The notes beneath the pieces were generated by a model, which saw nothing but the letters and a program-made list of their open reading frames with translations, made no database searches and had not been told where the DNA came from. From contig NZ_CP032869.1 of NCBI RefSeq assembly GCF_003576455.2, positions 2,418,001-2,482,000 of the forward strand: a stretch of DNA of 64,000 nucleotides, read 5' to 3'. This DNA is from Mucilaginibacter celer (GTDB lineage Bacteria; Bacteroidota; Bacteroidia; Sphingobacteriales; Sphingobacteriaceae). Positions 1-64,000 of the stretch are shown here, piece after piece. The first letter of the stretch is position 1; every line of letters starts with the position of its first letter. The position numbers and the translations under genes are program-made.

Positions 1-2602
1 TATCAAGCTCGTGCATGCGCCGGGCCTCGTTACGTTCGTTTTCGATCAGCAACTTAGCTTCGCGTTTTTCCTTTTCAATTTCAAACTGCCTTCTTATTTT
101 TTGGATACCTCGCCTCCGCATCAGAAAGAGTGTTGCAACCAAAAGCAAAACGTAAATAACATAAGCAACTTTCGATTTCCAGAAGGGCGGTAATACCTTG
201 ATTTTTAACGTAATGCAATCAGGCTCCCACGTCCTTTCCTGGCTGATGGCCCTTACTTTAAAGGTATAGTCGCCGCCGTCAAGGTTGGTATAGGTAGCTT
301 TTCGTGTAGCATTATCCGCATCAATCCAACCCTTATCAAATCCCTCCATCATGTACTGATGCTTTACTTTATTAGGATTAAAAAAATTAAGCGCCGCAAA
401 TTCAATCGTAAAAACGTTTTCGCCATGCTTCAGCGTAATATCGCGGGTTGCCGAAATTGATTTAGACAATATTACATGCCCGTTAACTTCTTCATTTGCT
501 TTAATACTTTTATTAAACAGCAAAAAATCTGTGAAAACCAATTTCGGTTTATATATATTGGCATGTATAGTTGAAGGATCGAAAATGTTAAAACCATGTC
601 CCCCTCCAAATATCAGTTTTCCATCGCCGGTTTTAAGAGCGGCCTGAACATTGAATTCCCGGCCCTGTAAGCCATCACTTTCATCAAAGTTTTCAAAGCT
701 AAAGGTGTAAGCTTCTTTTTTGGATGTTACGGATACCTTACTTACTCCGTTTGCCGTACTCAACCAGACAGCTCCCCACCTATCCTCAAGCATATCAAGT
801 ACATTATTGTCCGGCAATCCGTTATGTGTCGTTAAAGATTGAAAAGCCCCATTTTTGGGGTTTAAAACATTAACTCCTTCGCGCGTTGTTATCCACATAA
901 GGCCGCGGCTATCCTGGTTAATTCCGTTGACGCTATTGCTTATTAAACCCTTGGCCGCATTCTTATCATTACTGTAATGAATGATGCGGCCTGTGTTTTT
1001 TTTAATCACATCGACGCCGAAATAGCCTCCAACCCAAATATTACCCGTTTTATCTTCAAAAAGCGCGGATACGAAAGGGCTTCTGATATCAGTTTGCTTG
1101 AATGATGGGGAAAACATTTTTTGCGCACGGTCAAAAACTTGTAATCCGGCGTTAAATGTGCCTACCCATAGCCTGTGAGACGAATCTTCAAGAATATTCC
1201 ACACCCGGTTGTCTGCAAGGCTACCCGCTACTTTATCATCATGTTTATAATGGATAAACTTACTCCCGTCAAAACAGTCCAGCCCTCCAAAATAGGTCCC
1301 TATCCAAAGCTTGTGTTCATGGTCAATGCATAAACTTACAATAACATCACTGCTAAGACTATTTGGATTATCCGGCTCATGTTTATATTGTTTAAAACTT
1401 CCCGCCCTGCGATCAAAGTAAATCAAACCTCCGCCATTGGTGCCAATCCACAAGTTGCCGCTTTTGTCTTCAGCAAACTTATTAATGTCTTCAAAAATCA
1501 GGCTTTTGGCATCAGACGCGAAATGCCTGTATAGAGGGAACCTGATAATATTTTTATGATAATAACTCACCCCTTCTTTAAATGTGCCGGCCCACATAAT
1601 ACCCGAATCATCTTTATAAAGGGTAACACTATTCTGGCTAAGCGATTTAGCATCATCCTCCCGGTTCAACAAATAAGTTACCGAGAACGTTTTCTTATCC
1701 AGCAGGTTAATACCTCCATGATCAGTTGCTATCCACATGAGGCCATCATCAGCTTGAAGAACAGTGCTAATGTTATTTGACTTTAATTTTACCGCGCCCG
1801 GTTCGTCGGTAATGTGCATGAATTTCCCTGAAGTAGGACAGTAATAATATGTGCCAGAATTAAAATTAGGAGAATATAACCACAGGTCATTATCGCGGTC
1901 GACGGTTATCGCATAGTAACCCTCTTTATTATTTGCAGATCTGGAAAAGATGTCGGTATGGTAGGTAATCTTATCTTGTTTAGGATCGAGCTTTTCAACC
2001 ACCGCGTCCCGGTAAACCAGCCATATATTACCATTTTTATCCCTGGTAATATCAGCAATAGCGTTTGAATGTAATAATGAGACTAAACCATGATGATAGT
2101 ACCGTCTGGTTGTTTTTTTTAATTCATTATACCTGTAAAGACCTGAATCGGGACAAATAATCCAAAATTCGCCTTTACCGCCTCGAAGCATTTTAGTAAC
2201 GTAAGGATATCCCGGAATTTTTAAATAGCCGGTCATTCGTGATACATCACTGTCAAATTGCTCTGTTTCGGGGTTATAATAACAAAAACCGCCCCTTGTT
2301 GATACCCACAACATCTTGTCCGGTCCTTCAAAAATCGCTGTTATAAAATCGGCATTGATAGACTTCTTATCGTTGGCATCATGTTTAAATACTTTGAACG
2401 TATAACCGTCATAACGATTAAGGCCCGAAGCGGTGCCAAACCACATAAAACCTTCCGAATCCTTAAAAACGCAGTTTACCTGGTTGTGAGATAAGCCATT
2501 GCTGATGTTGAGTTGTGAAAACTGGTATTTGCCATTTTGCGCAAATACAACGCTGAACTTCAGGAATAACAAACAAACGCTTAGTGATAATTTATATCTC
2601 AT
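1..2602 (-). CDS. Hybrid two-component sensor (HTCS-type), 3' part cut by window edge
   Basis: Membrane sensor that would bind a glycan fragment in the periplasm and regulate PUL genes. The start at 2602 gives a signal peptide (MRYKLSLSVCLLFLKFSVVF). It is followed by the typical opening of two-component regulator propeller proteins, with QLNISNGLSHNQV and MWFGTASGLNRYDGY. Repeated Reg_prop blades run to about residue 700 and a Y_Y_Y domain lies around 720-790. One transmembrane helix sits near 805-827. A charged helix ending ERNEARRMHELD then normally leads into HisKA. About 867 residues are inside the window. The kinase, receiver and AraC-type output domains expected for the family would lie beyond base 1 and are not seen. 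It is divergent from the AraC gene, and a conserved operator with a -7 box lies upstream. No long frame appears because it runs off the edge. Confidence 0.92.
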   Translation of the reverse strand, partial: MRYKLSLSVCLLFLKFSVVFAQNGKYQFSQLNISNGLSHNQVNCVFKDSEGFMWFGTASGLNRYDGYTFKVFKHDANDKKSINADFITAIFEGPDKMLWVSTRGGFCYYNPETEQFDSDVSRMTGYLKIPGYPYVTKMLRGGKGEFWIICPDSGLYRYNELKKTTRRYYHHGLVSLLHSNAIADITRDKNGNIWLVYRDAVVEKLDPKQDKITYHTDIFSRSANNKEGYYAITVDRDNDLWLYSPNFNSGTYYYCPTSGKFMHITDEPGAVKLKSNNISTVLQADDGLMWIATDHGGINLLDKKTFSVTYLLNREDDAKSLSQNSVTLYKDDSGIMWAGTFKEGVSYYHKNIIRFPLYRHFASDAKSLIFEDINKFAEDKSGNLWIGTNGGGLIYFDRRAGSFKQYKHEPDNPNSLSSDVIVSLCIDHEHKLWIGTYFGGLDCFDGSKFIHYKHDDKVAGSLADNRVWNILEDSSHRLWVGTFNAGLQVFDRAQKMFSPSFKQTDIRSPFVSALFEDKTGNIWVGGYFGVDVIKKNTGRIIHYSNDKNAAKGLISNSVNGINQDSRGLMWITTREGVNVLNPKNGAFQSLTTHNGLPDNNVLDMLEDRWGAVWLSTANGVSKVSVTSKKEAYTFSFENFDESDGLQGREFNVQAALKTGDGKLIFGGGHGFNIFDPSTIHANIYKPKLVFTDFLLFNKSIKANEEVNGHVILSKSISATRDITLKHGENVFTIEFAALNFFNPNKVKHQYMMEGFDKGWIDADNATRKATYTNLDGGDYTFKVRAISQERTWEPDCITLKIKVLPPFWKSKVAYVIYVLLLVATLFLMRRRGIQKIRRQFEIEKEKREAKLLIENERNEARRMHELD

Positions 2603-2793
2603 TGCATAAAGAACAGGATATTGTAAAGTTTAATTAATAAAATAAGAAACCAGCAACAATGGATATATTTTAAAATGGCTTTTCATAAATATAGCATTTT
2701 GAATATAATTCAAAATATTTGTCATGAACCTACTATTAAACCTATCGCCCTTTAAAGGAAATACTGTTCGTTCCAGCCTACATGGGTTAATAT

Positions 2794-2801
2794 CAAACTT
2801 A
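2794..2801 (-). promoter_or_regulatory. Putative -7 promoter box for the hybrid sensor
   Basis: On the minus strand this reads TAAGTTTG, an exact match to the Bacteroidota -7 consensus TAnnTTTG. It lies exactly 33 nt from operator copy A, and the same box at the same distance flanks copy B. Transcription would start near 2789, leaving a leader of about 190 nt before the sensor start. Confidence 0.55.
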
Positions 2802-2833
2802 TAGCAAATAAATGATACACTGTTATTCAAAAT

Positions 2834-2863
2834 GGACTTTTTATTGTAAAAATCCGACTTTTT
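2834..2863. promoter_or_regulatory. Operator copy A: 21-bp-spaced direct repeat
   Basis: The 30-bp site holds GACTTTTT at 2835 and again at 2856, a 21-bp period. Near-identical copies lie at 4014-4043 (27 of 30 bases identical on the opposite strand) and 25831-25860. Direct half-sites 21 bp apart are the known geometry of AraC-family sites such as araI1-araI2. It lies between the divergent sensor and AraC genes. The rest of the 2603-2925 gap shows nothing else recognisable. Confidence 0.7.
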
Positions 2864-2925
2864 GATATCCAATACGCTCAGATACATTGGGGTATATCAA
2901 AGCAAATTGCATATTTGTGTTTCAG

Positions 2926-3813
2926 ATGATTAAACGAAATTTAAAACACACGTTCTCTCTGCTCAATGTTGACTATGTAAAGTTGAACGCTAAATGGAAT
3001 TACAGGAATGTAATCAGCCCATATTACCGAATTTATTACATAGATAGCGGCGAAGGAGAGTTGTCAGATGCAGCTGGATCATTAAAACTTGAACCGGGTT
3101 ACCTGTACATCATTCCGAGTTTCACCCTTTGTAGCTTAAGCTGCACCGACTACCTGGGGCAGTTCTTTGTTCAATTTTTTGAAGATTCGGTAGACGGAAG
3201 CTCTCTTTTTGCCGATAACAGGGTGATATTAAAAGCAAAGGCCACTGAAATGGACATTGCTCTTTTCAACAGGTTGCTTCAGATAAACCCTGGCAGAGGG
3301 ATTAATCGATCTGATAACCCCAAAGTTTATGAAAAAGACATTTATTATAAGGAGTATCAGGAGCTTAACAACCAACAAAATATTTCTACGTACCTCGAAA
3401 CGCAGGCGATCCTGACCATGTTGACTGCAAAATTCCTAAATCCGCAATTATTTAAGCATCCCGAGCAGAAAAACATACCAGTTAAAATTGCAGAAACTCT
3501 AAATTACATCCTTGTCAATTTGCATCAGGACCTCTCGGTAAACCGGCTTGCTTCCCGGGCCAATCAAAATGTCGATTATTTTTCAAGGCTGTTTAAGCAG
3601 CACACGGGAGCCAGGCCATTGAATTATATCAATGAAAAACGTGTTGAACGCGCACAGTACCTGATGGCTACAAGTCGAATGTCGTACTCTGAAATATGCG
3701 CGCAAACCGGTTTTATCAACCTTTCCTATTTTTCTAAAACATTTAAAAAGCTAACAGGCACTTCGCCCAGCGAATACAAAAAGCAGATGTACCAGGTTTG
3801 TTTTAATCATTAG
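2926..3813 (+). CDS. AraC-family transcriptional regulator
   Basis: A 295-residue one-component regulator. An N-terminal cupin-like sensing region includes SPYYRIYYIDSGEGELSD and EPGYLYIIPSF. The C-terminal double helix-turn-helix occupies roughly 200-295, with LASRANQNVDYFSRLFKQ and the typical second-helix signature FINLSYFSKTFKKLTGTSP. The start at MIKRNL is preferred over one 13 codons upstream because the paralogous remnant at 25.9 kb is homologous from MIKRN onward. It lies between the hybrid sensor (divergent) and the GH29 remnant/GH97/fucP genes. It is the best candidate protein for the three 21-bp direct-repeat operators, by inference from AraC-family binding geometry. The ligand is unknown; fucose or a fucoside is plausible from context. 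Confidence 0.93.
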   Translation: MIKRNLKHTFSLLNVDYVKLNAKWNYRNVISPYYRIYYIDSGEGELSDAAGSLKLEPGYLYIIPSFTLCSLSCTDYLGQFFVQFFEDSVDGSSLFADNRVILKAKATEMDIALFNRLLQINPGRGINRSDNPKVYEKDIYYKEYQELNNQQNISTYLETQAILTMLTAKFLNPQLFKHPEQKNIPVKIAETLNYILVNLHQDLSVNRLASRANQNVDYFSRLFKQHTGARPLNYINEKRVERAQYLMATSRMSYSEICAQTGFINLSYFSKTFKKLTGTSPSEYKKQMYQVCFNH

Positions 3814-4013
3814 CAGGTAGTTACTAATACTATGATGTGAAACAAGCCATAATAACTTTTAAGCAGTTTCATTCCGCGCCGTAATAACCAGTCTTCCTAC
3901 ATAGTTCTATTATTGGCAAACACCAATAAATAAGAGAGTTATAATAGATGTCTACTTGCCTGCACGTATCATCAGCACCTGCCCCTATCAACGGCAACCG
4001 CATCTCACCCATC

Positions 4014-4043
4014 AAAAAGTCGGTTTTGTACAAAAAAAAGTCC
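4014..4043. promoter_or_regulatory. Operator copy C upstream of the GH29 remnant/GH97/fucP operon
   Basis: Reverse-strand copy of the operator, with GACTTTTT half-sites again 21 bp apart (first bases at 4042 and 4021 on the minus strand). A -7-like box GACATTTG (7 of 8 to TAnnTTTG) lies at 4076-4083, exactly 33 nt away, as at the other two copies. The rest of the 3814-4220 gap shows no gene or clear terminator. Confidence 0.68.
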
Positions 4044-4075
4044 TATTAGGTCAATTATTTAAATCTTATTTCCAT

Positions 4076-4083
4076 GACATTTG
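4076..4083 (+). promoter_or_regulatory. Putative -7 box for the GH29 remnant/GH97/fucP operon
   Basis: GACATTTG differs from TAnnTTTG at the first base only. It is assigned because its distance from operator C equals that of the exact TAAGTTTG boxes from operators A and B. Confidence 0.4.
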
Positions 4084-4220
4084 ATTGATAATCGATTATA
4101 CACGAGAGTGCTAATCACTTATCAACCAATTATAAATCATTATGATTCGTAGAGCCGGGTCAGATTCCGGTTTCTGGCAAAATCTAACATTCCTTTAATG
4201 TCTTAATTGCCAAACTAATT

Positions 4221-4547
4221 ATGAAAAGAAGAGCATTAATAAAAGGCTTAGCCGCAGGCGTATCATCGCTGTACCTGTCGAGGGGATTTGCAAGTAGCCT
4301 TATTCAAACAAATTTAAACGCCGAGACCACTTCCGGACCATTCAAGTCCGGCTGGGATTCGTTAACCCAATACCAGGTACCCGAATGGTTTCGTGATGCC
4401 AAATTCGGGATTTGGGCGCATTGGGGCCCGCAATGTCCGCCCGAACGGGGCGACTGGTACGCACGGGGCATGTACCAGGAAGGCAAACTGCCGGAACAGG
4501 CTCCTGGTAAAGAAGCGTTTGTTTTAAAAATAGAAGGAGCTGTATAA
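4221..4547 (+). pseudogene. GH29 alpha-L-fucosidase remnant with in-frame internal deletion
   Basis: The 108 codons join the start of a GH29 fucosidase to its end. The N-terminus (Tat-like MKRRALIKG, then YQVPEWFRDAKFGIWAHWGPQ and GDWYARGMYQEG) matches the intact GH29 at 25.7-24.0 kb. After MYQEG the sequence jumps to KLPEQAPGKEAFVLKIEGAV, which matches the C-terminal end of the intact enzyme (RLPEQPAYVFRISGAIS). About 430 residues, including the catalytic barrel, are missing while the frame is kept. The product cannot be a fucosidase. Its stop codon TAA overlaps the GH97 start (TAATG), so translation of this small frame may still feed GH97 by coupling. That coupling would explain why the frame survived. 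Confidence 0.85.
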
Positions 4548-6499
4548 TGATGAACCTAAAAGCCTGCTGCAACTTTGTTGCTGCCACTCTGATGACAATT
4601 CCGGCTTTCGCACAATCCTTTAAGCTGGTATCGCCGGATAAAAAAGTTATTGTGGAAGTGAGCAATACCGGCAGCCTGAAATATACTGTTTCAAGCGATG
4701 GGCTAACCATCGTTTATCCTTCATTACTCGGTTTTGAGTTTAAGGATGAACCGGCGATGGGGACCAATATGACTGTGACCGATCATAAGGAGCATTCCAT
4801 AAACCAAACCTGGGTACCTGTAGTAAAAGCCAAACACAGCCTGATAACCGACCGTTACAATGAACTGGAATTAAACCTGATAGAGAAATCAGCACCAATG
4901 CGCCGCATGACGATGTGGTTCAGGGCTTATAATGATGGGGTTGCTTTTCGCTACCAGCTATTTGGGGCTGATAAGATAGGCGACGGGCAAATCGTAAAAG
5001 AACTTACTGATTTTAATTTATCTGCAAAAGCAAAAACCTGGGTTGCAGATTATGGCAGCTACACCAGTTCGCAGGAAACTGAGTTTAAAGCTAAAAACCT
5101 GCACCACATTACCAATAAAACCATCGCGGGCTTACCCCTGCTGGTAGAACTGGACGAACACCATTACGCCGCTTTTACAGAAGCCAATATTGATAATTAT
5201 CCTGGATTTTATATCGGCTCAACGCAAACTGACACCGTTGCAACCGAAAAGATCAGCCTGACCACTAAGCTGTCGCCCTTGCCCGGCGAAGGTGAAGATG
5301 GTGTTAAGGCGCGCTTTACCAATAACGTGTTTACCCCATGGCGTGTAGTAATGCTGGCAGGTACACCGGGTAAACTGATCGAATCTGAACTGATACAAAA
5401 CCTTAATCCGCCGTGCGTACTTAAAGATGCCGGCTGGATCAGGCCAGGCATGAGCGCCTGGGACAACTGGTGGAGCGGAGATGTAAAAGTGGATATGCCA
5501 ACCATAAAAAAATATATTGACCTGGCATCAAAAGAACACTGGCCTTATATGCTTATTGATTGGCAATGGTATGGACCGTTTAACAGGCCTGACGCGGACA
5601 TCACTAAAGTTGCCCCGCAGTTAAACATGCCGGAGATTTTAGCCTATGCTAAAGCAAAAAATGTTAAGTGCTGGCTTTGGCTCTACAGTTCGGATGTTAA
5701 CCGGAATGATAATTTTGAAAAAGCGTTCCCCCTTTACGAGCAATGGGGTATTGCGGGTATAAAAATTGATTTTATGGATCGCGACGATCAGCAGATGGTA
5801 AACTGGTACCGGCTGATTATTCAAACCGCGGCGGAATATCATTTAATGGTTGATTTTCATGGCGCTTTTAAACCAGATGGCATTGAGCGGACATATCCTA
5901 ATATGGTAACCCGCGAGGGTGTTTTGGGAGAGGAGTATTCCAAGTTTTCTACCAGGATAACAGCAGGGCATAATACCACCTTACCCTTCACCCGGATGCT
6001 GGCCGGGCCAATGGATTATACTCCAGGCGGCTTCATCAATGTAAAGAAAAGCGATTTCAGGCAAGGAAGCCCTACCCAGATAATGAACAGCCGTTGTGCC
6101 GAGTTAGCCAAATTTGTGATTTATGAAAGCCCGTTTACGGTTTACTGCGATGCACCTGAAAATATCCTGGGGCAGCCTGGTGCCGATTTTCTAAACAAGA
6201 TTCCTACCGTTTGGGATGATATTAAAGTACTTGGCGGTTATCCCGGCCAATACGTTATTATCGCCAAAAGAAGCGGGAAAGACTGGTATATTGGCGCGAT
6301 GACCAACGAATCAGAAAGAACGATACAGTTTAAAACGGATTTTTTACCAGCCGGCAATTACATACTGACATCATGGGCAGATGTATTATCGTTTCCCAAA
6401 AACCTTACCCGGTCTGAAAGGACGGTATCCGCTAACTCTGTAATCAACATTCGTATGGATAGCGCAGGCGGATGGGTTGGTAAAATAACAGGGAAATAG
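4547..6499 (+). CDS. GH97 glycoside hydrolase, retaining (alpha-galactosidase-like)
   Basis: A 650-residue secreted glycosidase with a signal peptide ending near AFAQS. It has the GH97 N-terminal beta-sandwich (roughly 25-290), a TIM barrel starting around WIRPGMSAWDNWW, and a C-terminal beta domain. The motif GIKIDFMDRDDQQ places an Asp at about residue 408 as the likely nucleophile, as in the retaining branch typified by BtGH97b. The inverting SusB type lacks this nucleophile. TREGVLGEE probably supplies the acid/base Glu. The expected substrate is a terminal alpha-galactoside, though alpha-glucoside cannot be excluded. The start overlaps the stop of the GH29 remnant, and fucP follows 51 bp downstream, so the three form one operon under operator C. 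Confidence 0.93.
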   Translation: MMNLKACCNFVAATLMTIPAFAQSFKLVSPDKKVIVEVSNTGSLKYTVSSDGLTIVYPSLLGFEFKDEPAMGTNMTVTDHKEHSINQTWVPVVKAKHSLITDRYNELELNLIEKSAPMRRMTMWFRAYNDGVAFRYQLFGADKIGDGQIVKELTDFNLSAKAKTWVADYGSYTSSQETEFKAKNLHHITNKTIAGLPLLVELDEHHYAAFTEANIDNYPGFYIGSTQTDTVATEKISLTTKLSPLPGEGEDGVKARFTNNVFTPWRVVMLAGTPGKLIESELIQNLNPPCVLKDAGWIRPGMSAWDNWWSGDVKVDMPTIKKYIDLASKEHWPYMLIDWQWYGPFNRPDADITKVAPQLNMPEILAYAKAKNVKCWLWLYSSDVNRNDNFEKAFPLYEQWGIAGIKIDFMDRDDQQMVNWYRLIIQTAAEYHLMVDFHGAFKPDGIERTYPNMVTREGVLGEEYSKFSTRITAGHNTTLPFTRMLAGPMDYTPGGFINVKKSDFRQGSPTQIMNSRCAELAKFVIYESPFTVYCDAPENILGQPGADFLNKIPTVWDDIKVLGGYPGQYVIIAKRSGKDWYIGAMTNESERTIQFKTDFLPAGNYILTSWADVLSFPKNLTRSERTVSANSVINIRMDSAGGWVGKITGK

Positions 6500-6550
6500 T
6501 TGGCAGAACCCTTTAACGGTTAATCAAAAATTCAATACAATGATCCGATC

Positions 6551-7819
6551 ATGACAAAGAATAACACGCTTTTTCCTTTTATATTAATAACCAGTTTATT
6601 CTTTCTGTGGGGCTTTGCGCACAACCTCGACCCTATACTGATACCACACTTAAAAAAATCGTTTACGCTGACTACGGTCCAGGCCACCCTTGTTGATTCG
6701 GCGGTATTTATAGCCTATTTCCTGATGGCTTTACCGGCCGGTTTTATCATGAAAAAATATGGCTACAAAGCGGGCATTATTACCGGCCTTCTTGTTTTCG
6801 CATTGGGCTCATACCTGTTTATACCTGCCGCCAATACGCAACAATACACGTTTTTCCTGGTAGCTTTATTTATTATAGCATGCGGATTAACTATTTTAGA
6901 AACCGCAGCCAACCCCTACGCCTCCTCATTGGGCAACCCGGCAACATCCACACAGAGGCTTAACTTTGCACAATCGTTTAACGGGCTGGCCACCACACTT
7001 GCACCGATAATTGGTGCACGTATTATATTAACCAAAGGTTATACAGAGATTCAATTAAACCGAATGACAGAAGAAGGCCGAAAACTGGCGCTGGCTGCCG
7101 AGGCATCATCTGTAAAAATGCCTTATTTTATATTAGGTAGTGTGCTGTTATTTATAGCCATACTTTTTGCATTTACACGCTTGCCACGCATTAAGCAACA
7201 TGAGGGACATGCAGCCAGCAAAAACATTTTCCATGCCTTGAAGCACCGTCACTTAGCCTGGGGTGTTGCCGCCCAATTCTTTTATGTAGGCGCCCAGGTT
7301 TGTGTTTTCAGCCTGTTTATCCTTTACGCCACAAAATCGGCCGGTATTACGGAACTGAAAGCGGCAGATTACCTTGGTTTATGTGGTTTCGCATTCCTGG
7401 CAGGCAGGTTTATCGGTACATTTTTAATGCGGTATTACAGCTCGGCACTTTTACTTGCGGTTTACGCCGGCGTGAGCGCTTTGCTTTGTATAATTGCCGT
7501 ATTAGGTCACGGCATGATCACCATTTACACCGTAATCGGTATATGTTTCTTTATGTCGATCATGTTCCCAACGATATTTGCGCTTGGTATAAAAGACCTG
7601 AAGGCAGATACGGAATTTGGCAGCAGTCTCATCATCATGTCGATAGTTGGCGGCGCGGTTTTGCCGAGGGCTTTCGGCTATATCAGCGATATAACGGGCA
7701 ATATTCAATATGGTTACCTGGTACCTATGGTTTGCTTCGCCGTGGTGGCATATTTCGGGTTGAAAGGTCACCACGTAAAAGTAAAGCCCGAAAACATACC
7801 GGTATCAGCAATTCTTTAA
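6551..7819 (+). CDS. fucP: FucP-type MFS sugar permease
   Basis: A 422-residue inner-membrane transporter of the L-fucose:H+ symporter (FHS) family, close to the family's usual length. The N-terminal region FPFILITSLFFLWGFAHNLDPILIPHL and the segment GLTILETAANPYASSLG are typical of FucP, GluP and NagP permeases. Twelve hydrophobic segments are expected. It would import the monosaccharide released by the linked fucosidase/GH97 enzymes; fucose is the simplest guess, but the family also takes glucose, galactose and GlcNAc. No fucose catabolic genes are present in the window. Its 3' end overlaps a truncated response regulator on the other strand. Confidence 0.9.
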   Translation: MTKNNTLFPFILITSLFFLWGFAHNLDPILIPHLKKSFTLTTVQATLVDSAVFIAYFLMALPAGFIMKKYGYKAGIITGLLVFALGSYLFIPAANTQQYTFFLVALFIIACGLTILETAANPYASSLGNPATSTQRLNFAQSFNGLATTLAPIIGARIILTKGYTEIQLNRMTEEGRKLALAAEASSVKMPYFILGSVLLFIAILFAFTRLPRIKQHEGHAASKNIFHALKHRHLAWGVAAQFFYVGAQVCVFSLFILYATKSAGITELKAADYLGLCGFAFLAGRFIGTFLMRYYSSALLLAVYAGVSALLCIIAVLGHGMITIYTVIGICFFMSIMFPTIFALGIKDLKADTEFGSSLIIMSIVGGAVLPRAFGYISDITGNIQYGYLVPMVCFAVVAYFGLKGHHVKVKPENIPVSAIL

Positions 7820-8026
7820 CAATAAACAAACTCCGTCTATCGCGGGCAGATTAATATCAAGTATCAGGAGTTCGATATTTCGATTTTGCAATGTTTCCAG
7901 GGCGGCATCAGCGCTGAAATAATTCCCGGCAAGATTAAGAAAGGCTGTTTGGTTTACCATATCGCAAACAAAGGCATTCACATCTTTATCATCTTCTATA
8001 ACCAAACAGTTCAGCACTTTTTCCAT
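7805..8026 (-). pseudogene. Truncated response-regulator receiver domain (LytTR type)
   Basis: From the Met at 8026 (MEKVLNCLVIEDDKDVNAF) the frame shows the receiver start with its acidic pair. It continues to LLILDINLPAIDG, which holds the phosphoacceptor Asp. It stops at about 73 residues, inside the 3' end of fucP. The rest of the receiver and any output domain are absent. The NCLVIEDD start and LDINLP motif resemble LytTR-family regulators of Bacteroidota. It is probably a gene cut by the rearrangement that placed the GH97/fucP module here. An alternative start lies five codons upstream. Bases 8042-8257 show nothing recognisable. Confidence 0.7.
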
Positions 8027-8257
8027 CTTACTAAAATACAAAGTATCTCAACCTATGCAAATACGCCGGTGCAACACTTATTCCGATTTAATTGTTACGT
8101 TCAAAAACAAGCTAAAGCCATTGATGAATGATAACTTGTGCATTTTTAATATCCGGTTTGATCAAAAAACATTTTTCTTTAGTAAAAAGAGAAATCATCT
8201 ATTAACGACCACTTGGGTCAGACCAGGTTTTCATAGTGAAGATTATCAAATTGTCAA

Positions 8258-9214
8258 TTAAACTTTTTTCACCCCTTTAGTGCTCACTTTTTTTATGTCG
8301 CCGTTTACATCAAAATTTAAACTATCAAGGCAAAGCTGCCTTAACACAAAAGATTCTTTTTGCGGAAAAATGCGGTGATATAAAATATAGCGCTGCCCTT
8401 TATTTAAAAAAGTAGTATGATGTCCGGGGCCAATAACCGTGCTATCAGCAGAGGTATTCAGTATTACCCTATGCTTATTTTCAGTAAAAGGGCCAAGAGG
8501 GCTTCTTCCTTTCGCATAACCTACCTGGTAGCTTGCATCGATAGCTTTTCCCTCCGAAAACATAAGGTAATAGGTTTGGTTACGTTTAACCATATGCGCC
8601 CCTTCAAAAAAATGCGGCGTGGTAATATCTTTAGGTACCCCATCAAATGATACCATATCGCTTTTAAGCTTTACGGCCATGCAGTGCCCGTTAATCCAGT
8701 TATAACCTGATCCCCAATATAGGTAAGCACTCCCGTCGGTATCAATAAAACAATCCGGATCGATATTATGGACTTTAGGATAATCTGTAGATTTTACCAT
8801 TGGTGAATTGTCCTTTTTCAAGTTTTTCCAGGGGCCAAGCGGCGTGCTACTTACGCCTCCCCAAACCTCTCCTCCTACCGCTACATACATATAAAACCGG
8901 CTATCTCTGCCCTTTACTACCGATGGCGCCCAAACCATTTCATCAAGCGAGGTTTTGCTGGTACAGGCCCGCTTTGTTGGCCAATTGATATGATGCCTGT
9001 TAAACTTAATAAAATCGGTTGTTTCCAGTACAGCTAATTCGTTAGCCCCCCATGGATCGATTGTAGCATAAATAAAATAGCGGCCTTTATCTTTTACAAT
9101 AGTAGGATCGGCAAAGTAGCCTCCGGTTATTGGATTAGGTATCATATGCTTTTGCGCGTGCAAAGTGGTGCAATACACCAACAGGAACAAGGCAAATATT
9201 AAACGCTGTTTCAT
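8258..9214 (-). CDS. GH43 glycoside hydrolase
   Basis: A 318-residue secreted single-domain five-bladed propeller with a signal peptide (MKQRLIFALFLLVYCTTLHA). The three GH43 acidic residues can be placed: Asp36 in GGYFADPTIV (general base), Asp152 in HNIDPDCF (pKa modulator) and Glu204 in FFEGAHM (general acid). Members of the family cleave alpha-L-arabinofuranosides, beta-xylosides or beta-galactosides, and the sequence alone does not decide which. It is the last gene of the PUL operon, 20 bp after GH2. It has no accessory C-terminal domain, so it probably acts on short oligosaccharides in the periplasm. Confidence 0.92.
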   Translation of the reverse strand: MKQRLIFALFLLVYCTTLHAQKHMIPNPITGGYFADPTIVKDKGRYFIYATIDPWGANELAVLETTDFIKFNRHHINWPTKRACTSKTSLDEMVWAPSVVKGRDSRFYMYVAVGGEVWGGVSSTPLGPWKNLKKDNSPMVKSTDYPKVHNIDPDCFIDTDGSAYLYWGSGYNWINGHCMAVKLKSDMVSFDGVPKDITTPHFFEGAHMVKRNQTYYLMFSEGKAIDASYQVGYAKGRSPLGPFTENKHRVILNTSADSTVIGPGHHTTFLNKGQRYILYHRIFPQKESFVLRQLCLDSLNFDVNGDIKKVSTKGVKKV

Positions 9215-9234
9215 GATCGAAGTATTTAATTCAG

Positions 9235-11643
9235 TTATTTTACAACCAGTTTAATTTCTGCTGCGGGCAGGCCCTCTGCTTTTGCCGAGACCATAACCGT
9301 CCCGCTCGTTTCACCCGCCTGTATAACAGCCAAAGCCAGCCCGTTAAACGCGTATCGGTAATTAGCTTTAAAAGGTTCGTGACTTGTCGGATCACCATTA
9401 TCAACGCCGGCAATAAAGGCATCACCGGTAACCTTAAAAGTTATTTTATTTTTGGCCAATGGAACAAGGTTTCCATCCTTATCCAACACTTTAGCGGTGA
9501 TAAAGGCCAAATCCGCATCCCCTGCTTTGAGCATACTTTTATCCGCCGAAAGTTGGATAACAGCGGGCGAACCTGCTGTTTTAACCTCTGTTGATAAAAC
9601 CACAACTCCATTTTTTCGGGATACGGCCCTCAAGGTGCCGGGTTCATACTTTACCCGCCACATTACATGCAGGTCATCAGCCTGTTTCTTTTTTATGCCT
9701 AATGATTTTTCATTTAGATAGAGTTCTACTTCATCGGCGTTATTATAATAGGCCCAAACATCCACGGTTTTGCCCGGTTCCCAGTTCCAATGCGGAAATA
9801 AATGTAACACAGGTTTATTTGTCCATTCGCTCTGGTACATGTAATAAACATCTTTAGGGAAGCCCGCGAGGTCAATAATACCGAAATAAGAACTGCGCGC
9901 GGGCCAGGTGTATGGCGTTGGTTCGCCGAGGTAATCAAAGCCCGTCCAGATGAACATGCCCGAAAGGAAATCGTATTTTTTGATGATCTTCCAGGTTTCT
10001 TCGTGAGTAGATCCCCATGGCGTGGAAACATTATCATAGGCCGAAACGGTGAAATCAGGATTCATGGGCTGCTTATCCTCGTCAGACCAGCGACGGATAC
10101 TATCGCTCGGCATATCATAGATGCCCCGGGTTTCCAATGCCGATGTTGTTTCCGTGCCGATAAATTTCTTATCCGGGTAACGCTCATGAAAACCAACCAG
10201 ATCGTTGTGATGATAATTATAACCCACCAGATCGATAGCGCCCGACTTGATGATCTGATTTTTGGTATCGGGATGATTGTTGGCGGCCGTAACCGGACGT
10301 GTACTATCAAGGTTGTGCACTATCGCGGCCAGATCTTTGGCTATCCTGAAACCGCTGCTATCGCTTTGCTCCGGTATTTCATTACCTATGCTCCATATCA
10401 TCACCGAAGGATGGTTACGATCTCTCAATACCTGGTCTTCCAAATCGCGCTTATGCCACTGTTTAAAAAACAGGTGGTAATCATATTTCTCCTTCGCCTT
10501 TTCCCAGCAGTCAAAAGCCTCATCCATCACTATAAAACCCATTGAATCGGCCAGATTAAGGAGTTCGGGCGATGGCGGGTTGTGCGATGTGCGGATGCCA
10601 TTGCATCCCATCTCCTTTAATATTTTCAACTGCCTTGCAAGCGCGTGTACATTCAAGGCGGCACCCAGGCAGCCAAGATCATGGTGCAGGCAAACACCTT
10701 TTATTTTTACGCTTTCGCCATTCAGAATAAAACCCTTATCGACATCAAAATGAAAATCACGTATCCCAATGGTAGTTGTGTAAGTGTCTAAAACAACATT
10801 GCCCGAGATTATTTTTGATACAACCTGATAAAGCGCGGGCTTGGTTACCGACCATAACTTTGGCTTCAACACCAGCAAATCCTGATTAGCAATGGTTAAT
10901 GAATCTTTGATTAACAGTTGGTTAACTACCCGTCCGCCCACTGCCTTACCGGCCATGTCATACAAGCCGGTAATTAGCTTATATTCGCCCGTCTTCCCTC
11001 CTTTGTTACGGATGGTGGTTTTCACGGAAACCTTGGCGCTATCTTCGCTAACCGTGTTGGTAGTAACGAATGTTCCCCACTGATCAACCGCTATTTTATT
11101 TACGGTTACCAGGCGCACGTGCCGGTAAATTCCGGATCCGGAATACCAGCGCGAATTGGGCTGCGTGGAATTATCAACCTTTACAGCGATAACATTTTTT
11201 TGTCCTCCGTATTTCAAATAAGGTGTTAGCTCGTATCGGAACGAGATATAACCATTAGGCCGGAAGCCAAGGTGATGGCCATTTACCCACACATCGCTTT
11301 TTTGATAAACGCCATCAAACTCTATGTAAGTCAATTTTCGTTTATTTGCGTCAGGCACAACAAAAGCTTTCCGGTACCAACCGATACCTCCGGGTAAGGC
11401 GCCCCCCTCGGGTTTGGCAGGATTGTCTTTACTGAACTTACCTTCAATACTCCAGTCGTGCGGCAAATTAAGTTTTCGCCATCCGGCATCATTGAAGCCT
11501 GCTAATTGAGCATTGGTAACATCACCTAAATTAAACAACCAGTTTTTATCAAAATTTGACACTTGTCTTCCCGGCTGGTTTTGCGCGTGAACAAATACAG
11601 CAGTCAGCAGAAAAATAGAAAACAGGAGATATGTGTACTTCAT
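9235..11643 (-). CDS. GH2 beta-galactosidase-like glycoside hydrolase
   Basis: An 802-residue secreted enzyme. The start at 11643 (MKYTYLLFSIFLLTAVFVHA) is chosen because it opens a signal peptide, whereas an upstream in-frame start would bury it. Domain order is sugar-binding jelly roll, Ig-like, TIM barrel, a DUF4982-like domain (VDVWAYYNNADEVELYLNEK) and a C-terminal Ig-like domain. Catalytic residues are Glu422 in WSIGNEIPEQ (acid/base) and Glu498 in FIGTETTSA (nucleophile). The family cleaves beta-galactosides, and some members beta-glucuronides or beta-mannosides; beta-galactosidase is most likely. It lies 56 bp after the DUF5009 gene in the PUL operon. Confidence 0.93.
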   Translation of the reverse strand: MKYTYLLFSIFLLTAVFVHAQNQPGRQVSNFDKNWLFNLGDVTNAQLAGFNDAGWRKLNLPHDWSIEGKFSKDNPAKPEGGALPGGIGWYRKAFVVPDANKRKLTYIEFDGVYQKSDVWVNGHHLGFRPNGYISFRYELTPYLKYGGQKNVIAVKVDNSTQPNSRWYSGSGIYRHVRLVTVNKIAVDQWGTFVTTNTVSEDSAKVSVKTTIRNKGGKTGEYKLITGLYDMAGKAVGGRVVNQLLIKDSLTIANQDLLVLKPKLWSVTKPALYQVVSKIISGNVVLDTYTTTIGIRDFHFDVDKGFILNGESVKIKGVCLHHDLGCLGAALNVHALARQLKILKEMGCNGIRTSHNPPSPELLNLADSMGFIVMDEAFDCWEKAKEKYDYHLFFKQWHKRDLEDQVLRDRNHPSVMIWSIGNEIPEQSDSSGFRIAKDLAAIVHNLDSTRPVTAANNHPDTKNQIIKSGAIDLVGYNYHHNDLVGFHERYPDKKFIGTETTSALETRGIYDMPSDSIRRWSDEDKQPMNPDFTVSAYDNVSTPWGSTHEETWKIIKKYDFLSGMFIWTGFDYLGEPTPYTWPARSSYFGIIDLAGFPKDVYYMYQSEWTNKPVLHLFPHWNWEPGKTVDVWAYYNNADEVELYLNEKSLGIKKKQADDLHVMWRVKYEPGTLRAVSRKNGVVVLSTEVKTAGSPAVIQLSADKSMLKAGDADLAFITAKVLDKDGNLVPLAKNKITFKVTGDAFIAGVDNGDPTSHEPFKANYRYAFNGLALAVIQAGETSGTVMVSAKAEGLPAAEIKLVVK

Positions 11644-11699
11644 GTTAGTAGTTATAAAATTTTTATCGAAATAGCAGGAGGACACTTCTGCCCATTAAG

Positions 11700-12881
11700 T
11701 CAAATCTTCAGGAAAATCTTATTCCGGTACAAAAAGTAAAGCAGACTCAGCTGTATAAAAACTACAGATATGGCTGCCCATACCGGTTGCCAGCTTTGCG
11801 AAAGATGACTGATAATCCCGCCAAAAAAATAGTTGGCAGTATGCTGAAAATCTATTATCCCCTCCGACGCGAGGTAAATGACTATGGAATTTACACCGAT
11901 AAGCACAAAAGGGAACGCCCATTTACGCCACCCGGCAACATCAATAATAAGATAAAATATTGAAAGGAATACACAACTCCAGCCCCCAACATACAATACG
12001 AACGAACTGCTCCATAAGCGTTTATTTATAGGGAAACCAAAATTCCATAACCAGCCGATACCGATAAGTAATAAGCCAGCCACAAATAGTCCGAAGCCTT
12101 TTTTCCGCATCGGCCAATCCCAGCGCTCTAACTTTAAAAACTGCCCCGCAAATATGCCTAACATAGCGGTGCCTATAGCAGGGATGGTAGATAGCACGCC
12201 CTCAGGATCGTGTACTTTATCATGCAGGCGGCCAGGTAGCAACAAGCGATCTATATAAGATTCGAGGCTCCCGTTCATAGTTAAAACACCTGCGCCATAA
12301 CCTGGTACGGGGATCCATTCCATGACGGCCCAGTACCCTAACAGCAAAACGCCGAACCATACAGCCTGGCCGCGAATGCCGCAGTTAAGGTATATAATAC
12401 CCGCAAAAAACCAGGCAAGACCAATACGCCCCAACACGCTGGCAAAGCGGGTATTTTCATAGCCGTTGAATTTGAACAGACCATTAACCACCATGCCTAA
12501 AAAAATCAGTATAAGCGCCCTCCTGATCATGGAAATATAAATTTCGCGTTTGGCATTCGGCGGCAACAAATGTGGATGCGCAACGCCATACTTAGCCGCT
12601 TTGCTCCCGAGCGAATATGGCATGGAAACCCCTGCGATAAATAGAAACAAAGGAAAGATCATATCATAAAAAGTAATGCCGTTCCACACCGTATGGTGCA
12701 ACTGGCCCGACATCCATACAAAAACCGGCCAGCCGGTGGCTTTGGCAAGCGCATGTATAACTCGTTCTCCGCTCATGATCCAGAACATATCAAACCCACG
12801 GAGCGCATCTAACGATAATAGCCTGGCCGGTTTGGAAATTGATTTTTCGGGCCGAACTACCGGTTTATCTAAATTATTCAT
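11700..12881 (-). CDS. DUF5009/HGSNAT-like membrane acyltransferase
   Basis: A 393-residue polytopic inner-membrane protein. The opening RLLSLDALRGFDMFWIM is the signature of the family related to human heparan-alpha-glucosaminide N-acetyltransferase (HGSNAT). About ten or more hydrophobic helices follow, with PLFLFIAGVSMPYSLG in the second and GMVVNGLF further on. HGSNAT moves acetyl from cytosolic acetyl-CoA to a terminal alpha-glucosamine on the far side of the membrane. It lies 5 bp after a GH89 alpha-N-acetylglucosaminidase, the enzyme that acts next in the lysosomal pathway. A similar acetylate-then-cleave step in the periplasm is therefore a reasonable inference. The substrate is untested. 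Confidence 0.88.
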   Translation of the reverse strand: MNNLDKPVVRPEKSISKPARLLSLDALRGFDMFWIMSGERVIHALAKATGWPVFVWMSGQLHHTVWNGITFYDMIFPLFLFIAGVSMPYSLGSKAAKYGVAHPHLLPPNAKREIYISMIRRALILIFLGMVVNGLFKFNGYENTRFASVLGRIGLAWFFAGIIYLNCGIRGQAVWFGVLLLGYWAVMEWIPVPGYGAGVLTMNGSLESYIDRLLLPGRLHDKVHDPEGVLSTIPAIGTAMLGIFAGQFLKLERWDWPMRKKGFGLFVAGLLLIGIGWLWNFGFPINKRLWSSSFVLYVGGWSCVFLSIFYLIIDVAGWRKWAFPFVLIGVNSIVIYLASEGIIDFQHTANYFFGGIISHLSQSWQPVWAAISVVFIQLSLLYFLYRNKIFLKI

Positions 12882-12886
12882 GTCCG

Positions 12887-15100
12887 TTATTTAAGATCAT
12901 TACCCATGTTAGCCCGGTACTTTTCATACAACTGCTGTGCTATCAGTGTACTGCTACCGACAGGTACAGCCGGGTAGGCTTTTGACGAATTAACCCATCC
13001 CCACTCCCAATTTTTTATAGCTTCTTCAAACTGTTTAAAGTCTGGCTCCTTACCTGTTTCCAGCGAACTTTGTAAAAGCTCAAAAAATTTTTGCCACCTC
13101 ACTTTATAAAAATCGTTAAGCAAACCGCTCCATTGCCTGCATGAATACTCATGCAGCGGACTATCTGCCCCGCCCCATAGGGTGATAAGGTTACGGGCAT
13201 TTTTTTCATAAAGCGCTTTTTCGGCAGCGTTGGTTCCCCAGGCGCGGGCGTCGGCTATCCACGGCCCAAGCATAAAATCCTTTTGGGTTGCCAGCAGCTT
13301 GTCCATATCGGCTATCAGGCTTAAGTAATCGTTGGTGTATTTTACAAAAGCTTTGTCATCTTTATCACGGTAGGCTTTGATCCATTTTAACTGGATAGGC
13401 CTGCCATAGTTTGCCAGCACCTGCCGTGTAACATCAACCAGATCATAATTAAAACCGCTGCTTTGTTTGCACTGTGGTACGGCTGCAATCATTTTATCCC
13501 ACGCCGGAAGCAGATCCTTTCGGTTGTAATTGAGGTGAGTCCGGGTCCATACCGCTGCCGAATCAAGGGTAGGCCTTCCGGTAATGATTGATTCAGCGCC
13601 GTCGCGGATATCCTTGCCGTTAAAAACGGTGGCACGCAGTATCTGCCAGGCCTCTTCCGCTTCTTTACTTTTTACGCCATAGCGGTTAAACACATATCGC
13701 GGCAACCAATTATCAAGATTGATGGGTTTGTTTTGCCATGTATTTTGCGTCATCAACTCATAAAGTACGGGCGTCTGCTCAATAGCTTCCATAGTTAAAC
13801 CGATGCCTACCATTTTTCCCGAGGCCGGATCGGCAAGCGCCTGCGCCGGTTGTGAAGCCACGGCCTCAATGCGGCCAAATAAACTGTTGTTGCCGCCGTA
13901 ATTATGCAGCATATTCCAGATCCAGGGTTTGCCGTAAAAGGCTTCGGTACGTTTCCAAATCGGCTCATAATCGGTATTCAGATCAAGTACGATCATCTGG
14001 TCATTAGGTACGGCATTTAATAACGCTTTGATCTGCTCATTTTTCCAAAACTTCCGGTCGCTGAAAAACAGCCAGCCCTGCATCACCCAAACTGCTTTGG
14101 GGTCGGCACCTTTCATCCCATCATAAACCCTCGCGCTTAGCTCTGATAGAAATTTAGGATCGTTGGATGGCGGTTCGTTCTCATTAAATGTATCAGCCGA
14201 GTACAGATGATCGGTTCCGTAAACTTTGGTTTGTTCCTGTATAAATTTCTTACCTATCTGCGCAAACAAAGGATCTTCCGAATCGAGAATATAAGTATCG
14301 GCAAAACCGTTGTTCCAGTTGGTTTGCTTTAGTTTGGCATTTGGATAGTGTTTTTTAAACGAAGCAGGCACATGGCCGGTAAAAGCAGGGAGCACCGGTT
14401 TTATACCCAGTTCACGCTCGCGCTGTAATATTTTAACCTGCAGGTCGCGGTGGCTTGTTATCCAGCTTTGGGGCAACGGACCATCCCAGGCATCAATATT
14501 GCCCATATAAAACCAGCCAAAATATGCCGGACCGGTAAAAAAACTTTGCATATCCTGGCTACTGAAACCCATTGATTTGTAAACCTTATCCCAAACGTAC
14601 TCCTGCCCGGTAATAGCCAACGGCATATTGATGCCGTGAAGAGCCATCCAGTCAATTTCTTTTTCCCAGCGCTTCCAATCCCACCAGCTCATGCTGTAGC
14701 TATATGTACAGTAGTTAAGGTAATACCGGTATTGGTAAGGCGTACTTTTGCGGATTTTACCAACGGGCATAGGTAACTTGGCTGGCAGCTTCAGATTTGA
14801 TCCGTTCCAGGTAACCTGGCAGTGTGCGTATTCGGTAAGATAATGGTATAAGGCCGAAGCCACAGCCACGCCGTTATTGCCTCTTAGTATGATCTTTCCA
14901 TTAGCGCCTTGTACTTCAAAAACGTCCCTCTGCCCGTTAACAGGGAGCGGCTCAACTATAAATTTTTGAGCAGCGGCGGGTATAACCCGTTTTATTAAGG
15001 CGTATGATGATGGTATATTTAGTTGCGCCGCGGATTTATTTGCTTTACAGCAAAGGCTGCATAGCAGCATGTAAATAAAAACTTTGGATATGCGGTTCAT
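12887..15100 (-). CDS. GH89 alpha-N-acetylglucosaminidase
   Basis: A 737-residue secreted enzyme homologous to human NAGLU. After the signal region comes a small alpha/beta domain (about 30-110), then the barrel beginning STPYQYRYYLNYCTYSYSMSWWDW, a hallmark of the family. Conserved segments include WMALHGINMPLAITGQE, LGIKPVLPAFTGHVP and SADTFNENEPP, with Glu307 in FNE as the likely acid/base. A C-terminal helical domain completes the usual length. It removes terminal alpha-linked GlcNAc. It follows the GH28-like gene by 20 bp and precedes the HGSNAT-like gene by 5 bp, so the two are probably co-translated. Confidence 0.95.
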   Translation of the reverse strand: MNRISKVFIYMLLCSLCCKANKSAAQLNIPSSYALIKRVIPAAAQKFIVEPLPVNGQRDVFEVQGANGKIILRGNNGVAVASALYHYLTEYAHCQVTWNGSNLKLPAKLPMPVGKIRKSTPYQYRYYLNYCTYSYSMSWWDWKRWEKEIDWMALHGINMPLAITGQEYVWDKVYKSMGFSSQDMQSFFTGPAYFGWFYMGNIDAWDGPLPQSWITSHRDLQVKILQRERELGIKPVLPAFTGHVPASFKKHYPNAKLKQTNWNNGFADTYILDSEDPLFAQIGKKFIQEQTKVYGTDHLYSADTFNENEPPSNDPKFLSELSARVYDGMKGADPKAVWVMQGWLFFSDRKFWKNEQIKALLNAVPNDQMIVLDLNTDYEPIWKRTEAFYGKPWIWNMLHNYGGNNSLFGRIEAVASQPAQALADPASGKMVGIGLTMEAIEQTPVLYELMTQNTWQNKPINLDNWLPRYVFNRYGVKSKEAEEAWQILRATVFNGKDIRDGAESIITGRPTLDSAAVWTRTHLNYNRKDLLPAWDKMIAAVPQCKQSSGFNYDLVDVTRQVLANYGRPIQLKWIKAYRDKDDKAFVKYTNDYLSLIADMDKLLATQKDFMLGPWIADARAWGTNAAEKALYEKNARNLITLWGGADSPLHEYSCRQWSGLLNDFYKVRWQKFFELLQSSLETGKEPDFKQFEEAIKNWEWGWVNSSKAYPAVPVGSSTLIAQQLYEKYRANMGNDLK

Positions 15101-15120
15101 TTATTTCTTGGCGTATTTTA

Positions 15121-16668
15121 TTACTGGGTTTTGATTACCTGTTGGCGTTTATCGGAAGGTTGTATATCCTGCAGCATCTTCACTTTAACATTATTCAGTA
15201 ACAGCAATGGCAAAGTTTTAAAGCCGGAGACATCAATCTTTTCGGCGTAAAGTCCGTTCACATCATCAAAAACAAATGGTGTACGGAAATCATAGCCTGT
15301 GTAAGTGATGTTTATATTTTTCAAATTGATACCTTCGGTATGCCGGGCGTAGAAAACCGATACAGGCAATTCGCCAAACATTGAAAACTCCGGATAAGCA
15401 GATATTTGTTCAGGTATTTTGGCTAAAGAATCAATATTGAAAAAAGCAACCTTTTTTTTAGCAACAGCTGCATAAGTGATATTAATATCTTCGAGCGTAA
15501 CGTCTCTCACCGGCGAGCCGGGGATACCTGTTACCGACATTGGGAAAACGTTGTGCGCAAACTGTTCGCGCGGGCCATCCATATGATAACCCTGGTCTGG
15601 TTTTCCTGCAGGTATTTCGGCTTTAACATCGGCAATATGGATGCCGCTAACTGTACCTGCTGACCTTATTTTTTGGCGTTTGCCTAATCGTATAAAAATT
15701 GCGTTACCGGTATTTTTTGCGATTACATGCCTTACATCAATATCTTCGATAATTCCGCCGTCTACAGATTCGATAGCGATGGCCGAACGGAATGTATCAT
15801 AAACGGAGATATTACTTACTTTTATCTTTTTAAAGCCGCCGAAGGATGCCGTACCCATTTTAAAGGCGCTTGCACTTGAGCGGATTTTACAATCGGCGAT
15901 AACAATATCTTCACAAAAACTGTTAGGATCGGATGATTTAAGGCAGATGCCATCATCAGCAACGTTAAAAAAGCTGTTAGTAAGCTTAACCTTTTTACAA
16001 TCCACCAGGTCAATCCCATCGTTATTTAAAAATGTATTGCTGATAACCTTGATATTGTTGATAAACATATTGGTACAGCCACGGTACTCCTGGATCCAGC
16101 ACAAACCATTTTTAATGATAATGTCGCTGATCTTAACGTTATCGCATTTGTCAAAAAATATCAGTTTCGGGCGATTATCTTCTTCCGGGCGCTTCTGGTG
16201 CCATTCATTATAGGTTTTCCACTCCTTGTCTTTGAGGGTGCCTTTCCTGAGCATGCGGTATATATCTTTCAACAATGCCTCACCCCTGCCATCTATTAAA
16301 CCGGCACCGGTAATTGCAACGTTATTGCAGTTTTTAGCTACAATTAGCGCCGACGCTTTTTCCGGGCCATAGGCTGCGCGTTTAATAGTTGCCAATAGTT
16401 GTGCACCCGAAGCTAAACGCAATTCCACATTTGATTTCAGTTCGATAACGCCCGTTACGAATTTTCCCAGCGGTACCAGCACAATGCCACCGCCCGAAGC
16501 CGCGCATTGATTAATGGTTTTTTGAATAATAAGCGTGTTATCGGTTTTACCATTGCCAATCGCTCCCGATGCCACGATATTGAAAATTTTATCGTCGGCT
16601 TTTGCAAGCTGGTTAAAAATTGCAAGATAAGCGAACCAAACGATAACAAATGCAGATTTGAATTTCAT
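15121..16668 (-). CDS. GH28-like right-handed beta-helix glycosidase
   Basis: A 515-residue secreted protein with a signal peptide (to about residue 24) and the pectate-lyase-like opening FNIVASGAIGNGKTDNT. The helix core carries NNDGIDLVDC and VADDGICLKSSD, matching the GH28 Asp motifs (NTDG and DD). The usual GHG and RIK motifs are not seen; their place holds SSASAFKMGTASFGGFKK. It may therefore belong to a divergent GH28 branch that does not cleave polygalacturonan. It sits between susD and GH89 in the PUL operon, so it probably trims the same glycan. Family assignment is confident; activity is not. Confidence 0.85.
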   Translation of the reverse strand: MKFKSAFVIVWFAYLAIFNQLAKADDKIFNIVASGAIGNGKTDNTLIIQKTINQCAASGGGIVLVPLGKFVTGVIELKSNVELRLASGAQLLATIKRAAYGPEKASALIVAKNCNNVAITGAGLIDGRGEALLKDIYRMLRKGTLKDKEWKTYNEWHQKRPEEDNRPKLIFFDKCDNVKISDIIIKNGLCWIQEYRGCTNMFINNIKVISNTFLNNDGIDLVDCKKVKLTNSFFNVADDGICLKSSDPNSFCEDIVIADCKIRSSASAFKMGTASFGGFKKIKVSNISVYDTFRSAIAIESVDGGIIEDIDVRHVIAKNTGNAIFIRLGKRQKIRSAGTVSGIHIADVKAEIPAGKPDQGYHMDGPREQFAHNVFPMSVTGIPGSPVRDVTLEDINITYAAVAKKKVAFFNIDSLAKIPEQISAYPEFSMFGELPVSVFYARHTEGINLKNINITYTGYDFRTPFVFDDVNGLYAEKIDVSGFKTLPLLLLNNVKVKMLQDIQPSDKRQQVIKTQ

Positions 16669-16748
16669 ATCAGAATATATGCTGTTACAAACTGAGGAAC
16701 AAGGCGACGGGACAGGTATCCCGTCGCCGGATTAATCAACTAAATCAA

Positions 16749-18365
16749 TCAGTACCCAGGGTTTTGAACAAGCGCTTTATTTAGCTGCATGGCCTGAGTT
16801 GGGATGGGGAAAATACGGTGGTTCGGATCGGCATCAGTTTTAAAGCCCCAGGCTGTTTCATATTTGCCAAACCTGATCATATCGTTCCGGTGCCACGATT
16901 CCCAGGCAAACTCTCTGCAACGTTCCGCGTACAGCAGATCGAGCGTTACCGAAGTCCAGGCCGGCGATGTGGTACGCTCAGCACGCAGCATATTAACCAG
17001 CGAAAGCGCGGTTTGCCCCTGGGTAGGCGCGCCGCCCCTTAAAATAGCTTCAGCCTTCATCAACAAAATGTCTGAATAACGGAAAACGGGGATATCGTTT
17101 TTCATATTCCTGTTTAATGAGGTAGAATCAGGATAAAATTTGATGTTATGGTAGCCCATGTTCCAGCCTATTTCATCGTTTCCTACGTCGAAGGTGCCAA
17201 CATCCTGTCTTAAAACGATGTTTGGTGTTAACTCAACCTGGTAGGTAATTGATCCGTTAGGATCACTGCCTTTATAAAACTGGTCGTAACTTTGGTTGGT
17301 TGTGGTGTAAGTTACAGGGGTTATGCCATCAAACTGGTATTGTTTGCCTGTTAACCATTGTTTGTTCCTGATATCGTTTACGTCATTAAAATTAGCGTAG
17401 TACGATGGCAAGGTACTGATAGCGCCATCCGGTGTAAAATTAACCTTGTATTTGTTAACCAACCGTCTTGGCAAATCATAGCGTTGGTGAAGGTTTTGGC
17501 TCCTGAAGGGCAGCGTGTTATTTGCCGAAGGGTCAAACGGTATCGCGAATATAAACTCGGCAGTTTGCGGGCCGTTGTTCGGATAAAACATTTTAAGGTA
17601 ACTGCTTCTTGGCTCAAGGTGGTACGCGCCCGAACTGATCACGTTATCGCAGGCAGCAATACAGTCGTCATAACGTTTGGTGCCGGTATAATACTCGGCA
17701 TTAAGGTACATTTTAGCCAGCAAAGCGTAAGCCATATATTTTGTTGGCCTGCCGTAAGTAGTTTGCCCTGTAGTGGTGCTTAGCGCAGGTAACGCGGCTT
17801 TAATCTCTGATTCGATGAAGTTAAAAACCTCAGTACGGGTTTTATTCGGATGCGGTGTATAGTCGCCGGCGACGGTAACTATCGGCACATTGCCAAAGCT
17901 ATCCATTTGATAAAAATAAGCTAAGGCCCTAACCATGCGTAGTTCGGCAAGGTCCTGCTGCTTGGCTGTTCCTTCGGGCTCAACCGTTTGAAGTGTCGCC
18001 AGGGTTTGATTGGCCAGGCCGATAATGGTAGATGTCCAGGTCCACTCACCGCTCACACCTGGATGGTCTTTTGTCCAGGTATGGTAATGCAATCGCTGAT
18101 ATTCACCCCCATTATACCAGTTGCCGCCGTAAGCAGGGAATATCACCTCGTCGGTACTGGCCGATTGCATAAAAAAGTGTTCGACTGATATATTACCCCT
18201 CAAAGCCACATAAACAGGGCCCGCCGCCTGCGCGTACTGAGCTGTATTTTGCGGGAAAACATCTGAAGTTAATTCTGTTTTCACCGGTACCGATACTTTT
18301 TGGCACGATGAAAAACCTAACATGAGTATAGCGTAAAAGCCAATGCCTTTTAATATTCTGTTCAT
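16749..18365 (-). CDS. susD: SusD-like outer-membrane glycan-binding lipoprotein
   Basis: 538 residues. The signal peptide ends in a lipobox (LMLGFSSCQ), so the protein is lipidated and expected on the outer leaflet. It has the SusD/RagB helical TPR-like scaffold. Seen motifs include RALAYFYQMDSFGNVPIV, the family's RAxxYxxLxxxFGdVPL segment, and YAERCREFAWESWHRNDMIRFGKY near the C-terminus. It starts 24 bp after susC and forms the lid of the SusC transporter. The glycan cannot be read from sequence. Confidence 0.95.
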   Translation of the reverse strand: MNRILKGIGFYAILMLGFSSCQKVSVPVKTELTSDVFPQNTAQYAQAAGPVYVALRGNISVEHFFMQSASTDEVIFPAYGGNWYNGGEYQRLHYHTWTKDHPGVSGEWTWTSTIIGLANQTLATLQTVEPEGTAKQQDLAELRMVRALAYFYQMDSFGNVPIVTVAGDYTPHPNKTRTEVFNFIESEIKAALPALSTTTGQTTYGRPTKYMAYALLAKMYLNAEYYTGTKRYDDCIAACDNVISSGAYHLEPRSSYLKMFYPNNGPQTAEFIFAIPFDPSANNTLPFRSQNLHQRYDLPRRLVNKYKVNFTPDGAISTLPSYYANFNDVNDIRNKQWLTGKQYQFDGITPVTYTTTNQSYDQFYKGSDPNGSITYQVELTPNIVLRQDVGTFDVGNDEIGWNMGYHNIKFYPDSTSLNRNMKNDIPVFRYSDILLMKAEAILRGGAPTQGQTALSLVNMLRAERTTSPAWTSVTLDLLYAERCREFAWESWHRNDMIRFGKYETAWGFKTDADPNHRIFPIPTQAMQLNKALVQNPGY

Positions 18366-18389
18366 GATAATTCTTTTAACTGGTTAAAC

Positions 18390-21300
18390 TTAAAAAGTTA
18401 CGTTAGCCCCAATCAGCAGCGTCCTGGTTTTGGGATAGAAGTTATTGTAATCTACACCCGGAGAAATACCACCCTGATTAATTTCCGGATCAACACCTTT
18501 ATACTTTGTGATGATAAACACATTATTCGCCGAAGTATAGATCCTGAAAAGTTTGATGTATTTACTGTTCAGTTTAAAATTATAAGCCAGGGTGGCGTTA
18601 TCCAAACGCAGGTAGCTTCCGCTTTCCACAAAACGCGACGAATACAGATAAGCGTTATAATCTGCCGCCGATTCGCCGGCCGCATCCTTCAGGATATTGG
18701 TGTACTGCGCTGTGTTAGGCCTGAAAAGATCGGCACGTGTGGCATCAAAAATTTTGTTACCAAATACTCCCCTGAAAAAGATATTCAGGTCGAAATTTTT
18801 GTAATGAAAATCGTTAGACCAGCCCACAAGCAGTTTAGGCTGCGCGCTGCCCAGGTAATGATAGTCGGTACCTATTGTTGGTGAGGTTGTTAGTTTGCCA
18901 TCGGCTCCAACAAATTGCGAAACACCGTCGGCATTTTTACCGGCATACTGAAGCGAAAAGAATTGGCCAAGCGGTTTGCCCGATTTCAGGATCTGTAATG
19001 AATGGCTGGATTGGCCTGCACCTTCGGGGAAGGAATACAATACCGAATCGCCTCCGGAAAACAGCGGATTAGATAAACTATTGATTACGTTTTTATTATG
19101 CGCAAGGTTAATTGAGGTTGACCACCTGAAATTTGGGGTGCGTACCGGCGTGGTGTTAATAGATACCTCGATACCTTTATTAGTCATGCTGCCGCCGTTA
19201 GCCACGATACTTCCGGTTGGTACCAGGATAGGATCAACCGCGTAGGAGAAGATCATACCAGTGGTTTTTTTATTATAAACCTCAATCGCGCCGCTTACTT
19301 TTCCTTTAAACAGTTCAAAGTCCAGACCAAGGTTGGCGGTAGATGTTTTTTCCCATTGCAGGTTTACGTTTGCTGCCTGGGTAGCGCCCAACGCGTTGAT
19401 GTAGTTACCATTGCTGTAAAAAGTACCCAAGGTTCCTGATATAGCCTGCGCCGTGTAGGCGTTAAAGCCGGATGAATTACCTGTAATACCATAACTGGCC
19501 CGCAGTTTAAGATCATTAACTGTACTGCTTTCTTTCATAAAGCCTTCCTGGCTGATGCGCCAGGCAGCACCTACCGATGGGAAATACCCCCACTGGTGTT
19601 CTTTACCGAAAACAGAACTACCATCACGCCTTATTGACCCCTGTAACAGGTATTTTTCATTGTAGTTATAGTTTAACCTGGCAAAGTCGGATATCAGCCT
19701 GGTTTCCTGAAATACCCCATCCGGGCCAAAATTAACCTGAAACCCAGATACAGCATACGGGTTACTTAAAGCAAGGTTGTTGTAGCTAACATTATCAACC
19801 GGGAAGTTGGAGGTAGTTACCTGGAAACCATCGCCAATAGTATTGTTTTGCCATGAATAGCCCAACACCGCGTTGATGGAGTGGTTTCCAATTTTTTTAT
19901 CCCAGTTAAAATAGGTTTCTAAAATTTTATTCACTGTTTGCAAGGAACTTCTGGTAGCCTGGCCGTTCGAGCCGAAGGTTTGTTGATTATGATATCCTAA
20001 ACCCGGGTCGGGATTATCATACAGGCCGTTATAATGCGAAGTAAAATAAGAGGTATAAAACTCTCCGTGTAAAGTATTAGTTTTTAGATAGGATAAATTT
20101 AAGTTGTATGTTAAGCCAAAAGGCAGTTTAAGCTGGGTATTGAAAGCGGCAACAAGGTTATTATATTTGGTATCGCTTACGCTATTATTGAGCATAGCCA
20201 CCGGGTTATAATAGTTTTGCGTTGTTGGATTTTCAAAATAACTGCCATCGGCATTTTTAATAGGCGAAAAAGGCAGGAAAAGCGCAGATTGCAGCAGGAT
20301 TACGTTACGGTAAGGCACATCGTTAGCATCGCTGTTTGAGTTGGTTACCGATAAGTTGAACTTCAGTTTATCATCAAAAGCGCTTTGTGTTAAGGCTAAG
20401 CGGCCAATTACACGCTCCAGGCCTGTGTTGGCAATTATACCATCTTTTTTTACGTAGTTAACGCTGGCGTAATAGCTGCTATGCTCGGTACCGCCGCTAA
20501 AGGATAAGTTGTGATTATGTGATATCGCCGTATTGCGTTCGATGGCTTTTTGCCAGTCGGTATTGGCGCCTTTATCGTCGGCAGAAGACGGGGCCTGGTT
20601 GTTGGTTTTCAGGAAACTTCTTAATTCGTCGGCATTCATCATGTCAAGCTGGTTTGCCACTTTTTCGGCACCAACATAACCATTGTAAGCTATTGCCAAC
20701 TGGCCTTTTTTACCTTTTTTGGTGGTAACCATAATAACGCCGTTAGCTGCCCGGTTACCGTAAATGGCGGTCGCCGCCGCGTCTTTTAACACGTCAATGG
20801 TGGCAATATCATCTGGTGCAATGGTTGCTATATCAACACCCGGAACACCATCGACAACATAAAACGGCCCCTGGGAACTGTTTATGGTAGATGCACCGCG
20901 CAACACTACCGCGGCAGGTTTATTGGGGTCGCCGCTTGCAGTGATGTTCAGTCCCGGAACCTTACCTTGTAATAACTGGCCAACATCTGTAATAGCGCCT
21001 TTATTCAGGTCCTTATTGCTTACGGTAGATACCGCGCTGCTTAATGTGGCTCTGGTGGCATTACCGTAACCAATCACAACCACTTCGCTCAAGCCTTTAG
21101 AAACCTCAGTGAGTGTAACGTTAAGCGATGTCTGATCCTCAACCAAAACCTCTTTGGTTTCAAAACCCAGGAAACGGAATTGCAAAATATCACCTTTATT
21201 AGCGTTGATAGTGTATGAACCATCAACAAGGGTTGATACCGCTGCCTGGCTTCCTTTTATCATAACCGTTACACCAGGTATAGGAGTGCCCTTACTATCG

Positions 21301-21764
21301 GTAACCTTTCCGGTTATTTTTTTGGGCGCTGCAGGCTGCTCTTCTTCACTTTTATCCTGTTGCTTCGGTGCCGTGCGCTCCTTAATGATAATGGTATTAT
21401 CATCAAGTTCGTAGGTTAAAGGCTGATCTTTAAAAATCTGGATCAATACCTGGCTAAGTTCCGTATTCACCACATTAATAGTTACTGGCTTTGCCTTAAG
21501 CATAACTGCATTGTTAAAAATAAACAGGTAGCCTGTACGTTTATGCAGTTCTTTTAAAACCGATTTCAACTCGCTGTTTTCTTTGGTGATGCTAACTTTT
21601 TGCGCCATGGTACGGGCGCTGAGCTGCATAGCCAGCAAGAAAATTAGTAAGCCCGTGATCTTCATCGTCCTTAGTACCAGTTTTAAGTAATTTCTTTTTT
21701 GTTGGTAGTCACATTCTCCGTGCGGAACAGGCACAGGAATTTTAGAATGCAAGAGTAGTTTCAT
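18390..21764 (-). CDS. susC: SusC-like TonB-dependent transporter with STN transducer domain
   Basis: A 1124-residue outer-membrane transporter. A long N-terminus leads to the signal sequence (MKITGLLIFLLAMQLSA). An STN (Secretin/TonB N-terminal) domain follows at about 55-110, then a carboxypeptidase-D-like repeat near 150-230 and the plug with SusC motifs VVVIGYG, LRGASTINSSQGPFYVVDG and AAATAIYGNRAANGVIMVTTKKG. The beta barrel ends ...TRTLLIGANVTF with the C-terminal Phe. The STN domain means it can signal through the FecR anti-sigma encoded just upstream. It imports the target oligosaccharide with SusD. A start at the internal Met (21665) is possible. A candidate antisense RNA covers its leader. 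Confidence 0.95.
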   Translation of the reverse strand: MKLLLHSKIPVPVPHGECDYQQKRNYLKLVLRTMKITGLLIFLLAMQLSARTMAQKVSITKENSELKSVLKELHKRTGYLFIFNNAVMLKAKPVTINVVNTELSQVLIQIFKDQPLTYELDDNTIIIKERTAPKQQDKSEEEQPAAPKKITGKVTDSKGTPIPGVTVMIKGSQAAVSTLVDGSYTINANKGDILQFRFLGFETKEVLVEDQTSLNVTLTEVSKGLSEVVVIGYGNATRATLSSAVSTVSNKDLNKGAITDVGQLLQGKVPGLNITASGDPNKPAAVVLRGASTINSSQGPFYVVDGVPGVDIATIAPDDIATIDVLKDAAATAIYGNRAANGVIMVTTKKGKKGQLAIAYNGYVGAEKVANQLDMMNADELRSFLKTNNQAPSSADDKGANTDWQKAIERNTAISHNHNLSFSGGTEHSSYYASVNYVKKDGIIANTGLERVIGRLALTQSAFDDKLKFNLSVTNSNSDANDVPYRNVILLQSALFLPFSPIKNADGSYFENPTTQNYYNPVAMLNNSVSDTKYNNLVAAFNTQLKLPFGLTYNLNLSYLKTNTLHGEFYTSYFTSHYNGLYDNPDPGLGYHNQQTFGSNGQATRSSLQTVNKILETYFNWDKKIGNHSINAVLGYSWQNNTIGDGFQVTTSNFPVDNVSYNNLALSNPYAVSGFQVNFGPDGVFQETRLISDFARLNYNYNEKYLLQGSIRRDGSSVFGKEHQWGYFPSVGAAWRISQEGFMKESSTVNDLKLRASYGITGNSSGFNAYTAQAISGTLGTFYSNGNYINALGATQAANVNLQWEKTSTANLGLDFELFKGKVSGAIEVYNKKTTGMIFSYAVDPILVPTGSIVANGGSMTNKGIEVSINTTPVRTPNFRWSTSINLAHNKNVINSLSNPLFSGGDSVLYSFPEGAGQSSHSLQILKSGKPLGQFFSLQYAGKNADGVSQFVGADGKLTTSPTIGTDYHYLGSAQPKLLVGWSNDFHYKNFDLNIFFRGVFGNKIFDATRADLFRPNTAQYTNILKDAAGESAADYNAYLYSSRFVESGSYLRLDNATLAYNFKLNSKYIKLFRIYTSANNVFIITKYKGVDPEINQGGISPGVDYNNFYPKTRTLLIGANVTF

Positions 21765-21771
21765 ACATTTG
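21764..21771 (+). promoter_or_regulatory. Putative promoter box of the susC antisense RNA
   Basis: TACATTTG on the plus strand is an exact TAnnTTTG match, opposite to susC and overlapping its start codon. A weak -33 candidate (TTTT at 21740) lies about 20 nt upstream. Such boxes also arise by chance. The support is its position about 60 nt ahead of a plus-strand terminator with no plus-strand gene between. Confidence 0.4.
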
Positions 21772-21774
21772 AAT

Positions 21775-21866
21775 GTTTGGGTTAAGTTTAAATCAGAGTC
21801 GAATTTGAAATTTGGGTTAATCCAGGCATATCGCCTTTCCGGCCGGAATCCGGGAGGGCTTTTTTA
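21775..21866 (+). ncRNA. Candidate cis-antisense RNA to the susC leader (DonS-like)
   Basis: Inferred transcript of about 90 nt, from just after the TACATTTG box to the T-tract at 21860-21865. It would pair with the susC 5' leader immediately before the start codon. Bacteroides PULs with ECF sigma/anti-sigma control are known to carry antisense RNAs at this place, for example DonS. Size and layout agree, but no expression evidence can be read from sequence. Confidence 0.4.
21833..21865 (+). terminator. Strand-specific intrinsic terminator inside the susC leader
   Basis: Plus-strand hairpin: GCCTTTCCGG (21833-21842) pairs with CCGGGAGGGC (21850-21859) as ten base pairs including two G-U, with a 7-nt loop. 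Six T follow. On the susC strand the G-U pairs become A-C mismatches and there is no T-tract, so it should act only on antisense transcription. Confidence 0.6.
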
Positions 21867-21937
21867 TGGGATCACCGCTGAAGTGGTAAGCGTTTATTTA
21901 TCCATATTTTGCATTTAAGTTAATAATTGGTTTACAG

Positions 21938-23122
21938 TTATTTTTTCTCTATGATCACTTTATCGGCAGCGATGGTAAACTTAATGCCGCCTGTTGTTTC
22001 TAAAATTTTAAGCGCCTTTGATAAGGGGATATTCTTTTTAACAAGCCCTGTGAAGTTGAGCTGCGGTTTTATCCCCTGGTATTCGAATTTCACATCGTAC
22101 CATCTGCCCAGTTCAGACATCACCTGGTCAAGTTCTGTATTATCAAACAAAAACAATCCATTTTTCCAGGCTACAACATCGTCGGTATCAACAGTTTTAA
22201 TTTCAAATTTTTTAGCGCCTATGTTATAAACGGCCTGCTGCCCCGGCACCAGTAATTGTTTTTGGTTTTGACTTGATATTTTAACAGAACCTTCCAAAAG
22301 CGTGGTTTTACCCGGTTGTTCGCTGTAAGCACGTATATCGAAGTGTGTTCCAAGTACTTCTACCTTTTGGTTACCGAAACTCACTATAAAAGGCATTTTT
22401 TTATTTTTCGCTACTTCAAAATAAGCCTCGCCGGTAATACTAACGTTTCTTGTTTTGCCGGAAAATGCCGTTGGGTATGATATGGAAGATTCAGCATTAA
22501 GCATTACAACTGTGCCATCGGGCAACTGCAACCTATATTGCCCTCCCCTTGGGGTGGCCATAGTGTTCATGAGCGAAGTACCGGCAGCCTGACCTCCAGC
22601 CACGTAAGCAACACTTCCATTAGCCAGTTTTACAACCGCCGTACCTCCCTGCTGCACAAGCTTTCCATTCTTTGCATCATTCAATTCTATTTTTTCGCCA
22701 TTGGCCAGCGTTAAAATCGCCTTATTGCCACCGGGGTTAACATCATGATGTAGCTTCCCTGCCGCAAGGGTTTCATTGCTTTTTTGCAAACGATATCGAT
22801 ATATCCCGAATGATAAAGCCAAAACCAATACCGCGGCAGCGATATAAATAAATTTACTTGCTTGTTTTCTTAATGGAATGATCTTCTCGTCCAAATGATC
22901 GGAAACTGATTCACCCAACGCGGCACCCAACATCCTATCGCGGGCACCGGCCGGGAAAGGATCTTCTTCAAACTGATTTGATTTGAATACTTCTTCCATC
23001 AACCGCTGCACCGATGTTTCCGACTCTGATTTAATGATGAACTGCATCAGTTCATCACGCTCAGCCGGCGTTTCGGTCTTGTTAAAATATTGTTGGAACA
23101 AGTAGGCTATTCTTTCAGACAT
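21938..23122 (-). CDS. FecR-family anti-sigma factor
   Basis: 394 residues from the ATG at 23122 (MSERIAYLFQQYF); a longer frame would need a TTG start. A cytoplasmic N-terminal sigma-binding region is followed by one transmembrane helix (about 82-100, FIYIAAAVLVLALSFGIY). The periplasmic FecR domain (LPDGTVVMLNAESSISYPTAF, GEAYFEVAK) and a C-terminal DUF4974 domain (TGLVKKNIPLSKALKILE) complete it. It should hold the ECF sigma factor until the SusC STN domain signals substrate. It lies between the sigma gene and susC. Confidence 0.95.
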   Translation of the reverse strand: MSERIAYLFQQYFNKTETPAERDELMQFIIKSESETSVQRLMEEVFKSNQFEEDPFPAGARDRMLGAALGESVSDHLDEKIIPLRKQASKFIYIAAAVLVLALSFGIYRYRLQKSNETLAAGKLHHDVNPGGNKAILTLANGEKIELNDAKNGKLVQQGGTAVVKLANGSVAYVAGGQAAGTSLMNTMATPRGGQYRLQLPDGTVVMLNAESSISYPTAFSGKTRNVSITGEAYFEVAKNKKMPFIVSFGNQKVEVLGTHFDIRAYSEQPGKTTLLEGSVKISSQNQKQLLVPGQQAVYNIGAKKFEIKTVDTDDVVAWKNGLFLFDNTELDQVMSELGRWYDVKFEYQGIKPQLNFTGLVKKNIPLSKALKILETTGGIKFTIAADKVIIEKK

Positions 23123-23198
23123 CTTATTTTCTCTCTTCTGCAACTAAAGAGTCAAAAAGAATAAAAAAGGGGTAGTCGAAAAAAAGAAAAAAAGTATT

Positions 23199-23801
23199 TT
23201 ATTTTAAAAAATGGAGGTAAACCATAAAAAAGAGCAGAAACAGCTGATCGTTCTTCTCAGAAATACTGTTTTTAATGAATTTATTAGCTGCTACAATATG
23301 CTTTTTTACCGTCTCGGGAGAGATGGAAAGCAGCGCGGCTATTTCGCTGTACTTTAAGTGATTTATTTTACTAAGCTCATACACCTTTCGTTGTTGCGGG
23401 GGCAACTTTTCGATAAGCTCATCTATCATACGGGAAAAATCTTCTTCAGTACTTGTTTCGTCCTGAAAACAGCACTCTTCCTGGTATTGTTGTTGATACC
23501 GCTGCTGCCTGGAATGCGCCACCGCTTTATCTTTTAAAAAACGATAGGTTTTGTTGCGGGTTATAATAAAAAGATAGTTTGTAAAACTGTCTATCTCCGA
23601 AATACCTTCCCTGCCCGACCAGATCTTTACAAAAACATCTTGAACAATTTCTTCTGTAGCATCAAGTGATTCTGTTAACCTGTAAACATATTGACCAAGG
23701 TTTTTATAATAAAAATCGAACAGGCAGGTAAATGCCCTAACATCTCCAGCAGAAATTTTGCTGAGGATCTCGCTCTCATTATGAATTGGTTTGATGGACA
23801 A
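23199..23801 (-). CDS. ECF RNA polymerase sigma factor
   Basis: 200 residues. The sigma-70 region 2 segment AFTCLFDFYYKNLGQYVYRLTESLDATEEIVQDVFVKIW and the region 4 segment LPPQQRKVYELSKINHLKYSEIAALLSISPETVKKHI are clear. It is the first gene of the operon and is followed by its FecR partner 76 bp downstream. It would direct transcription of the susC-susD-GH genes when glycan is present. The C-terminal tail is hydrophobic (LFLLFFMVYLHFLK), which is usual in this Bacteroidota subgroup. Confidence 0.95.
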   Translation of the reverse strand: MSIKPIHNESEILSKISAGDVRAFTCLFDFYYKNLGQYVYRLTESLDATEEIVQDVFVKIWSGREGISEIDSFTNYLFIITRNKTYRFLKDKAVAHSRQQRYQQQYQEECCFQDETSTEEDFSRMIDELIEKLPPQQRKVYELSKINHLKYSEIAALLSISPETVKKHIVAANKFIKNSISEKNDQLFLLFFMVYLHFLK

Positions 23802-23965
23802 TGTTTAATTAATTGATTTTAAAATTATATAAATTTTATCATTCCGTTAAATTTATCTACAACAATCACAACAAACCTGTTACAAATGCCCGGATCAAGG
23901 TGTAAGCGGCATTTACATTTTATAGATTTATGATTATGTAGATGAGCTTTTTGCTGGAAATAACA

Positions 23966-24024
23966 GAAAAAAGCCGCCACTCTCTAACATTCGCAACAAT
24001 GCGGGTTGTTAGAAAGGCGGCGGC
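23966..24024 (-). terminator. Intrinsic terminator after the intact GH29 gene
   Basis: On the minus strand GCCGCCGCCTTTCTAACA and TGTTAGAGAGTGGCGGC form a long imperfect stem (arms 24024 to 23973). Six T follow (complement of 23967-23972). It begins 24 nt after the GH29 stop codon. Confidence 0.8.
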
Positions 24025-24047
24025 TATTTAGCCTTCATGCCTAAAAA

Positions 24048-25673
24048 TCACGAAATCGCACCGCTTATTCTGAATACATAAGCAGGTTGCTCAGGTAATC
24101 GTTCGGGGACAGTGATAGCGAGGCCATCCTGGTTTGCTTTAAAATCAATTTTCGACTCGTAACCCAATAAACTTACTGCCGAAATAGCGTTTTTATTAGC
24201 CAAGCTTTTTATTAGCACATTATTATCCGGCTTGCCCATCACTATGGCATATAGCTCGCCTTGTTTGGTAGTAAAACGAATATCCGCGGCAGCGAATGCT
24301 TTTCCCTTTCCTTCGTTAAATCCCTGTGCCGCTAAAGGTGCCGCGCCTTCTGATGCGGGCCCCTCGCCAAATTTCATCCAGGGCCTGGTACCGTATATGG
24401 CCTCGCCGTTTACCTGCATCCAGGCGGCAATACCCTCAACAATGGCACGCTCTTTTTCGTCGATAGAACCATTGCCGCGTACAGGAACGCTCAGCAACAG
24501 GTTGCCGTTTTTGCTCACCACATCCGCAAGGGTATGAACAACCGTTTTGGCTGATTTATATTTATTTTCATCATAAACACGTTTATCGTAATGCCAATTA
24601 CCTATGCAGGTATCCGTTTGCCATGGCAAAGGTTCAATCTCGTTACTTTGGCCGCGCTCAATATCCCAAACCATACATTTACGCTGCTGTTCATCTAAAA
24701 TCTTGCCATTTAACACAGCATTCAGTTTCCCATATTTATTAATACTGGCGTTATACAGGTCGGCTGCAAGTTGAAGGCCAACGTTGCTCACCGGCCACAG
24801 CGGAAGCACCGTGTCGTCATAATACATCAGGTCGGGCTGATAATTATCTATTATCGTTTTTATACGTTTATAAAAACGGTCACAATATTCTTTTGATGGC
24901 GGATAAGCGCCGTCGGCCCAGGCCCATTGATTATTATTATCTTTCCCTTTGGCGCTTAAGGGATGGCGCTGGGAATAGAGATCTTGCGGATTAAATCCGT
25001 CCCACCATTTTCCTTTACCTTCAGATGCCGTCGTATTACCATCATAAGGAATACCTTTTAACGGCCCATCCTTATCAGCCTGCTGGGCAACCTCATACCA
25101 ACTCCAGGCATGCGACGCATGTACACTTACACCAAAAGGAAGTTCATTTACCCTGGCTGCTTCGGCCCAACCTTTAAGCAGATCCTTTTTGGGGCCAATC
25201 CGGGTTGAATTCCACCGCTGATAAGGATTAGGATACAAGTCAAAATTATCATGGTGATTGGCCAGCGCCACAAAATATTTCGCTCCCGCTTTTTTATACA
25301 ATGAAACCAATTCGTTAGGGTCCCATTGATCGGCCTTCCATTCGTTAATTACATCTTTAAAACCGAACTTTGACGGGTGCCCGTATTTTTTACAATGGTA
25401 TTTGTACTGATCGCTGCCCTCCTCATACATGCCGCGGGCATACCAGTCGCCATATTCGGGTTGGCATTGCGGCCCCCAATGCGCCCAGATACCAAATTTG
25501 GCATCCCTGAACCAATCCGGCACCTGGTAATTGGAAAGCGAGTTCCAGGTAGGTTGAAAATGAGCGGAAAGACCAGATGCGTCATGCTGCACCGCAGTAC
25601 GGGCAAAAAGTTTTGAAAGGTAAATAGAGGAAACGGCTGTTAATCCTCCCTTTATTAGCGTTCTTCTGTTCAT
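24048..25673 (-). CDS. GH29 alpha-L-fucosidase (intact copy)
   Basis: 541 residues with a Tat-like signal (MNRRTLIKGG, twin Arg) for export to the periplasm. GH29 barrel motifs are present: WFRDAKFGIWAHWGPQ, ALANHHDNFDLY and PDLMYYDDTVLPLW. Asp286, the first Asp after YY, is the likely nucleophile. A C-terminal beta-sandwich ends at RLPEQPAYVFRISGAIS. It removes terminal alpha-L-fucose. It is monocistronic with its own terminator and is driven from a promoter beside operator copy B. A deleted paralogue lies at 4.2 kb. It is divergent from a broken AraC gene that resembles the intact AraC at 2.9 kb. Confidence 0.95.
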   Translation of the reverse strand: MNRRTLIKGGLTAVSSIYLSKLFARTAVQHDASGLSAHFQPTWNSLSNYQVPDWFRDAKFGIWAHWGPQCQPEYGDWYARGMYEEGSDQYKYHCKKYGHPSKFGFKDVINEWKADQWDPNELVSLYKKAGAKYFVALANHHDNFDLYPNPYQRWNSTRIGPKKDLLKGWAEAARVNELPFGVSVHASHAWSWYEVAQQADKDGPLKGIPYDGNTTASEGKGKWWDGFNPQDLYSQRHPLSAKGKDNNNQWAWADGAYPPSKEYCDRFYKRIKTIIDNYQPDLMYYDDTVLPLWPVSNVGLQLAADLYNASINKYGKLNAVLNGKILDEQQRKCMVWDIERGQSNEIEPLPWQTDTCIGNWHYDKRVYDENKYKSAKTVVHTLADVVSKNGNLLLSVPVRGNGSIDEKERAIVEGIAAWMQVNGEAIYGTRPWMKFGEGPASEGAAPLAAQGFNEGKGKAFAAADIRFTTKQGELYAIVMGKPDNNVLIKSLANKNAISAVSLLGYESKIDFKANQDGLAITVPERLPEQPAYVFRISGAIS

Positions 25674-25790
25674 AATATTAAAAGAGCGATATACCGGACG
25701 CTCCGGGCCGCCGATGCGCTAAACAATTTAGCGGTGCATATTACACGTATTAACTTGTTACTGATTAATGGTTTCCGGTTACCGATTTTC

Positions 25791-25798
25791 CAAACTTA
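25791..25798 (-). promoter_or_regulatory. Putative -7 box of the GH29 gene
   Basis: TAAGTTTG on the minus strand, identical to the box at operator A and likewise 33 nt from its operator. The expected transcript start near 25787 leaves a leader of about 115 nt. Confidence 0.55.
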
Positions 25799-25830
25799 GT
25801 ACCTTTACTGTTCAAAAATTTGCATAAACT

Positions 25831-25860
25831 TGACTTTTTTTTGTAAAAATCCGACTTTGG
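25831..25860. promoter_or_regulatory. Operator copy B: 21-bp-spaced direct repeat
   Basis: GACTTTTT and GACTTT half-sites begin at 25832 and 25853, a 21-bp period. The element shares its core TTGTAAAAATCCGACTTT with copy A. It lies between the divergent GH29 gene and the AraC remnant. Confidence 0.7.
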
Positions 25861-25915
25861 CATCGGTACTCAAAAAATACTACTGTATGGTTCTACTTTG
25901 TTTTATCGACTTAAA

Positions 25916-26146
25916 ATGATTAAAAGAAACTTCGGGCACAGCTTTTCGCTACTTAATATTGATTACGTTAAACTTAATCCAAAATGGAATTACGAAAATG
26001 TAATAAGCCCATACTATCGCATTTATTATATAGATGATGGTGAAGGAAATTTATCAGATACCACGCATTCACTCAAATTAGAAGCCGGTTACTTATACAC
26101 GCTGAAGTGGGCTACGGCGGATGAAATCCGCCAGCGGCTTATTTAG
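25916..26146 (+). pseudogene. Truncated AraC-family regulator
   Basis: From MIKRNFGHSFSLLNIDYVKL through EAGYLYT this matches the first 60 or so residues of the AraC protein at 2.9 kb. The match breaks near base 26100, where IIPSF in the intact gene is replaced by unrelated LKWATADEIRQRLI and a stop. The whole DNA-binding half is missing, so the gene is dead. It marks the right-hand breakpoint of the PUL region. Confidence 0.85.
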
Positions 26147-26230
26147 GACGGTTCAATCGTTGCAGCGATCCATATATGCGTGACAACGAAAAAAGGATTT
26201 CGAGACTTGGAAGAGTTGAGTTTTAAATTC
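26106..26230. other. Unassigned breakpoint sequence with inverted repeat
   Basis: Sequence joined to the broken AraC frame. It holds GGCGGATgaaATCCGCC, a 7-bp hairpin, and is richer in GC than the DNA to its right. No transposase frame or recognised IS end could be assigned. Confidence 0.3.
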
Positions 26231-26232
26231 AT

Positions 26233-26270
26233 AAAAAGCAGAGTAAACTAATAATTTATTCTGCTTTTTT
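26233..26270 (-). terminator. Terminator after the TIR-like gene (symmetrical)
   Basis: AAAAAGCAGA (26233-26242) and TCTGCTTTTTT (26260-26270) form a ten-pair stem that ends in T on both strands. It lies just past the TIR gene stop and could work in both directions. Confidence 0.7.
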
Positions 26271-26293
26271 ATTTATTAATACCTCTGATAGAG

Positions 26294-27166
26294 TTACGAT
26301 TTTATGGAATCTTCTATGTAATCAGCAATTTCAACGTATATTTCTTCTCTGCCATTTTCATCAAGTTTACTTAATGGTTTTTTAGGATCGTTTATCGCCT
26401 GAAATATTGAGAGATTTGGATCCCTCGTAAACCTGCAAGGCTTCACTATTACCGGTAATATTATTTTTCCGTGCTCCTCGGCTAATTTGAGTAAAGGTGG
26501 CAATTCATTATCTATTATAAAGTCTGAAGCCAAAAAATCCGCGCTGATAAGTAAAATAGCAATCGAGCACTTATCCAGCGCCTTTTCAATTCTTTCTTTC
26601 CACTTTTCTCCTGCTTTTATTTTGGTGTCCTCCCATAAGTCGATTAAACCTCTTTTTTCAAACGGTCGCAGATGAACTTTAAGCCTATTTAAATATTGAC
26701 TATCCGCATGAGAATAGCTTACAAAAACAGATTTTATTTTTTCCTTTGCCTTTTCAAATTTTGCACTCTCCTTTAAAAAGAAGTCACCAAAATCCTTATG
26801 TGATAGAAAATTTCTTATTGGCGTTATTAAAGTCTGCTGCAATCGTTCTCTATCATAAATTATTACTCTGACAGCAGCAATATCAAAAGGGATATTGTCT
26901 CCGCGCTGCGCTAAAGGCAAAATCGGGATGCCGGATGATTGAGCATATCCTAATTCATACATCACATTAGGATTATGTCCTGAAATGTCGGCAATTACAA
27001 GATCTACATTTTTAATTTGATCCTGAACTTGCTCAATGATGGTGCCTGTAGAATAGAGTTCATTCGCGGTAATAATGTTATGACCAAGTCCTGCGCTTGT
27101 TTCCCTAATTAAAAAGGATATATCATCAAATGCTGCTCCAAAGGGAATAGCTAAAAATATGTTCAT
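26294..27166 (-). CDS. Two-domain TIR-like protein, possible defence effector
   Basis: 290 residues. The N-terminal domain (1-125) resembles nucleoside 2-deoxyribosyltransferase/TIR-like folds, with VIADISGHNPNVMYELGYA at 57-75 (Asp60, Asn67, Glu71) and GIPILPLAQR. A charged helix (about 128-145) leads to a TIR_2-type domain (146-290): VFVSYSHADSQYLNRLK, IDLWEDTKIKAGEKW, IAILLISADFLASDFIIDNE. Glu221 is a candidate NADase Glu by position. No signal peptide or membrane segment is seen. It stands alone between the broken AraC gene and tRNA-Leu, in DNA visibly richer in AT than its neighbours, which suggests transfer. TIR domains in bacteria often cleave NAD in antiphage defence, but no partner gene is next to it. 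Confidence 0.8.
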   Translation of the reverse strand: MNIFLAIPFGAAFDDISFLIRETSAGLGHNIITANELYSTGTIIEQVQDQIKNVDLVIADISGHNPNVMYELGYAQSSGIPILPLAQRGDNIPFDIAAVRVIIYDRERLQQTLITPIRNFLSHKDFGDFFLKESAKFEKAKEKIKSVFVSYSHADSQYLNRLKVHLRPFEKRGLIDLWEDTKIKAGEKWKERIEKALDKCSIAILLISADFLASDFIIDNELPPLLKLAEEHGKIILPVIVKPCRFTRDPNLSIFQAINDPKKPLSKLDENGREEIYVEIADYIEDSIKS

Positions 27167-27236
27167 CTTTGGATTGCAATTTTTTTTGTTTAGATAGCAA
27201 TTTAAATATTTTTTGATTGATCTAAGAAAGAATGAA

Positions 27237-27277
27237 AAACAAAAAACCTCTTAAAAATTACTTTTAAGAGGTTTTTG
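27237..27277 (-). terminator. Terminator downstream of tRNA-Leu
   Basis: AAAACCTCTTAAAA and its complement TTTTAAGAGGTTTTT form a long stem around a short loop, ending in T-runs on both strands. It lies just beyond the tRNA 3' end and separates it from the TIR-like gene. Confidence 0.75.
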
Positions 27278-27284
27278 CATTCTG

Positions 27285-27366
27285 TGCGGAAGAAGGGACT
27301 CGAACCCCCACGCCTCGCGGCGCCAGATCCTAAGTCTGGTGCGGCTACCAATTACGCCACTTCCGC
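27285..27366 (-). tRNA. tRNA-Leu (anticodon TAG)
   Basis: 82-nt class II tRNA. The acceptor stem GCGGAAG pairs with CTTCCGC and the discriminator base is A. The anticodon arm is CCAGA-CTTAGGA-TCTGG with anticodon TAG. A long variable arm follows, then the T arm GGGGGTTCGAGTCCC. CCA is not encoded. Confidence 0.97.
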
Positions 27367-27459
27367 GTTTCTGATTTAACAGGCTGCAAAGATAGCGTTT
27401 AGCGTTAAATAAAAAAACATAATTTTCATCTTTTTTCTATCGTGCTCATTTTGTTGATG

Positions 27460-28248
27460 TTAATTTTTCGTTACCTCATCAACAAGTTGTTTAAAGTATC
27501 CGGGGGCATGCAAAAGCCGGCTCCCGTACCAGGAAAACATTTCACCATCGGCCAGTATGATCCTGGCATCAGGTAATATAGCGCTAAATTCATCAATATG
27601 TTTTTGCCCGAACGGATACGGCTCAGATGATAATATAACAACGTCAGGAGCCATTTCTGTCAATTGAGAAGCATTAACTGTGGGGTAGCGTTCCTGCTGT
27701 ATAACATTGGTAAAACCGCAGGTTTGAAGCATGCCATCAATAAAGGTATTGGCGCCTGCTACCATATTGGGTTTACGCCAAATGAGATAGGCAACCCGTA
27801 AGTTTAACGGCGGCCTGCTTAGCCTATTAAAGTTATCCTTAATTTGAATGCAAAGCGCTGTAGCTTCCGGGTCTTTCCCTGTCATCTCTCCTACCGTATG
27901 GATCATTTGCAGGGCCGAATCAAGATCATTGATATCGCTGATCCATACGGGGCAAATCTGCATCAGCAGTTCAACCTGCTCACGGTCGTTTTCTTCCTTA
28001 TTGGCTATGATCAGGTCGGGCGAGAGTAGCCTGATCTTGTCGAGGTCTAATTGTTTGGTACCGCCTACTTTTGGAGTGATTTTAAACTTATCTGCCGGAT
28101 GGATGCAAAATTTGGTAATGCCAGTAACCTCGTTATCGAGCCCCATAAAAAACAATAGTTCCGTTTGCGACGGAACTATTGATATAATACGTTTTGGTAC
28201 GTTAGCGAGCCTGATTACACGATTTAACTGATCGCGAAACTCCCGCAT
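27460..28248 (-). CDS. BtuF/TroA-like helical-backbone metal receptor protein without signal peptide
   Basis: 262 residues with the fold of ABC transporter cobalamin/siderophore-binding proteins: RIISIVPSQTELLFFMGL, VGGTKQLDLDKIRLLSPDLIIANKEEN and APDVVILSSEPYPFG. It starts MREFRDQLNRVIRL with no export signal or lipobox, so it appears cytoplasmic. That is odd for this family. The ATG follows the sugar-transferase stop by a single base (TAAcATG), implying coupling. No permease or ATPase is nearby. Its ligand is unknown. Confidence 0.82.
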   Translation of the reverse strand: MREFRDQLNRVIRLANVPKRIISIVPSQTELLFFMGLDNEVTGITKFCIHPADKFKITPKVGGTKQLDLDKIRLLSPDLIIANKEENDREQVELLMQICPVWISDINDLDSALQMIHTVGEMTGKDPEATALCIQIKDNFNRLSRPPLNLRVAYLIWRKPNMVAGANTFIDGMLQTCGFTNVIQQERYPTVNASQLTEMAPDVVILSSEPYPFGQKHIDEFSAILPDARIILADGEMFSWYGSRLLHAPGYFKQLVDEVTKN

Positions 28249-28249
28249 G

Positions 28250-29653
28250 TTAAAATGCGTTCTTTTCGCCTTTTACCACGTTCCAAACAGTAAGGAAAAT
28301 GATTTTCATATCCAACAAAAACGACCAGTTTTCAAGATACCATACGTCGGCTTCCACACGCTCTAATATGGCCTGGGTAGTTTGGGTTTCTCCCCTGAGT
28401 CCCCTAACCTGCGCCCAGCCGGTAATACCGGGTTTAAGGAAATGCCTAACCATAAAGGTATCTATCAGCTGTGAGTATTGCTGGGTATGGCTGATCATGT
28501 GCGGCCTTGGCCCCACTACCGACATATTGCCCAGTATCACGTTAAAAAATTGAGGCAACTCATCCAAACTGGTTTTGCGGATAAACGCACCTGACTTGGT
28601 AATGCGCGAATCGCCGCGTGTGGCCTGCTTTTTATCCGAATCGTTATTAACCCGCATACTGCGGAATTTATAACATTTAAAAGGCTTGTTATCCCTGCCA
28701 GAGCGCTCCTGCACAAAGAAAATTGGGCCCCTCGATTCCAGCTTAATAATAATGGCGAGTATAGGAAACAGCCAGCTGAAAATGAAAAGGATTACAAACA
28801 AGGCAAAGCAAATATCAAAAAGCCGTTTAATTGAGCGGTTAAGCATATTCTCTAAAGGCTCGGGCCTTACCGAGATTACCGGGATATGCCCAAAGCTTTG
28901 TATAAAGGTTGGCTTTTTGGCATAATCATAATACTCGGGGATAAATTTAAACCTGATGAGGTTTTTATCGGCATCAAGCATCAACTGTTCTATTTTATTG
29001 GCTTCGGAGTTGGGCAGGGTGCAAAAAATTTCGTCTACCTTGTTATTCAGCACATAGCTGATACAATCATCGGTGCCGCCCAGGTACATGTTTTTTTCTT
29101 CAACCCGGTTACGGTCGTCATCAAAAAAGCCTACAAGGTTGTAACCACGCTCGGGATTTTGTTTAAAAAAGCTGTACAGATCGGTACCGATGCGGCCGCC
29201 GCCAATAATAATTACTGTGCGGGTGTCAATTAATGAAGCTCTGTCGCTTTTACGGATGCTGAGGAAGATCAGCTTCCACAAACCAATTAAAAACCCAAAC
29301 AGTGCCAGCGAATAAAAAAGGTATTCGCGGGTAATAAAATAGGCATTGGTACCTATTAATATGATGATGGTAAAACAGATCAGACTTACAAAAAGCAGGT
29401 AGGTTTTAATTACGCCGCGATAGGTTTTAATGGAGTCTTTGTTCAACACATGCTCATACAAGCCGGTGATATTTGCCGAGAGTAACCATATCAGGTTAAA
29501 AACCAGCACTATTGGCAAATACTTCCTGTTGTTTATCCAAAAGATGTATGACCGGTCTTCGATGAAGTAAGAAATTACCATGCTCATATTAAGTATAATA
29601 TAATCGATGGTAAGGTTCACTGCTTTAATAAAAGTAGCGTATCTGTGAATCAT
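28250..29653 (-). CDS. Undecaprenyl-phosphate glycosylphosphotransferase (initiating sugar transferase)
   Basis: 467 residues. The N-terminal half has four or five membrane helices and a CoA-binding-like Rossmann region (VIIIGGGRIGTDLYSFF). A further helix is followed by the bacterial sugar transferase domain: KRLFDICFALF, GPIFFVQERSGRDNKPFKCYKFRSM, TSLDELPQFFNVILGNMSVVGPRP. It moves a sugar-1-phosphate, usually glucose or galactose, to undecaprenyl phosphate and so starts a repeat unit of exopolysaccharide. Assembly genes such as wzx and wzy are not in the window. Confidence 0.93.
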   Translation of the reverse strand: MIHRYATFIKAVNLTIDYIILNMSMVISYFIEDRSYIFWINNRKYLPIVLVFNLIWLLSANITGLYEHVLNKDSIKTYRGVIKTYLLFVSLICFTIIILIGTNAYFITREYLFYSLALFGFLIGLWKLIFLSIRKSDRASLIDTRTVIIIGGGRIGTDLYSFFKQNPERGYNLVGFFDDDRNRVEEKNMYLGGTDDCISYVLNNKVDEIFCTLPNSEANKIEQLMLDADKNLIRFKFIPEYYDYAKKPTFIQSFGHIPVISVRPEPLENMLNRSIKRLFDICFALFVILFIFSWLFPILAIIIKLESRGPIFFVQERSGRDNKPFKCYKFRSMRVNNDSDKKQATRGDSRITKSGAFIRKTSLDELPQFFNVILGNMSVVGPRPHMISHTQQYSQLIDTFMVRHFLKPGITGWAQVRGLRGETQTTQAILERVEADVWYLENWSFLLDMKIIFLTVWNVVKGEKNAF

Positions 29654-29859
29654 GAATATGAGCTTATAGTAGTATCCTCGCTAAATTTAGAATAATTATT
29701 GCAAATAACAATGTCGTAATGAAAGGTAAACAAGGTTATGAATGTATTATTCTAATACGCACAAAATTAAAAATTAAGAAATTCATTCAAAATGAAATCT
29801 GAGTTATCAATAGGTAAAAATGAATTTTTCTTACAAAAAAATAACTGTAAAATCAACAT

Positions 29860-31191
29860 TTACAACCTTCCATTTATCAGTTCTCTGTCAATAACTCCCT
29901 TTATATCATAAATTACCGATGTTGAAGTTCGTTTTAGGGCCGTGTAATCAAGATCATAAAACTCCCGGTGTGCTACAGCCATAATTACCGCATCGTAACT
30001 ACCAGTTAATTCGTCCTGCTTTTTTAGGGTGATAATGCCGTAATCGCGCTTAACCTCTTCGGGATCGGCCCAGGGGTCGTATATTTCGTAGTTGGCATCA
30101 AATCCGTGCAGGCCCTCAACAATATCAATAACCCGCGTGTTGCGCACATCGGGGCAGTTTTCTTTAAAAGTGAAACCCAGTATCAGGATCCTGGAGTTTT
30201 TAACCGCGATATCGTTTTTAATCATCAGCTTAATCACCTCAAGCGCCACGTACGATCCCATACCATCGTTAAGCCTGCGGCCGGCTAATATAATTTCGGG
30301 ATGATAGCCCATTTGCTGGGCTTTGGCCGCCAGGTAGTACGGATCGACACCGGTACAATGCCCGCCAACCAGGCCTGGTTTAAAGTTTAAAAAGTTCCAT
30401 TTGGTACCGGCGGCGGCTAATACGGCATGCGTATCAATATCCATGATATTGAAAATTTTGGCCAGCTCGTTTACAAAAGCAATATTGATATCACGTTGCG
30501 AGTTTTCAATTACCTTGCAGGCTTCGGCTACTTTAATAGCGGGGGCTTTGTGTGTTCCGGCGATTACTATTGATCGGTACAGATCATCAATAAAGTCGGC
30601 GGCTTCAGGAGTTGAGCCTGAGGTTACTTTCAGGATATTGGTTAGGGTATGAATTTTATCGCCTGGATTAATCCGCTCGGGCGAGTAGCCTGCAAAAAAA
30701 TCGCTGTTATATATTAACCCCGATTCGTTTTGAAGGATAGGAACGCAAATCTCCTCGGTAACGCCGGGGTAAACGGTCGATTCGTAAATCACCACATCTC
30801 CCGCTTTAAGTACGCTTGCTATTGATTTGCTGGCCTTAATAAGCAGGCTCAGATCGGGTTTGTTATGCTGATCGGTTGGTGTAGGCACCGATACGATATA
30901 TACGTTGCAGGCCGCAATTTCTTCCACCTGTGATGTGAAAGTGAGCCCTTTATCCTGCGCGTTGTGATTAAGAACGGCCAAAAGCTCATCGGCACTTGTT
31001 TCAAGCGTACGATCAAAGGCCCGGCTTAATTCATCAACCCGGCTTTGTTTAATATCGAAACCCGTTACGGGGTATTTTTTGGCAAACTCAACGGCCAGTG
31101 GTAACCCCACGTAGCCAAGCCCTATAATGGCAATGTGTATGGTAGCCGGTGGCTGAAATTTTTTTGTGATCGGGATGGATTGATCAGACAT
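29860..31191 (-). CDS. Nucleotide-sugar 6-dehydrogenase (UDP-HexNAc type, TviB/WbpO-like)
   Basis: 443 residues. The N-terminal NAD Rossmann motif is [21 protein letters not shown]. The active-site segment [15 protein letters not shown] places the catalytic Cys at 279. The C-terminal UDP-binding domain is [20 protein letters not shown]. Family members oxidise UDP-GlcNAc or UDP-GalNAc at C6 to the uronic acid. Similarity to TviB/WbpO-like proteins favours an N-acetylhexosamine substrate, but UDP-glucose or GDP-mannose cannot be fully excluded. It probably supplies an acidic sugar for the polysaccharide started by the neighbouring transferase. The 206-bp gap before the transferase shows nothing clear. 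Confidence 0.92.
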
Positions 31192-31293
31192 GTAACACGG
31201 TAGTATTTAGATATCGTAAAGTTAACAATTGTGTATAATAACACAGCATCACTTTAACCCCAAATACCCGTAATTGTTTAGTGCTGCTAAATA

Positions 31294-32229
31294 TCAGGTT
31301 GTATAAATTTGATAAACACCTGCTACCGACCGCTTTTGAGCCGAGCCAATAAGCAAAGTAGTGATCTTTTTTTCAATCATGATCTGCTCAGCACGGCCTA
31401 CAAACTCATCTCCATCAATAATAATTGGCGTTGTTGTCATGATATCGGCGATAGTTAGAGTTGATGTATCCGGATGCTGTAGTAAAGCGCGTCTTAAATC
31501 GCCGTCGGTTACAATGCCTTTGATGTATGCTTCATCGCCCACCATCACCATGCCCAAACGCCCTTCCGACATGCGAAGCAACAGGTTCATAAACGATTCA
31601 TCTTCATTAATAAACGGAAGTTTATCGGTACGCATCACATCTTTAACCTTTACCAGCAGTTTACGGCCGAGGCTGCCGCCGGGGTGAAAGCGTGCAAAAT
31701 CATGATGCTGAAATTTCCGTGCCTCCATCAGCGCTATGGCTAAAGCATCGCCCATTACCAGGGCTGCTGTGGTTGATGATGTAGGCGCAAGTTCGAGCGG
31801 GCAGGCCTCGCGCGGAACTTTAACATACAAATGATAAGCAGAGTTTTTGGCTATGGTTGATTCTTTGTTACCGGTAATGGCAATGATGGTATTATTATTC
31901 CATTTTAAAAACGGAATAACTTTAAGCACTTCATCAGTCTCGCCCGAGTAAGAGATCAGCACCACCAGGTCATCCCGGCCAACCATACCCAAATCACCAT
32001 GAAAAGCCTCGCCGGGATGCAGGAAAAAGCTTGGTGTACCCGTACTGGATAAAGTTGCCGCTATTTTTTTGCCTATTAAGCCAGATTTACCGATACCCGA
32101 AACAATCACCTTACCGGTTGATTGCAGTATTACGTCAACCACCCGGTCAAAATCGTCATCAAGCTGCCCGGCAACGTGTTGCAAAGCCTCTATCTCAATA
32201 TCAAAAACCCTTTTGGCAATCTCTTTCAT
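31294..32229 (-). CDS. kdsD: D-arabinose-5-phosphate isomerase (KdsD/KpsF)
   Basis: 311 residues. An SIS domain (about 30-170: GKVIVSGIGKSGLIGKKIAATLSSTGTPSFFLHPGEAFHGDLG) is followed by two CBS domains to the C-terminus (VKDVMRTDKLPF, IADIMTTTPIIID). It converts ribulose-5-phosphate to arabinose-5-phosphate, the first step to KDO for lipopolysaccharide. It starts 13 bp after kdsA, the next pathway enzyme. Confidence 0.95.
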   Translation of the reverse strand: MKEIAKRVFDIEIEALQHVAGQLDDDFDRVVDVILQSTGKVIVSGIGKSGLIGKKIAATLSSTGTPSFFLHPGEAFHGDLGMVGRDDLVVLISYSGETDEVLKVIPFLKWNNNTIIAITGNKESTIAKNSAYHLYVKVPREACPLELAPTSSTTAALVMGDALAIALMEARKFQHHDFARFHPGGSLGRKLLVKVKDVMRTDKLPFINEDESFMNLLLRMSEGRLGMVMVGDEAYIKGIVTDGDLRRALLQHPDTSTLTIADIMTTTPIIIDGDEFVGRAEQIMIEKKITTLLIGSAQKRSVAGVYQIYTT

Positions 32230-32242
32230 GTATTAACCTCAA

Positions 32243-33019
32243 TTATCCTAACAATGGCACAATAGCATTTTCAAGCTCGTGAAGCTTAACCATATTAGGA
32301 CCATCGCTCAGTGCATTATCCGGATCGGGGTGTGATTCCATAAAATAACCGCTTGCCCCAAAAGCTTTGGCAGCGAGGGCCATCATGGGTACAAAGGTAC
32401 GGTCGCCGCCGGTTTTGCCGCCTGCACCGCCCGGGCGCTGTACCGAGTGGGTACAATCCATACAAACCGGGTGCCCAAAGGCTTTCATATCATAAATGTT
32501 CCTGAAATCGACAGCAAGGTTGTTATAGCCGTACATGTTGCCGCGCTCGGTAAGGATAACCTGGTTATTACCTGCCTCAATTACTTTTTGTGCGGGATAA
32601 AACATATCCTGCCCCGAAAGGAACTGCGCTTTTTTAACATTAACAATTTTGCCTGTTTGCGCCGCAGCAATCAACAGATCAGTTTGGCGGCATAAAAAGG
32701 CCGGAATCTGTAATATATCGGCAACTTCGGCAACAACGGCTGCCTGGTATGGCTCGTGAATATCGGTAGTAACCGGCAAGCCGAAACGCTTTTTTACGTT
32801 GAACAGCATCTCCATACCTTTTTCCAGGCCCGGCCCGCGGTACGAGTGGATGGATGTACGGTTTGCCTTATCAAACGATGATTTGAAAATGACCGGTACA
32901 TTGTATTTCCGGCCCAGTTCGGCAACCTTTTCGGCAACAGTATATAGCAGTTCTTGGTTTTCCATTACGCACGGACCAAGAATAAAGAACGTGTTTTGGC
33001 TTATTTGTTCAAACAGCAT
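32243..33019 (-). CDS. kdsA: 3-deoxy-8-phosphooctulonate synthase (KdsA)
   Basis: 258 residues from the ATG at 33019 (MLFEQISQNTFFILGPCVME); a start nine codons earlier would overlap the upstream gene. KDO-8-phosphate synthase signatures are FKSSFDKANRTSIHSYRGPG, TDIHEPYQAAVVAEVADILQIPAFLCRQTDLL and CMDCTHSVQRPGG. It condenses arabinose-5-phosphate with phosphoenolpyruvate. It is paired with kdsD. A Cys in the FILGPCV segment is compatible with the metal-dependent class. Confidence 0.95.
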   Translation of the reverse strand: MLFEQISQNTFFILGPCVMENQELLYTVAEKVAELGRKYNVPVIFKSSFDKANRTSIHSYRGPGLEKGMEMLFNVKKRFGLPVTTDIHEPYQAAVVAEVADILQIPAFLCRQTDLLIAAAQTGKIVNVKKAQFLSGQDMFYPAQKVIEAGNNQVILTERGNMYGYNNLAVDFRNIYDMKAFGHPVCMDCTHSVQRPGGAGGKTGGDRTFVPMMALAAKAFGASGYFMESHPDPDNALSDGPNMVKLHELENAIVPLLG

Positions 33020-33033
33020 AGCAGTGAAATATT

Positions 33034-34539
33034 TTACAGGATGCAAAGATGCTGATTTTTTTGCGAAGTAGTTATAGGGTGATGAGCACGCGTTATCGTT
33101 GTATCTTGATAATATTTTGAGGTTAAGCCCTGCACCATAGTAATAGCCGTGTAAACCGGAAATATAATTACTGCAATAAGCAATGGCGTTTTTAGCCAGT
33201 TTAATTTGTTATTTGCGTTAAAGCCCGATAAAGCCAATGCCAAAAAAGGATAAACAGGTAAAAGATACCGCCCCTGCATTCCGCTCAATGTTTCGGAGTT
33301 AAGAGCCGTCCAGGTAATGTATTGGGCCGTTAGTATAGCTATGGTTGTCAGGATCACTATACTTATAAGCACAAACCGTAAAACATATTTATCATTTTTT
33401 TTAAACCCCGTTGCAGCTAACATCCCAACACACAAAACGATGTAAGCATTACGATAATATATATCTGAAAATACCAGTGTGAGCGGCCCCAGCACCCCCA
33501 CAAACATGTGTGCAAAATTGATCAGCGCCATCTTATCGTATTTAAAAAACATGCTGATAAAATTTAAAGGACGATGAATAATCCCCAGAAATTGCAGGTG
33601 TGCATTTACCCTTAATTCGGGCGATGCAAAACGGACCCCAAAATTGGCATGGTTTATTACGAGCCATGAGATAAGTACTGCAAATGGGATGCATATTCCG
33701 GCTATTTTTTGTTTGCGGCTAAACTTTGTAAATAATACAATGGCTGCAAACAACAAATACGGAGGTTTGCCAACGGCAACAACAGCGAGCAATGTAATTA
33801 AAGTATACAACTGCCATTTTTGATAGCCGTTTGTAGTGTCAAATTCAATATGATCAACTATAGCTACTATTAAAAATGAACAGCTAATGAGGATGGCATC
33901 CTGGCTAACTGAGGCAAACATCGCGGCCGTCATGGGGAAAAGTAACACAACAAACAGTAGTATACGGCTTCGCCTGGCCAGTAAAAGTGCAATAAAGGTA
34001 ATGGCGACAGATAACGTAGCATTCAATAACCTTGATATGTACAGCGTGGTTATAACAGACATATTGAATAATTTGCCGATAGCGATACCCAAAGCCGGCA
34101 TAAAATAAACAACAGGCGGATAAATGGCCGTATTACCAAAGTTATAATAAATAGCACTCTCTCCCCATTTTACATTGTCGGCGTTTGCTAATGTAGTTTT
34201 GTTTAATGTTTTTGGAGGAGTTTGAACAAGTGAATCAACATGGTAAATTCCGCCATCGGTTTTAAAACCGCCTTTATCGGGCCCAAATAGCCTTTCTGCT
34301 TCGGTTAACCCGGCTTTATTATTTTCATGTACAAAGGTTGGGATCCATTCAAATCTCGACACCTGTTCGGCTCTTGCAAAGTGATTGGGTTCATCGGGAT
34401 TTTGAAATGGCGGCGTCATAAACGTAGCTATGCATACCAGTATAATGGCGTATACCAGGTAAGCAATAGGCAGTAAGTTGTAAAGTATTCCGGAAAATGA
34501 ATTTAAAGCGGGCAGGTATTTATTAAGTCTGATATTCAA
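33034..34539 (-). CDS. DUF2142 polytopic membrane protein, GT-C-like
   Basis: 501 residues with about ten to twelve hydrophobic helices. Near the N-terminus, TPPFQNPDEPNHFARAEQ carries the acidic motif typical of DUF2142 and GT-C glycosyltransferases. Near the C-terminus is SGMQGRYLLPVYPFLAL. Such proteins use polyprenyl-linked sugars outside the membrane, so a role in modifying surface polysaccharide fits the KDO and sugar-transferase neighbours. The exact reaction is unknown. The start is probably TTG at 34539: an in-frame stop lies six codons upstream and the next ATG falls inside the first helix. Confidence 0.82.
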   Translation of the reverse strand: MNIRLNKYLPALNSFSGILYNLLPIAYLVYAIILVCIATFMTPPFQNPDEPNHFARAEQVSRFEWIPTFVHENNKAGLTEAERLFGPDKGGFKTDGGIYHVDSLVQTPPKTLNKTTLANADNVKWGESAIYYNFGNTAIYPPVVYFMPALGIAIGKLFNMSVITTLYISRLLNATLSVAITFIALLLARRSRILLFVVLLFPMTAAMFASVSQDAILISCSFLIVAIVDHIEFDTTNGYQKWQLYTLITLLAVVAVGKPPYLLFAAIVLFTKFSRKQKIAGICIPFAVLISWLVINHANFGVRFASPELRVNAHLQFLGIIHRPLNFISMFFKYDKMALINFAHMFVGVLGPLTLVFSDIYYRNAYIVLCVGMLAATGFKKNDKYVLRFVLISIVILTTIAILTAQYITWTALNSETLSGMQGRYLLPVYPFLALALSGFNANNKLNWLKTPLLIAVIIFPVYTAITMVQGLTSKYYQDTTITRAHHPITTSQKNQHLCIL

Positions 34540-34660
34540 AGTGGTAAAATAGCTTTATTCTTAATTTCTGTCAATTCCGTGGTTTTAGCAGTACCGGTTT
34601 CGGTAAAGGTTACGCAAAGCAACAGTTATAAATTACATCTGCTAAAAAAAATAACAAAAA

Positions 34661-34692
34661 TTTGCGTAAGTGATTGCTTACATATAAATTTG
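34661..34692 (+). promoter_or_regulatory. Bacteroidota promoter of the arsR operon
   Basis: TTTG at 34661-34664 (-33 element) and TAAATTTG at 34685-34692 (-7 element) are exact consensus matches 20 nt apart. Transcription should begin about 30 nt before the arsR start codon. Confidence 0.8.
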
Positions 34693-34707
34693 TAAGCAAT
34701 CACTTAC
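34666..34707. promoter_or_regulatory. ArsR operator: perfect 16-bp inverted repeat
   Basis: GTAAGTGATTGCTTAC (34666-34681) and GTAAGCAATCACTTAC (34692-34707) are perfect reverse complements separated by 10 nt. Each arm also contains a GTAAG...CTTAC mini-palindrome. The arms flank the -7 box, so a bound repressor would block the promoter. The regulator gene begins 19 nt downstream, which suggests autoregulation. Confidence 0.82.
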
Positions 34708-34725
34708 ATATTAACAATTGAATTG

Positions 34726-35049
34726 ATGAGACGAGATGTTTTCCAGGCCATAGCCGATCCTACCCGCCGCGATATCATTAACCTGATAGCGGTTAAGCCC
34801 ATGAACCTTAACGCCATAGCCGATAATTTTGATGTAAGCCGACCAGCTATTTCCCAGCACATTAAAATTTTAATGGAGTGTGGTCTCATCAACATAAAAA
34901 AACAAGGCCGCGAACGGTATTGTGAACCCCGGCTGAAACAATTAAGCGAAGTAGCGCAATGGGTTGAACGCTACCGCAAACTTTGGGAAGAAAAATTTGA
35001 TGCCCTTGATAACCTGCTCGAAGAACTTAAAAACAACGATAACCAATAA
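34726..35049 (+). CDS. ArsR-family transcriptional repressor
   Basis: 107 residues from ATG (MRRDVFQAIADPTRRDIINL). The winged helix-turn-helix is LNAIADNFDVSRPAISQHIKILMECGLINIKKQGRERYC. The metal-binding Cys pair of classical ArsR/SmtB sensors is absent. This matches the non-metal group usually linked to AHSA1-domain proteins. It is first in an operon with two VOC proteins and an AHSA1 protein. The ligand is unknown. Confidence 0.94.
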   Translation: MRRDVFQAIADPTRRDIINLIAVKPMNLNAIADNFDVSRPAISQHIKILMECGLINIKKQGRERYCEPRLKQLSEVAQWVERYRKLWEEKFDALDNLLEELKNNDNQ

Positions 35050-35061
35050 ATAAAAACAATT

Positions 35062-35481
35062 ATGACAAAGCAATTCTGGATCAATTTGCCTGTAAAGGAT
35101 GTTTCTGTTTCGCGCGAGTTTTTCGGCAAACTGGGTTTTAAATTCAATTCGCAATTTGGTAACGGTCCAAACTCGGCTGCTATGCAGGTTGGCGAAAAAA
35201 ATGTAATTGTAATGCTTTTTGATGAGCCTACCTTTAAAGGTTTTGTAGAAAACTGCGGTTTGGCTGATACGGCCAAAGGAGTTGAGGTATTATTATCTAT
35301 TGATGCCGAAAGCAAGGAAGAGGTTGACGAAATGGTGCAAAAAGCCATTGATGCCGGAGGGAAAAGCAATCACAAACCGCATGAGATGCAGGGATGGATG
35401 TACGGTAGCCTCTTTACCGACCCTGATGGCCATAGCTGGAATGTGCTTTATATGGATATGAGCAAAATGCCTCAGCAATAA
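35062..35481 (+). CDS. VOC-family (glyoxalase/bleomycin-resistance-like) protein
   Basis: 139 residues with the paired beta-alpha-beta-beta-beta units of the vicinal-oxygen-chelate fold. It starts KQFWINLPVKDVSVSREFFGKLGFKF and ends with GSLFTDPDGHSWNVLYMD. It lies 12 bp after arsR. Members bind small molecules or isomerise or oxidise them; the substrate here is not apparent. Confidence 0.88.
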   Translation: MTKQFWINLPVKDVSVSREFFGKLGFKFNSQFGNGPNSAAMQVGEKNVIVMLFDEPTFKGFVENCGLADTAKGVEVLLSIDAESKEEVDEMVQKAIDAGGKSNHKPHEMQGWMYGSLFTDPDGHSWNVLYMDMSKMPQQ

Positions 35482-35552
35482 AATATGCAGATTGTCGCTA
35501 TCGCCCCCTAACCTCGTCGTTTTTGCACAGTATAGGCGGCCCGGGCAGCGGG

Positions 35553-35560
35553 TAACTTTG
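35553..35560 (+). promoter_or_regulatory. Possible internal promoter box before the second VOC gene
   Basis: TAACTTTG matches TAnnTTTG exactly in a 124-bp gap, 46 nt before the next start. A TTTG at 35522 is too far (27 nt) for a normal -33 element. Confidence 0.3.
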
Positions 35561-35605
35561 AAATATCAAAAGCAACAATTTTTAACCAATTAAAAAACAG
35601 ACACC

Positions 35606-36094
35606 ATGGCAACATTTAAAGCACTTCAAAAAGTAAACCCGTTTTTATGGTTTAACGGCAACCTGGAAGAGGCCCTGAAATTTTACACCTCGGTATTTAA
35701 AAACTCAGAAAGTGAGTTAAGTTCTCTTACTGATGCCCGTAGCGGCCACAAAATGCTGGTGGCAACCTTCAGGATAGAAGACCAGCATTTTATGGCTTTG
35801 GATGGCGGACCGATGTTCACCTTCTCCCCTGCTGTATCATTTTATATCGACTGTAATGACCAGGAAGAAATTGATTACCTGTGGGAGACTTTACCTGCCA
35901 ACGGCGGTAAAACCAGCCAATGCGGCTGGCTGGAAGATAAATTTGGCGTTACCTGGCAAATTGCACCCGCAATGATGAGCGATCTGCTTTACAACAACCC
36001 CGACCCTGCAAAAGCGCAGCGGGTTATGGCAGCCATGATGCAAATGACTAAAATCGACATACAGCAATTACAGGATGCCAACGATAATGATTAA
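35606..36094 (+). CDS. PhnB-like VOC protein
   Basis: 162 residues of the PhnB/3-demethylubiquinone-methyltransferase-like VOC branch: KVNPFLWFNGNLEEALKFYTSVFKNSE, HKMLVATFRIEDQHFMALDGGP and GGKTSQCGWLEDKFGVTWQIAP. Despite the old family name, no methyltransferase activity is implied. It is third in the arsR operon, before the AHSA1 gene. Confidence 0.9.
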   Translation: MATFKALQKVNPFLWFNGNLEEALKFYTSVFKNSESELSSLTDARSGHKMLVATFRIEDQHFMALDGGPMFTFSPAVSFYIDCNDQEEIDYLWETLPANGGKTSQCGWLEDKFGVTWQIAPAMMSDLLYNNPDPAKAQRVMAAMMQMTKIDIQQLQDANDND

Positions 36095-36118
36095 CCAATC
36101 ATCTAAATAACAAATACC

Positions 36119-36616
36119 ATGATCACCACAAAAAATGTAACCAGTATTAAAGCCGAACCCGGTAAGCAGGAGATTATTATAACCCGCGAGTTTGAAGCTC
36201 CCCGCGAGCTTGTTTTTAAAGCCTTCACCACGCCCGAACTGATTGTAAGATGGCTTGGCCCGCGCGAGCTTAGCATGAAAATTGACAAGTTTGATGCCCG
36301 CAGCGGCGGCTCGTACCGGTACATCCACACAGATCCGGCCGGTAATGAGTACGGCTTTCATGGCGTAATTCATGATGTAACCGCCCCCGAGCGTGTTATT
36401 CAGACCTTTGAGTTTGAAGGTTTGCCCGAAAGCGGCCATGTAACTTTAGAAACAGCAAAATTTGAAGCATTGGAGGGTAACCGCACCCGGGTAACCATCC
36501 AATCGGTATTTCAATCAGTTGCCGATAGGGATGGTATGCTGCAATCGGGTATGGAACGGGGTGTGAATGATTCGCATCAGCGTTTGGATGAGCTTTTTGA
36601 AGCCGGGGAAATTTAA
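36119..36616 (+). CDS. AHSA1/SRPBCC-domain protein
   Basis: 165 residues of the START-like fold: [32 protein letters not shown], then [38 protein letters not shown] and the C-terminal helix [23 protein letters not shown]. These proteins bind hydrophobic ligands and are typically co-transcribed with ArsR-type repressors, as here. Its ligand may be the signal sensed by ArsR (inference). Confidence 0.92.
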
Positions 36617-36627
36617 AACACCAATAA

Positions 36628-36704
36628 AAGGTCATTTTGATTAAGGACTTACAGGAAGCGCATTCTCTTCGGCATATTCCTTTCCGCTCAATCAAAATGA
36701 CCTT
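36628..36704. terminator. Inverted repeat between convergent operons
   Basis: AAGGTCATTTTGATT (36628-36642) and AATCAAAATGACCTT (36690-36704) are perfect complements. A smaller AGGAA/TTCCT hairpin sits in the loop. It lies between the ends of the AHSA1 and GH15 genes and probably acts as a two-way transcription stop, though no clear T-tract follows. Confidence 0.45.
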
Positions 36705-36708
36705 GTTA

Positions 36709-38538
36709 TTACAATCTAAGTTCCCGCTGCCGCCCCAGTTGCTTATCCAGTTCAAGCGCGGCGCTAATGAGCGCGAGGTGCGTAAAGGCTTGCGGGAAAT
36801 TGCCAAGGTGCTCTCCTTTTTTGCCCAACTCTTCGCTAAACAAACCGAGATGATTGGCATAACCCATCATCTTTTCAAAACTCTCAACCGCCCGGTCAAT
36901 CTCGCCGGTTTTGGCAAGCGCTTCAATGTACCAGAATGAACACATATTAAAAGTACCTTCTTCTCCGTCAAGCCCGTCTACTTTTTCTATGTTGTTTTGG
37001 TACCTGCTTACCAGCACATCCAGTTTAAGCTCTTTATCTATTACCTTCATGGTTGATAGCCACCGCGGTTCAATAGCCGAAATATAGTGGGTTAAAGGCA
37101 TTAGCAAAGCGCTGGCATCAACATGACTGCTGCCTTTATATTGTACCCAGGCCCCTATCTCCTCATTCCAGAAATTATCGTAAATATCTTTATAAATCTC
37201 ATCACGCACCGCTCTCCACTCAGCTTCGGGATAAGGAAAGGAACGATGTTCGGCTATCTTAATGGCCCTGTCCATCGCTACCCAGCACATCAGGCGGGTG
37301 TGCAGAAACTCTTTTTTTTCGTTCCTGATCTCCCAGATGCCGTGGTCAGGCAGTTGCCAGTCGCTTATTACGCAGGCTACCTGTTTGGTTATCAGTTCCC
37401 AAAACTGGTAGGTAATGGGTTTATAGGTTTTATTATAAATGTATATGGTATCTATCAGTTCGCCGTAAATATCAATTTGGGTTTGCTGTGCTGCGCCGTT
37501 GCCTATTCTCACCGGTTTTGAGCCTTTATATCCATCCAGGTGTTTCAGTTCAGCTTCCTGTACGCCCCCTTTTCCGTTAATATGATAAAGCAGCTGGAGT
37601 TTGGTTTCCTGGCAAAGGTTAAAGATCCAATCCAAAAAAGCGGTTGCCTCATCATTCATTCCTAAAGCCAAAAACGCATACATAGTGAACGCCGCATCAC
37701 GGATCCAGGTAAAACGGTAATCCCAGTTACGATTGCCGCCAATGGTTTCGGGCAAACCAAAGGTAGGTGCCGCCACTACCGAACCGAATTGTGCCGAAGT
37801 AAGCAGCTTTAGCGTAATAGCCGAGCGGTAAATATGTTCGCTGTAACGCCCCTTGTAGCTGGTTTTATTAAGCCAGGTACGCCAAAGGTGTATGGTTTCG
37901 AGATAGGTTTGTTTTACATAATAATTGATATCGCTGAAAGCCTGTTCACTCTCCTCTTCCATTGATTCGAGCACGATATGGGCAACTTCACCTTCTTCTA
38001 ACGTAAACTCGGCATAGCCATCTGCTTTTTTTAATTCCAACGGGATATCGGCCATCAGCTTCAGTTTGGCATTACCATCGTTAATGCTGCGAAAAACAAT
38101 ACCGTTTTTCTTCAATTCGGTGTTATGTTTAGCGGCCGCGTAGTCGAATCGTGGCACACAATGCATTTTAAATTTTATTTTGCCGCGCACCGGCGTAACC
38201 TTGCGTACAATGGCACATACCGAAACACCCGCTGTATCGGGCAAAGGCATATAGTCTGTAATTTCAGCAATACCCCCATCGGCAAAAAAACGGGTTAGCA
38301 ATATGGCAGTTCCGGGAATGTAAAGTTGTTTGGTAGTGGCATCGGCCAATTGAGGCTCGACAGAAAAATAACCACCCTTTTTTGAATCGAGCAGGGAAGC
38401 AAAAATGGTAGGCGAATCAAACCGGGGGAACGACATAAAATCGATAGAGCCCGTGAGCGACACCAGCGCTACCGTTTGCAGGTTGCCTATAATGCCATAG
38501 TTTTCAATTGGTTGGTATGGTCGTTCCTGGTGTTTCAT
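36709..38538 (-). CDS. GH15 glucoamylase/trehalase-like glycosidase
   Basis: 609 residues, no signal peptide, so cytoplasmic. The N-terminal beta-sandwich (PIENYGIIGNLQTVALVSLTGSIDFMSFPRFDSPTIFASLLD) is the usual start of bacterial GH15 proteins. The (alpha/alpha)6 barrel has GGNRNWDYRFTWIRDAAFTMYAF and the late segment GEEGTFNMCSFWYIEALA, which would carry the second catalytic Glu. Members hydrolyse alpha-glucosides including trehalose. Which one this acts on cannot be read. Confidence 0.92.
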   Translation of the reverse strand: MKHQERPYQPIENYGIIGNLQTVALVSLTGSIDFMSFPRFDSPTIFASLLDSKKGGYFSVEPQLADATTKQLYIPGTAILLTRFFADGGIAEITDYMPLPDTAGVSVCAIVRKVTPVRGKIKFKMHCVPRFDYAAAKHNTELKKNGIVFRSINDGNAKLKLMADIPLELKKADGYAEFTLEEGEVAHIVLESMEEESEQAFSDINYYVKQTYLETIHLWRTWLNKTSYKGRYSEHIYRSAITLKLLTSAQFGSVVAAPTFGLPETIGGNRNWDYRFTWIRDAAFTMYAFLALGMNDEATAFLDWIFNLCQETKLQLLYHINGKGGVQEAELKHLDGYKGSKPVRIGNGAAQQTQIDIYGELIDTIYIYNKTYKPITYQFWELITKQVACVISDWQLPDHGIWEIRNEKKEFLHTRLMCWVAMDRAIKIAEHRSFPYPEAEWRAVRDEIYKDIYDNFWNEEIGAWVQYKGSSHVDASALLMPLTHYISAIEPRWLSTMKVIDKELKLDVLVSRYQNNIEKVDGLDGEEGTFNMCSFWYIEALAKTGEIDRAVESFEKMMGYANHLGLFSEELGKKGEHLGNFPQAFTHLALISAALELDKQLGRQRELRL

Positions 38539-38655
38539 TGCAGGGTAACAAGTGCAAGCTTAACTTGTTTAAATTGGGACATTTTAGCGTCTTTGTACAT
38601 CGATCGATATCGAAAAGTTTGGTAATTTTATCCGATGATAAAATGGTAACATCCC

Positions 38656-38988
38656 ATGAGTAAAAACTTTAAACTTAAACCAGAACAAATAAAACAACTA
38701 ATTACCCCGATGGGCGGCTGCCTGGCCACCGATAAAATTACCGTTGATGGCCTCGGTGTTGATTATATGTACCGCGAAGATGCGCACAATGAATTAGATA
38801 GCGGCTGGAGGTTTTTCTCCGGAACTGAGGATCAGGCTTATGTTGATGACCCGAATAACACTTCGGTTTATGATGTGAATACCATTGCCAATTATGATCC
38901 TGCAATCATCCCTTATCTGAATTTGCCCGTTGGAGCTGAACTGGAGCGTGTGCGGGGTACGGATGAGTTTGATGTTTTGGCGGGATAG
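38656..38988 (+). CDS. DUF2185 (Imm33-like) protein
   Basis: 110 residues: GGCLATDKITVDGLGVDYMYREDAHNELDSGWRFFSGTEDQAYVDDPNNTSVYDVNTIANYDPAIIPYLNLPVGAELERV. The core GWRFFSGTEDQAYVDDP is characteristic of DUF2185, a fold also listed among predicted immunity proteins (Imm33). It lies 8 bp before another small gene, so the two look co-transcribed. No toxin gene is adjacent. Confidence 0.75.
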   Translation: MSKNFKLKPEQIKQLITPMGGCLATDKITVDGLGVDYMYREDAHNELDSGWRFFSGTEDQAYVDDPNNTSVYDVNTIANYDPAIIPYLNLPVGAELERVRGTDEFDVLAG

Positions 38989-38996
38989 TTTATTAT

Positions 38997-39656
38997 ATGA
39001 CAGTTGAATTAATTCCAGTGCTGGAAATTATCGGTGGTCACCGTTCAGAAATACCCGAACCCAAAAGCTGGCCGTATTGGGAACATCCGGATGAGTGGGA
39101 TAATTATAATTTGAACCGCCTGTTAGGTAGCGGTTTTACAGATCTGGGGGCACCTTATGCGCCGGGTTCACATTTTTATCGTTTATCAAGCATTACAGAA
39201 ATAAACATTACAAAAGTCGTCCGACAGCATCTTTCCGATTTTTTCAAGGGTGTGTATAAACGTGACGGAGTTTCTCCGCTATTTGGCGGGTGCGTTTTGA
39301 AGGTTAATGATAAAGATATATTTTTTCCTCAATGTTGCAGCGACTTAAGTGATATAGCGTATTGGGAACACATTGCAGGCAAACACGAATCCGGATACTA
39401 TCAGGGGCATCCCCAACCCTATTTACAAATCGGTAAACAGCATATTCTGTTCGATTTTAAAACAAAAGAATTTGATGAGCCTTTTGTTCCGCCCGTGCCC
39501 GTTGATGAAATAACGATCAGTAAAGATCTTTTAACGGAAGCCGCTATAAAAGCAAAGGCCGAATTGCATGATTTTGCGGCTACGTTAATAAAGATAAACC
39601 ATAGCAACACCTTAAATGTTCCTGATATAGATAACCTCCTGATATGGGACTATTAA
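38997..39656 (+). CDS. Uncharacterised protein paired with the DUF2185 gene
   Basis: 219 residues, acidic, soluble, with no signal or membrane segment. It is rich in aromatic residues early (SWPYWEHPDEWDNYNLNRLLG) and has a possible Cys pair in FFPQCCSDLSDIAYWEHIAG. The family is not recognised. Location and composition resemble toxin immunity proteins, but this is only an impression. It could equally be a housekeeping orphan. Confidence 0.7.
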   Translation: MTVELIPVLEIIGGHRSEIPEPKSWPYWEHPDEWDNYNLNRLLGSGFTDLGAPYAPGSHFYRLSSITEINITKVVRQHLSDFFKGVYKRDGVSPLFGGCVLKVNDKDIFFPQCCSDLSDIAYWEHIAGKHESGYYQGHPQPYLQIGKQHILFDFKTKEFDEPFVPPVPVDEITISKDLLTEAAIKAKAELHDFAATLIKINHSNTLNVPDIDNLLIWDY

Positions 39657-39692
39657 AAGCCGCGCGCTGCTCTAACGCGCGGCTTAAATCAA

Positions 39693-42017
39693 TTAAGAAA
39701 CTATATTATCAGTAACGCTTTCCCGAATAACCTTTGCCGCCTCAACCATTTCAATTAAAGCCCGTTTGGTTTCATCCCATCCGCGGGTTTTTAAACCACA
39801 ATCCGGGTTTACCCAAAGCTGGGCATCCGGAATAACGGCCTGCGCTTTTTTCAACAGGCTGATCATCTCCTTACGATCAGGCACACGTGGCGAGTGGATA
39901 TCATAAACGCCGGGGCCAATCTCATTAGGATATTTAAAATCAGCAAAAACATCCAGTAGCTCCATTTGCGATCGGGATGTTTCTATCGTAATTACGTCGG
40001 CATCCATATCGGCTATGTTTTTAATGATATCGTTAAACTCGGAATAGCACATGTGGGTATGAATTTGCGTGGTGTCCTGAACGCCGCTGGCCGAAATGCG
40101 GAACGCTTTAACCGCCCAATCCAGGTATTTATCCCAATCTGTTTTGCGTAAAGGCAGGCCTTCGCGTATGGCGGGCTCATCTATCTGGATAATTTTGATA
40201 CCTGCCGCTTCCAGATCGCATACCTCATCGCGAATGGCCAGGGCTATCTGCGTACAGGTTTCAGAACGGGGCTGATCATTCCGCACAAACGACCATTGTA
40301 AAATAGTTACCGGTCCGGTCAGCATGCCCTTCATCCACTTCTGCGTTAAAAACTGCGCATAGGCCGACCATTTAACCGTCATCGCTTCGGGCCTTGAAAC
40401 ATCACCATAAATTATAGGCGGCTTAACACAGCGGCTTCCGTAGCTTTGCACCCAGCCATTGGCGGTAAAGGTAAAACCGGCCAGTTGCTCGCCGAAGTAT
40501 TCCACCATATCGTTACGCTCAAATTCGCCGTGTACCAATACGTCGAGGCCAATTTCTTCCTGCCATCTTATAGCTTTTTCGGTTTCAATGGCAATCAGTT
40601 TATCGTATTCGGCTTCGGTTAGTTCAGCCTTTTTTAAACGGGCGCGCCAGCCGCGCACCTCGGTAGTTTGCGGGAACGAGCCAATGGTTGTGGTGGCAAA
40701 AAGCGGCAGGTTAAGCACCTGCTGTTGTAATGCCTTACGCACAGGAAAACCATTTTCTCTTTTAGCATCATTTTCGGTTATAGCACTAACCCTGTCTTTA
40801 ACCAACTGGTTGTGAATTAAGGTTGATGTACGGCGCGCTTCATTTGCTTCGCGATTTTTAGCCAACTGGTGCAGGCTGCCATCGCTTACGTTAGAGTCCG
40901 ATAATTTGGCCAGCAATGCCACCTCGTTTATTTTTTGACGGGCAAAGGCCAGCCATTGTTTAATTTCGGGAGTAAGTACGGCCTCGTTAGTTTCGTTTTG
41001 CAAATCGCAGGGCGAGTGAATTAACGAACATGAGGGGGCTATCCAAACACGGTCGGCCCCTATCCCATCTATAGCTTTTTTGATGATGCCGAGCGAATTA
41101 ACAAAGTCGTTTTTCCAAACGTTGCGGCCGTCAACCACACCTAAAGACAGTATTGTTTTGGCTTGCAGATGAGTAATTACCTCATCCAACTGCTGCGGAG
41201 CGCGCACCAGGTCGATATGCAGGGCATCAGCCGGTAATGAAGTTGCCAGGGCGGTATTATTGCCCAATTGCTCAAAATAGGTTGCCAGCATTATTTTTAG
41301 CGATGGAAACTCTTTTTTTATCGCCTTGTAGGTTTCTTTGAAAACCTGCTGTGTTTTTTCATCCAGATCAAGAGCTAAAAACGGCTCATCAAACTGGATC
41401 CATTCAGCGCCCAAAGCCTTTAGTTTACCCAAAATATCGAGGTAAACGGGCAACAGGTTTTTAACCAGGTAGATCCTGTTAAAACCGCTCTCCTTTTCTT
41501 TACCCAATAACAGGTACGATACCGGGCCAATCAATACCGGTTTGCTGATAATGCCCAATTGCTTAGCCTCGTAAAATTCATCGATAATTTTGGTAGAGAA
41601 AAGTTTAAACTGCTGATCTTTATAAAACTCCGGAACGATGTAGTGGTAATTGGTATCAAACCATTTGGTCATTTCCATGGCTACTACATCAAGCCCTTCC
41701 TTTTGATAACCACGGGCCATGGCGAAATACAAATCGAGCTCGGCATTGCCTTTTTGGTTAATCACCTCGTGGTAGCGTTTGGGGATAGCACCGAACATCA
41801 GGGAATGATCGAGCACCTGATCGTAAAATGAAAAATCGTTTGAAGGGATCAGATCGATGCCTGCTTCTTTTTGCAGCAGCCAGTTTTCTTCGCGGATGTA
41901 CTTACCTACCGTAAGCACATTTTTTAACCCCGTTTTGCCTGCCCAGTAATTTTCGCAGACTTTTTTTAATTCGCGCCGGCTACCAATACGCGGGTAGCCT
42001 AAGTTTTGCGTTAGCAT
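39693..42017 (-). CDS. metE: Cobalamin-independent methionine synthase (MetE)
   Basis: 774 residues, the family's usual length. It starts MLTQNLGYPRIGSRRELKKV, with a folate-binding N-terminal barrel and a catalytic C-terminal barrel (TTTIGSFPQTTEVRGWR). Zinc ligands are in HTHMCYSEFND and the terminal NPDCGLKTRGW. It transfers methyl from 5-methyltetrahydrofolate polyglutamate to homocysteine without B12. A cobalamin riboswitch lies in its leader, so it should be off when B12 allows a MetH enzyme to work. That enzyme is not in the window. Confidence 0.97.
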   Translation of the reverse strand: MLTQNLGYPRIGSRRELKKVCENYWAGKTGLKNVLTVGKYIREENWLLQKEAGIDLIPSNDFSFYDQVLDHSLMFGAIPKRYHEVINQKGNAELDLYFAMARGYQKEGLDVVAMEMTKWFDTNYHYIVPEFYKDQQFKLFSTKIIDEFYEAKQLGIISKPVLIGPVSYLLLGKEKESGFNRIYLVKNLLPVYLDILGKLKALGAEWIQFDEPFLALDLDEKTQQVFKETYKAIKKEFPSLKIMLATYFEQLGNNTALATSLPADALHIDLVRAPQQLDEVITHLQAKTILSLGVVDGRNVWKNDFVNSLGIIKKAIDGIGADRVWIAPSCSLIHSPCDLQNETNEAVLTPEIKQWLAFARQKINEVALLAKLSDSNVSDGSLHQLAKNREANEARRTSTLIHNQLVKDRVSAITENDAKRENGFPVRKALQQQVLNLPLFATTTIGSFPQTTEVRGWRARLKKAELTEAEYDKLIAIETEKAIRWQEEIGLDVLVHGEFERNDMVEYFGEQLAGFTFTANGWVQSYGSRCVKPPIIYGDVSRPEAMTVKWSAYAQFLTQKWMKGMLTGPVTILQWSFVRNDQPRSETCTQIALAIRDEVCDLEAAGIKIIQIDEPAIREGLPLRKTDWDKYLDWAVKAFRISASGVQDTTQIHTHMCYSEFNDIIKNIADMDADVITIETSRSQMELLDVFADFKYPNEIGPGVYDIHSPRVPDRKEMISLLKKAQAVIPDAQLWVNPDCGLKTRGWDETKRALIEMVEAAKVIRESVTDNIVS

Positions 42018-42047
42018 GTCTTTTAATTGATTAAATAAATAAATCGG

Positions 42048-42206
42048 TTAAAAGCCCTTTAAGCTAAGCTTCGCAATGTTTTGTTGATATGAAAAATTGA
42101 GAGAAAAAGGGATGTACAGGCACAGGCCACTACCGGGCATAACACGCCCAATAAAAGCAAGTAAAATCAAAACCCCTCGACCAAAAGCTTCATACCGCGA
42201 AAGCAT
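42048..42206 (-). other. Possible 52-codon leader frame between riboswitch and metE
   Basis: An ATG at 42206, just after the riboswitch 3' end, opens a frame (MLSRYEAFGRGVLILLAFIG...) that ends at 42048, 30 nt before metE. A separate 8-codon frame (MKLLVEGF) lies at 42193-42167. Open frames of this size can occur by chance. GGGC...GCCC at about 42135-42150 could be part of the expression platform. Confidence 0.25.
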
Positions 42207-42211
42207 TGTCA

Positions 42212-42382
42212 ATTCAGTAGCAGGCAGGTCTCCTGACTTGTAACATTTTTGCCGCCCTTCCCATTTAAATTAATAAACAGTGGACATAAATTGGCAAAAA
42301 CCTTTGTGTTACTTACAGTTGCGCGACAGTTAGTGATTTGCACACTATTCCCTATTAATCTACAATTAAGTAAAACCCGTAC
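42212..42382 (-). promoter_or_regulatory. Cobalamin (AdoCbl-type) riboswitch
   Basis: On the minus strand the conserved blocks appear in order: an opening GGTTTTAC, then GGGAATAGTGTGCAAATCAC, the B12-box region GCGCAACTGTAAG, and the closing AAGTCAGGAGACCTGCCTG. Spacing and order fit the class. It lies in the leader of metE, where B12 binding is expected to repress expression. Confidence 0.93.
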
Positions 42383-42415
42383 CGGTTGATGAAGTAAAGT
42401 AAAGAACTATGGTGG

Positions 42416-42423
42416 CAAATATA
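42416..42423 (-). promoter_or_regulatory. Putative -7 box for the metE riboswitch transcript
   Basis: TATATTTG on the minus strand matches TAnnTTTG exactly. It places the transcript start about 25-30 nt before the first riboswitch block. No clear -33 element. Confidence 0.5.
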
Positions 42424-42469
42424 GTGATATCGGATATTAAAGCGGCCTGGGGGCGAATTAATATTTGTA

Positions 42470-44005
42470 TTACTTATTACCATGGATAGACACCAACCCT
42501 GAAACCGATGGCTGCACAATATCCGATACTTTTAATATCTCAATATAAAGATGAGTGTACGGCTTGTGCGGAAAACATACCGCTGTCATGGTAGTTAACC
42601 CTCCGTCGGCAAAAAACTCAATGGATGATGCATCGATAATTAAATGAATATCGGATGTTTTAGGAAAAGCTAATCTTGGCGCGTAAGCTGTTTTAGCAAA
42701 ATTGGGGTTAAAATCCGTTTTGCCGGATGCTGAGCGATCAATGTAGTAATTGCCTGTCTTGTTGTCATATCCGATAACCATCGTTTCGCCCTCGTCGTTT
42801 GATAGCTTAATCCTGAAGCCGGGTTTATTGCGAAGCTTTGCATCAAACCTGTACTGCTTATATTGTTTGTTAAGGTTTGCCAAAATATCCTGACCTGCTT
42901 TAACGGTTGGTTTTAAAACCAAAGTTTTTGCGGTAAGCGCATTAAGCTCTTTAGCCGGGGCGGAAGCCAGCAATACCTCATTATTAACCGCTTTTAAAGA
43001 TAATTCGCGGGGGATAGTCATGGCGTTACGCCATTTTTCGGTAGGTACCTGGTTGGCATATTCCCAGTTGCTCATCCAGCCCAGAAAAATTTTGCGGCTG
43101 CCTGTATTGCCCCAGGTAATGCCTGCATACTCGTCGGGGCCATAATCCAGCCAGCGGGTTTTGGTATCGCGCGGGGTAAATTTGCTGCCATTAAAATCGC
43201 CTGTAAAATACTGCGTTGCCGAACCGCCGTTAGGGCCACCGGGATTAATATTTACAATAAGCACCCAATGTGTTTTCCCATTTAATTTAAGTGGAAACAG
43301 ATCCGGACATTCCCAAACACCGCCGTGTGCACCTATGGTTGCGCCAAACTCGCTTTCTTTTTTCCATTTTTTTAAATTAGGCGATGAGTAAAAAGTAATC
43401 CTGTCTTTAGTAGCCAGCGTCATTATCCATTTTTTTTGCCGGGCATACCACATCACCTTCGGGTCACGAAAATCTTTAATTCCCGGGTTATTCAGCACTG
43501 GGTTGCCTGCGTATTTTGTCCAGGTAATGCCATTATCCAAACTATAGGCGAGGCTTTGGTTTTGATAATTATTGGTGCCGGCCTTTTCGCCGTTAGGGTT
43601 GTGATGTGTAAAAATGGCCACCAAAGGTATTTTTCCCTTTTTACCCAAGCCCGAAGTATTGTTTGAATCAACAACGGCGCTCCCCGAAAAAATGTAGCCC
43701 AGGCTATCGGGATATAAGGCAATGGGTAGCTCTTTCCAATGAACAAGATCGGTACTGGTGGCATGACCCCAATGCATCGGCCCCCATACGGTAGCATCAG
43801 GATAATACTGAAAAAACAGGTGGTAGGTATGATTAAAATAAACCATCCCGTTAGGATCATTGATCCAGTGCGCTGCAGGCGAAAAATGAATTTGCGGGCG
43901 GTATTGATCCCGGTAGGTTTCAACATCGTGATTTTGAGCCGTGGCTAAACGCGGCAATATAAAGCAAAACACGGCCAGCAGCAGGAGGCGTTTATTAGTC
44001 ATCAT
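42470..44005 (-). CDS. GH32 beta-fructosidase (levanase/inulinase-like)
   Basis: 511 residues from the tandem ATG at 44005; the signal peptide ends near ATAQ. The N-terminal five-bladed propeller has catalytic residues Asp50 in WINDPNG (nucleophile), Asp181 in FRDPKV (stabiliser) and Glu232 in WECPDLF (acid/base). A C-terminal beta-sandwich (about 375-511) includes IDASSIEFFADGG. It cleaves terminal or internal beta-fructosides of levan, inulin or sucrose. It stands alone, without susCD or a fructokinase nearby. Confidence 0.95.
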   Translation of the reverse strand: MMTNKRLLLLAVFCFILPRLATAQNHDVETYRDQYRPQIHFSPAAHWINDPNGMVYFNHTYHLFFQYYPDATVWGPMHWGHATSTDLVHWKELPIALYPDSLGYIFSGSAVVDSNNTSGLGKKGKIPLVAIFTHHNPNGEKAGTNNYQNQSLAYSLDNGITWTKYAGNPVLNNPGIKDFRDPKVMWYARQKKWIMTLATKDRITFYSSPNLKKWKKESEFGATIGAHGGVWECPDLFPLKLNGKTHWVLIVNINPGGPNGGSATQYFTGDFNGSKFTPRDTKTRWLDYGPDEYAGITWGNTGSRKIFLGWMSNWEYANQVPTEKWRNAMTIPRELSLKAVNNEVLLASAPAKELNALTAKTLVLKPTVKAGQDILANLNKQYKQYRFDAKLRNKPGFRIKLSNDEGETMVIGYDNKTGNYYIDRSASGKTDFNPNFAKTAYAPRLAFPKTSDIHLIIDASSIEFFADGGLTTMTAVCFPHKPYTHLYIEILKVSDIVQPSVSGLVSIHGNK

Positions 44006-44071
44006 AAAAAGGGAATTAATTGGTTTAACTAAAATAAGTAAAAACAACTATAAACAACTGCTCCCGGATAC

Positions 44072-44102
44072 AAAAAAGCCCCGGCTTCAATAAACCGGGG
44101 CC
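44072..44102 (-). terminator. Terminator of the mdaB-ygiN-aldo/keto reductase operon
   Basis: On the minus strand GGCCCCGG, a short loop and CCGGGGC are followed by TTTTTTG. It begins about 22 nt after the aldo/keto reductase stop. Confidence 0.85.
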
Positions 44103-44124
44103 ACAACTCAGCTAAAATGAATCC

Positions 44125-45108
44125 TTATACTTGTTTCAACCAATCACCTATCATTTTCAGCTCATCTTCACTCAAACTAAAGTTCATCGCGGCAGCATTA
44201 TCAGCAGCCTGTTCGGCATTGCGCGCTCCGGCTAATACAATGCTGATGCCCGGTTGCAGGGTTGTCCAACGTAAAACCAACTGCGAAAGGCTTGCTTTTT
44301 TTGCCTCAGCCAGTGGTGTTAACTTATTCAATAATGCCTTTATCTTTTCAGGATCAAACTGCCCGAAATAACCATTGCGGTGGTCATCGGCCTTTAACTT
44401 AGCTTCTTTAAAATACTTTCCGGTAAGCAGTCCCCGTTCCAGCGGACTGTAGGCTATAATGCCGATGTTATTTTGAATGGCATAAGGCACCACATCTTGT
44501 TCAATGCTACGGTTAAGCATGCTGTAAGGCACCTGGTTTGATGCAAGGCCGATGGTTTTACCGGCCTCCTGCATTTGGCCAAGGCTGTAATTGCTTACAC
44601 CCGCTGCCCTGATTTTACCCTGTGCTATCAGCTGGTTTAAAGCATCCATGGTCTCATCAATTGGCGTTGTACCATCAGGCCAGTGCAACTGCAGCAGGTC
44701 AATGTAGTCGGTACCTAAGCGTTTCAGGCTTTCTTCAACCTCTTTTATCACATTAGCTTTAGCGGCATAACGGTAAACCGGGATGCTTTTGCCATCGGCT
44801 CCGGCATCAAAAAAGTATTCGCCTTTCCCCTCGTTACTGCCATCCCATACCAGGCCAAACTTGGTAAGTAGTTGAATTTTGCTCCTGTCTTTACCTTTTA
44901 TCGCTTCGCCAATCAATTCTTCACTTAAGCCAAAACCATAAAACGGCGCTGTATCAAGCGTGGTAACACCATGATCTAATGAGGCATGGATAGCATTAAT
45001 CGAATCCTGTTTTTCATTACCGCCCCACATGGTGCCGCCTATGGCAAAAGCGCCGTAAGTAATGGCCGATAAGGCGAGGTCTGTATTTCCTAATTTCCTG
45101 TATTCCAT
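44125..45108 (-). CDS. Aldo/keto reductase
   Basis: 327 residues. The barrel shows the family's early DTAPFYG (with the catalytic Asp and Tyr), a TDYIDLLQLHWPD strand with the active-site His, and SNYSLGQMQEA. It is an NADPH-dependent reductase of carbonyl compounds, likely cytoplasmic. It is last of three redox genes (mdaB-like, ygiN-like, this one) and is followed by a terminator. The substrate is unknown; a reactive aldehyde or quinone is plausible from context. Confidence 0.92.
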   Translation of the reverse strand: MEYRKLGNTDLALSAITYGAFAIGGTMWGGNEKQDSINAIHASLDHGVTTLDTAPFYGFGLSEELIGEAIKGKDRSKIQLLTKFGLVWDGSNEGKGEYFFDAGADGKSIPVYRYAAKANVIKEVEESLKRLGTDYIDLLQLHWPDGTTPIDETMDALNQLIAQGKIRAAGVSNYSLGQMQEAGKTIGLASNQVPYSMLNRSIEQDVVPYAIQNNIGIIAYSPLERGLLTGKYFKEAKLKADDHRNGYFGQFDPEKIKALLNKLTPLAEAKKASLSQLVLRWTTLQPGISIVLAGARNAEQAADNAAAMNFSLSEDELKMIGDWLKQV

Positions 45109-45119
45109 TGTTTTGTTAA

Positions 45120-45410
45120 TTATGCAACACGTTGCGTTTTGTAAACTATTACCTCACCATCCAACATTTGGCCGGCTTGCTGGCCAAATTGCAGGTAATG
45201 TGGTTGTTGTGTATGCTGTTCAAAGCCAGCGGCATCCTGCCATATTTCATGAAAAATGAACAGGTTTTCGTTTTCATTGTCCTGGTACAGTTCGTATTGC
45301 TGGCAGGCTGCTTCCTGTTTTGAATTGGTTACAAGCTGTTCTAAAATTGGCTTTATCTGGGCGGCATAGCCCGGTTTACACTTAAGCAGTGCGGTTAAGT
45401 AAATGTTCAT
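45120..45410 (-). CDS. YgiN-like antibiotic-biosynthesis-monooxygenase-fold protein
   Basis: 96 residues of the ABM dimeric ferredoxin-like fold: MNIYLTALLKCKPGYAAQIKPILEQLVTNSKQEAACQQYELYQD and FIFHEIWQDAAGFEQHTQQPHY. In E. coli the YgiN quinol monooxygenase is encoded beside the MdaB quinone reductase, the same pair as here. Its start overlaps the end of the mdaB-like gene by 29 bp. It probably oxidises quinols in a redox cycle (inference from the pair). Confidence 0.88.
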   Translation of the reverse strand: MNIYLTALLKCKPGYAAQIKPILEQLVTNSKQEAACQQYELYQDNENENLFIFHEIWQDAAGFEQHTQQPHYLQFGQQAGQMLDGEVIVYKTQRVA

Positions 45411-46014
45411 GTTGAGTGTTGTTATTGATAAATAGTTTGTCGAGGTGTTGGCGGTAACGGTCGAGGTCTTTTATAATGTCGGCGTTCTTTTCTACATCAT
45501 GAAAGTGGATGCTTTCTAACGGCTTCATACCTGTAAAAGCATTCATGCGGTGAAAGCCGAACAGTACGCCTTCGTCAACACTGCGCTCGTTAAAAAACTC
45601 TCCGGGTAAGGTAAATGCTTCTTTAGGCGCGTTCCATGAGGTGGTTAGCAGGTACTGTTTGCCATGCAGCATGCCGCCAGTACCATAGTTAACAGTAGGA
45701 TTGGCTGCCGAGCGGCCATCGCTTTTATAAATACCGTTTTGATGCCCTTCGGTAAATACCACATCAATATATTGTTTAAAACCGTGCGGCAGGCTAAACC
45801 ACCATACCGGGGTATGGTAAATAATTACATCGGCCCATTTGTAGTTTTCTACTTCCTGTTTAGCATCGTAAGGTTTGTTGATATCGGTATGGCGAACCTC
45901 AAAACCGGCGTTATTTTCAAAATAATTTACGGTAGCATCAAGCAGCGTTTTATTAAACCTACCGCCCGAATGGCCAAATACCTGGCCGCCGTTTATTACA
46001 AATATGTTCTTCAT
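45382..46014 (-). CDS. mdaB: MdaB-like NAD(P)H quinone oxidoreductase
   Basis: 210 residues from the ATG at 46014 (MKNIFVINGGQVFGHSGGRFNKTLL), chosen because upstream codons lie in the promoter region. Flavodoxin-like fold: WADVIIYHTPVWWFSLPHGFKQYIDVVF and LLTTSWNAPKEAFTLPGEFF. It reduces quinones by two electrons with FAD, avoiding semiquinone radicals. First gene of the operon, divergent from a LysR regulator. Confidence 0.92.
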   Translation of the reverse strand: MKNIFVINGGQVFGHSGGRFNKTLLDATVNYFENNAGFEVRHTDINKPYDAKQEVENYKWADVIIYHTPVWWFSLPHGFKQYIDVVFTEGHQNGIYKSDGRSAANPTVNYGTGGMLHGKQYLLTTSWNAPKEAFTLPGEFFNERSVDEGVLFGFHRMNAFTGMKPLESIHFHDVEKNADIIKDLDRYRQHLDKLFINNNTQHEHLLNRTA

Positions 46015-46041
46015 TTTTAATTTTCTTTTTGTTTGATGATG

Positions 46042-46049
46042 CAAAATTA
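46042..46049 (-). promoter_or_regulatory. Putative -7 box of the mdaB operon
   Basis: TAATTTTG on the minus strand, exact to TAnnTTTG, about 28 nt from the mdaB start. The palindrome at 46064-46077 would overlap the -33 region. Confidence 0.5.
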
Positions 46050-46063
46050 ATTCGCGCACATCT

Positions 46064-46089
46064 ACTATTAAAATAGTATAAATTATACT
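46064..46089. promoter_or_regulatory. Overlapping palindromes, likely LysR binding region
   Basis: ACTATTAAAATAGT (46064-46077) and AGTATAAATTATACT (46075-46089) are overlapping dyads between the divergent mdaB and lysR promoters. TnA-rich dyads of this kind are typical LysR sites. Confidence 0.55.
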
Positions 46090-46093
46090 TTTG
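46086..46093 (+). promoter_or_regulatory. Putative -7 box of the lysR gene
   Basis: TACTTTTG on the plus strand matches TAnnTTTG exactly, 26 nt before the lysR start and overlapping the second palindrome. No good -33 element. Confidence 0.4.
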
Positions 46094-46118
46094 TATCATA
46101 ATTATAATAGATAAAACC

Positions 46119-47021
46119 ATGGTAAATCTGGAATGGTTCCGCAGCTTTAAGGCTATTTATGAAACCGGCTCGCTTACGGGCGCTGCCGAAGCCTTGTTTA
46201 TTTCGCAGCCGGGCGTTAGTTTGCATTTAAACTCGCTCGAGGCTTATGTGGGCTATAAATTGTTTGATCGTACCTCGCGCAAAATGGTATCAACCGAGCG
46301 GGGCAAAATCCTGTACAACTATGTGCAGGAAGCGGTTTCACGATTGGAGGATGCCGAGCGGCATTTTCATAAAAGCAACGAAAAAGACATACCCACTATT
46401 AACATAGGCATGTGTTTTGAAACTTTTCAATTCACGCTCGAATCATACCTGCCTACCCTGCCCTTTAATGTGTTCATCAAATTTGGCGAATACCCCGAAA
46501 TGCTGGCCGACCTGGATTCGGGCGTACTGGATATGATCATCACCCCACAAAAAGGCGATTACAAAGGGCTTGAATACAAACCCTTTTTTAAAGAAAAAAT
46601 AGTGGTTATTGCCGGCACCCAAACCAATACTGCTGGTCTCGACCAATTGGTAAGCGAAAATGATGTACAGGGCGTACACAACTGGCTCATTACCCAAAAA
46701 TGGTATGGTACCGCCAGCGATATGGAGCACCTGCGCCGCTTTTGGCATGCAAACTTTGGCAAACGCCCCGATTTTAAACACAATTACATCGTACCCAACA
46801 TGAGCTCTATCATTCGCTGCTTAAGCAATGGCAATGGTGTGGCCGTAATTCCCGATTTTTTATCGAAAAAGGAGCTGGACGCCGGGCATGTTCATATTTT
46901 ATGGGATGGCTTTAACCGGGTAGAGAATACGCTTTATTTCGGCGCCCGTAAAAAATCTATTTACGCTGAGCAAATTAAAATGATTGAGGAGATTTTTGTA
47001 AAGGAGATGGTGGGGATTTAG
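46119..47021 (+). CDS. LysR-family transcriptional regulator
   Basis: 300 residues. The N-terminal winged helix (WFRSFKAIYETGSLTGAAEALFISQPGVSLHLNSLEAYVGYKLFDRTSRKM) is followed by a type 2 periplasmic-binding-like effector domain from about residue 90. It is divergently arranged with mdaB, so it probably activates the quinone-reductase operon in response to a quinone or electrophile and represses itself. The inducer is not known. Confidence 0.94.
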   Translation: MVNLEWFRSFKAIYETGSLTGAAEALFISQPGVSLHLNSLEAYVGYKLFDRTSRKMVSTERGKILYNYVQEAVSRLEDAERHFHKSNEKDIPTINIGMCFETFQFTLESYLPTLPFNVFIKFGEYPEMLADLDSGVLDMIITPQKGDYKGLEYKPFFKEKIVVIAGTQTNTAGLDQLVSENDVQGVHNWLITQKWYGTASDMEHLRRFWHANFGKRPDFKHNYIVPNMSSIIRCLSNGNGVAVIPDFLSKKELDAGHVHILWDGFNRVENTLYFGARKKSIYAEQIKMIEEIFVKEMVGI

Positions 47022-47076
47022 TATGTTTGGCTCCGGGCATCGCAATGTTTTAAACTTACAACCTAAAATCTGATCA

Positions 47077-47394
47077 ATGGACAATATCTCATCAAGAAAA
47101 TGCCCCAATTGCGGCGCAGGGTTGATACCTGCAAATGCCGATACATTTCAATGCTCGTATTGCGGCAATTTTCTTACCTTAACTTTAACTCCTGAAGAAG
47201 CATACCAACCTGTAAGCAATGCCCAAAATGATGCCATTGTGGATACTCCAGAATCTAATGAAGACCTTTTAAATGGCGCAGATACCGAAGGTTCTTCAAC
47301 CAAAGGGCAGGCAGAAGGTATGCTGGTAGCCTTACTTTTGTTGGCGGCTTTAGTTATAATGGTGGTGGTAATAATTGCAAATAACCGCGGCTAA
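47077..47394 (+). CDS. Small zinc-ribbon membrane protein
   Basis: 105 residues. An N-terminal zinc ribbon (CPNCGAGLIPANADTFQCSYCG, two CxxC knuckles) is followed by an acidic linker. One C-terminal transmembrane helix (about 80-101, GMLVALLLLAALVIMVVVIIA) ends the protein. The topology suggests the ribbon is in the cytoplasm. No specific function is recognised. It stands alone after lysR. Confidence 0.82.
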   Translation: MDNISSRKCPNCGAGLIPANADTFQCSYCGNFLTLTLTPEEAYQPVSNAQNDAIVDTPESNEDLLNGADTEGSSTKGQAEGMLVALLLLAALVIMVVVIIANNRG

Positions 47395-47453
47395 ACGGAG
47401 GCGGCGGAAGTTTTAGCTATAGCTTTTTGAAATAGCCGGAGGCATACAAAAAA

Positions 47454-49346
47454 TCAATGATCTAAAACAGCAAACTTCACCGTTATATGTACGCCATTAT
47501 TGTTTTCGATATAAAAACTGCCGTTTAACTGTTTCGCCAGGCCCTTCATCAAATCCAGCCCGAGCGATTTATGTTCGATAGTTTCATGTGCTGCCGGTAA
47601 ACCGATGCCATTATCCGATATTTTTAATAATAAATATCCCGGATCATCTTGCTTTAAGGTAATTGTCACTATCCCTTTTTGCTCATTCAAAAATGCGTAC
47701 TTAATGGCATTTACAATGCTCTCTGTAATAATCAGGCCCAGCGGTACGGCCTGGGCAACATCCAAATCCAAAGGTTCAATATGTTGTTCAAAAACTACTT
47801 CATTGCCGCTGTCAAAACTTTCATGCAGGTAACGCAGCAGCTCGCTGATATACCCGGATATGGCAATGGTAGCCGTATTTTCGTCCTGGTAAAGCTTTTG
47901 ATGAATCAGTGACATGGCCTGCATCCGGCGAAGGCTATCGTTTACCGCCACCCGGGCAGCATCGTCGCTAAGATACACCGATTGCGAATAAAGCAGGCTC
48001 GTTACCATTTGAAGGTTGTTTTTTACCCTATGATGTACTTCCTTTATCAGCCATTCTTTTTCTTTAAGCAGTATCTCCTGTTTGTTATTTAGTTTTTCCA
48101 GGTAAATATTTTTCTGATCCAGTTCCTGTTGATGGGCCTCCAGCACACGGTTGCTTTTTTGTTTGGTTCGATACCTGCTAAACAGCAAGCCCATAATAAT
48201 CAGCAATAACACTACACCCGCCAGGGTTATATTCTTTATTTTGTTGGCATTATCAACCTTTACACGCTGCAACTGGTTTTGATTGTTAAGCAATTCAATA
48301 TCCTTTACTTTTTGAGCGGTTTCGTATTGCACCTGTAATTCTTCTATCTGCCTGCTTTTAGTTTCATTAAAGATCGAATCGCCTAATATTTTATTTTTCA
48401 TTAAATTTTGTGTGGCAGAAAAATAATTCCCCCCTGCCGAATCTACCTTATAAAGCATTAGATAGATATCTTTAACCGTAGATGCCGAGTTAGTGCCCGG
48501 CGAAGCATTTAGTGCCTGTTGCAAAAAATGCCCGGCCTGTGCATATTGCTGTTTATTTATAAAATACCGCCCAAGCTCATAATTAACATCGGTGGTTACT
48601 TCATTATCTTTTTTTAATTGCGGGGCCAGTTTAATTAGTGCCAGGTAATATTTATCGGCTTCCCTATTCTGCCTTGCAGCATCATAACAATAGGCCAGTG
48701 AGGCAAGCAGGCTTGCTTCCGCGTGTACACCAATTGGTTTGTTTTTAGCTTTGATATCCAGTATGTAGTTAAGAGCCTCATCTTCTTTTTTTAGCTTTAT
48801 AAGTTCCCGGGCCAAAAAACCGGCGTCTCTGAAAATGTATATATTTCTTCCATCTGTAAACCGCCTGTCTTTAAGTAGCTTTTTATACCATTCCACACTT
48901 TTTTCATGCTGACCTAATTCCCTGTACATATTGGCAAGCCTGCTGTAAAAAGTAAGGGCCGCGGCAGTATCATGCGTAGCCTCCATACTTTCTATGGTTT
49001 TTAAACCATAAAAAATGGCTTTGCTGAAATTGCCCTTATTGCGGTATGTAAGCCCAAGCAAATCATAAGTATAGTGCAGGTTAGGAAAGCCTATTGCCCT
49101 GTAGCGCCGAAGCACCTCCAATAGTTCGGTTTCTGCAATATCCAGTTTGCCCTGTACCAGATGTTTATCGGCAGTGGTTTTTAATGCTTCTATATCCTTT
49201 TCCGTATCCCGGTTCAGGGATTTATTACGATCAGCACAGACGGCTACAGGAGCAATAGCAACAGAAACAAACAGTACAAACAGGCCAAGAACCGCCAGGC
49301 CGGATGAACGGTGATTAAGAATACTGTAAATGAATTTAAAATTCAT
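47454..49346 (-). CDS. TPR-containing sensor histidine kinase (HisKA_2 family)
   Basis: 630 residues. A signal or transmembrane segment (about 15-38) is followed by a tetratricopeptide array (about 50-330) with repeats such as YDLLGLTYRNKGNFSKAIFYG. A coiled segment, then a transmembrane helix (about 372-392, ITLAGVVLLLIIMGLLFSRY) and the HisKA_2 dimerisation helix EVHHRVKNNLQMVTSLLYSQS follow, with the phosphoacceptor His at 438 or 439. A C-terminal HATPase domain has IVNAIKYAF and ISDNGIGLP. No partner response regulator is adjacent. Such kinases often pair with a LytTR regulator encoded elsewhere. Confidence 0.93.
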   Translation of the reverse strand: MNFKFIYSILNHRSSGLAVLGLFVLFVSVAIAPVAVCADRNKSLNRDTEKDIEALKTTADKHLVQGKLDIAETELLEVLRRYRAIGFPNLHYTYDLLGLTYRNKGNFSKAIFYGLKTIESMEATHDTAAALTFYSRLANMYRELGQHEKSVEWYKKLLKDRRFTDGRNIYIFRDAGFLARELIKLKKEDEALNYILDIKAKNKPIGVHAEASLLASLAYCYDAARQNREADKYYLALIKLAPQLKKDNEVTTDVNYELGRYFINKQQYAQAGHFLQQALNASPGTNSASTVKDIYLMLYKVDSAGGNYFSATQNLMKNKILGDSIFNETKSRQIEELQVQYETAQKVKDIELLNNQNQLQRVKVDNANKIKNITLAGVVLLLIIMGLLFSRYRTKQKSNRVLEAHQQELDQKNIYLEKLNNKQEILLKEKEWLIKEVHHRVKNNLQMVTSLLYSQSVYLSDDAARVAVNDSLRRMQAMSLIHQKLYQDENTATIAISGYISELLRYLHESFDSGNEVVFEQHIEPLDLDVAQAVPLGLIITESIVNAIKYAFLNEQKGIVTITLKQDDPGYLLLKISDNGIGLPAAHETIEHKSLGLDLMKGLAKQLNGSFYIENNNGVHITVKFAVLDH

Positions 49347-49717
49347 AACGATAGCTTCTATTCAGTATTAGCGGTCCGAAGGCACGAGGAGTGTTTCTAT
49401 TGGATATACAAAAATATGTTTATGTACCATCAATATAATCAGGTACTTATCATATTTTTTAACGATAGTTATTGTGTAGGACTGTTTGTTGTTGTTTTTA
49501 TTCTTTACAGGAATAGAAAAACATCTTTTTTTACAATTGAAATTGCAGCGTTAAACTCTCAGGTATAAAACATTTCTCTCTAAACTTTTTTCAAAAAGAT
49601 TTAAAATACTAATATTTTTAGCATTAAATTTGTAAGCATTATTACCGGCAAGGCCATCAGGATTGATTTGCCTGTAATAAATGTTGTTATTGTTAAAGAG
49701 AAATAGTTTTTAAACAA
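49347..49717. other. Intergenic region between sensor kinase and imuA
   Basis: The gap is AT-rich. It holds TATTTTTG on the minus strand (49409-49416), a possible -7 box for the kinase, and the imuA promoter elements listed separately. A plus-strand open frame of 85 codons here has no recognisable family and biased hydrophobic composition, and is not believed to be a gene. Confidence 0.4.
49609..49632 (+). promoter_or_regulatory. Putative imuA promoter with operator-like inverted repeat
   Basis: TAAATTTG (49625-49632) matches the -7 consensus. CTAATATTTTTAG (49609-49621), a CTAA/TTAG dyad, sits in the spacer just upstream. imuA-type cassettes are usually SOS controlled, so the dyad may be a repressor site, but no SOS box is known for this organism. 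No convincing -33 element. Confidence 0.4.
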
Positions 49718-50440
49718 ATGCCCGATACCCGCCAAAATATCATCAGTAAGCTGCAACAGGATATTTTGCTGTGGGAAGGTTTCAGGCCGCCCTTATCGGG
49801 TACTGCCGAAACATTTGGTTTAGGGCCTGTTGAAGCGGCATTTCCAAACGGTGTTTTTCCAACCGGAGCCATTCATGAATTGTTGACCCGGGATATTGGC
49901 CAGGCGGCGGCTTCGGGCGGTTTTATTGCCGGTTTGTTATCGGTACTGATGCAGCATGGCGGCGCCTGCATCTGGATAGGCATGGCACAAACCATGTTCC
50001 CCCCTGCCCTCAAAACTTTTGGTGTTGAACCTCACCGGGTAATATTTGTAAACCTGCTCCACGAAAAAGATGTACTGTGGGCCATGGAAGAAGCCCTGAA
50101 ATGCAGCGGACTGGCAGCGGTAATTGCTGAAGTACGTTCGATTGATTTTAAACAATCGCGCCGCCTGCAGTTGGCTGTAGAACAAAGCCGGGTAACCGGT
50201 TTTATACTGCGCGATGCCGAACAGCTTAGCAACACCGCCTGCACCGCCCGCTGGCATATCACCCCCCTCCCCAGCCAGCCTGTTGATGGCTTGCCGGGCC
50301 TGGGCCATCCGCGCTGGCAGGTTAATTTATTAAAAGTACGTAACGGCAAGCCAGGTAGCTGGGTTATGGAATGGGTTAACGAACAGTTTATAACTCATGC
50401 TCCAACCCAACAACAGGAAGCTTTAACACAGGCGGGATAA
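49718..50440 (+). CDS. imuA: ImuA, RecA-like mutasome accessory protein
   Basis: 240 residues: GLGPVEAAFPNGVFPTGAIHELLTRD, GGFIAGLLSVLMQHGGACIWIGMAQTMFPPALKTFGVEPHRVIFV and SRRLQLAVEQSRVTGFILRD. This is the RecA/SulA-like fold found upstream of imuB. It has no intact Walker A, so ATP binding is doubtful. It lies 6 bp before imuB and serves the error-prone repair complex with ImuB and DnaE2. Confidence 0.9.
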   Translation: MPDTRQNIISKLQQDILLWEGFRPPLSGTAETFGLGPVEAAFPNGVFPTGAIHELLTRDIGQAAASGGFIAGLLSVLMQHGGACIWIGMAQTMFPPALKTFGVEPHRVIFVNLLHEKDVLWAMEEALKCSGLAAVIAEVRSIDFKQSRRLQLAVEQSRVTGFILRDAEQLSNTACTARWHITPLPSQPVDGLPGLGHPRWQVNLLKVRNGKPGSWVMEWVNEQFITHAPTQQQEALTQAG

Positions 50441-50446
50441 TGAATT

Positions 50447-51946
50447 ATGCAAAAGCGTTTTATGTGTATATGGTTCAGGCATTTGCTTACAGATTGGATA
50501 GCTATCCGCCGTCCGGAGCTGAAAGATACTGCTTTTGTAATAGCCGCTCCTGAGCGTGGCCGTATGATCATTACCGCCGCCAGTTTACCTGCAGAGCAAC
50601 AGGGTATCCATACAGGTATGGCCGTTGCCGATGCGCGTGCCGTTTCGATGGATTTACAGGTTTTTGATGCCGAAGAAGGCAAAGCCGCCAAATTATTGCG
50701 TATGCTGGGCCTGCGCTGCATCCGCTACTCGCCTATTGTGGCTATCGACCTGCCTGCCGGGCTTATTATCGACATTACCGGCTGTACCCATCTTTGGGGC
50801 GGTGAAAGGGCGTATCTAAAAGAAATTATCCTGAAACTAAGGGATAAAGGCTTTGATGCCCGCGGTGCCATTGCCGATACCGTTGGCGCCGCCTGGGCGG
50901 TAGCCCGTTTTGGCCGGATTAGCCCCATTATTGCAGGTAATACCCAGGCTGCTGCCATTTACCCGCTACCTCCCGAAGCTTTACGCCTGGAGGTTGATGT
51001 ATTGGAGCGTTTGCGAAAACTGGGTTTAAGCACCATAGGCAGTTTTATGCAGATGCCCGCTTCGGTACTGCGCCGCCGTTTTGGCAATGGCATCCTGTTA
51101 AGACTAAGGCAGGCGCTGGGTTTTGAAGATGAGCGGCTCATCCCGCTGATCCCTCCCATTCCGCACCAGGAACGTTTGCCCTGCCTTGAACCTATTAAAA
51201 CGGCCACAGGTATTGAAATAGCCATTCAGCAGTTGTTGGAACAACTTTGCAGCCGCCTGCAAAGCGAAGGAATGGGTGTGCGTAAAGCCGTTTTGAAGTG
51301 TTACCGGGTGGATGGTAAAATGGTGCAGGTTGCTATCAGTACCAGTCGCGGCTCACACAGCGTATCGCACCTGTTTAAATTATTCGGCCTGCAGATTGAA
51401 AAAATTGAACCGGCTTTGGGTATTGAACTGTTTATACTGGAAGCGCCTAAAGTTGAAGAGATCGACCCGGTGCAGGAACAGCTTTGGGCAAACAAACCGG
51501 GTTTGGAAGATACCACCCTGGCCGAACTGCTGGATAAACTGGCCGGTAAAGTTGGTGCAAACACCATCAGCCGGTACTTGCCAGTTGAGCATTACTGGCC
51601 CGAACGCTCGGTTAAGCAGGCCGCCTCCTTACAGGAGCAACCGCCAACCAGTTGGCGTACCGACAGGCTACGACCGGTACGTTTACTGGCCCGGCCCGAA
51701 ACCATTGAGGTGATGGCCCTTATCCCCGATTATCCTCCTAAAATTTTCATGTACCGCGGCAAACGCCACACCATACAAAAAGCCGATGGCCCCGAACGTA
51801 TTGAGCGTGAATGGTGGCTTGAACAGGGCGAACACCGCGATTATTATACGGTTGAAGATAGTGATGGCTGCCGGTACTGGTTATTCAGATCGGGCCATTT
51901 TGATGGTATCGATACCCAATGGTTTATTCACGGATTTTTTGCCTGA
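50447..51946 (+). CDS. imuB: ImuB, catalytically inactive Y-family polymerase
   Basis: 499 residues of the Y-family fold: MCIWFRHLLTDWIAIRRPEL, GMAVADARAVSMDLQVFDAEEGKAAKLLRMLGLRCIRYSPIVAIDLPAGLIIDITGCTHLWGGE. The acidic residues that hold metal in active Y-family enzymes are replaced (the DE pair is ITGC here), as expected for ImuB. It acts as the scaffold linking DnaE2 to the sliding clamp. It lies between imuA and dnaE2. Confidence 0.93.
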   Translation: MQKRFMCIWFRHLLTDWIAIRRPELKDTAFVIAAPERGRMIITAASLPAEQQGIHTGMAVADARAVSMDLQVFDAEEGKAAKLLRMLGLRCIRYSPIVAIDLPAGLIIDITGCTHLWGGERAYLKEIILKLRDKGFDARGAIADTVGAAWAVARFGRISPIIAGNTQAAAIYPLPPEALRLEVDVLERLRKLGLSTIGSFMQMPASVLRRRFGNGILLRLRQALGFEDERLIPLIPPIPHQERLPCLEPIKTATGIEIAIQQLLEQLCSRLQSEGMGVRKAVLKCYRVDGKMVQVAISTSRGSHSVSHLFKLFGLQIEKIEPALGIELFILEAPKVEEIDPVQEQLWANKPGLEDTTLAELLDKLAGKVGANTISRYLPVEHYWPERSVKQAASLQEQPPTSWRTDRLRPVRLLARPETIEVMALIPDYPPKIFMYRGKRHTIQKADGPERIEREWWLEQGEHRDYYTVEDSDGCRYWLFRSGHFDGIDTQWFIHGFFA

Positions 51947-51952
51947 TGAGTT

Positions 51953-54900
51953 ATGGAATATGCGGAATTACAGGTAACATCCAATTTTAGCTTTCTGCGG
52001 GGAGGCTCACACCCCGAAGAACTGGTTGAGCATGCCATCAGCTTAGGCTATAAAGCCATCGCCATAACAGATCGTAATACGCTGGCAGGCATTGTGAGGG
52101 CACATCTCATTGCTAAAAAAAACAAGGATGAAAACAAAAATCCCAAAATCCGGTTTATCCCCGCTTGTCGCCTCGATCTGTTGGATGGCCCGAGCCTGCT
52201 GGCCTATCCTACCGATAGGGATGCTTACGGGCGGCTCTCCGCTCTGCTTACCCAAGGAAACCTTCGGGCCGAAAAAGGCGAATGTCATTTATATAAAGCT
52301 GATGTTTATGAGCACCGGGAAGGCATCATTTTTATCATAGTACCGCCTGATACTTTAAACAGTAACTTTGATTTTGATGAGGATTTTAAAACCAACGTTG
52401 CCGAATACCGCGCCCATTTAAGCCCGGACCTTTATATGGCCGCCACACGTTATTATAATGGGGATGATGCCAAGCGGCTAAAACGGCTTTCGCGTTTTGG
52501 CATACCTTTGGCCGCTACCAATGATGTACATTACCACGAAGCCGCCCGCCGCGAATTGCAGGATGTATTGACCTGCGTACGCGAAAAATGTACCATCCAT
52601 GCGGCCGGTTTCAAACTGCATCATAATGCTGAAAGATTTTTAAAGCCAATTGAAGAACTTGACCGCCTGCTGCGCGATTACCCCGAGGCCATCGCTAACT
52701 CGCTGCACATAGCCTCATCCTGCAATTTTTCGCTCGATACCCTGAAATACATCGAGCCCGAAGAAAAAAGCTACGATGGCCTCACACCCATAAAACGCCT
52801 TACCAACTTTACCTGGCAGGGCGCTCATGAGCGCTATCCCGCGGGCATCCCCGATAAGGTTGCCAACCAGCTTGATTTTGAACTCGCTTTTATTGAACGG
52901 CGCAAACTGGCCCCGTACTTTTTAAGGGTATATCGTTATACCCGCAAAGCGCATGAGTTGGGCATATTGTACCAGGGCCGCGGCTCGGCGGCAAACTCAA
53001 CAGTTTGCTATTGTTTGTCTATTACTGCTGTCGATCCGATGGAATCAAGGTTGTTGTTTTCACGGTTTATGTCTGATGCAAGGGATGAATGGCCGGATAT
53101 AGATGTGGATTTTGAACATGAGCGCCGCGAAGAGATCATTCAATATATTTATGATGATTATGGCCGCGACCGTGCCGCCATTGTAGCCACCGTAACCCAG
53201 GAACGTCATAAAGGGGCCATCAGGGATGTGGGTAAAGCGATGGGGCTATCCGAAGATACCATCAAGCGCATCGGCGGCACCATCTGGAGTTTCAGCGAAG
53301 AAGGTTTTGACGAAAACCGCCTCCGCGAGCAGGGCCTTAACCCACAGGAACCGCTGATATTTAAAGTATTGGAACTTACTTCGCTGCTCATCGGTTTCCC
53401 TCGGCAACTGGGCCAGCACACCGGCGGCTTTGTAATAACCGACGGCAAACTATCCGATCTGTGCCCCGTGATGAACGCCCGCATGGAAAACCGTACCTGT
53501 TTGGAATGGAATAAGGACGACCTGGAAGCATTGGGCATTTTGAAAGTGGATGTATTGGGGCTTGGTATGCTTACCATGATTCGTAAGGCTTTTGATATGG
53601 CGGATAAACATTATGGTAAGCAATTTACACTGGCCAATATCCCGCAAGGGGATAAAGAGGTTTATGATATGATAAGCCGCGCCGATACCATTGGAGTTTT
53701 CCAGATAGAAAGCCGTGCGCAAATGTCGATGCTGCCCCGGTTACGCCCTCAATGTTTTTATGACCTGGTGATAGAAGTAGCAATTGTACGCCCGGGGCCG
53801 ATACAGGGCGATATGGTGCACCCTTATTTACGGCGGAGGGATGGTATCGATTCTATCCGGTATCCATCCAAAGAACTTGAAGAAATATTGGGCCGCACTT
53901 TAGGCGTTCCGCTTTTCCAGGAACAGGCGATGGAAATAGCCATTGTAGCAGCCGGTTTCACACCCTCTGAAGCCGACGAACTGAGACGAAGCATGGCAAC
54001 CTTTAAAGCTAAAGGAATGGTAAGCAGTTTCAGAAAAAAACTGGTTGACGGTATGGTAGCCAAAGGTTACGAAGAAGATTTTGCCCATCGCATTTTTAAA
54101 CAACTGGAAGGCTTTGGAAGTTATGGTTTCCCCGAAAGCCATGCGGCTTCGTTTGCCCTTCTTGTATATATATCATCATGGCTTAAATACTATTACCCTG
54201 ATATTTTTTGTGCAGCCCTGCTCAACAGCCAGCCCATGGGCTTTTATCAACCCGCACAAATTGTACGCGATGCCCGCGATCATGATGTTACTGTTTTACC
54301 TGTTGATGTAAATTATTCGTGCTGGGATAACACGCTGGAAGAAAAAGCAGGAAATTACTTTGCTGTGCGCTTAGGTTTCAGGCAGGTGAAAGGTTTAAAG
54401 GAAGAGGATATGCAATTGCTGGTAAATTCGCGCATCAAACCTTACGGGTATATTGATGAGCTACGGGCCATTGGCGTTCCGGAAAGCGCTTTGGAACACT
54501 TAACTGATGCCGATGCCTTCCGTTCATTAGGGGCCGACCGGCGCAAAGCCCTTTGGGAAGTATCCGCTCTGGCTGATCGACCGATAGAATTATTTCAGGG
54601 CCAGCCTTCCGAAACGGTTAAAGAGATCCAGGTAACATTACCGCTCATGACCGAAGGTGAACACGTGGTACAGGATTATGCCGCTACGGGCCTCTCGCTA
54701 AAAAATCACCCGGTAGCCCTGCTTCGCGAAAAACTGAATCTGTTACATAATACCCAAATCGGTAACCTCAAAAACATGAAGGATGGCGATTTTGTACGGG
54801 TTACAGGATTGATTACCGTGCGGCAACGCCCCGGTACTGCAAAAGGCATGCTGTTTATGACCATCGAGGATGAAACCGGCGCGGCCAATCTCGTGATCTG

Positions 54901-55186
54901 GGATAAGATGTTTGATCGTTACCGGAAGGAGATCATCCAATCGCGGCTGTTTATGGCTGCGGGTAAGTTACAGATTGAACGGGAGGTGATCCATGTGGTG
55001 GTACGGCGCTGTTTTAATTTAAATGAATTATTAAATGGGTTAACAACTGTAAATAATGATGCGCCGGTAATGCCATTGCTAAAGAGTGATGAAACAAGTG
55101 CTCCATATACCGGAGGATCAAACAAAGGGCAGCAACAGGTTAGCAGGCAGCGGGAGGCTTTTCATAAGGGGCGGAATTTTAAATAG
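51953..55186 (+). CDS. dnaE2: DnaE2 error-prone DNA polymerase III alpha subunit
   Basis: 1077 residues. A PHP domain (1-230: YAELQVTSNFSFLRGGSHPEELV) is followed by the palm with metal Asp residues in WPDIDVDFEHERREE (Asp382, 384 and 386 in order). Fingers, a helix-hairpin-helix region and a C-terminal OB fold (FVRVTGLITVRQRPGTAKGMLFMTIEDETG) follow. The length is typical of DnaE2, shorter than replicative DnaE. It performs translesion synthesis in DNA-damage mutagenesis. It starts 6 bp after imuB. Confidence 0.96.
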   Translation: MEYAELQVTSNFSFLRGGSHPEELVEHAISLGYKAIAITDRNTLAGIVRAHLIAKKNKDENKNPKIRFIPACRLDLLDGPSLLAYPTDRDAYGRLSALLTQGNLRAEKGECHLYKADVYEHREGIIFIIVPPDTLNSNFDFDEDFKTNVAEYRAHLSPDLYMAATRYYNGDDAKRLKRLSRFGIPLAATNDVHYHEAARRELQDVLTCVREKCTIHAAGFKLHHNAERFLKPIEELDRLLRDYPEAIANSLHIASSCNFSLDTLKYIEPEEKSYDGLTPIKRLTNFTWQGAHERYPAGIPDKVANQLDFELAFIERRKLAPYFLRVYRYTRKAHELGILYQGRGSAANSTVCYCLSITAVDPMESRLLFSRFMSDARDEWPDIDVDFEHERREEIIQYIYDDYGRDRAAIVATVTQERHKGAIRDVGKAMGLSEDTIKRIGGTIWSFSEEGFDENRLREQGLNPQEPLIFKVLELTSLLIGFPRQLGQHTGGFVITDGKLSDLCPVMNARMENRTCLEWNKDDLEALGILKVDVLGLGMLTMIRKAFDMADKHYGKQFTLANIPQGDKEVYDMISRADTIGVFQIESRAQMSMLPRLRPQCFYDLVIEVAIVRPGPIQGDMVHPYLRRRDGIDSIRYPSKELEEILGRTLGVPLFQEQAMEIAIVAAGFTPSEADELRRSMATFKAKGMVSSFRKKLVDGMVAKGYEEDFAHRIFKQLEGFGSYGFPESHAASFALLVYISSWLKYYYPDIFCAALLNSQPMGFYQPAQIVRDARDHDVTVLPVDVNYSCWDNTLEEKAGNYFAVRLGFRQVKGLKEEDMQLLVNSRIKPYGYIDELRAIGVPESALEHLTDADAFRSLGADRRKALWEVSALADRPIELFQGQPSETVKEIQVTLPLMTEGEHVVQDYAATGLSLKNHPVALLREKLNLLHNTQIGNLKNMKDGDFVRVTGLITVRQRPGTAKGMLFMTIEDETGAANLVIWDKMFDRYRKEIIQSRLFMAAGKLQIEREVIHVVVRRCFNLNELLNGLTTVNNDAPVMPLLKSDETSAPYTGGSNKGQQQVSRQREAFHKGRNFK

Positions 55187-55191
55187 AATTT

Positions 55192-55365
55192 TGTAGAGAT
55201 GCATAACTGCGTCGGCCGCATGCAAATAACGGTATCTGAGGCAACTTGTAATGCCCCATGTCCAAAACAGGGCTGTTCTAATTCATATTTCGCAAGTTTG
55301 AGCGTCTACGCTCGAACTTGCGGAGTTGCTTGTCCTACGGGAGACGCATATGATGTGTCTCTACA
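55192..55365. repeat. MITE-like element 1
   Basis: A 174-bp element with related ends. TGTAGAGATGCATA is at the left, and the complement of the right end starts TGTAGAGACACAT. It has no gene. A nested perfect-looking hairpin (55291-55322, arms CGCAAGTTTGAGCGT / ACGCTCGAACTTGCG) lies inside. Elements with TGTAGAGACGC ends are frequent in Bacteroidota genomes (recollection, not checked). The rest of the 55187-55560 gap is AT-rich. Confidence 0.6.
55291..55322. repeat. 15-bp hairpin inside MITE-like element 1
   Basis: CGCAAGTTTGAGCGT and ACGCTCGAACTTGCG pair over 15 bp with a 2-nt loop and a single wobble. It may be a second repeat nested in the element. Confidence 0.6.
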
Positions 55366-55461
55366 TAAAAAATAAAAAAAATAAAATGTTTTCATCCCTC
55401 ATTCGTCTTCATTAATAAGAGACAACAAAACAGATTTATCTATCAACCCAAATAAAACACA

Positions 55462-55515
55462 ATGAAAACACAAAGCAAACCAGCTAATCACCTTTGGGAA
55501 GGCATCGACGACTAA
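55462..55515 (+). CDS. Possible 17-residue micropeptide
   Basis: ATG at 55462 opens MKTQSKPANHLWEGIDD and stops with TAA at 55515. It lies 46 nt before rpiA, after an AT-rich region. The Lys/Ser/Pro start and acidic end (EGIDD) look less random than flanking sequence, and the length resembles leader or regulatory peptides. There is no similarity evidence, so it may be noise. Confidence 0.3.
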   Translation: MKTQSKPANHLWEGIDD

Positions 55516-55560
55516 AAAATAAAGATCAAATATTAACCATCCACACTGTATCTTAGCCGC

Positions 55561-56250
55561 ATGACGGATCATAAACTGGAAGCAGCCAAAGCGGCATCAA
55601 CCCTTGTTTGCGCAGGCCAAACCATTGGTTTGGGTGCAGGTACCACCATTGCACATTTGGTTAATATTATAGCTGAAAATAAAGAACTGGCCGGTTCATT
55701 AATATTCACTTCTTCTTCGTTTAAAACAACACAATTGTTAAGCAAACAGGGCTTGCGTATCCAGTCGCCTGCTTTGCTTGATCATATTGACATTTACTTT
55801 GACGGCTGCGACCAGTTTGACGGTGAGTTAAATGCACTAAAAAGCGGTGGCGGCATCCATACCTCCGAGAAGATCTTGGCTTCTATGGCTAATGAATTCA
55901 TCCTGTTAGGAGATGATACCAAATTTGAAACTCAGCTAAATGCCACTTATCCCCTTGTTATCGAGATCTTGCCGCAGGCTTTGCAGATTGTTCTCTCTAA
56001 ATTAAAAAGTATTTTTCCATCAGCAACACTTACCCAACGGATGAGCACCCAAAAAGACGGTGCCTTAATATCTGACAATGGCAATATGCTGGTTGATGTG
56101 CAGTTTACCGAATTGCCCTCGCCCGAAAAACTAAATACCCTGGTAAAAATGATACCCGGAGTTGTGGAACATTCCCTGTTTTATCAGCTGGCAACCCAAG
56201 CTATCATCTCAGGCGAACAAGGTATCCGCATCATTATGCCGCAACGGTAA
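55561..56250 (+). CDS. rpiA: Ribose-5-phosphate isomerase A
   Basis: 229 residues with RpiA signatures: GLGAGTTIAHLVNII, IDIYFDGCDQFDGELNALKSGGGIHTSEKILASMANEFILLGDDTK, and a catalytic Glu candidate in QFDGELN. It interconverts ribose-5-phosphate and ribulose-5-phosphate in the pentose phosphate pathway. It faces the dgt gene head-on, with stops 1 bp apart. Confidence 0.95.
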   Translation: MTDHKLEAAKAASTLVCAGQTIGLGAGTTIAHLVNIIAENKELAGSLIFTSSSFKTTQLLSKQGLRIQSPALLDHIDIYFDGCDQFDGELNALKSGGGIHTSEKILASMANEFILLGDDTKFETQLNATYPLVIEILPQALQIVLSKLKSIFPSATLTQRMSTQKDGALISDNGNMLVDVQFTELPSPEKLNTLVKMIPGVVEHSLFYQLATQAIISGEQGIRIIMPQR

Positions 56251-56251
56251 A

Positions 56252-57595
56252 TCAACTCATGGATGGAAATGAGATACCTTTGATTTTCCTGAACAGTTCA
56301 ACCGCGTACAAATCTGTCATGCCCGAAACAAAATCAAGGATGCTCTGGATCTTTGAATAATCATCAGTTGCGGTAGTGAGGAATTGTTTAGGGATTAACT
56401 CAATCAGTTTTTGGTGGTATTTGGAGTTGTTTTTCAGATACGCGGGAACAAATTCTTCCAATAAACCACCCATTACTTTGTAACCGGCAACCTCTTTTTG
56501 TACTACCGAGCTGTAATTATAGATTTTTTTAACCGATACCTTTTCAATGGCCTTCATGGCGGCTACAAAATCATCTTCTATCTGATCGATCAGTGCCGAA
56601 TTAAAATCGCCATTCAGTATTTGTTCCTGTTTATCATAAAACAGGTTTGAGCATTGCGCTACCAACGTATTGATGGCAATAGCCCTCAGGTAGCCTACCT
56701 TGGCATCTGTATCTTCAATTTCTACCAGTCGCTCACTCATCCTCGGAATTTTACAAAGCGGCATCAGCAAATCTTCCACTTCCTGGTATGAGAGAATTTT
56801 AAGGCGGTGGGCGTCTTCCAGGTCAACAACGTTGTAACAGATGTCATCAGCTGCTTCAACCAGATATACTAAAGGGTGTCTTTTGTAAACAGGTTCATCC
56901 CCTTCAACCCTAACCAAACCAAGATCATTAGCTATCTTTTCAAAATCCTGTTGCTCAGATGCAAAGAAGCCATATTTTTTTGTGTAGATATTCTTTTTGT
57001 TGTGCCCGGCTACAGACGAGCACGGATACTTGGCTATGGAAGCCATAGTTGAATACGTTAAAGCTAAACTGCCCTTACCCTTACCTGCAAACTGATGGGT
57101 TAAGATGCGCAGGGCGTTAGCATTACCTTCAAAATGAGTAAGATCCTGCCATTGCTGCGTGGTAACCGTTTTTTCATACACTTTGCCATAGCCCTCGGCA
57201 AAATAATGAGATATTGCCGATTCGCCGGAGTGTCCAAAGGCAGGATTACCCAAATCGTGCGCCAAACAGGCTGCGGCTATCATGTTACCGATCTCGCTGA
57301 TCAGCGGGTATTTTTTCTCTACTTCAGCATCAGCTTTCAGCATCCGGTTAAAATGCATCCGGCCTAACGAGCGGCCCACGCTGGCCACTTCCAAACTGTG
57401 GGTAAGGCGGTTATGTACAAACACACTTCCCGGCAAAGGAAAAACCTGGGTTTTATTCTGCAACCTCCTGAAAGGAGATGAAAAAATTATCCGGTCGTAA
57501 TCCCGCTGAAATTCTGATCGCGCATCGATATGATCCGCGATGTATTTATGTTCGTAACCCCAGCGTTTGGCCGATAATAGTTGATCCCAGTTCAT
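56252..57595 (-). CDS. dgt: Deoxyguanosinetriphosphate triphosphohydrolase-like HD protein
   Basis: 447 residues from ATG at 57595 (MNWDQLLSAKRWG). The longer frame upstream has no support. The dGTPase family signature FSSPFRRLQNKTQVFPLPGSVFVHNRLTHSLEVASVGRSLG is followed by the HD pair CLAHDLGNPAFGHSGE and a later Asp in AADDICYNVVDLEDAH. It hydrolyses dGTP to deoxyguanosine and triphosphate, a role in nucleotide-pool control. A -7 box candidate (TAGTTTTG, minus strand, 57627-57620) lies just upstream. Confidence 0.93.
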   Translation of the reverse strand: MNWDQLLSAKRWGYEHKYIADHIDARSEFQRDYDRIIFSSPFRRLQNKTQVFPLPGSVFVHNRLTHSLEVASVGRSLGRMHFNRMLKADAEVEKKYPLISEIGNMIAAACLAHDLGNPAFGHSGESAISHYFAEGYGKVYEKTVTTQQWQDLTHFEGNANALRILTHQFAGKGKGSLALTYSTMASIAKYPCSSVAGHNKKNIYTKKYGFFASEQQDFEKIANDLGLVRVEGDEPVYKRHPLVYLVEAADDICYNVVDLEDAHRLKILSYQEVEDLLMPLCKIPRMSERLVEIEDTDAKVGYLRAIAINTLVAQCSNLFYDKQEQILNGDFNSALIDQIEDDFVAAMKAIEKVSVKKIYNYSSVVQKEVAGYKVMGGLLEEFVPAYLKNNSKYHQKLIELIPKQFLTTATDDYSKIQSILDFVSGMTDLYAVELFRKIKGISFPSMS

Positions 57596-57664
57596 TGATA
57601 GCATATAGTGTATAGGCGGCAAAACTAATTATTTTGTGGGATAAATAACTTCTCCCTTTAGGCA

Positions 57665-57839
57665 TAGCCGTCAAGTTAAGGAACAGGCTTTTAAATTCCT
57701 CTCTTGAGAGGGGGCGCGACGGGAAAGCGTGGGAACAGGGGTGTGTTATACGAGCGATAATCACATGCAGAGTAACACACCCTCCACCCCTCTCAAGAGG
57801 GGAATCGCACAATTCCACCGCTTTTTAAGTTGACGGCTA
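57665..57839. repeat. MITE-like element 2
   Basis: A 175-bp element. The ends TAGCCGTCAAGTTAA and, as complement of the right end, TAGCCGTCAACTTAA, are near-identical. A second inner pair, CTCTTGAGAGGGGG near 57700 and CCCCTCTCAAGAGGGG near 57788, folds back. It has no gene and sits between dgt and the antiporter. It differs in sequence from element 1. Confidence 0.65.
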
Positions 57840-57861
57840 CACCTCCTTAAAGGCCAGGGGC

Positions 57862-59472
57862 TTACCCCATTTCAAAATGCTGGCGAAGTTTCTCTTCCTC
57901 AAGGTCAAGCAATTCCAGTTGATGCCTGATGATACTATCGCTGATATTTTCCTTTTTATTGAGGGTTAATAGCAAATCGCGCTGTTTTGCCATAATATCA
58001 TCCATAATTAAACGGTAATCGTGATAAAACTCATCGGCCCGTTGTTCGCTGCAATCCTTCTCCCAGTCTTCCAGTAATTCCATGTCGGCATTAAGCCTTA
58101 ACTGCAATGCTTTGATCATATTGTTATTAGCCAGATGATTAGCATACTTGTCATCAAGCAGTTGTAAAGCCAGTTTGGATAATTTTTTGCGCACCATTTG
58201 CCTTTGCTGCTCGGGCGAAACGGTAAGGTCGGGATCAGGTAAATTCACCAGTTTTACAAGCAGCGGCAGGGAAAGGCCTTGTAAAACCAGCGTAACTATA
58301 ATTACCGAAAAGGTAATAAAAAGAATCATGTTGCGCTGCGGAAATGCCGCGCCCGAAGGTAAATGCTCAGGGATGCTTAAAGCGGCAGCCAGCGAAACCA
58401 CGCCACGCATACCGGCCCAACCCAATAATAAAGGCCCTTTCCAACCCGGGTTAGGATCGGCAGTGGTAATGTATTTGCTGATAAATACCGTAAATACCGA
58501 GGCTCCGAATGTACTGGCCAGGCGACTTACAATCAATACACCGGTAATGATCAGGCTGTAAGTAACAGCTGTAGTAAGGCCATCAGGCCCCAAATCCTTA
58601 ATAATAACCGGAAACTCGAGCCCTATCAAAATAAAAACAAAACCGTTTAGTACAAAAGCAACGGCTTCCCAAACATTTACGCCCTGCAAACGGCTGCGGT
58701 ACGTTAATATAACATGTTTTTGCGACGACAGGAAAAGCCCCCCGCTAACCACGGCCAGCACACCCGAAAAATGAAACTCTTCGGCCGCCATATACATTAC
58801 ATAAGGTGTAATAAAAGTAAGTATGATATCGATATTAGCGGTAGTTGGCAGCCACCTGTGGATAGCATAAAAAATGAGCGCTACCAGCAAACCGATAACT
58901 ACCCCCATTACAATAACCAATACAAAACTTAAAGAAGCTTCACCCAGTGCAAATTTACCTGTTAATACAGCCGCAAGTGCAAAACGGAACACCACCAAAC
59001 TTGATGCATCGTTAAGCAGGCTTTCGCCCTCTACTATTGAAATAAACCTTTTGGGTACTTTAACATTTTTAAGGATGGCACTTGCCGATACCGCATCAGG
59101 CGGTGAAATGATACCACCCAATAAAAAGCCCAGAGCCAGCGTAAATCCCGGGATAACGCTATGCGATACAAAGGCTATTACGCATGATGTTAACACCACA
59201 ATTAAAAAGGCAAAGCTTGATATCACCCTGCGCCATCTCCAAAAATCTTTCCACGAGGTGTACCAGGCTGCCTCGTAAAGCAGCGGCGGCAAAAAGATCA
59301 CAAAAATCAAATCGGGCTGAATTTCGATCCCCTTTAAAAAAGGCACAAAGCCCAGCGGTAACCCAACCAGCACAAGTAATATAGGATAAGCTATTTTTAT
59401 TTTTTGCGCCAGCATTACCACAAACAGGATAACCACAAGCAGGCAGGTACATTGAATAATAAGGTGATGCAT
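57862..59472 (-). CDS. CPA1-family Na+/H+ antiporter
   Basis: 536 residues from ATG at 59472 (MHHLIIQCTCLLVVILFVVML); an earlier TTG start is less likely. About twelve membrane helices are present. GGIISPPDAVSASAILKNVKVPKRF holds the PDAV segment with the ion-binding Asp. LLGWAGMRGVVSLAAALSIP is the second conserved helix. The cytoplasmic C-terminal tail (about 400-536) has coiled character and no RCK domain. It exchanges sodium or potassium for protons. Confidence 0.93.
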   Translation of the reverse strand: MHHLIIQCTCLLVVILFVVMLAQKIKIAYPILLVLVGLPLGFVPFLKGIEIQPDLIFVIFLPPLLYEAAWYTSWKDFWRWRRVISSFAFLIVVLTSCVIAFVSHSVIPGFTLALGFLLGGIISPPDAVSASAILKNVKVPKRFISIVEGESLLNDASSLVVFRFALAAVLTGKFALGEASLSFVLVIVMGVVIGLLVALIFYAIHRWLPTTANIDIILTFITPYVMYMAAEEFHFSGVLAVVSGGLFLSSQKHVILTYRSRLQGVNVWEAVAFVLNGFVFILIGLEFPVIIKDLGPDGLTTAVTYSLIITGVLIVSRLASTFGASVFTVFISKYITTADPNPGWKGPLLLGWAGMRGVVSLAAALSIPEHLPSGAAFPQRNMILFITFSVIIVTLVLQGLSLPLLVKLVNLPDPDLTVSPEQQRQMVRKKLSKLALQLLDDKYANHLANNNMIKALQLRLNADMELLEDWEKDCSEQRADEFYHDYRLIMDDIMAKQRDLLLTLNKKENISDSIIRHQLELLDLEEEKLRQHFEMG

Positions 59473-59733
59473 AAAGCTAAAATACAATTATTAATTAAAG
59501 CAAAGAGGCGTTGCCGGTAAAGAAGCCCGAAGGTAAATTGCCGGCCAAAGCATCAACAAACAATGGTTTTAATGGTTGTTAAAAGTGTTAATAATGTACC
59601 CTGCTCAAAAAATGACATTTAAAAAGCTAAAATCCTAAAAAACAGCAATAAAAAATGAAATTCAGGTGGTTTTATATCAAAAAAAATACAAAATAAGTTG
59701 AGTTACTTGAAATAATTTAGTAAATTCGCAATC

Positions 59734-60132
59734 ATGGCAATGATGAAAAAAATATTCTTTATATTATTTTTTTTCCAGCTGGCAATAGCGGCTGGTTCTG
59801 CCAACGCCGAAGCGATTTTAAGCCACTATAAAAAATCGGGCTCTGCTGCCGATGCCATCTCTTTAAAACATCAGCGTATAATTGGCCAGGTACAGCAACT
59901 GGAAGTTCAGGATGATTCTCCTGATTCTGACGGTAATGAGGCTAATCACACACGCAACATCGTTCGTTTTTTACCAAGCCGCATAAACTACTCCACTGCA
60001 CTTTTGCCGGGGCAACAGGTTTTACTGGCTGATGTTACTTCGGTTGTAGAAAAACAACCAACGCAATATAAATCCACCAAAGGATTTCTTCCGGCGTATT
60101 ATAATTTCCTGTTCAGACTTAGCCCTTTCTGA
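59734..60132 (+). CDS. Small secreted protein of unknown function
   Basis: 132 residues with a clear signal peptide (KKIFFILFFFQLAIAAGSANA). The mature part begins EAILSHYKKSGSAADAISLKHQRIIGQVQQLEVQDDSPDSD and ends QYKSTKGFLPAYYNFLFRLSPF. No family is recognised. It precedes the RND pump genes by about 115 bp and may be read with them, but no link is proven. Confidence 0.7.
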   Translation: MAMMKKIFFILFFFQLAIAAGSANAEAILSHYKKSGSAADAISLKHQRIIGQVQQLEVQDDSPDSDGNEANHTRNIVRFLPSRINYSTALLPGQQVLLADVTSVVEKQPTQYKSTKGFLPAYYNFLFRLSPF

Positions 60133-60247
60133 TATTTCTCTTTGATCTCCGTGTGCTTTTAAAGCACATATTTAATCCCCTGAAATAAATTATAACATGG
60201 CTTTTCAGCACATACCGCTGCTGCTTTGCCTCAACATTTCATCAAAA

Positions 60248-61393
60248 ATGAAAAATATCATTAAGTTATTCCCCATAATGGCTTGCGCCATCGCTATATA
60301 CGTCACGGGTTGCTCGTCGAAAGCCCAATCAACCGAAGAAACGGTAAGTGCTGATACTTTGCAGCTCCCGGTATTCACTTTAAATACCCAGGATACAGTC
60401 ATCCAAAAATCGTACGTTGCCGATATTCAGGCTCTTAAAAACATCGAGATCCGCTCGCGTGTGCGTGGGTTTCTCGAAAAGATCTATATCGACGAAGGTA
60501 AACAGGTTAAAAAAGGCCAGTTGCTGTTTAAGCTTAACGACCAGGAATTTAAAGTAAACCTATCCAAAGCCAAAGCCGCTTTAAGCAATGCCATGGCCGA
60601 TGCCAAAGCAACCGAGCTTGAAGTGGCAAGGGTTAAGTTGCTGGTTGATAAGAAAGTAATCTCCAAATCAGAACTGGAAGTTGCCGAATCAAAAATGAGT
60701 GCCGACAGGGCTACCATTGAAGAAGCACGCTCAATGGTGCAAAGTGCCGAAGATCAACTGGCTTATACCTATATCCACGCCCCGTTTGATGGCATTATTG
60801 ATCGCATCCCACTTAAATCGGGCAGCTTGATTGATGAGGGTACGCTATTAACCAGCTTATCGGATATCAGCTCGATGTATGCCTACTTCAGTTTTCCCGA
60901 AAATGAATACCTGCAATATATCCGCAAAAAAGAATCGGCTCCGGGCCAAACAAGCGATAAGGTGAAACTGGTATTGGCTGATGGTTTAGACTTCCCTTAC
61001 CAGGGTGAGATAGAAACCGTAGAAGCCGAAATTGAGCAAAAAACAGGTTCCATCAACTTCAGGGCGCGTTTTCCTAATCCTCAAAAATTGTTGCGCCACG
61101 GTGCTACCGGCAAACTTTACATCTCTACCAAAGCCGATAGCGTAATTATGGTCCCGCAGCAATCGGTATTTGATATCCAGGATAAAAGCTATGTGTACCT
61201 GATAGATAAAAACAATAAGCTGCACATGCAGGCTTTTACGCCGCAAACCCGCCTTTCAAAATATTACATTGTAAAGGATGGCCTGAAAGCCGGCGACAGG
61301 ATTTTATACGAAGGTGCGCAGAACGTGCGCGATGGTATGACCATTAAACCCCAGAAAGCGGCAAAAGATTCATTGCTGGCCATGACCAGGTAA
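60248..61393 (+). CDS. RND efflux periplasmic adaptor (membrane fusion protein)
   Basis: 381 residues from the ATG at 60248, which gives a lipoprotein signal ending IYVTGCSSK; an upstream start would spoil it. Typical adaptor layout: a beta-barrel entry (YVADIQALKNIEIRSRVRGFLEKIYIDEGKQVKKGQLLFKLNDQEF), a coiled hairpin (about 100-165), then beta domains with HAPFDGIIDRIPLKSGSLIDEGTLL. It links the inner-membrane RND transporter to an outer-membrane channel. The transporter follows 73 bp downstream; the channel gene would be beyond the window. Confidence 0.92.
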   Translation: MKNIIKLFPIMACAIAIYVTGCSSKAQSTEETVSADTLQLPVFTLNTQDTVIQKSYVADIQALKNIEIRSRVRGFLEKIYIDEGKQVKKGQLLFKLNDQEFKVNLSKAKAALSNAMADAKATELEVARVKLLVDKKVISKSELEVAESKMSADRATIEEARSMVQSAEDQLAYTYIHAPFDGIIDRIPLKSGSLIDEGTLLTSLSDISSMYAYFSFPENEYLQYIRKKESAPGQTSDKVKLVLADGLDFPYQGEIETVEAEIEQKTGSINFRARFPNPQKLLRHGATGKLYISTKADSVIMVPQQSVFDIQDKSYVYLIDKNNKLHMQAFTPQTRLSKYYIVKDGLKAGDRILYEGAQNVRDGMTIKPQKAAKDSLLAMTR

Positions 61394-61466
61394 TGATTGT
61401 TTTACCTGTTTTCTCCGGCGCATAAACATGTGCCATTGGTTTATTGTACACTTACCCTAACACACT

Positions 61467-64000
61467 ATGTTCGAAACCTTTATAAAGCGACCGGTGCTGT
61501 CGCTGGTTATTTCATTGATTATTACCCTGTTGGGCGTGCTGGCGCTGATTACTTTGCCCGTTACCCAGTTTCCTGATATTGTACCGCCATCGGTTACCGT
61601 AACGGCCAACTATACCGGTGCCAACGCCGAGGTATGCGCCAAAGCCGTCGCCACTCCCCTTGAGCGTGCTATTAACGGCGTACCGGGCATGACCTACATG
61701 TCTACCGTTTGCAGTAACGACGGTTTAACCGTTATCCAGATCTATTTTAACGTGGGCGTTGATCCCGACCAGGCCGCGGTGAACGTACAAAACCGCGTAG
61801 CCACTATTATTGACGAGATGCCGGAAGAGGTTATCAAAGCCGGTGTTACAACCGAAAAAGAGGTCAACAGTATGCTGATGTACCTAAACATTATGAGCCA
61901 GGACACCAGCATGGACGAGAAGTTTATTTACAACTTTACCGATATCAACGTACTGCAGGAACTTAAACGTATTGAGGGTGTTGGCCGTGCCGAAATTATG
62001 GGTGCCAAAGAATACTCGATGCGTGTTTGGCTTAAACCCGACCGGATGATGGCCTACAAGGTATCAACCGATGAGGTAATTGGTGCTATCCGCGCGCAAA
62101 ACGTGGAGGCGGCTCCGGGTAAAACGGGGCAAAGCTCGGATAAAAGTCCGCAGGCTTTGCAGTATGTATTGCGCTATTCGGGTAAATTTTTTGAGCCTAA
62201 GCAGTATGAAAATATTGTGATCCGTGCGGAGGATGACGGCTCGGTATTAAGATTGAAAGAAATTGCTGATGTTGAATTTGGCTCGTTAACCTACAGTATG
62301 GTATCCAATACTGATGGCAAGCCTTCTGCATCTATCATGATAAAACAGCGCCCCGGCTCAAATGCCCGCGATGTAATCAACAACATTAAAACCCGTATGG
62401 CCGAGCTTAAAAAAAGCTCGTTCCCCAGCGGGATGACCTACAATGTTAACTATGATGTATCGCGCTTTTTAGATGCTTCCATACATGAAGTATTACGTAC
62501 GCTTGTTGAAGCTTTTATACTGGTATTCATCGTAGTATATATCTTTTTGCAGAATTTTCGTTCAACCCTTATTCCGGCATTGGCGGTGCCGGTGGCGTTG
62601 ATTGGTTCGCTGGCTTTTATGCAGATGCTGGGCTTCTCCATTAACCTGCTCACCCTGTTTGCGTTGGTACTGGCGATAGGTATTGTGGTAGATAACGCCA
62701 TTGTTGTGGTTGAAGCCGTACACGTAAAAATGACTGAAGACCACCTGAGCCCCATGGATGCCACCATTAAAGCCATGGGCGAGATTAGCGGGGCTATTGT
62801 GGCTATCACCCTGGTAATGTCGGCAGTGTTTGTGCCGGTGGCTTTCATGTCGGGGCCGGTGGGGGTATTTTACCGGCAGTTTTCGTTAACGCTGGCTATT
62901 TCCATCGTCATATCCGGTGTAAATGCCTTAACCCTTACTCCTGCCCTCTGCGCCATTATGCTTAAGCATAACCCGGCATCTAAAAAGAAAAGTATCGTTC
63001 AGCGCTTTTTTGGTGGATTTAATAACCGGTACAACAACTTACAGGGCCGGTACTCCACCTTAATGACCTGGCTTTCGCCGCGCAAAGGCCTTACTCTTAT
63101 TTTATTGGCCGCCTTCTTTGTGCTTACCTGGGGAACCAGCGCTATATTACCTACCGGTTTTATCCCAACCGAAGATCAGGGTATGATTTACGTAAACGTA
63201 ACAACCCCGGCAGGTGCCACGGTTGAACGTACCGAAGATGTTTTAAAACAGGTAGCCGAAAAAACCAAATCGATAGAAGCAATCGAATCTGTTTCTACCC
63301 TATCGGGATATAGTTTGGTGAATGAAATTGCCGGTGCCTCGTATGGTATGGCGATGATTAACCTGAAACCATGGGATGACCGGAAGGAATCGTTAGATGA
63401 TATTATCAACCTGCTTACCGAAAAAACAAAAAATATCGGGGATGCTTCTATTCAATACTTCCCGCCGCCAACCGTACCGGGTTTTGGTAATGCCAGCGGT
63501 TTCGAGATCCGGGTGCTTGACCGCAGCGGGCAGGGCGATTTGCAGAAAGCGGCCAAAGTAACCAAAGATTTTGTAGATGCCTTGAATGCTTCGCCCGAGA
63601 TTTCGGGAGCCTTTACCAGTTTCGATCCCAATTTTCCGCAATATTTGATTTCTGTAGATCAGCAAACCGCCGCTCAGAAAGGCATTACGGTTGATATGGC
63701 CATGTCGACCCTGCAAACATTGATGGGAAGTTTTTATGCCTCAAATTTTATCCGTTTCGGGCAGATGTACAAAGTGATGGTTCAGGCCTCGCCCGAGTAT
63801 CGCTCACGGCCCGAAGATGTTTTAAACCTGCAGGTAAAGAACGACAAGGGCGAGATGGTTCCGTTCTCTACATTTATTAAAATGGAAAAAGTGTTCGGCC
63901 CAGAGCAGCTTACCCGTTACAATATGTACACATCGGCCATGGTTACCGGCGATGCCGCCAAAGGTTTCAGCAGCGGCGATGCCAATAAGGCTATAGAACG
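61467..64000 (+). CDS. HAE1-type RND efflux transporter, 3' end cut by window edge
   Basis: 844 codons are visible and open at the edge; the family is about 1050. It starts MFETFIKRPVLSLVISLIIT. Porter-domain loops PVTQFPDIVPPSVTVTANYTGANAEVC and TPLERAINGVPGM are typical. In transmembrane helix 4, LALVLAIGIVVDNAIVVVEAV, the first proton-relay Asp is kept. The second (Asp408 of AcrB) is Asn. It pumps drugs or other compounds out with the adaptor encoded upstream. No stop is reached inside the window. Confidence 0.93.
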   Translation, partial: MFETFIKRPVLSLVISLIITLLGVLALITLPVTQFPDIVPPSVTVTANYTGANAEVCAKAVATPLERAINGVPGMTYMSTVCSNDGLTVIQIYFNVGVDPDQAAVNVQNRVATIIDEMPEEVIKAGVTTEKEVNSMLMYLNIMSQDTSMDEKFIYNFTDINVLQELKRIEGVGRAEIMGAKEYSMRVWLKPDRMMAYKVSTDEVIGAIRAQNVEAAPGKTGQSSDKSPQALQYVLRYSGKFFEPKQYENIVIRAEDDGSVLRLKEIADVEFGSLTYSMVSNTDGKPSASIMIKQRPGSNARDVINNIKTRMAELKKSSFPSGMTYNVNYDVSRFLDASIHEVLRTLVEAFILVFIVVYIFLQNFRSTLIPALAVPVALIGSLAFMQMLGFSINLLTLFALVLAIGIVVDNAIVVVEAVHVKMTEDHLSPMDATIKAMGEISGAIVAITLVMSAVFVPVAFMSGPVGVFYRQFSLTLAISIVISGVNALTLTPALCAIMLKHNPASKKKSIVQRFFGGFNNRYNNLQGRYSTLMTWLSPRKGLTLILLAAFFVLTWGTSAILPTGFIPTEDQGMIYVNVTTPAGATVERTEDVLKQVAEKTKSIEAIESVSTLSGYSLVNEIAGASYGMAMINLKPWDDRKESLDDIINLLTEKTKNIGDASIQYFPPPTVPGFGNASGFEIRVLDRSGQGDLQKAAKVTKDFVDALNASPEISGAFTSFDPNFPQYLISVDQQTAAQKGITVDMAMSTLQTLMGSFYASNFIRFGQMYKVMVQASPEYRSRPEDVLNLQVKNDKGEMVPFSTFIKMEKVFGPEQLTRYNMYTSAMVTGDAAKGFSSGDANKAIE

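Follow-up and report, generated by a model that had tools for sequence, protein, structure and literature searches.

A sequence element of about 41 bp, present three times in the analysed window (64,000 nucleotides of the single-contig genome of Mucilaginibacter celer), in all likelihood serves as the operator for an AraC-family activator that responds to fucose and whose gene lies at positions 2926-3813 of the same window. Each copy carries two half-sites in direct repeat and is followed at a fixed distance by a -7 promoter box. The operator and its distance to the box recur in relatives from two classes of Bacteroidota, and within the family the genomes that hold the operator also hold the AraC-family protein, with a single exception.

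The operator and its -7 box in the window

Operator A (2823-2863, minus strand) faces the gene of a hybrid two-component sensor (HTCS), operator B (4014-4054, plus strand) faces an operon composed of a GH29 remnant, GH97 and fucP, and operator C (25820-25860, minus strand) faces an intact GH29 gene. A preliminary description of this DNA had placed three copies of a 30-bp operator at 2834-2863, 4014-4043 and 25831-25860; these coordinates were confirmed, and the boxes assigned to the copies were found where it had put them. The -7 boxes of operators A (2794-2801, minus strand) and C (25791-25798, minus strand) both read TAAGTTTG, and that of operator B (4076-4083, plus strand) reads GACATTTG. 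All three lie 33 nt from the core, a distance that starts at the final base of the inner GTC (measured from the edge of the 30-bp element it is 32 nt). TAnnTTTG, described as the Bacteroidetes -7 consensus in PMC7366714, is matched exactly in two of the three copies. The box of operator B is off-consensus, and GAAATTTG occupies the equivalent position in sites from 14 relatives.

The 27-bp cores of the operators (2835-2861, 4016-4042 and 25832-25858) read AAAGTCGG[A/T]TTT[T/G]TACAA[T/A]AAAAAGTC on the promoter strand. Each half-site consists of two parts, an A-tract with GTC followed by WTT and YAA, and the two half-sites agree at these conserved columns with an offset of 21 bp. They differ elsewhere: only in the far half is GTC followed by GG and WTT by T-rich letters. 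The same half-site sequence had been proposed throughout, and this holds except in the third copy, where one half-site is GACTTTGG rather than GACTTTTT. When the column profile was compared with itself, the strongest repeat was at 21 bp, scoring 0.270 where the runner-up shift reached 0.104, and the proposal of two half-sites exactly 21 bp apart, in the geometry of AraC-family sites, was upheld by comparison with other genomes. The proposed length of 30 bp was too short. The second half-site extends 12 nt into the supposed gap and the operator therefore measures about 41 bp; the gap sequence, which had been called unconserved, begins with these 12 nt of operator. Between the end of the near half-site and the -7 box lie 21-22 nt, which puts that end at the position expected of a -33 element in this phylum (PMC7366714).

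A 36-letter pattern spanning both half-sites, allowed up to three mismatches, matched exactly three sites among the 7,149,106 bases of the genome, all of them the window copies, and none in the reversed control; the many random copies that would have refuted the proposal did not appear. The specificity resides in the full element and not in the half-sites alone. The looser pair AAAGTC-n15-AAAGTC, with at most one mismatch, gave 52 matches in the whole genome against 201 in the reversed control, and half-site pairs with up to two mismatches gave seven matches within the window against 5.6 expected. Pairs of half-sites, being no commoner than in controls, were dropped as evidence. The genome (G000) is rich in AAGTC-type repeats, and dispersed AAGTCTTAAGTC-like repeats yield many loose half-site matches.

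Operator and box in related genomes

The core was found with up to two mismatches in 65 of 399 genomes of the family, with seven matches in the reversed control. In total 80 stretches, each at most 20 kb long and surrounding an AraC orthologue or a site in such genomes, were selected by the presence of AraC or of the core, and not by the box. Together with the window they contain 86 distinct sites at up to three mismatches to a more degenerate consensus, all from Mucilaginibacter, Pedobacter and kin. TAnnTTTG, the -7 box of the Bacteroidetes primary-sigma promoter, was exact at 33 nt in 40 of these sites and at 34 nt in 28 (68 of 86), and only one further TAnnTTTG was found to start within the first 112 nt over all 86. 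Of the other 18 sites, 15 (including operator B of the window) carry GANATTTG at 33 nt, two have a one-letter variant of the box at 33 or 34 nt, and one has no box. The fixed 33-nt distance claimed in the preliminary description is correct for the three window copies, but in relatives it becomes 33 or 34 nt. When these sites were pooled with those of the second set described below, the exact box was present in 111 of 134 distinct sites, at 33 (55 sites) or 34 nt (56 sites), against 0.25 expected. Many sites stem from related genomes; after collapsing those alike at 60% identity or more, the exact box remained at 33 or 34 nt in 51 of 60 representatives.

A site matrix was built from the 86-site set with the box left out and run on 80 loci that an AraC alignment had located in named genomes. 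A site was present in 71 of these loci, and the matrix found none in L190-L193, L201, L205, L253, L262 and L263. A relaxed operator-plus-box architecture gave 64 matches in the 80 loci and none in the reversed sequences. Because many of these loci come from genomes already in the first set, the fair test is provided by the 23 loci whose titles do not place them in the Sphingobacteriaceae (20 from Chitinophaga, and one each from Arachidicoccus, Dyadobacter and a Bacteroidota MAG), which were unused in building the model. A site was present in 22 of the 23, TAnnTTTG stood at 33 or 34 nt in 20, and a GH29 gene started less than 700 nt downstream in 17. L232 and L237 carry a site but no box. The matrix overlooked the Dyadobacter locus, in which inspection by eye revealed a degenerate site with TAGCTTTG at 34 nt. 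Chitinophaga and Mucilaginibacter belong to different classes.

Putative target genes and the history of the locus

The probable target of operator A is the HTCS gene, the N-terminal part of which (Reg_prop and Y_Y_Y domains) is encoded at 1-2605 on the minus strand; the gene runs beyond the window and its C-terminal end is an AraC-type domain (L264). Operator B is followed on the plus strand by the GH29 remnant (4221-4547), the GH97 glycoside hydrolase gene (4547-6499) and fucP (6551-7819), whose product scored 368.9 bits for the L-fucose:H+ symporter family TIGR00885, above the cut-off of 280.4. In the remnant the first 88 codons are joined in frame to the last 20, leaving 264 nt of the start and 63 nt of the end of the gene, a clean in-frame deletion of 1320 nt relative to the GH29 gene of L108. 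Operator C faces the intact GH29 alpha-L-fucosidase gene (24048-25673, minus strand; PF01120 and PF16757), one of 11 GH29 matches that the genome contains besides the remnant.

A second AraC gene remnant lies near operator C (25916-26098, plus strand). It encodes only the N-terminal 61 residues, which share 80% identity with the AraC protein encoded at 2926, and is followed by unrelated DNA, of which 31 bp past the junction recur elsewhere in the genome, and by a TIR-domain gene (26294-27166). A common unit in relatives is a GH29 gene and an AraC gene arranged head to head with one site between them. As one unit in the window kept AraC with a cut GH29 and the other kept GH29 with a 61-residue AraC, the arrangement suggests that two such units decayed reciprocally, which would have left one regulator acting in trans on both.

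For each of the 86 sites, the longest nearby open frame was taken as the first downstream gene; in a few cases this frame starts 400-580 nt away and the assignment is weaker. Names rest on Pfam matches for 11 representatives, and on sequence or similarity only for SusC, the HTCS of relatives and the sigma factor of L172. The first gene belonged to the GH29 cluster at 47 sites, to a second fucosidase cluster at seven, to HTCS at seven and to fucP-like MFS transporters at six. SusC, GH97 and GH42 genes followed three sites each, with operator B of the window counted under GH97, behind the GH29 remnant, and ECF sigma genes followed two. Single sites preceded genes for GH95, a third type of fucosidase, a zinc dehydrogenase and a RhaM-like mutarotase. 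Two targets in L131 are by appearance a short SusD-like fragment and a transposase, and two of the 86 sites have no frame. The three putative targets that the preliminary description had named for operators A, B and C, and its view of the regulon as small, hold up in the comparison across genomes. Insofar as the targets are mostly fucosidase and other fucose-related genes, we infer that the ligand is L-fucose or a fucoside.

The regulon had also been described as separate from the sigma/FecR circuit. This is likely in the present genome, in which a strong terminator-like hairpin with a T-run (23950-24030, minus strand; -34.1 kcal/mol, z -6.6) lies between GH29 and the sigma gene, and in which no operator was found before sigma or susC with the full pattern at up to three mismatches. 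A simple terminator scan did not list this hairpin. The separation does not extend to all relatives, as the operator precedes ECF sigma genes in L161 and L172 and SusC genes in L108, L112 and L173, and a direct link between the operator regulon and the sigma/SusC circuits is possible in those cases.

The AraC-family regulator and its proposed mode of action

The protein that binds the operators is very probably the AraC-family regulator encoded at 2926-3813 (plus strand; HTH_18 and HTH_AraC), which the preliminary description had already favored. With a presence threshold of E up to 1e-60, this protein was found in 64 of the 65 site-bearing genomes and in 37 of the 334 that have no site (399 genomes; Fisher 3e-46), and in the genus set of 105 genomes it was present in all 37 with a site. 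The lone site-bearing genome without the protein, G343, has a two-mismatch match that was taken for chance. As counter-evidence, 37 of the 101 AraC-bearing genomes lack a core match at up to two mismatches. Among AraC stretches fetched from ten such genomes, L126, L127 and L131 hold a site at one mismatch to the degenerate consensus and L118, L129, L132, L159 and L160 hold a weaker one, with TAnnTTTG at 33 or 34 nt in all eight; L117 has only a very poor site and L154 has none. An intact site beside AraC was sought in the Pedobacter loci L190-L193, whose AraC proteins are 83-84% identical, and half-sites at most were found; in L190 and L193 half-sites occur at altered spacing. For the similar set L152-L155, three of the four genomes (G336, G360 and G390) have sites elsewhere and G280 has none. 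Close AraC paralogues could share the site.

The regulator has a C-terminal AraC-type double helix-turn-helix (HTH; PF12833, 1.8e-21; PF00165, 6.4e-16). Its predicted structure (pLDDT 80, pTM 0.57) combines an AraC HTH domain with an N domain rich in beta structure. In Foldseek searches the C-terminal domain matched AraC-type DNA-binding domains, and the best full-length matches, which count against a sugar ligand, were ToxT and Rns, both binders of fatty acids rather than of sugars. The N domain matched less well, to the sugar-binding domain of AraC (2arc and 2aac) and the lactose sensor BgaR with E-values of 3e-6 to 3e-5, and these matches, scored as indicating an AraC-like ligand and dimerisation domain, were modest (TM-scores of 0.4-0.6 of the target, rmsd 9-12 A). 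Single-domain matches included AraC with arabinose or D-fucose. The predicted fold fits an AraC-type ligand domain without indicating which ligand. Named NCBIfam equivalog cut-offs were not reached among the best 25 of 28 families (PRK10572 scored best, 71.9 bits with a cut-off of 208; RhaS, 45.8 with a cut-off of 288). Upstream of the AraC start codon, CATATTTG (2910-2917, plus strand) is one letter off TAnnTTTG and is present in all nine close relatives printed. If this is the -7 box of the AraC gene itself, as is possible, the transcript would have only a very short leader and the box would lie back to back with operator A.

In the proposed mechanism, a dimer of the AraC-family protein would bind both direct-repeat half-sites on one face of the DNA, with the two contact patches of each half-site matched to the two HTH motifs of one subunit. 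A direct-repeat operator of about 21 bp beside a promoter is the arrangement of AraC-family sugar activators. Because of where the near half-site ends, the activator on the DNA probably either stands in for the -33 contact of the RNA polymerase sigma factor or touches it, and so would recruit polymerase. The inducer, presumably L-fucose or a fucoside, would switch on the HTCS gene, the GH29-remnant/GH97/fucP operon and the intact GH29 gene.

The preliminary description had named the AraC-type output domain of the HTCS as an alternative binder, in which case the sensor would regulate its own gene. Operators of Bacteroides HTCS are described in PMC3878776 as direct repeats averaging 21 bp, and the gene downstream of operator A is the HTCS gene, an arrangement that recurs at sites in six relatives. 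Yet the site does not occur only together with the HTCS: an HTCS of at least 60% identity is missing from 13 of the 37 site-bearing genomes in the genus, and the three genus genomes that have one but not the AraC protein have no site (at most eight candidates per genome were scored, so an HTCS may have been overlooked). Only 30 of 102 aligned columns are identical between the output domain and the HTH region of the AraC protein, and an HTCS match was present in 9 of 60 fetched AraC-bearing stretches. On co-occurrence, neighborhood and this low identity the AraC protein is preferred, and binding by the HTCS appears highly improbable. The sites that face the HTCS in the window and in six relatives may instead belong to a cascade, in which the AraC protein would bind all three sites and the induced HTCS would control other promoters, so that sensing of the monosaccharide would lead on to sensing of the glycan. 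For arabinan in B. thetaiotaomicron, control shared between mono- and oligosaccharide signals is reported (PMC5061871), but an HTCS lies near only 9 of the 60 fetched AraC genes. Such a cascade is a real possibility, somewhat less likely than not, and it supplements activation by the AraC protein rather than replacing it.

Repression, with the AraC protein bound near -33 and blocking polymerase until the inducer arrives, would also be compatible with an operator that extends into the -33 region, and E. coli AraC both represses and activates (PMC5061871). This reading is unlikely, since the rigid, one-sided spacing of 33 or 34 nt to the -7 box and the departures from the -7 consensus in part of the GH29 group would both fit dependence on an activator better. 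The similarity of the copies might lastly be a functionless leftover from duplication of a GH29-araC unit, as copies A and C both adjoin an AraC start codon, one of them in a remnant. Copy B, however, sits in another context, the site and its spacing to the box are kept where the surrounding DNA is not (the 51 of 60 representatives), and the arrangement is kept across two classes; this pattern of conservation rules the leftover out for practical purposes.

AraC-family sugar activators with repeats of about 21 bp are already known as a kind. E. coli AraC at araI1-I2 and RhaS bind tandem half-sites with two contact patches each, the near half lying beside the -35 element, and the repeat of the E. 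coli AraC operator is 21 bp. The regulator and operator described here share with these systems the AraC HTH, an AraC-like N domain and tandem two-patch half-sites, and differ from them in half-site sequence, in the fucose-related target set, and in the Bacteroidetes -7/-33 promoter in place of -10/-35. RhaR of Bacteroides is likewise an AraC-family sugar regulator whose sites are given as direct repeats of 21-bp period (PMC3870299), a likeness of family and period; it serves a rhamnose operon. Bacteroides HTCS regulators share the AraC-type HTH and the average 21-bp repeat (PMC3878776) and are membrane-bound sensor-kinase fusions, in contrast to the single short AraC protein here. FucR (BT1272) of B. 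thetaiotaomicron also controls fucose genes in a Bacteroidetes member, but is listed as a GntR-family protein (PMC3878776, Table 2). Predicted FucR sites are shown in PMC5507952 for the fucose loci of four genomes, including that of a Bacteroidetes member, and these sites may overlap with the regulon described here. No description of this AraC fucose regulon was found in the literature searched (open-licence PMC papers).

It is about an even call whether the element represents a previously undescribed AraC-type fucose regulator, common to Sphingobacteriia and Chitinophagia, in which the near half-site, kept at a rigid spacing of 33 or 34 nt, occupies the place of the -33 element and provides a rule for predicting the start sites of activated Bacteroidota promoters, perhaps including HTCS promoters. 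Because HTCS regulators share the HTH type and the repeat spacing, the rule may extend to many polysaccharide-utilization promoters. The harvesting of fucose in soil Bacteroidota is probably under this regulator as a master switch, whereas the fucose regulator known from gut Bacteroides is of the GntR family. Its operator would define precisely how an activator of AraC type is placed relative to the unusual promoter of the Bacteroidetes.
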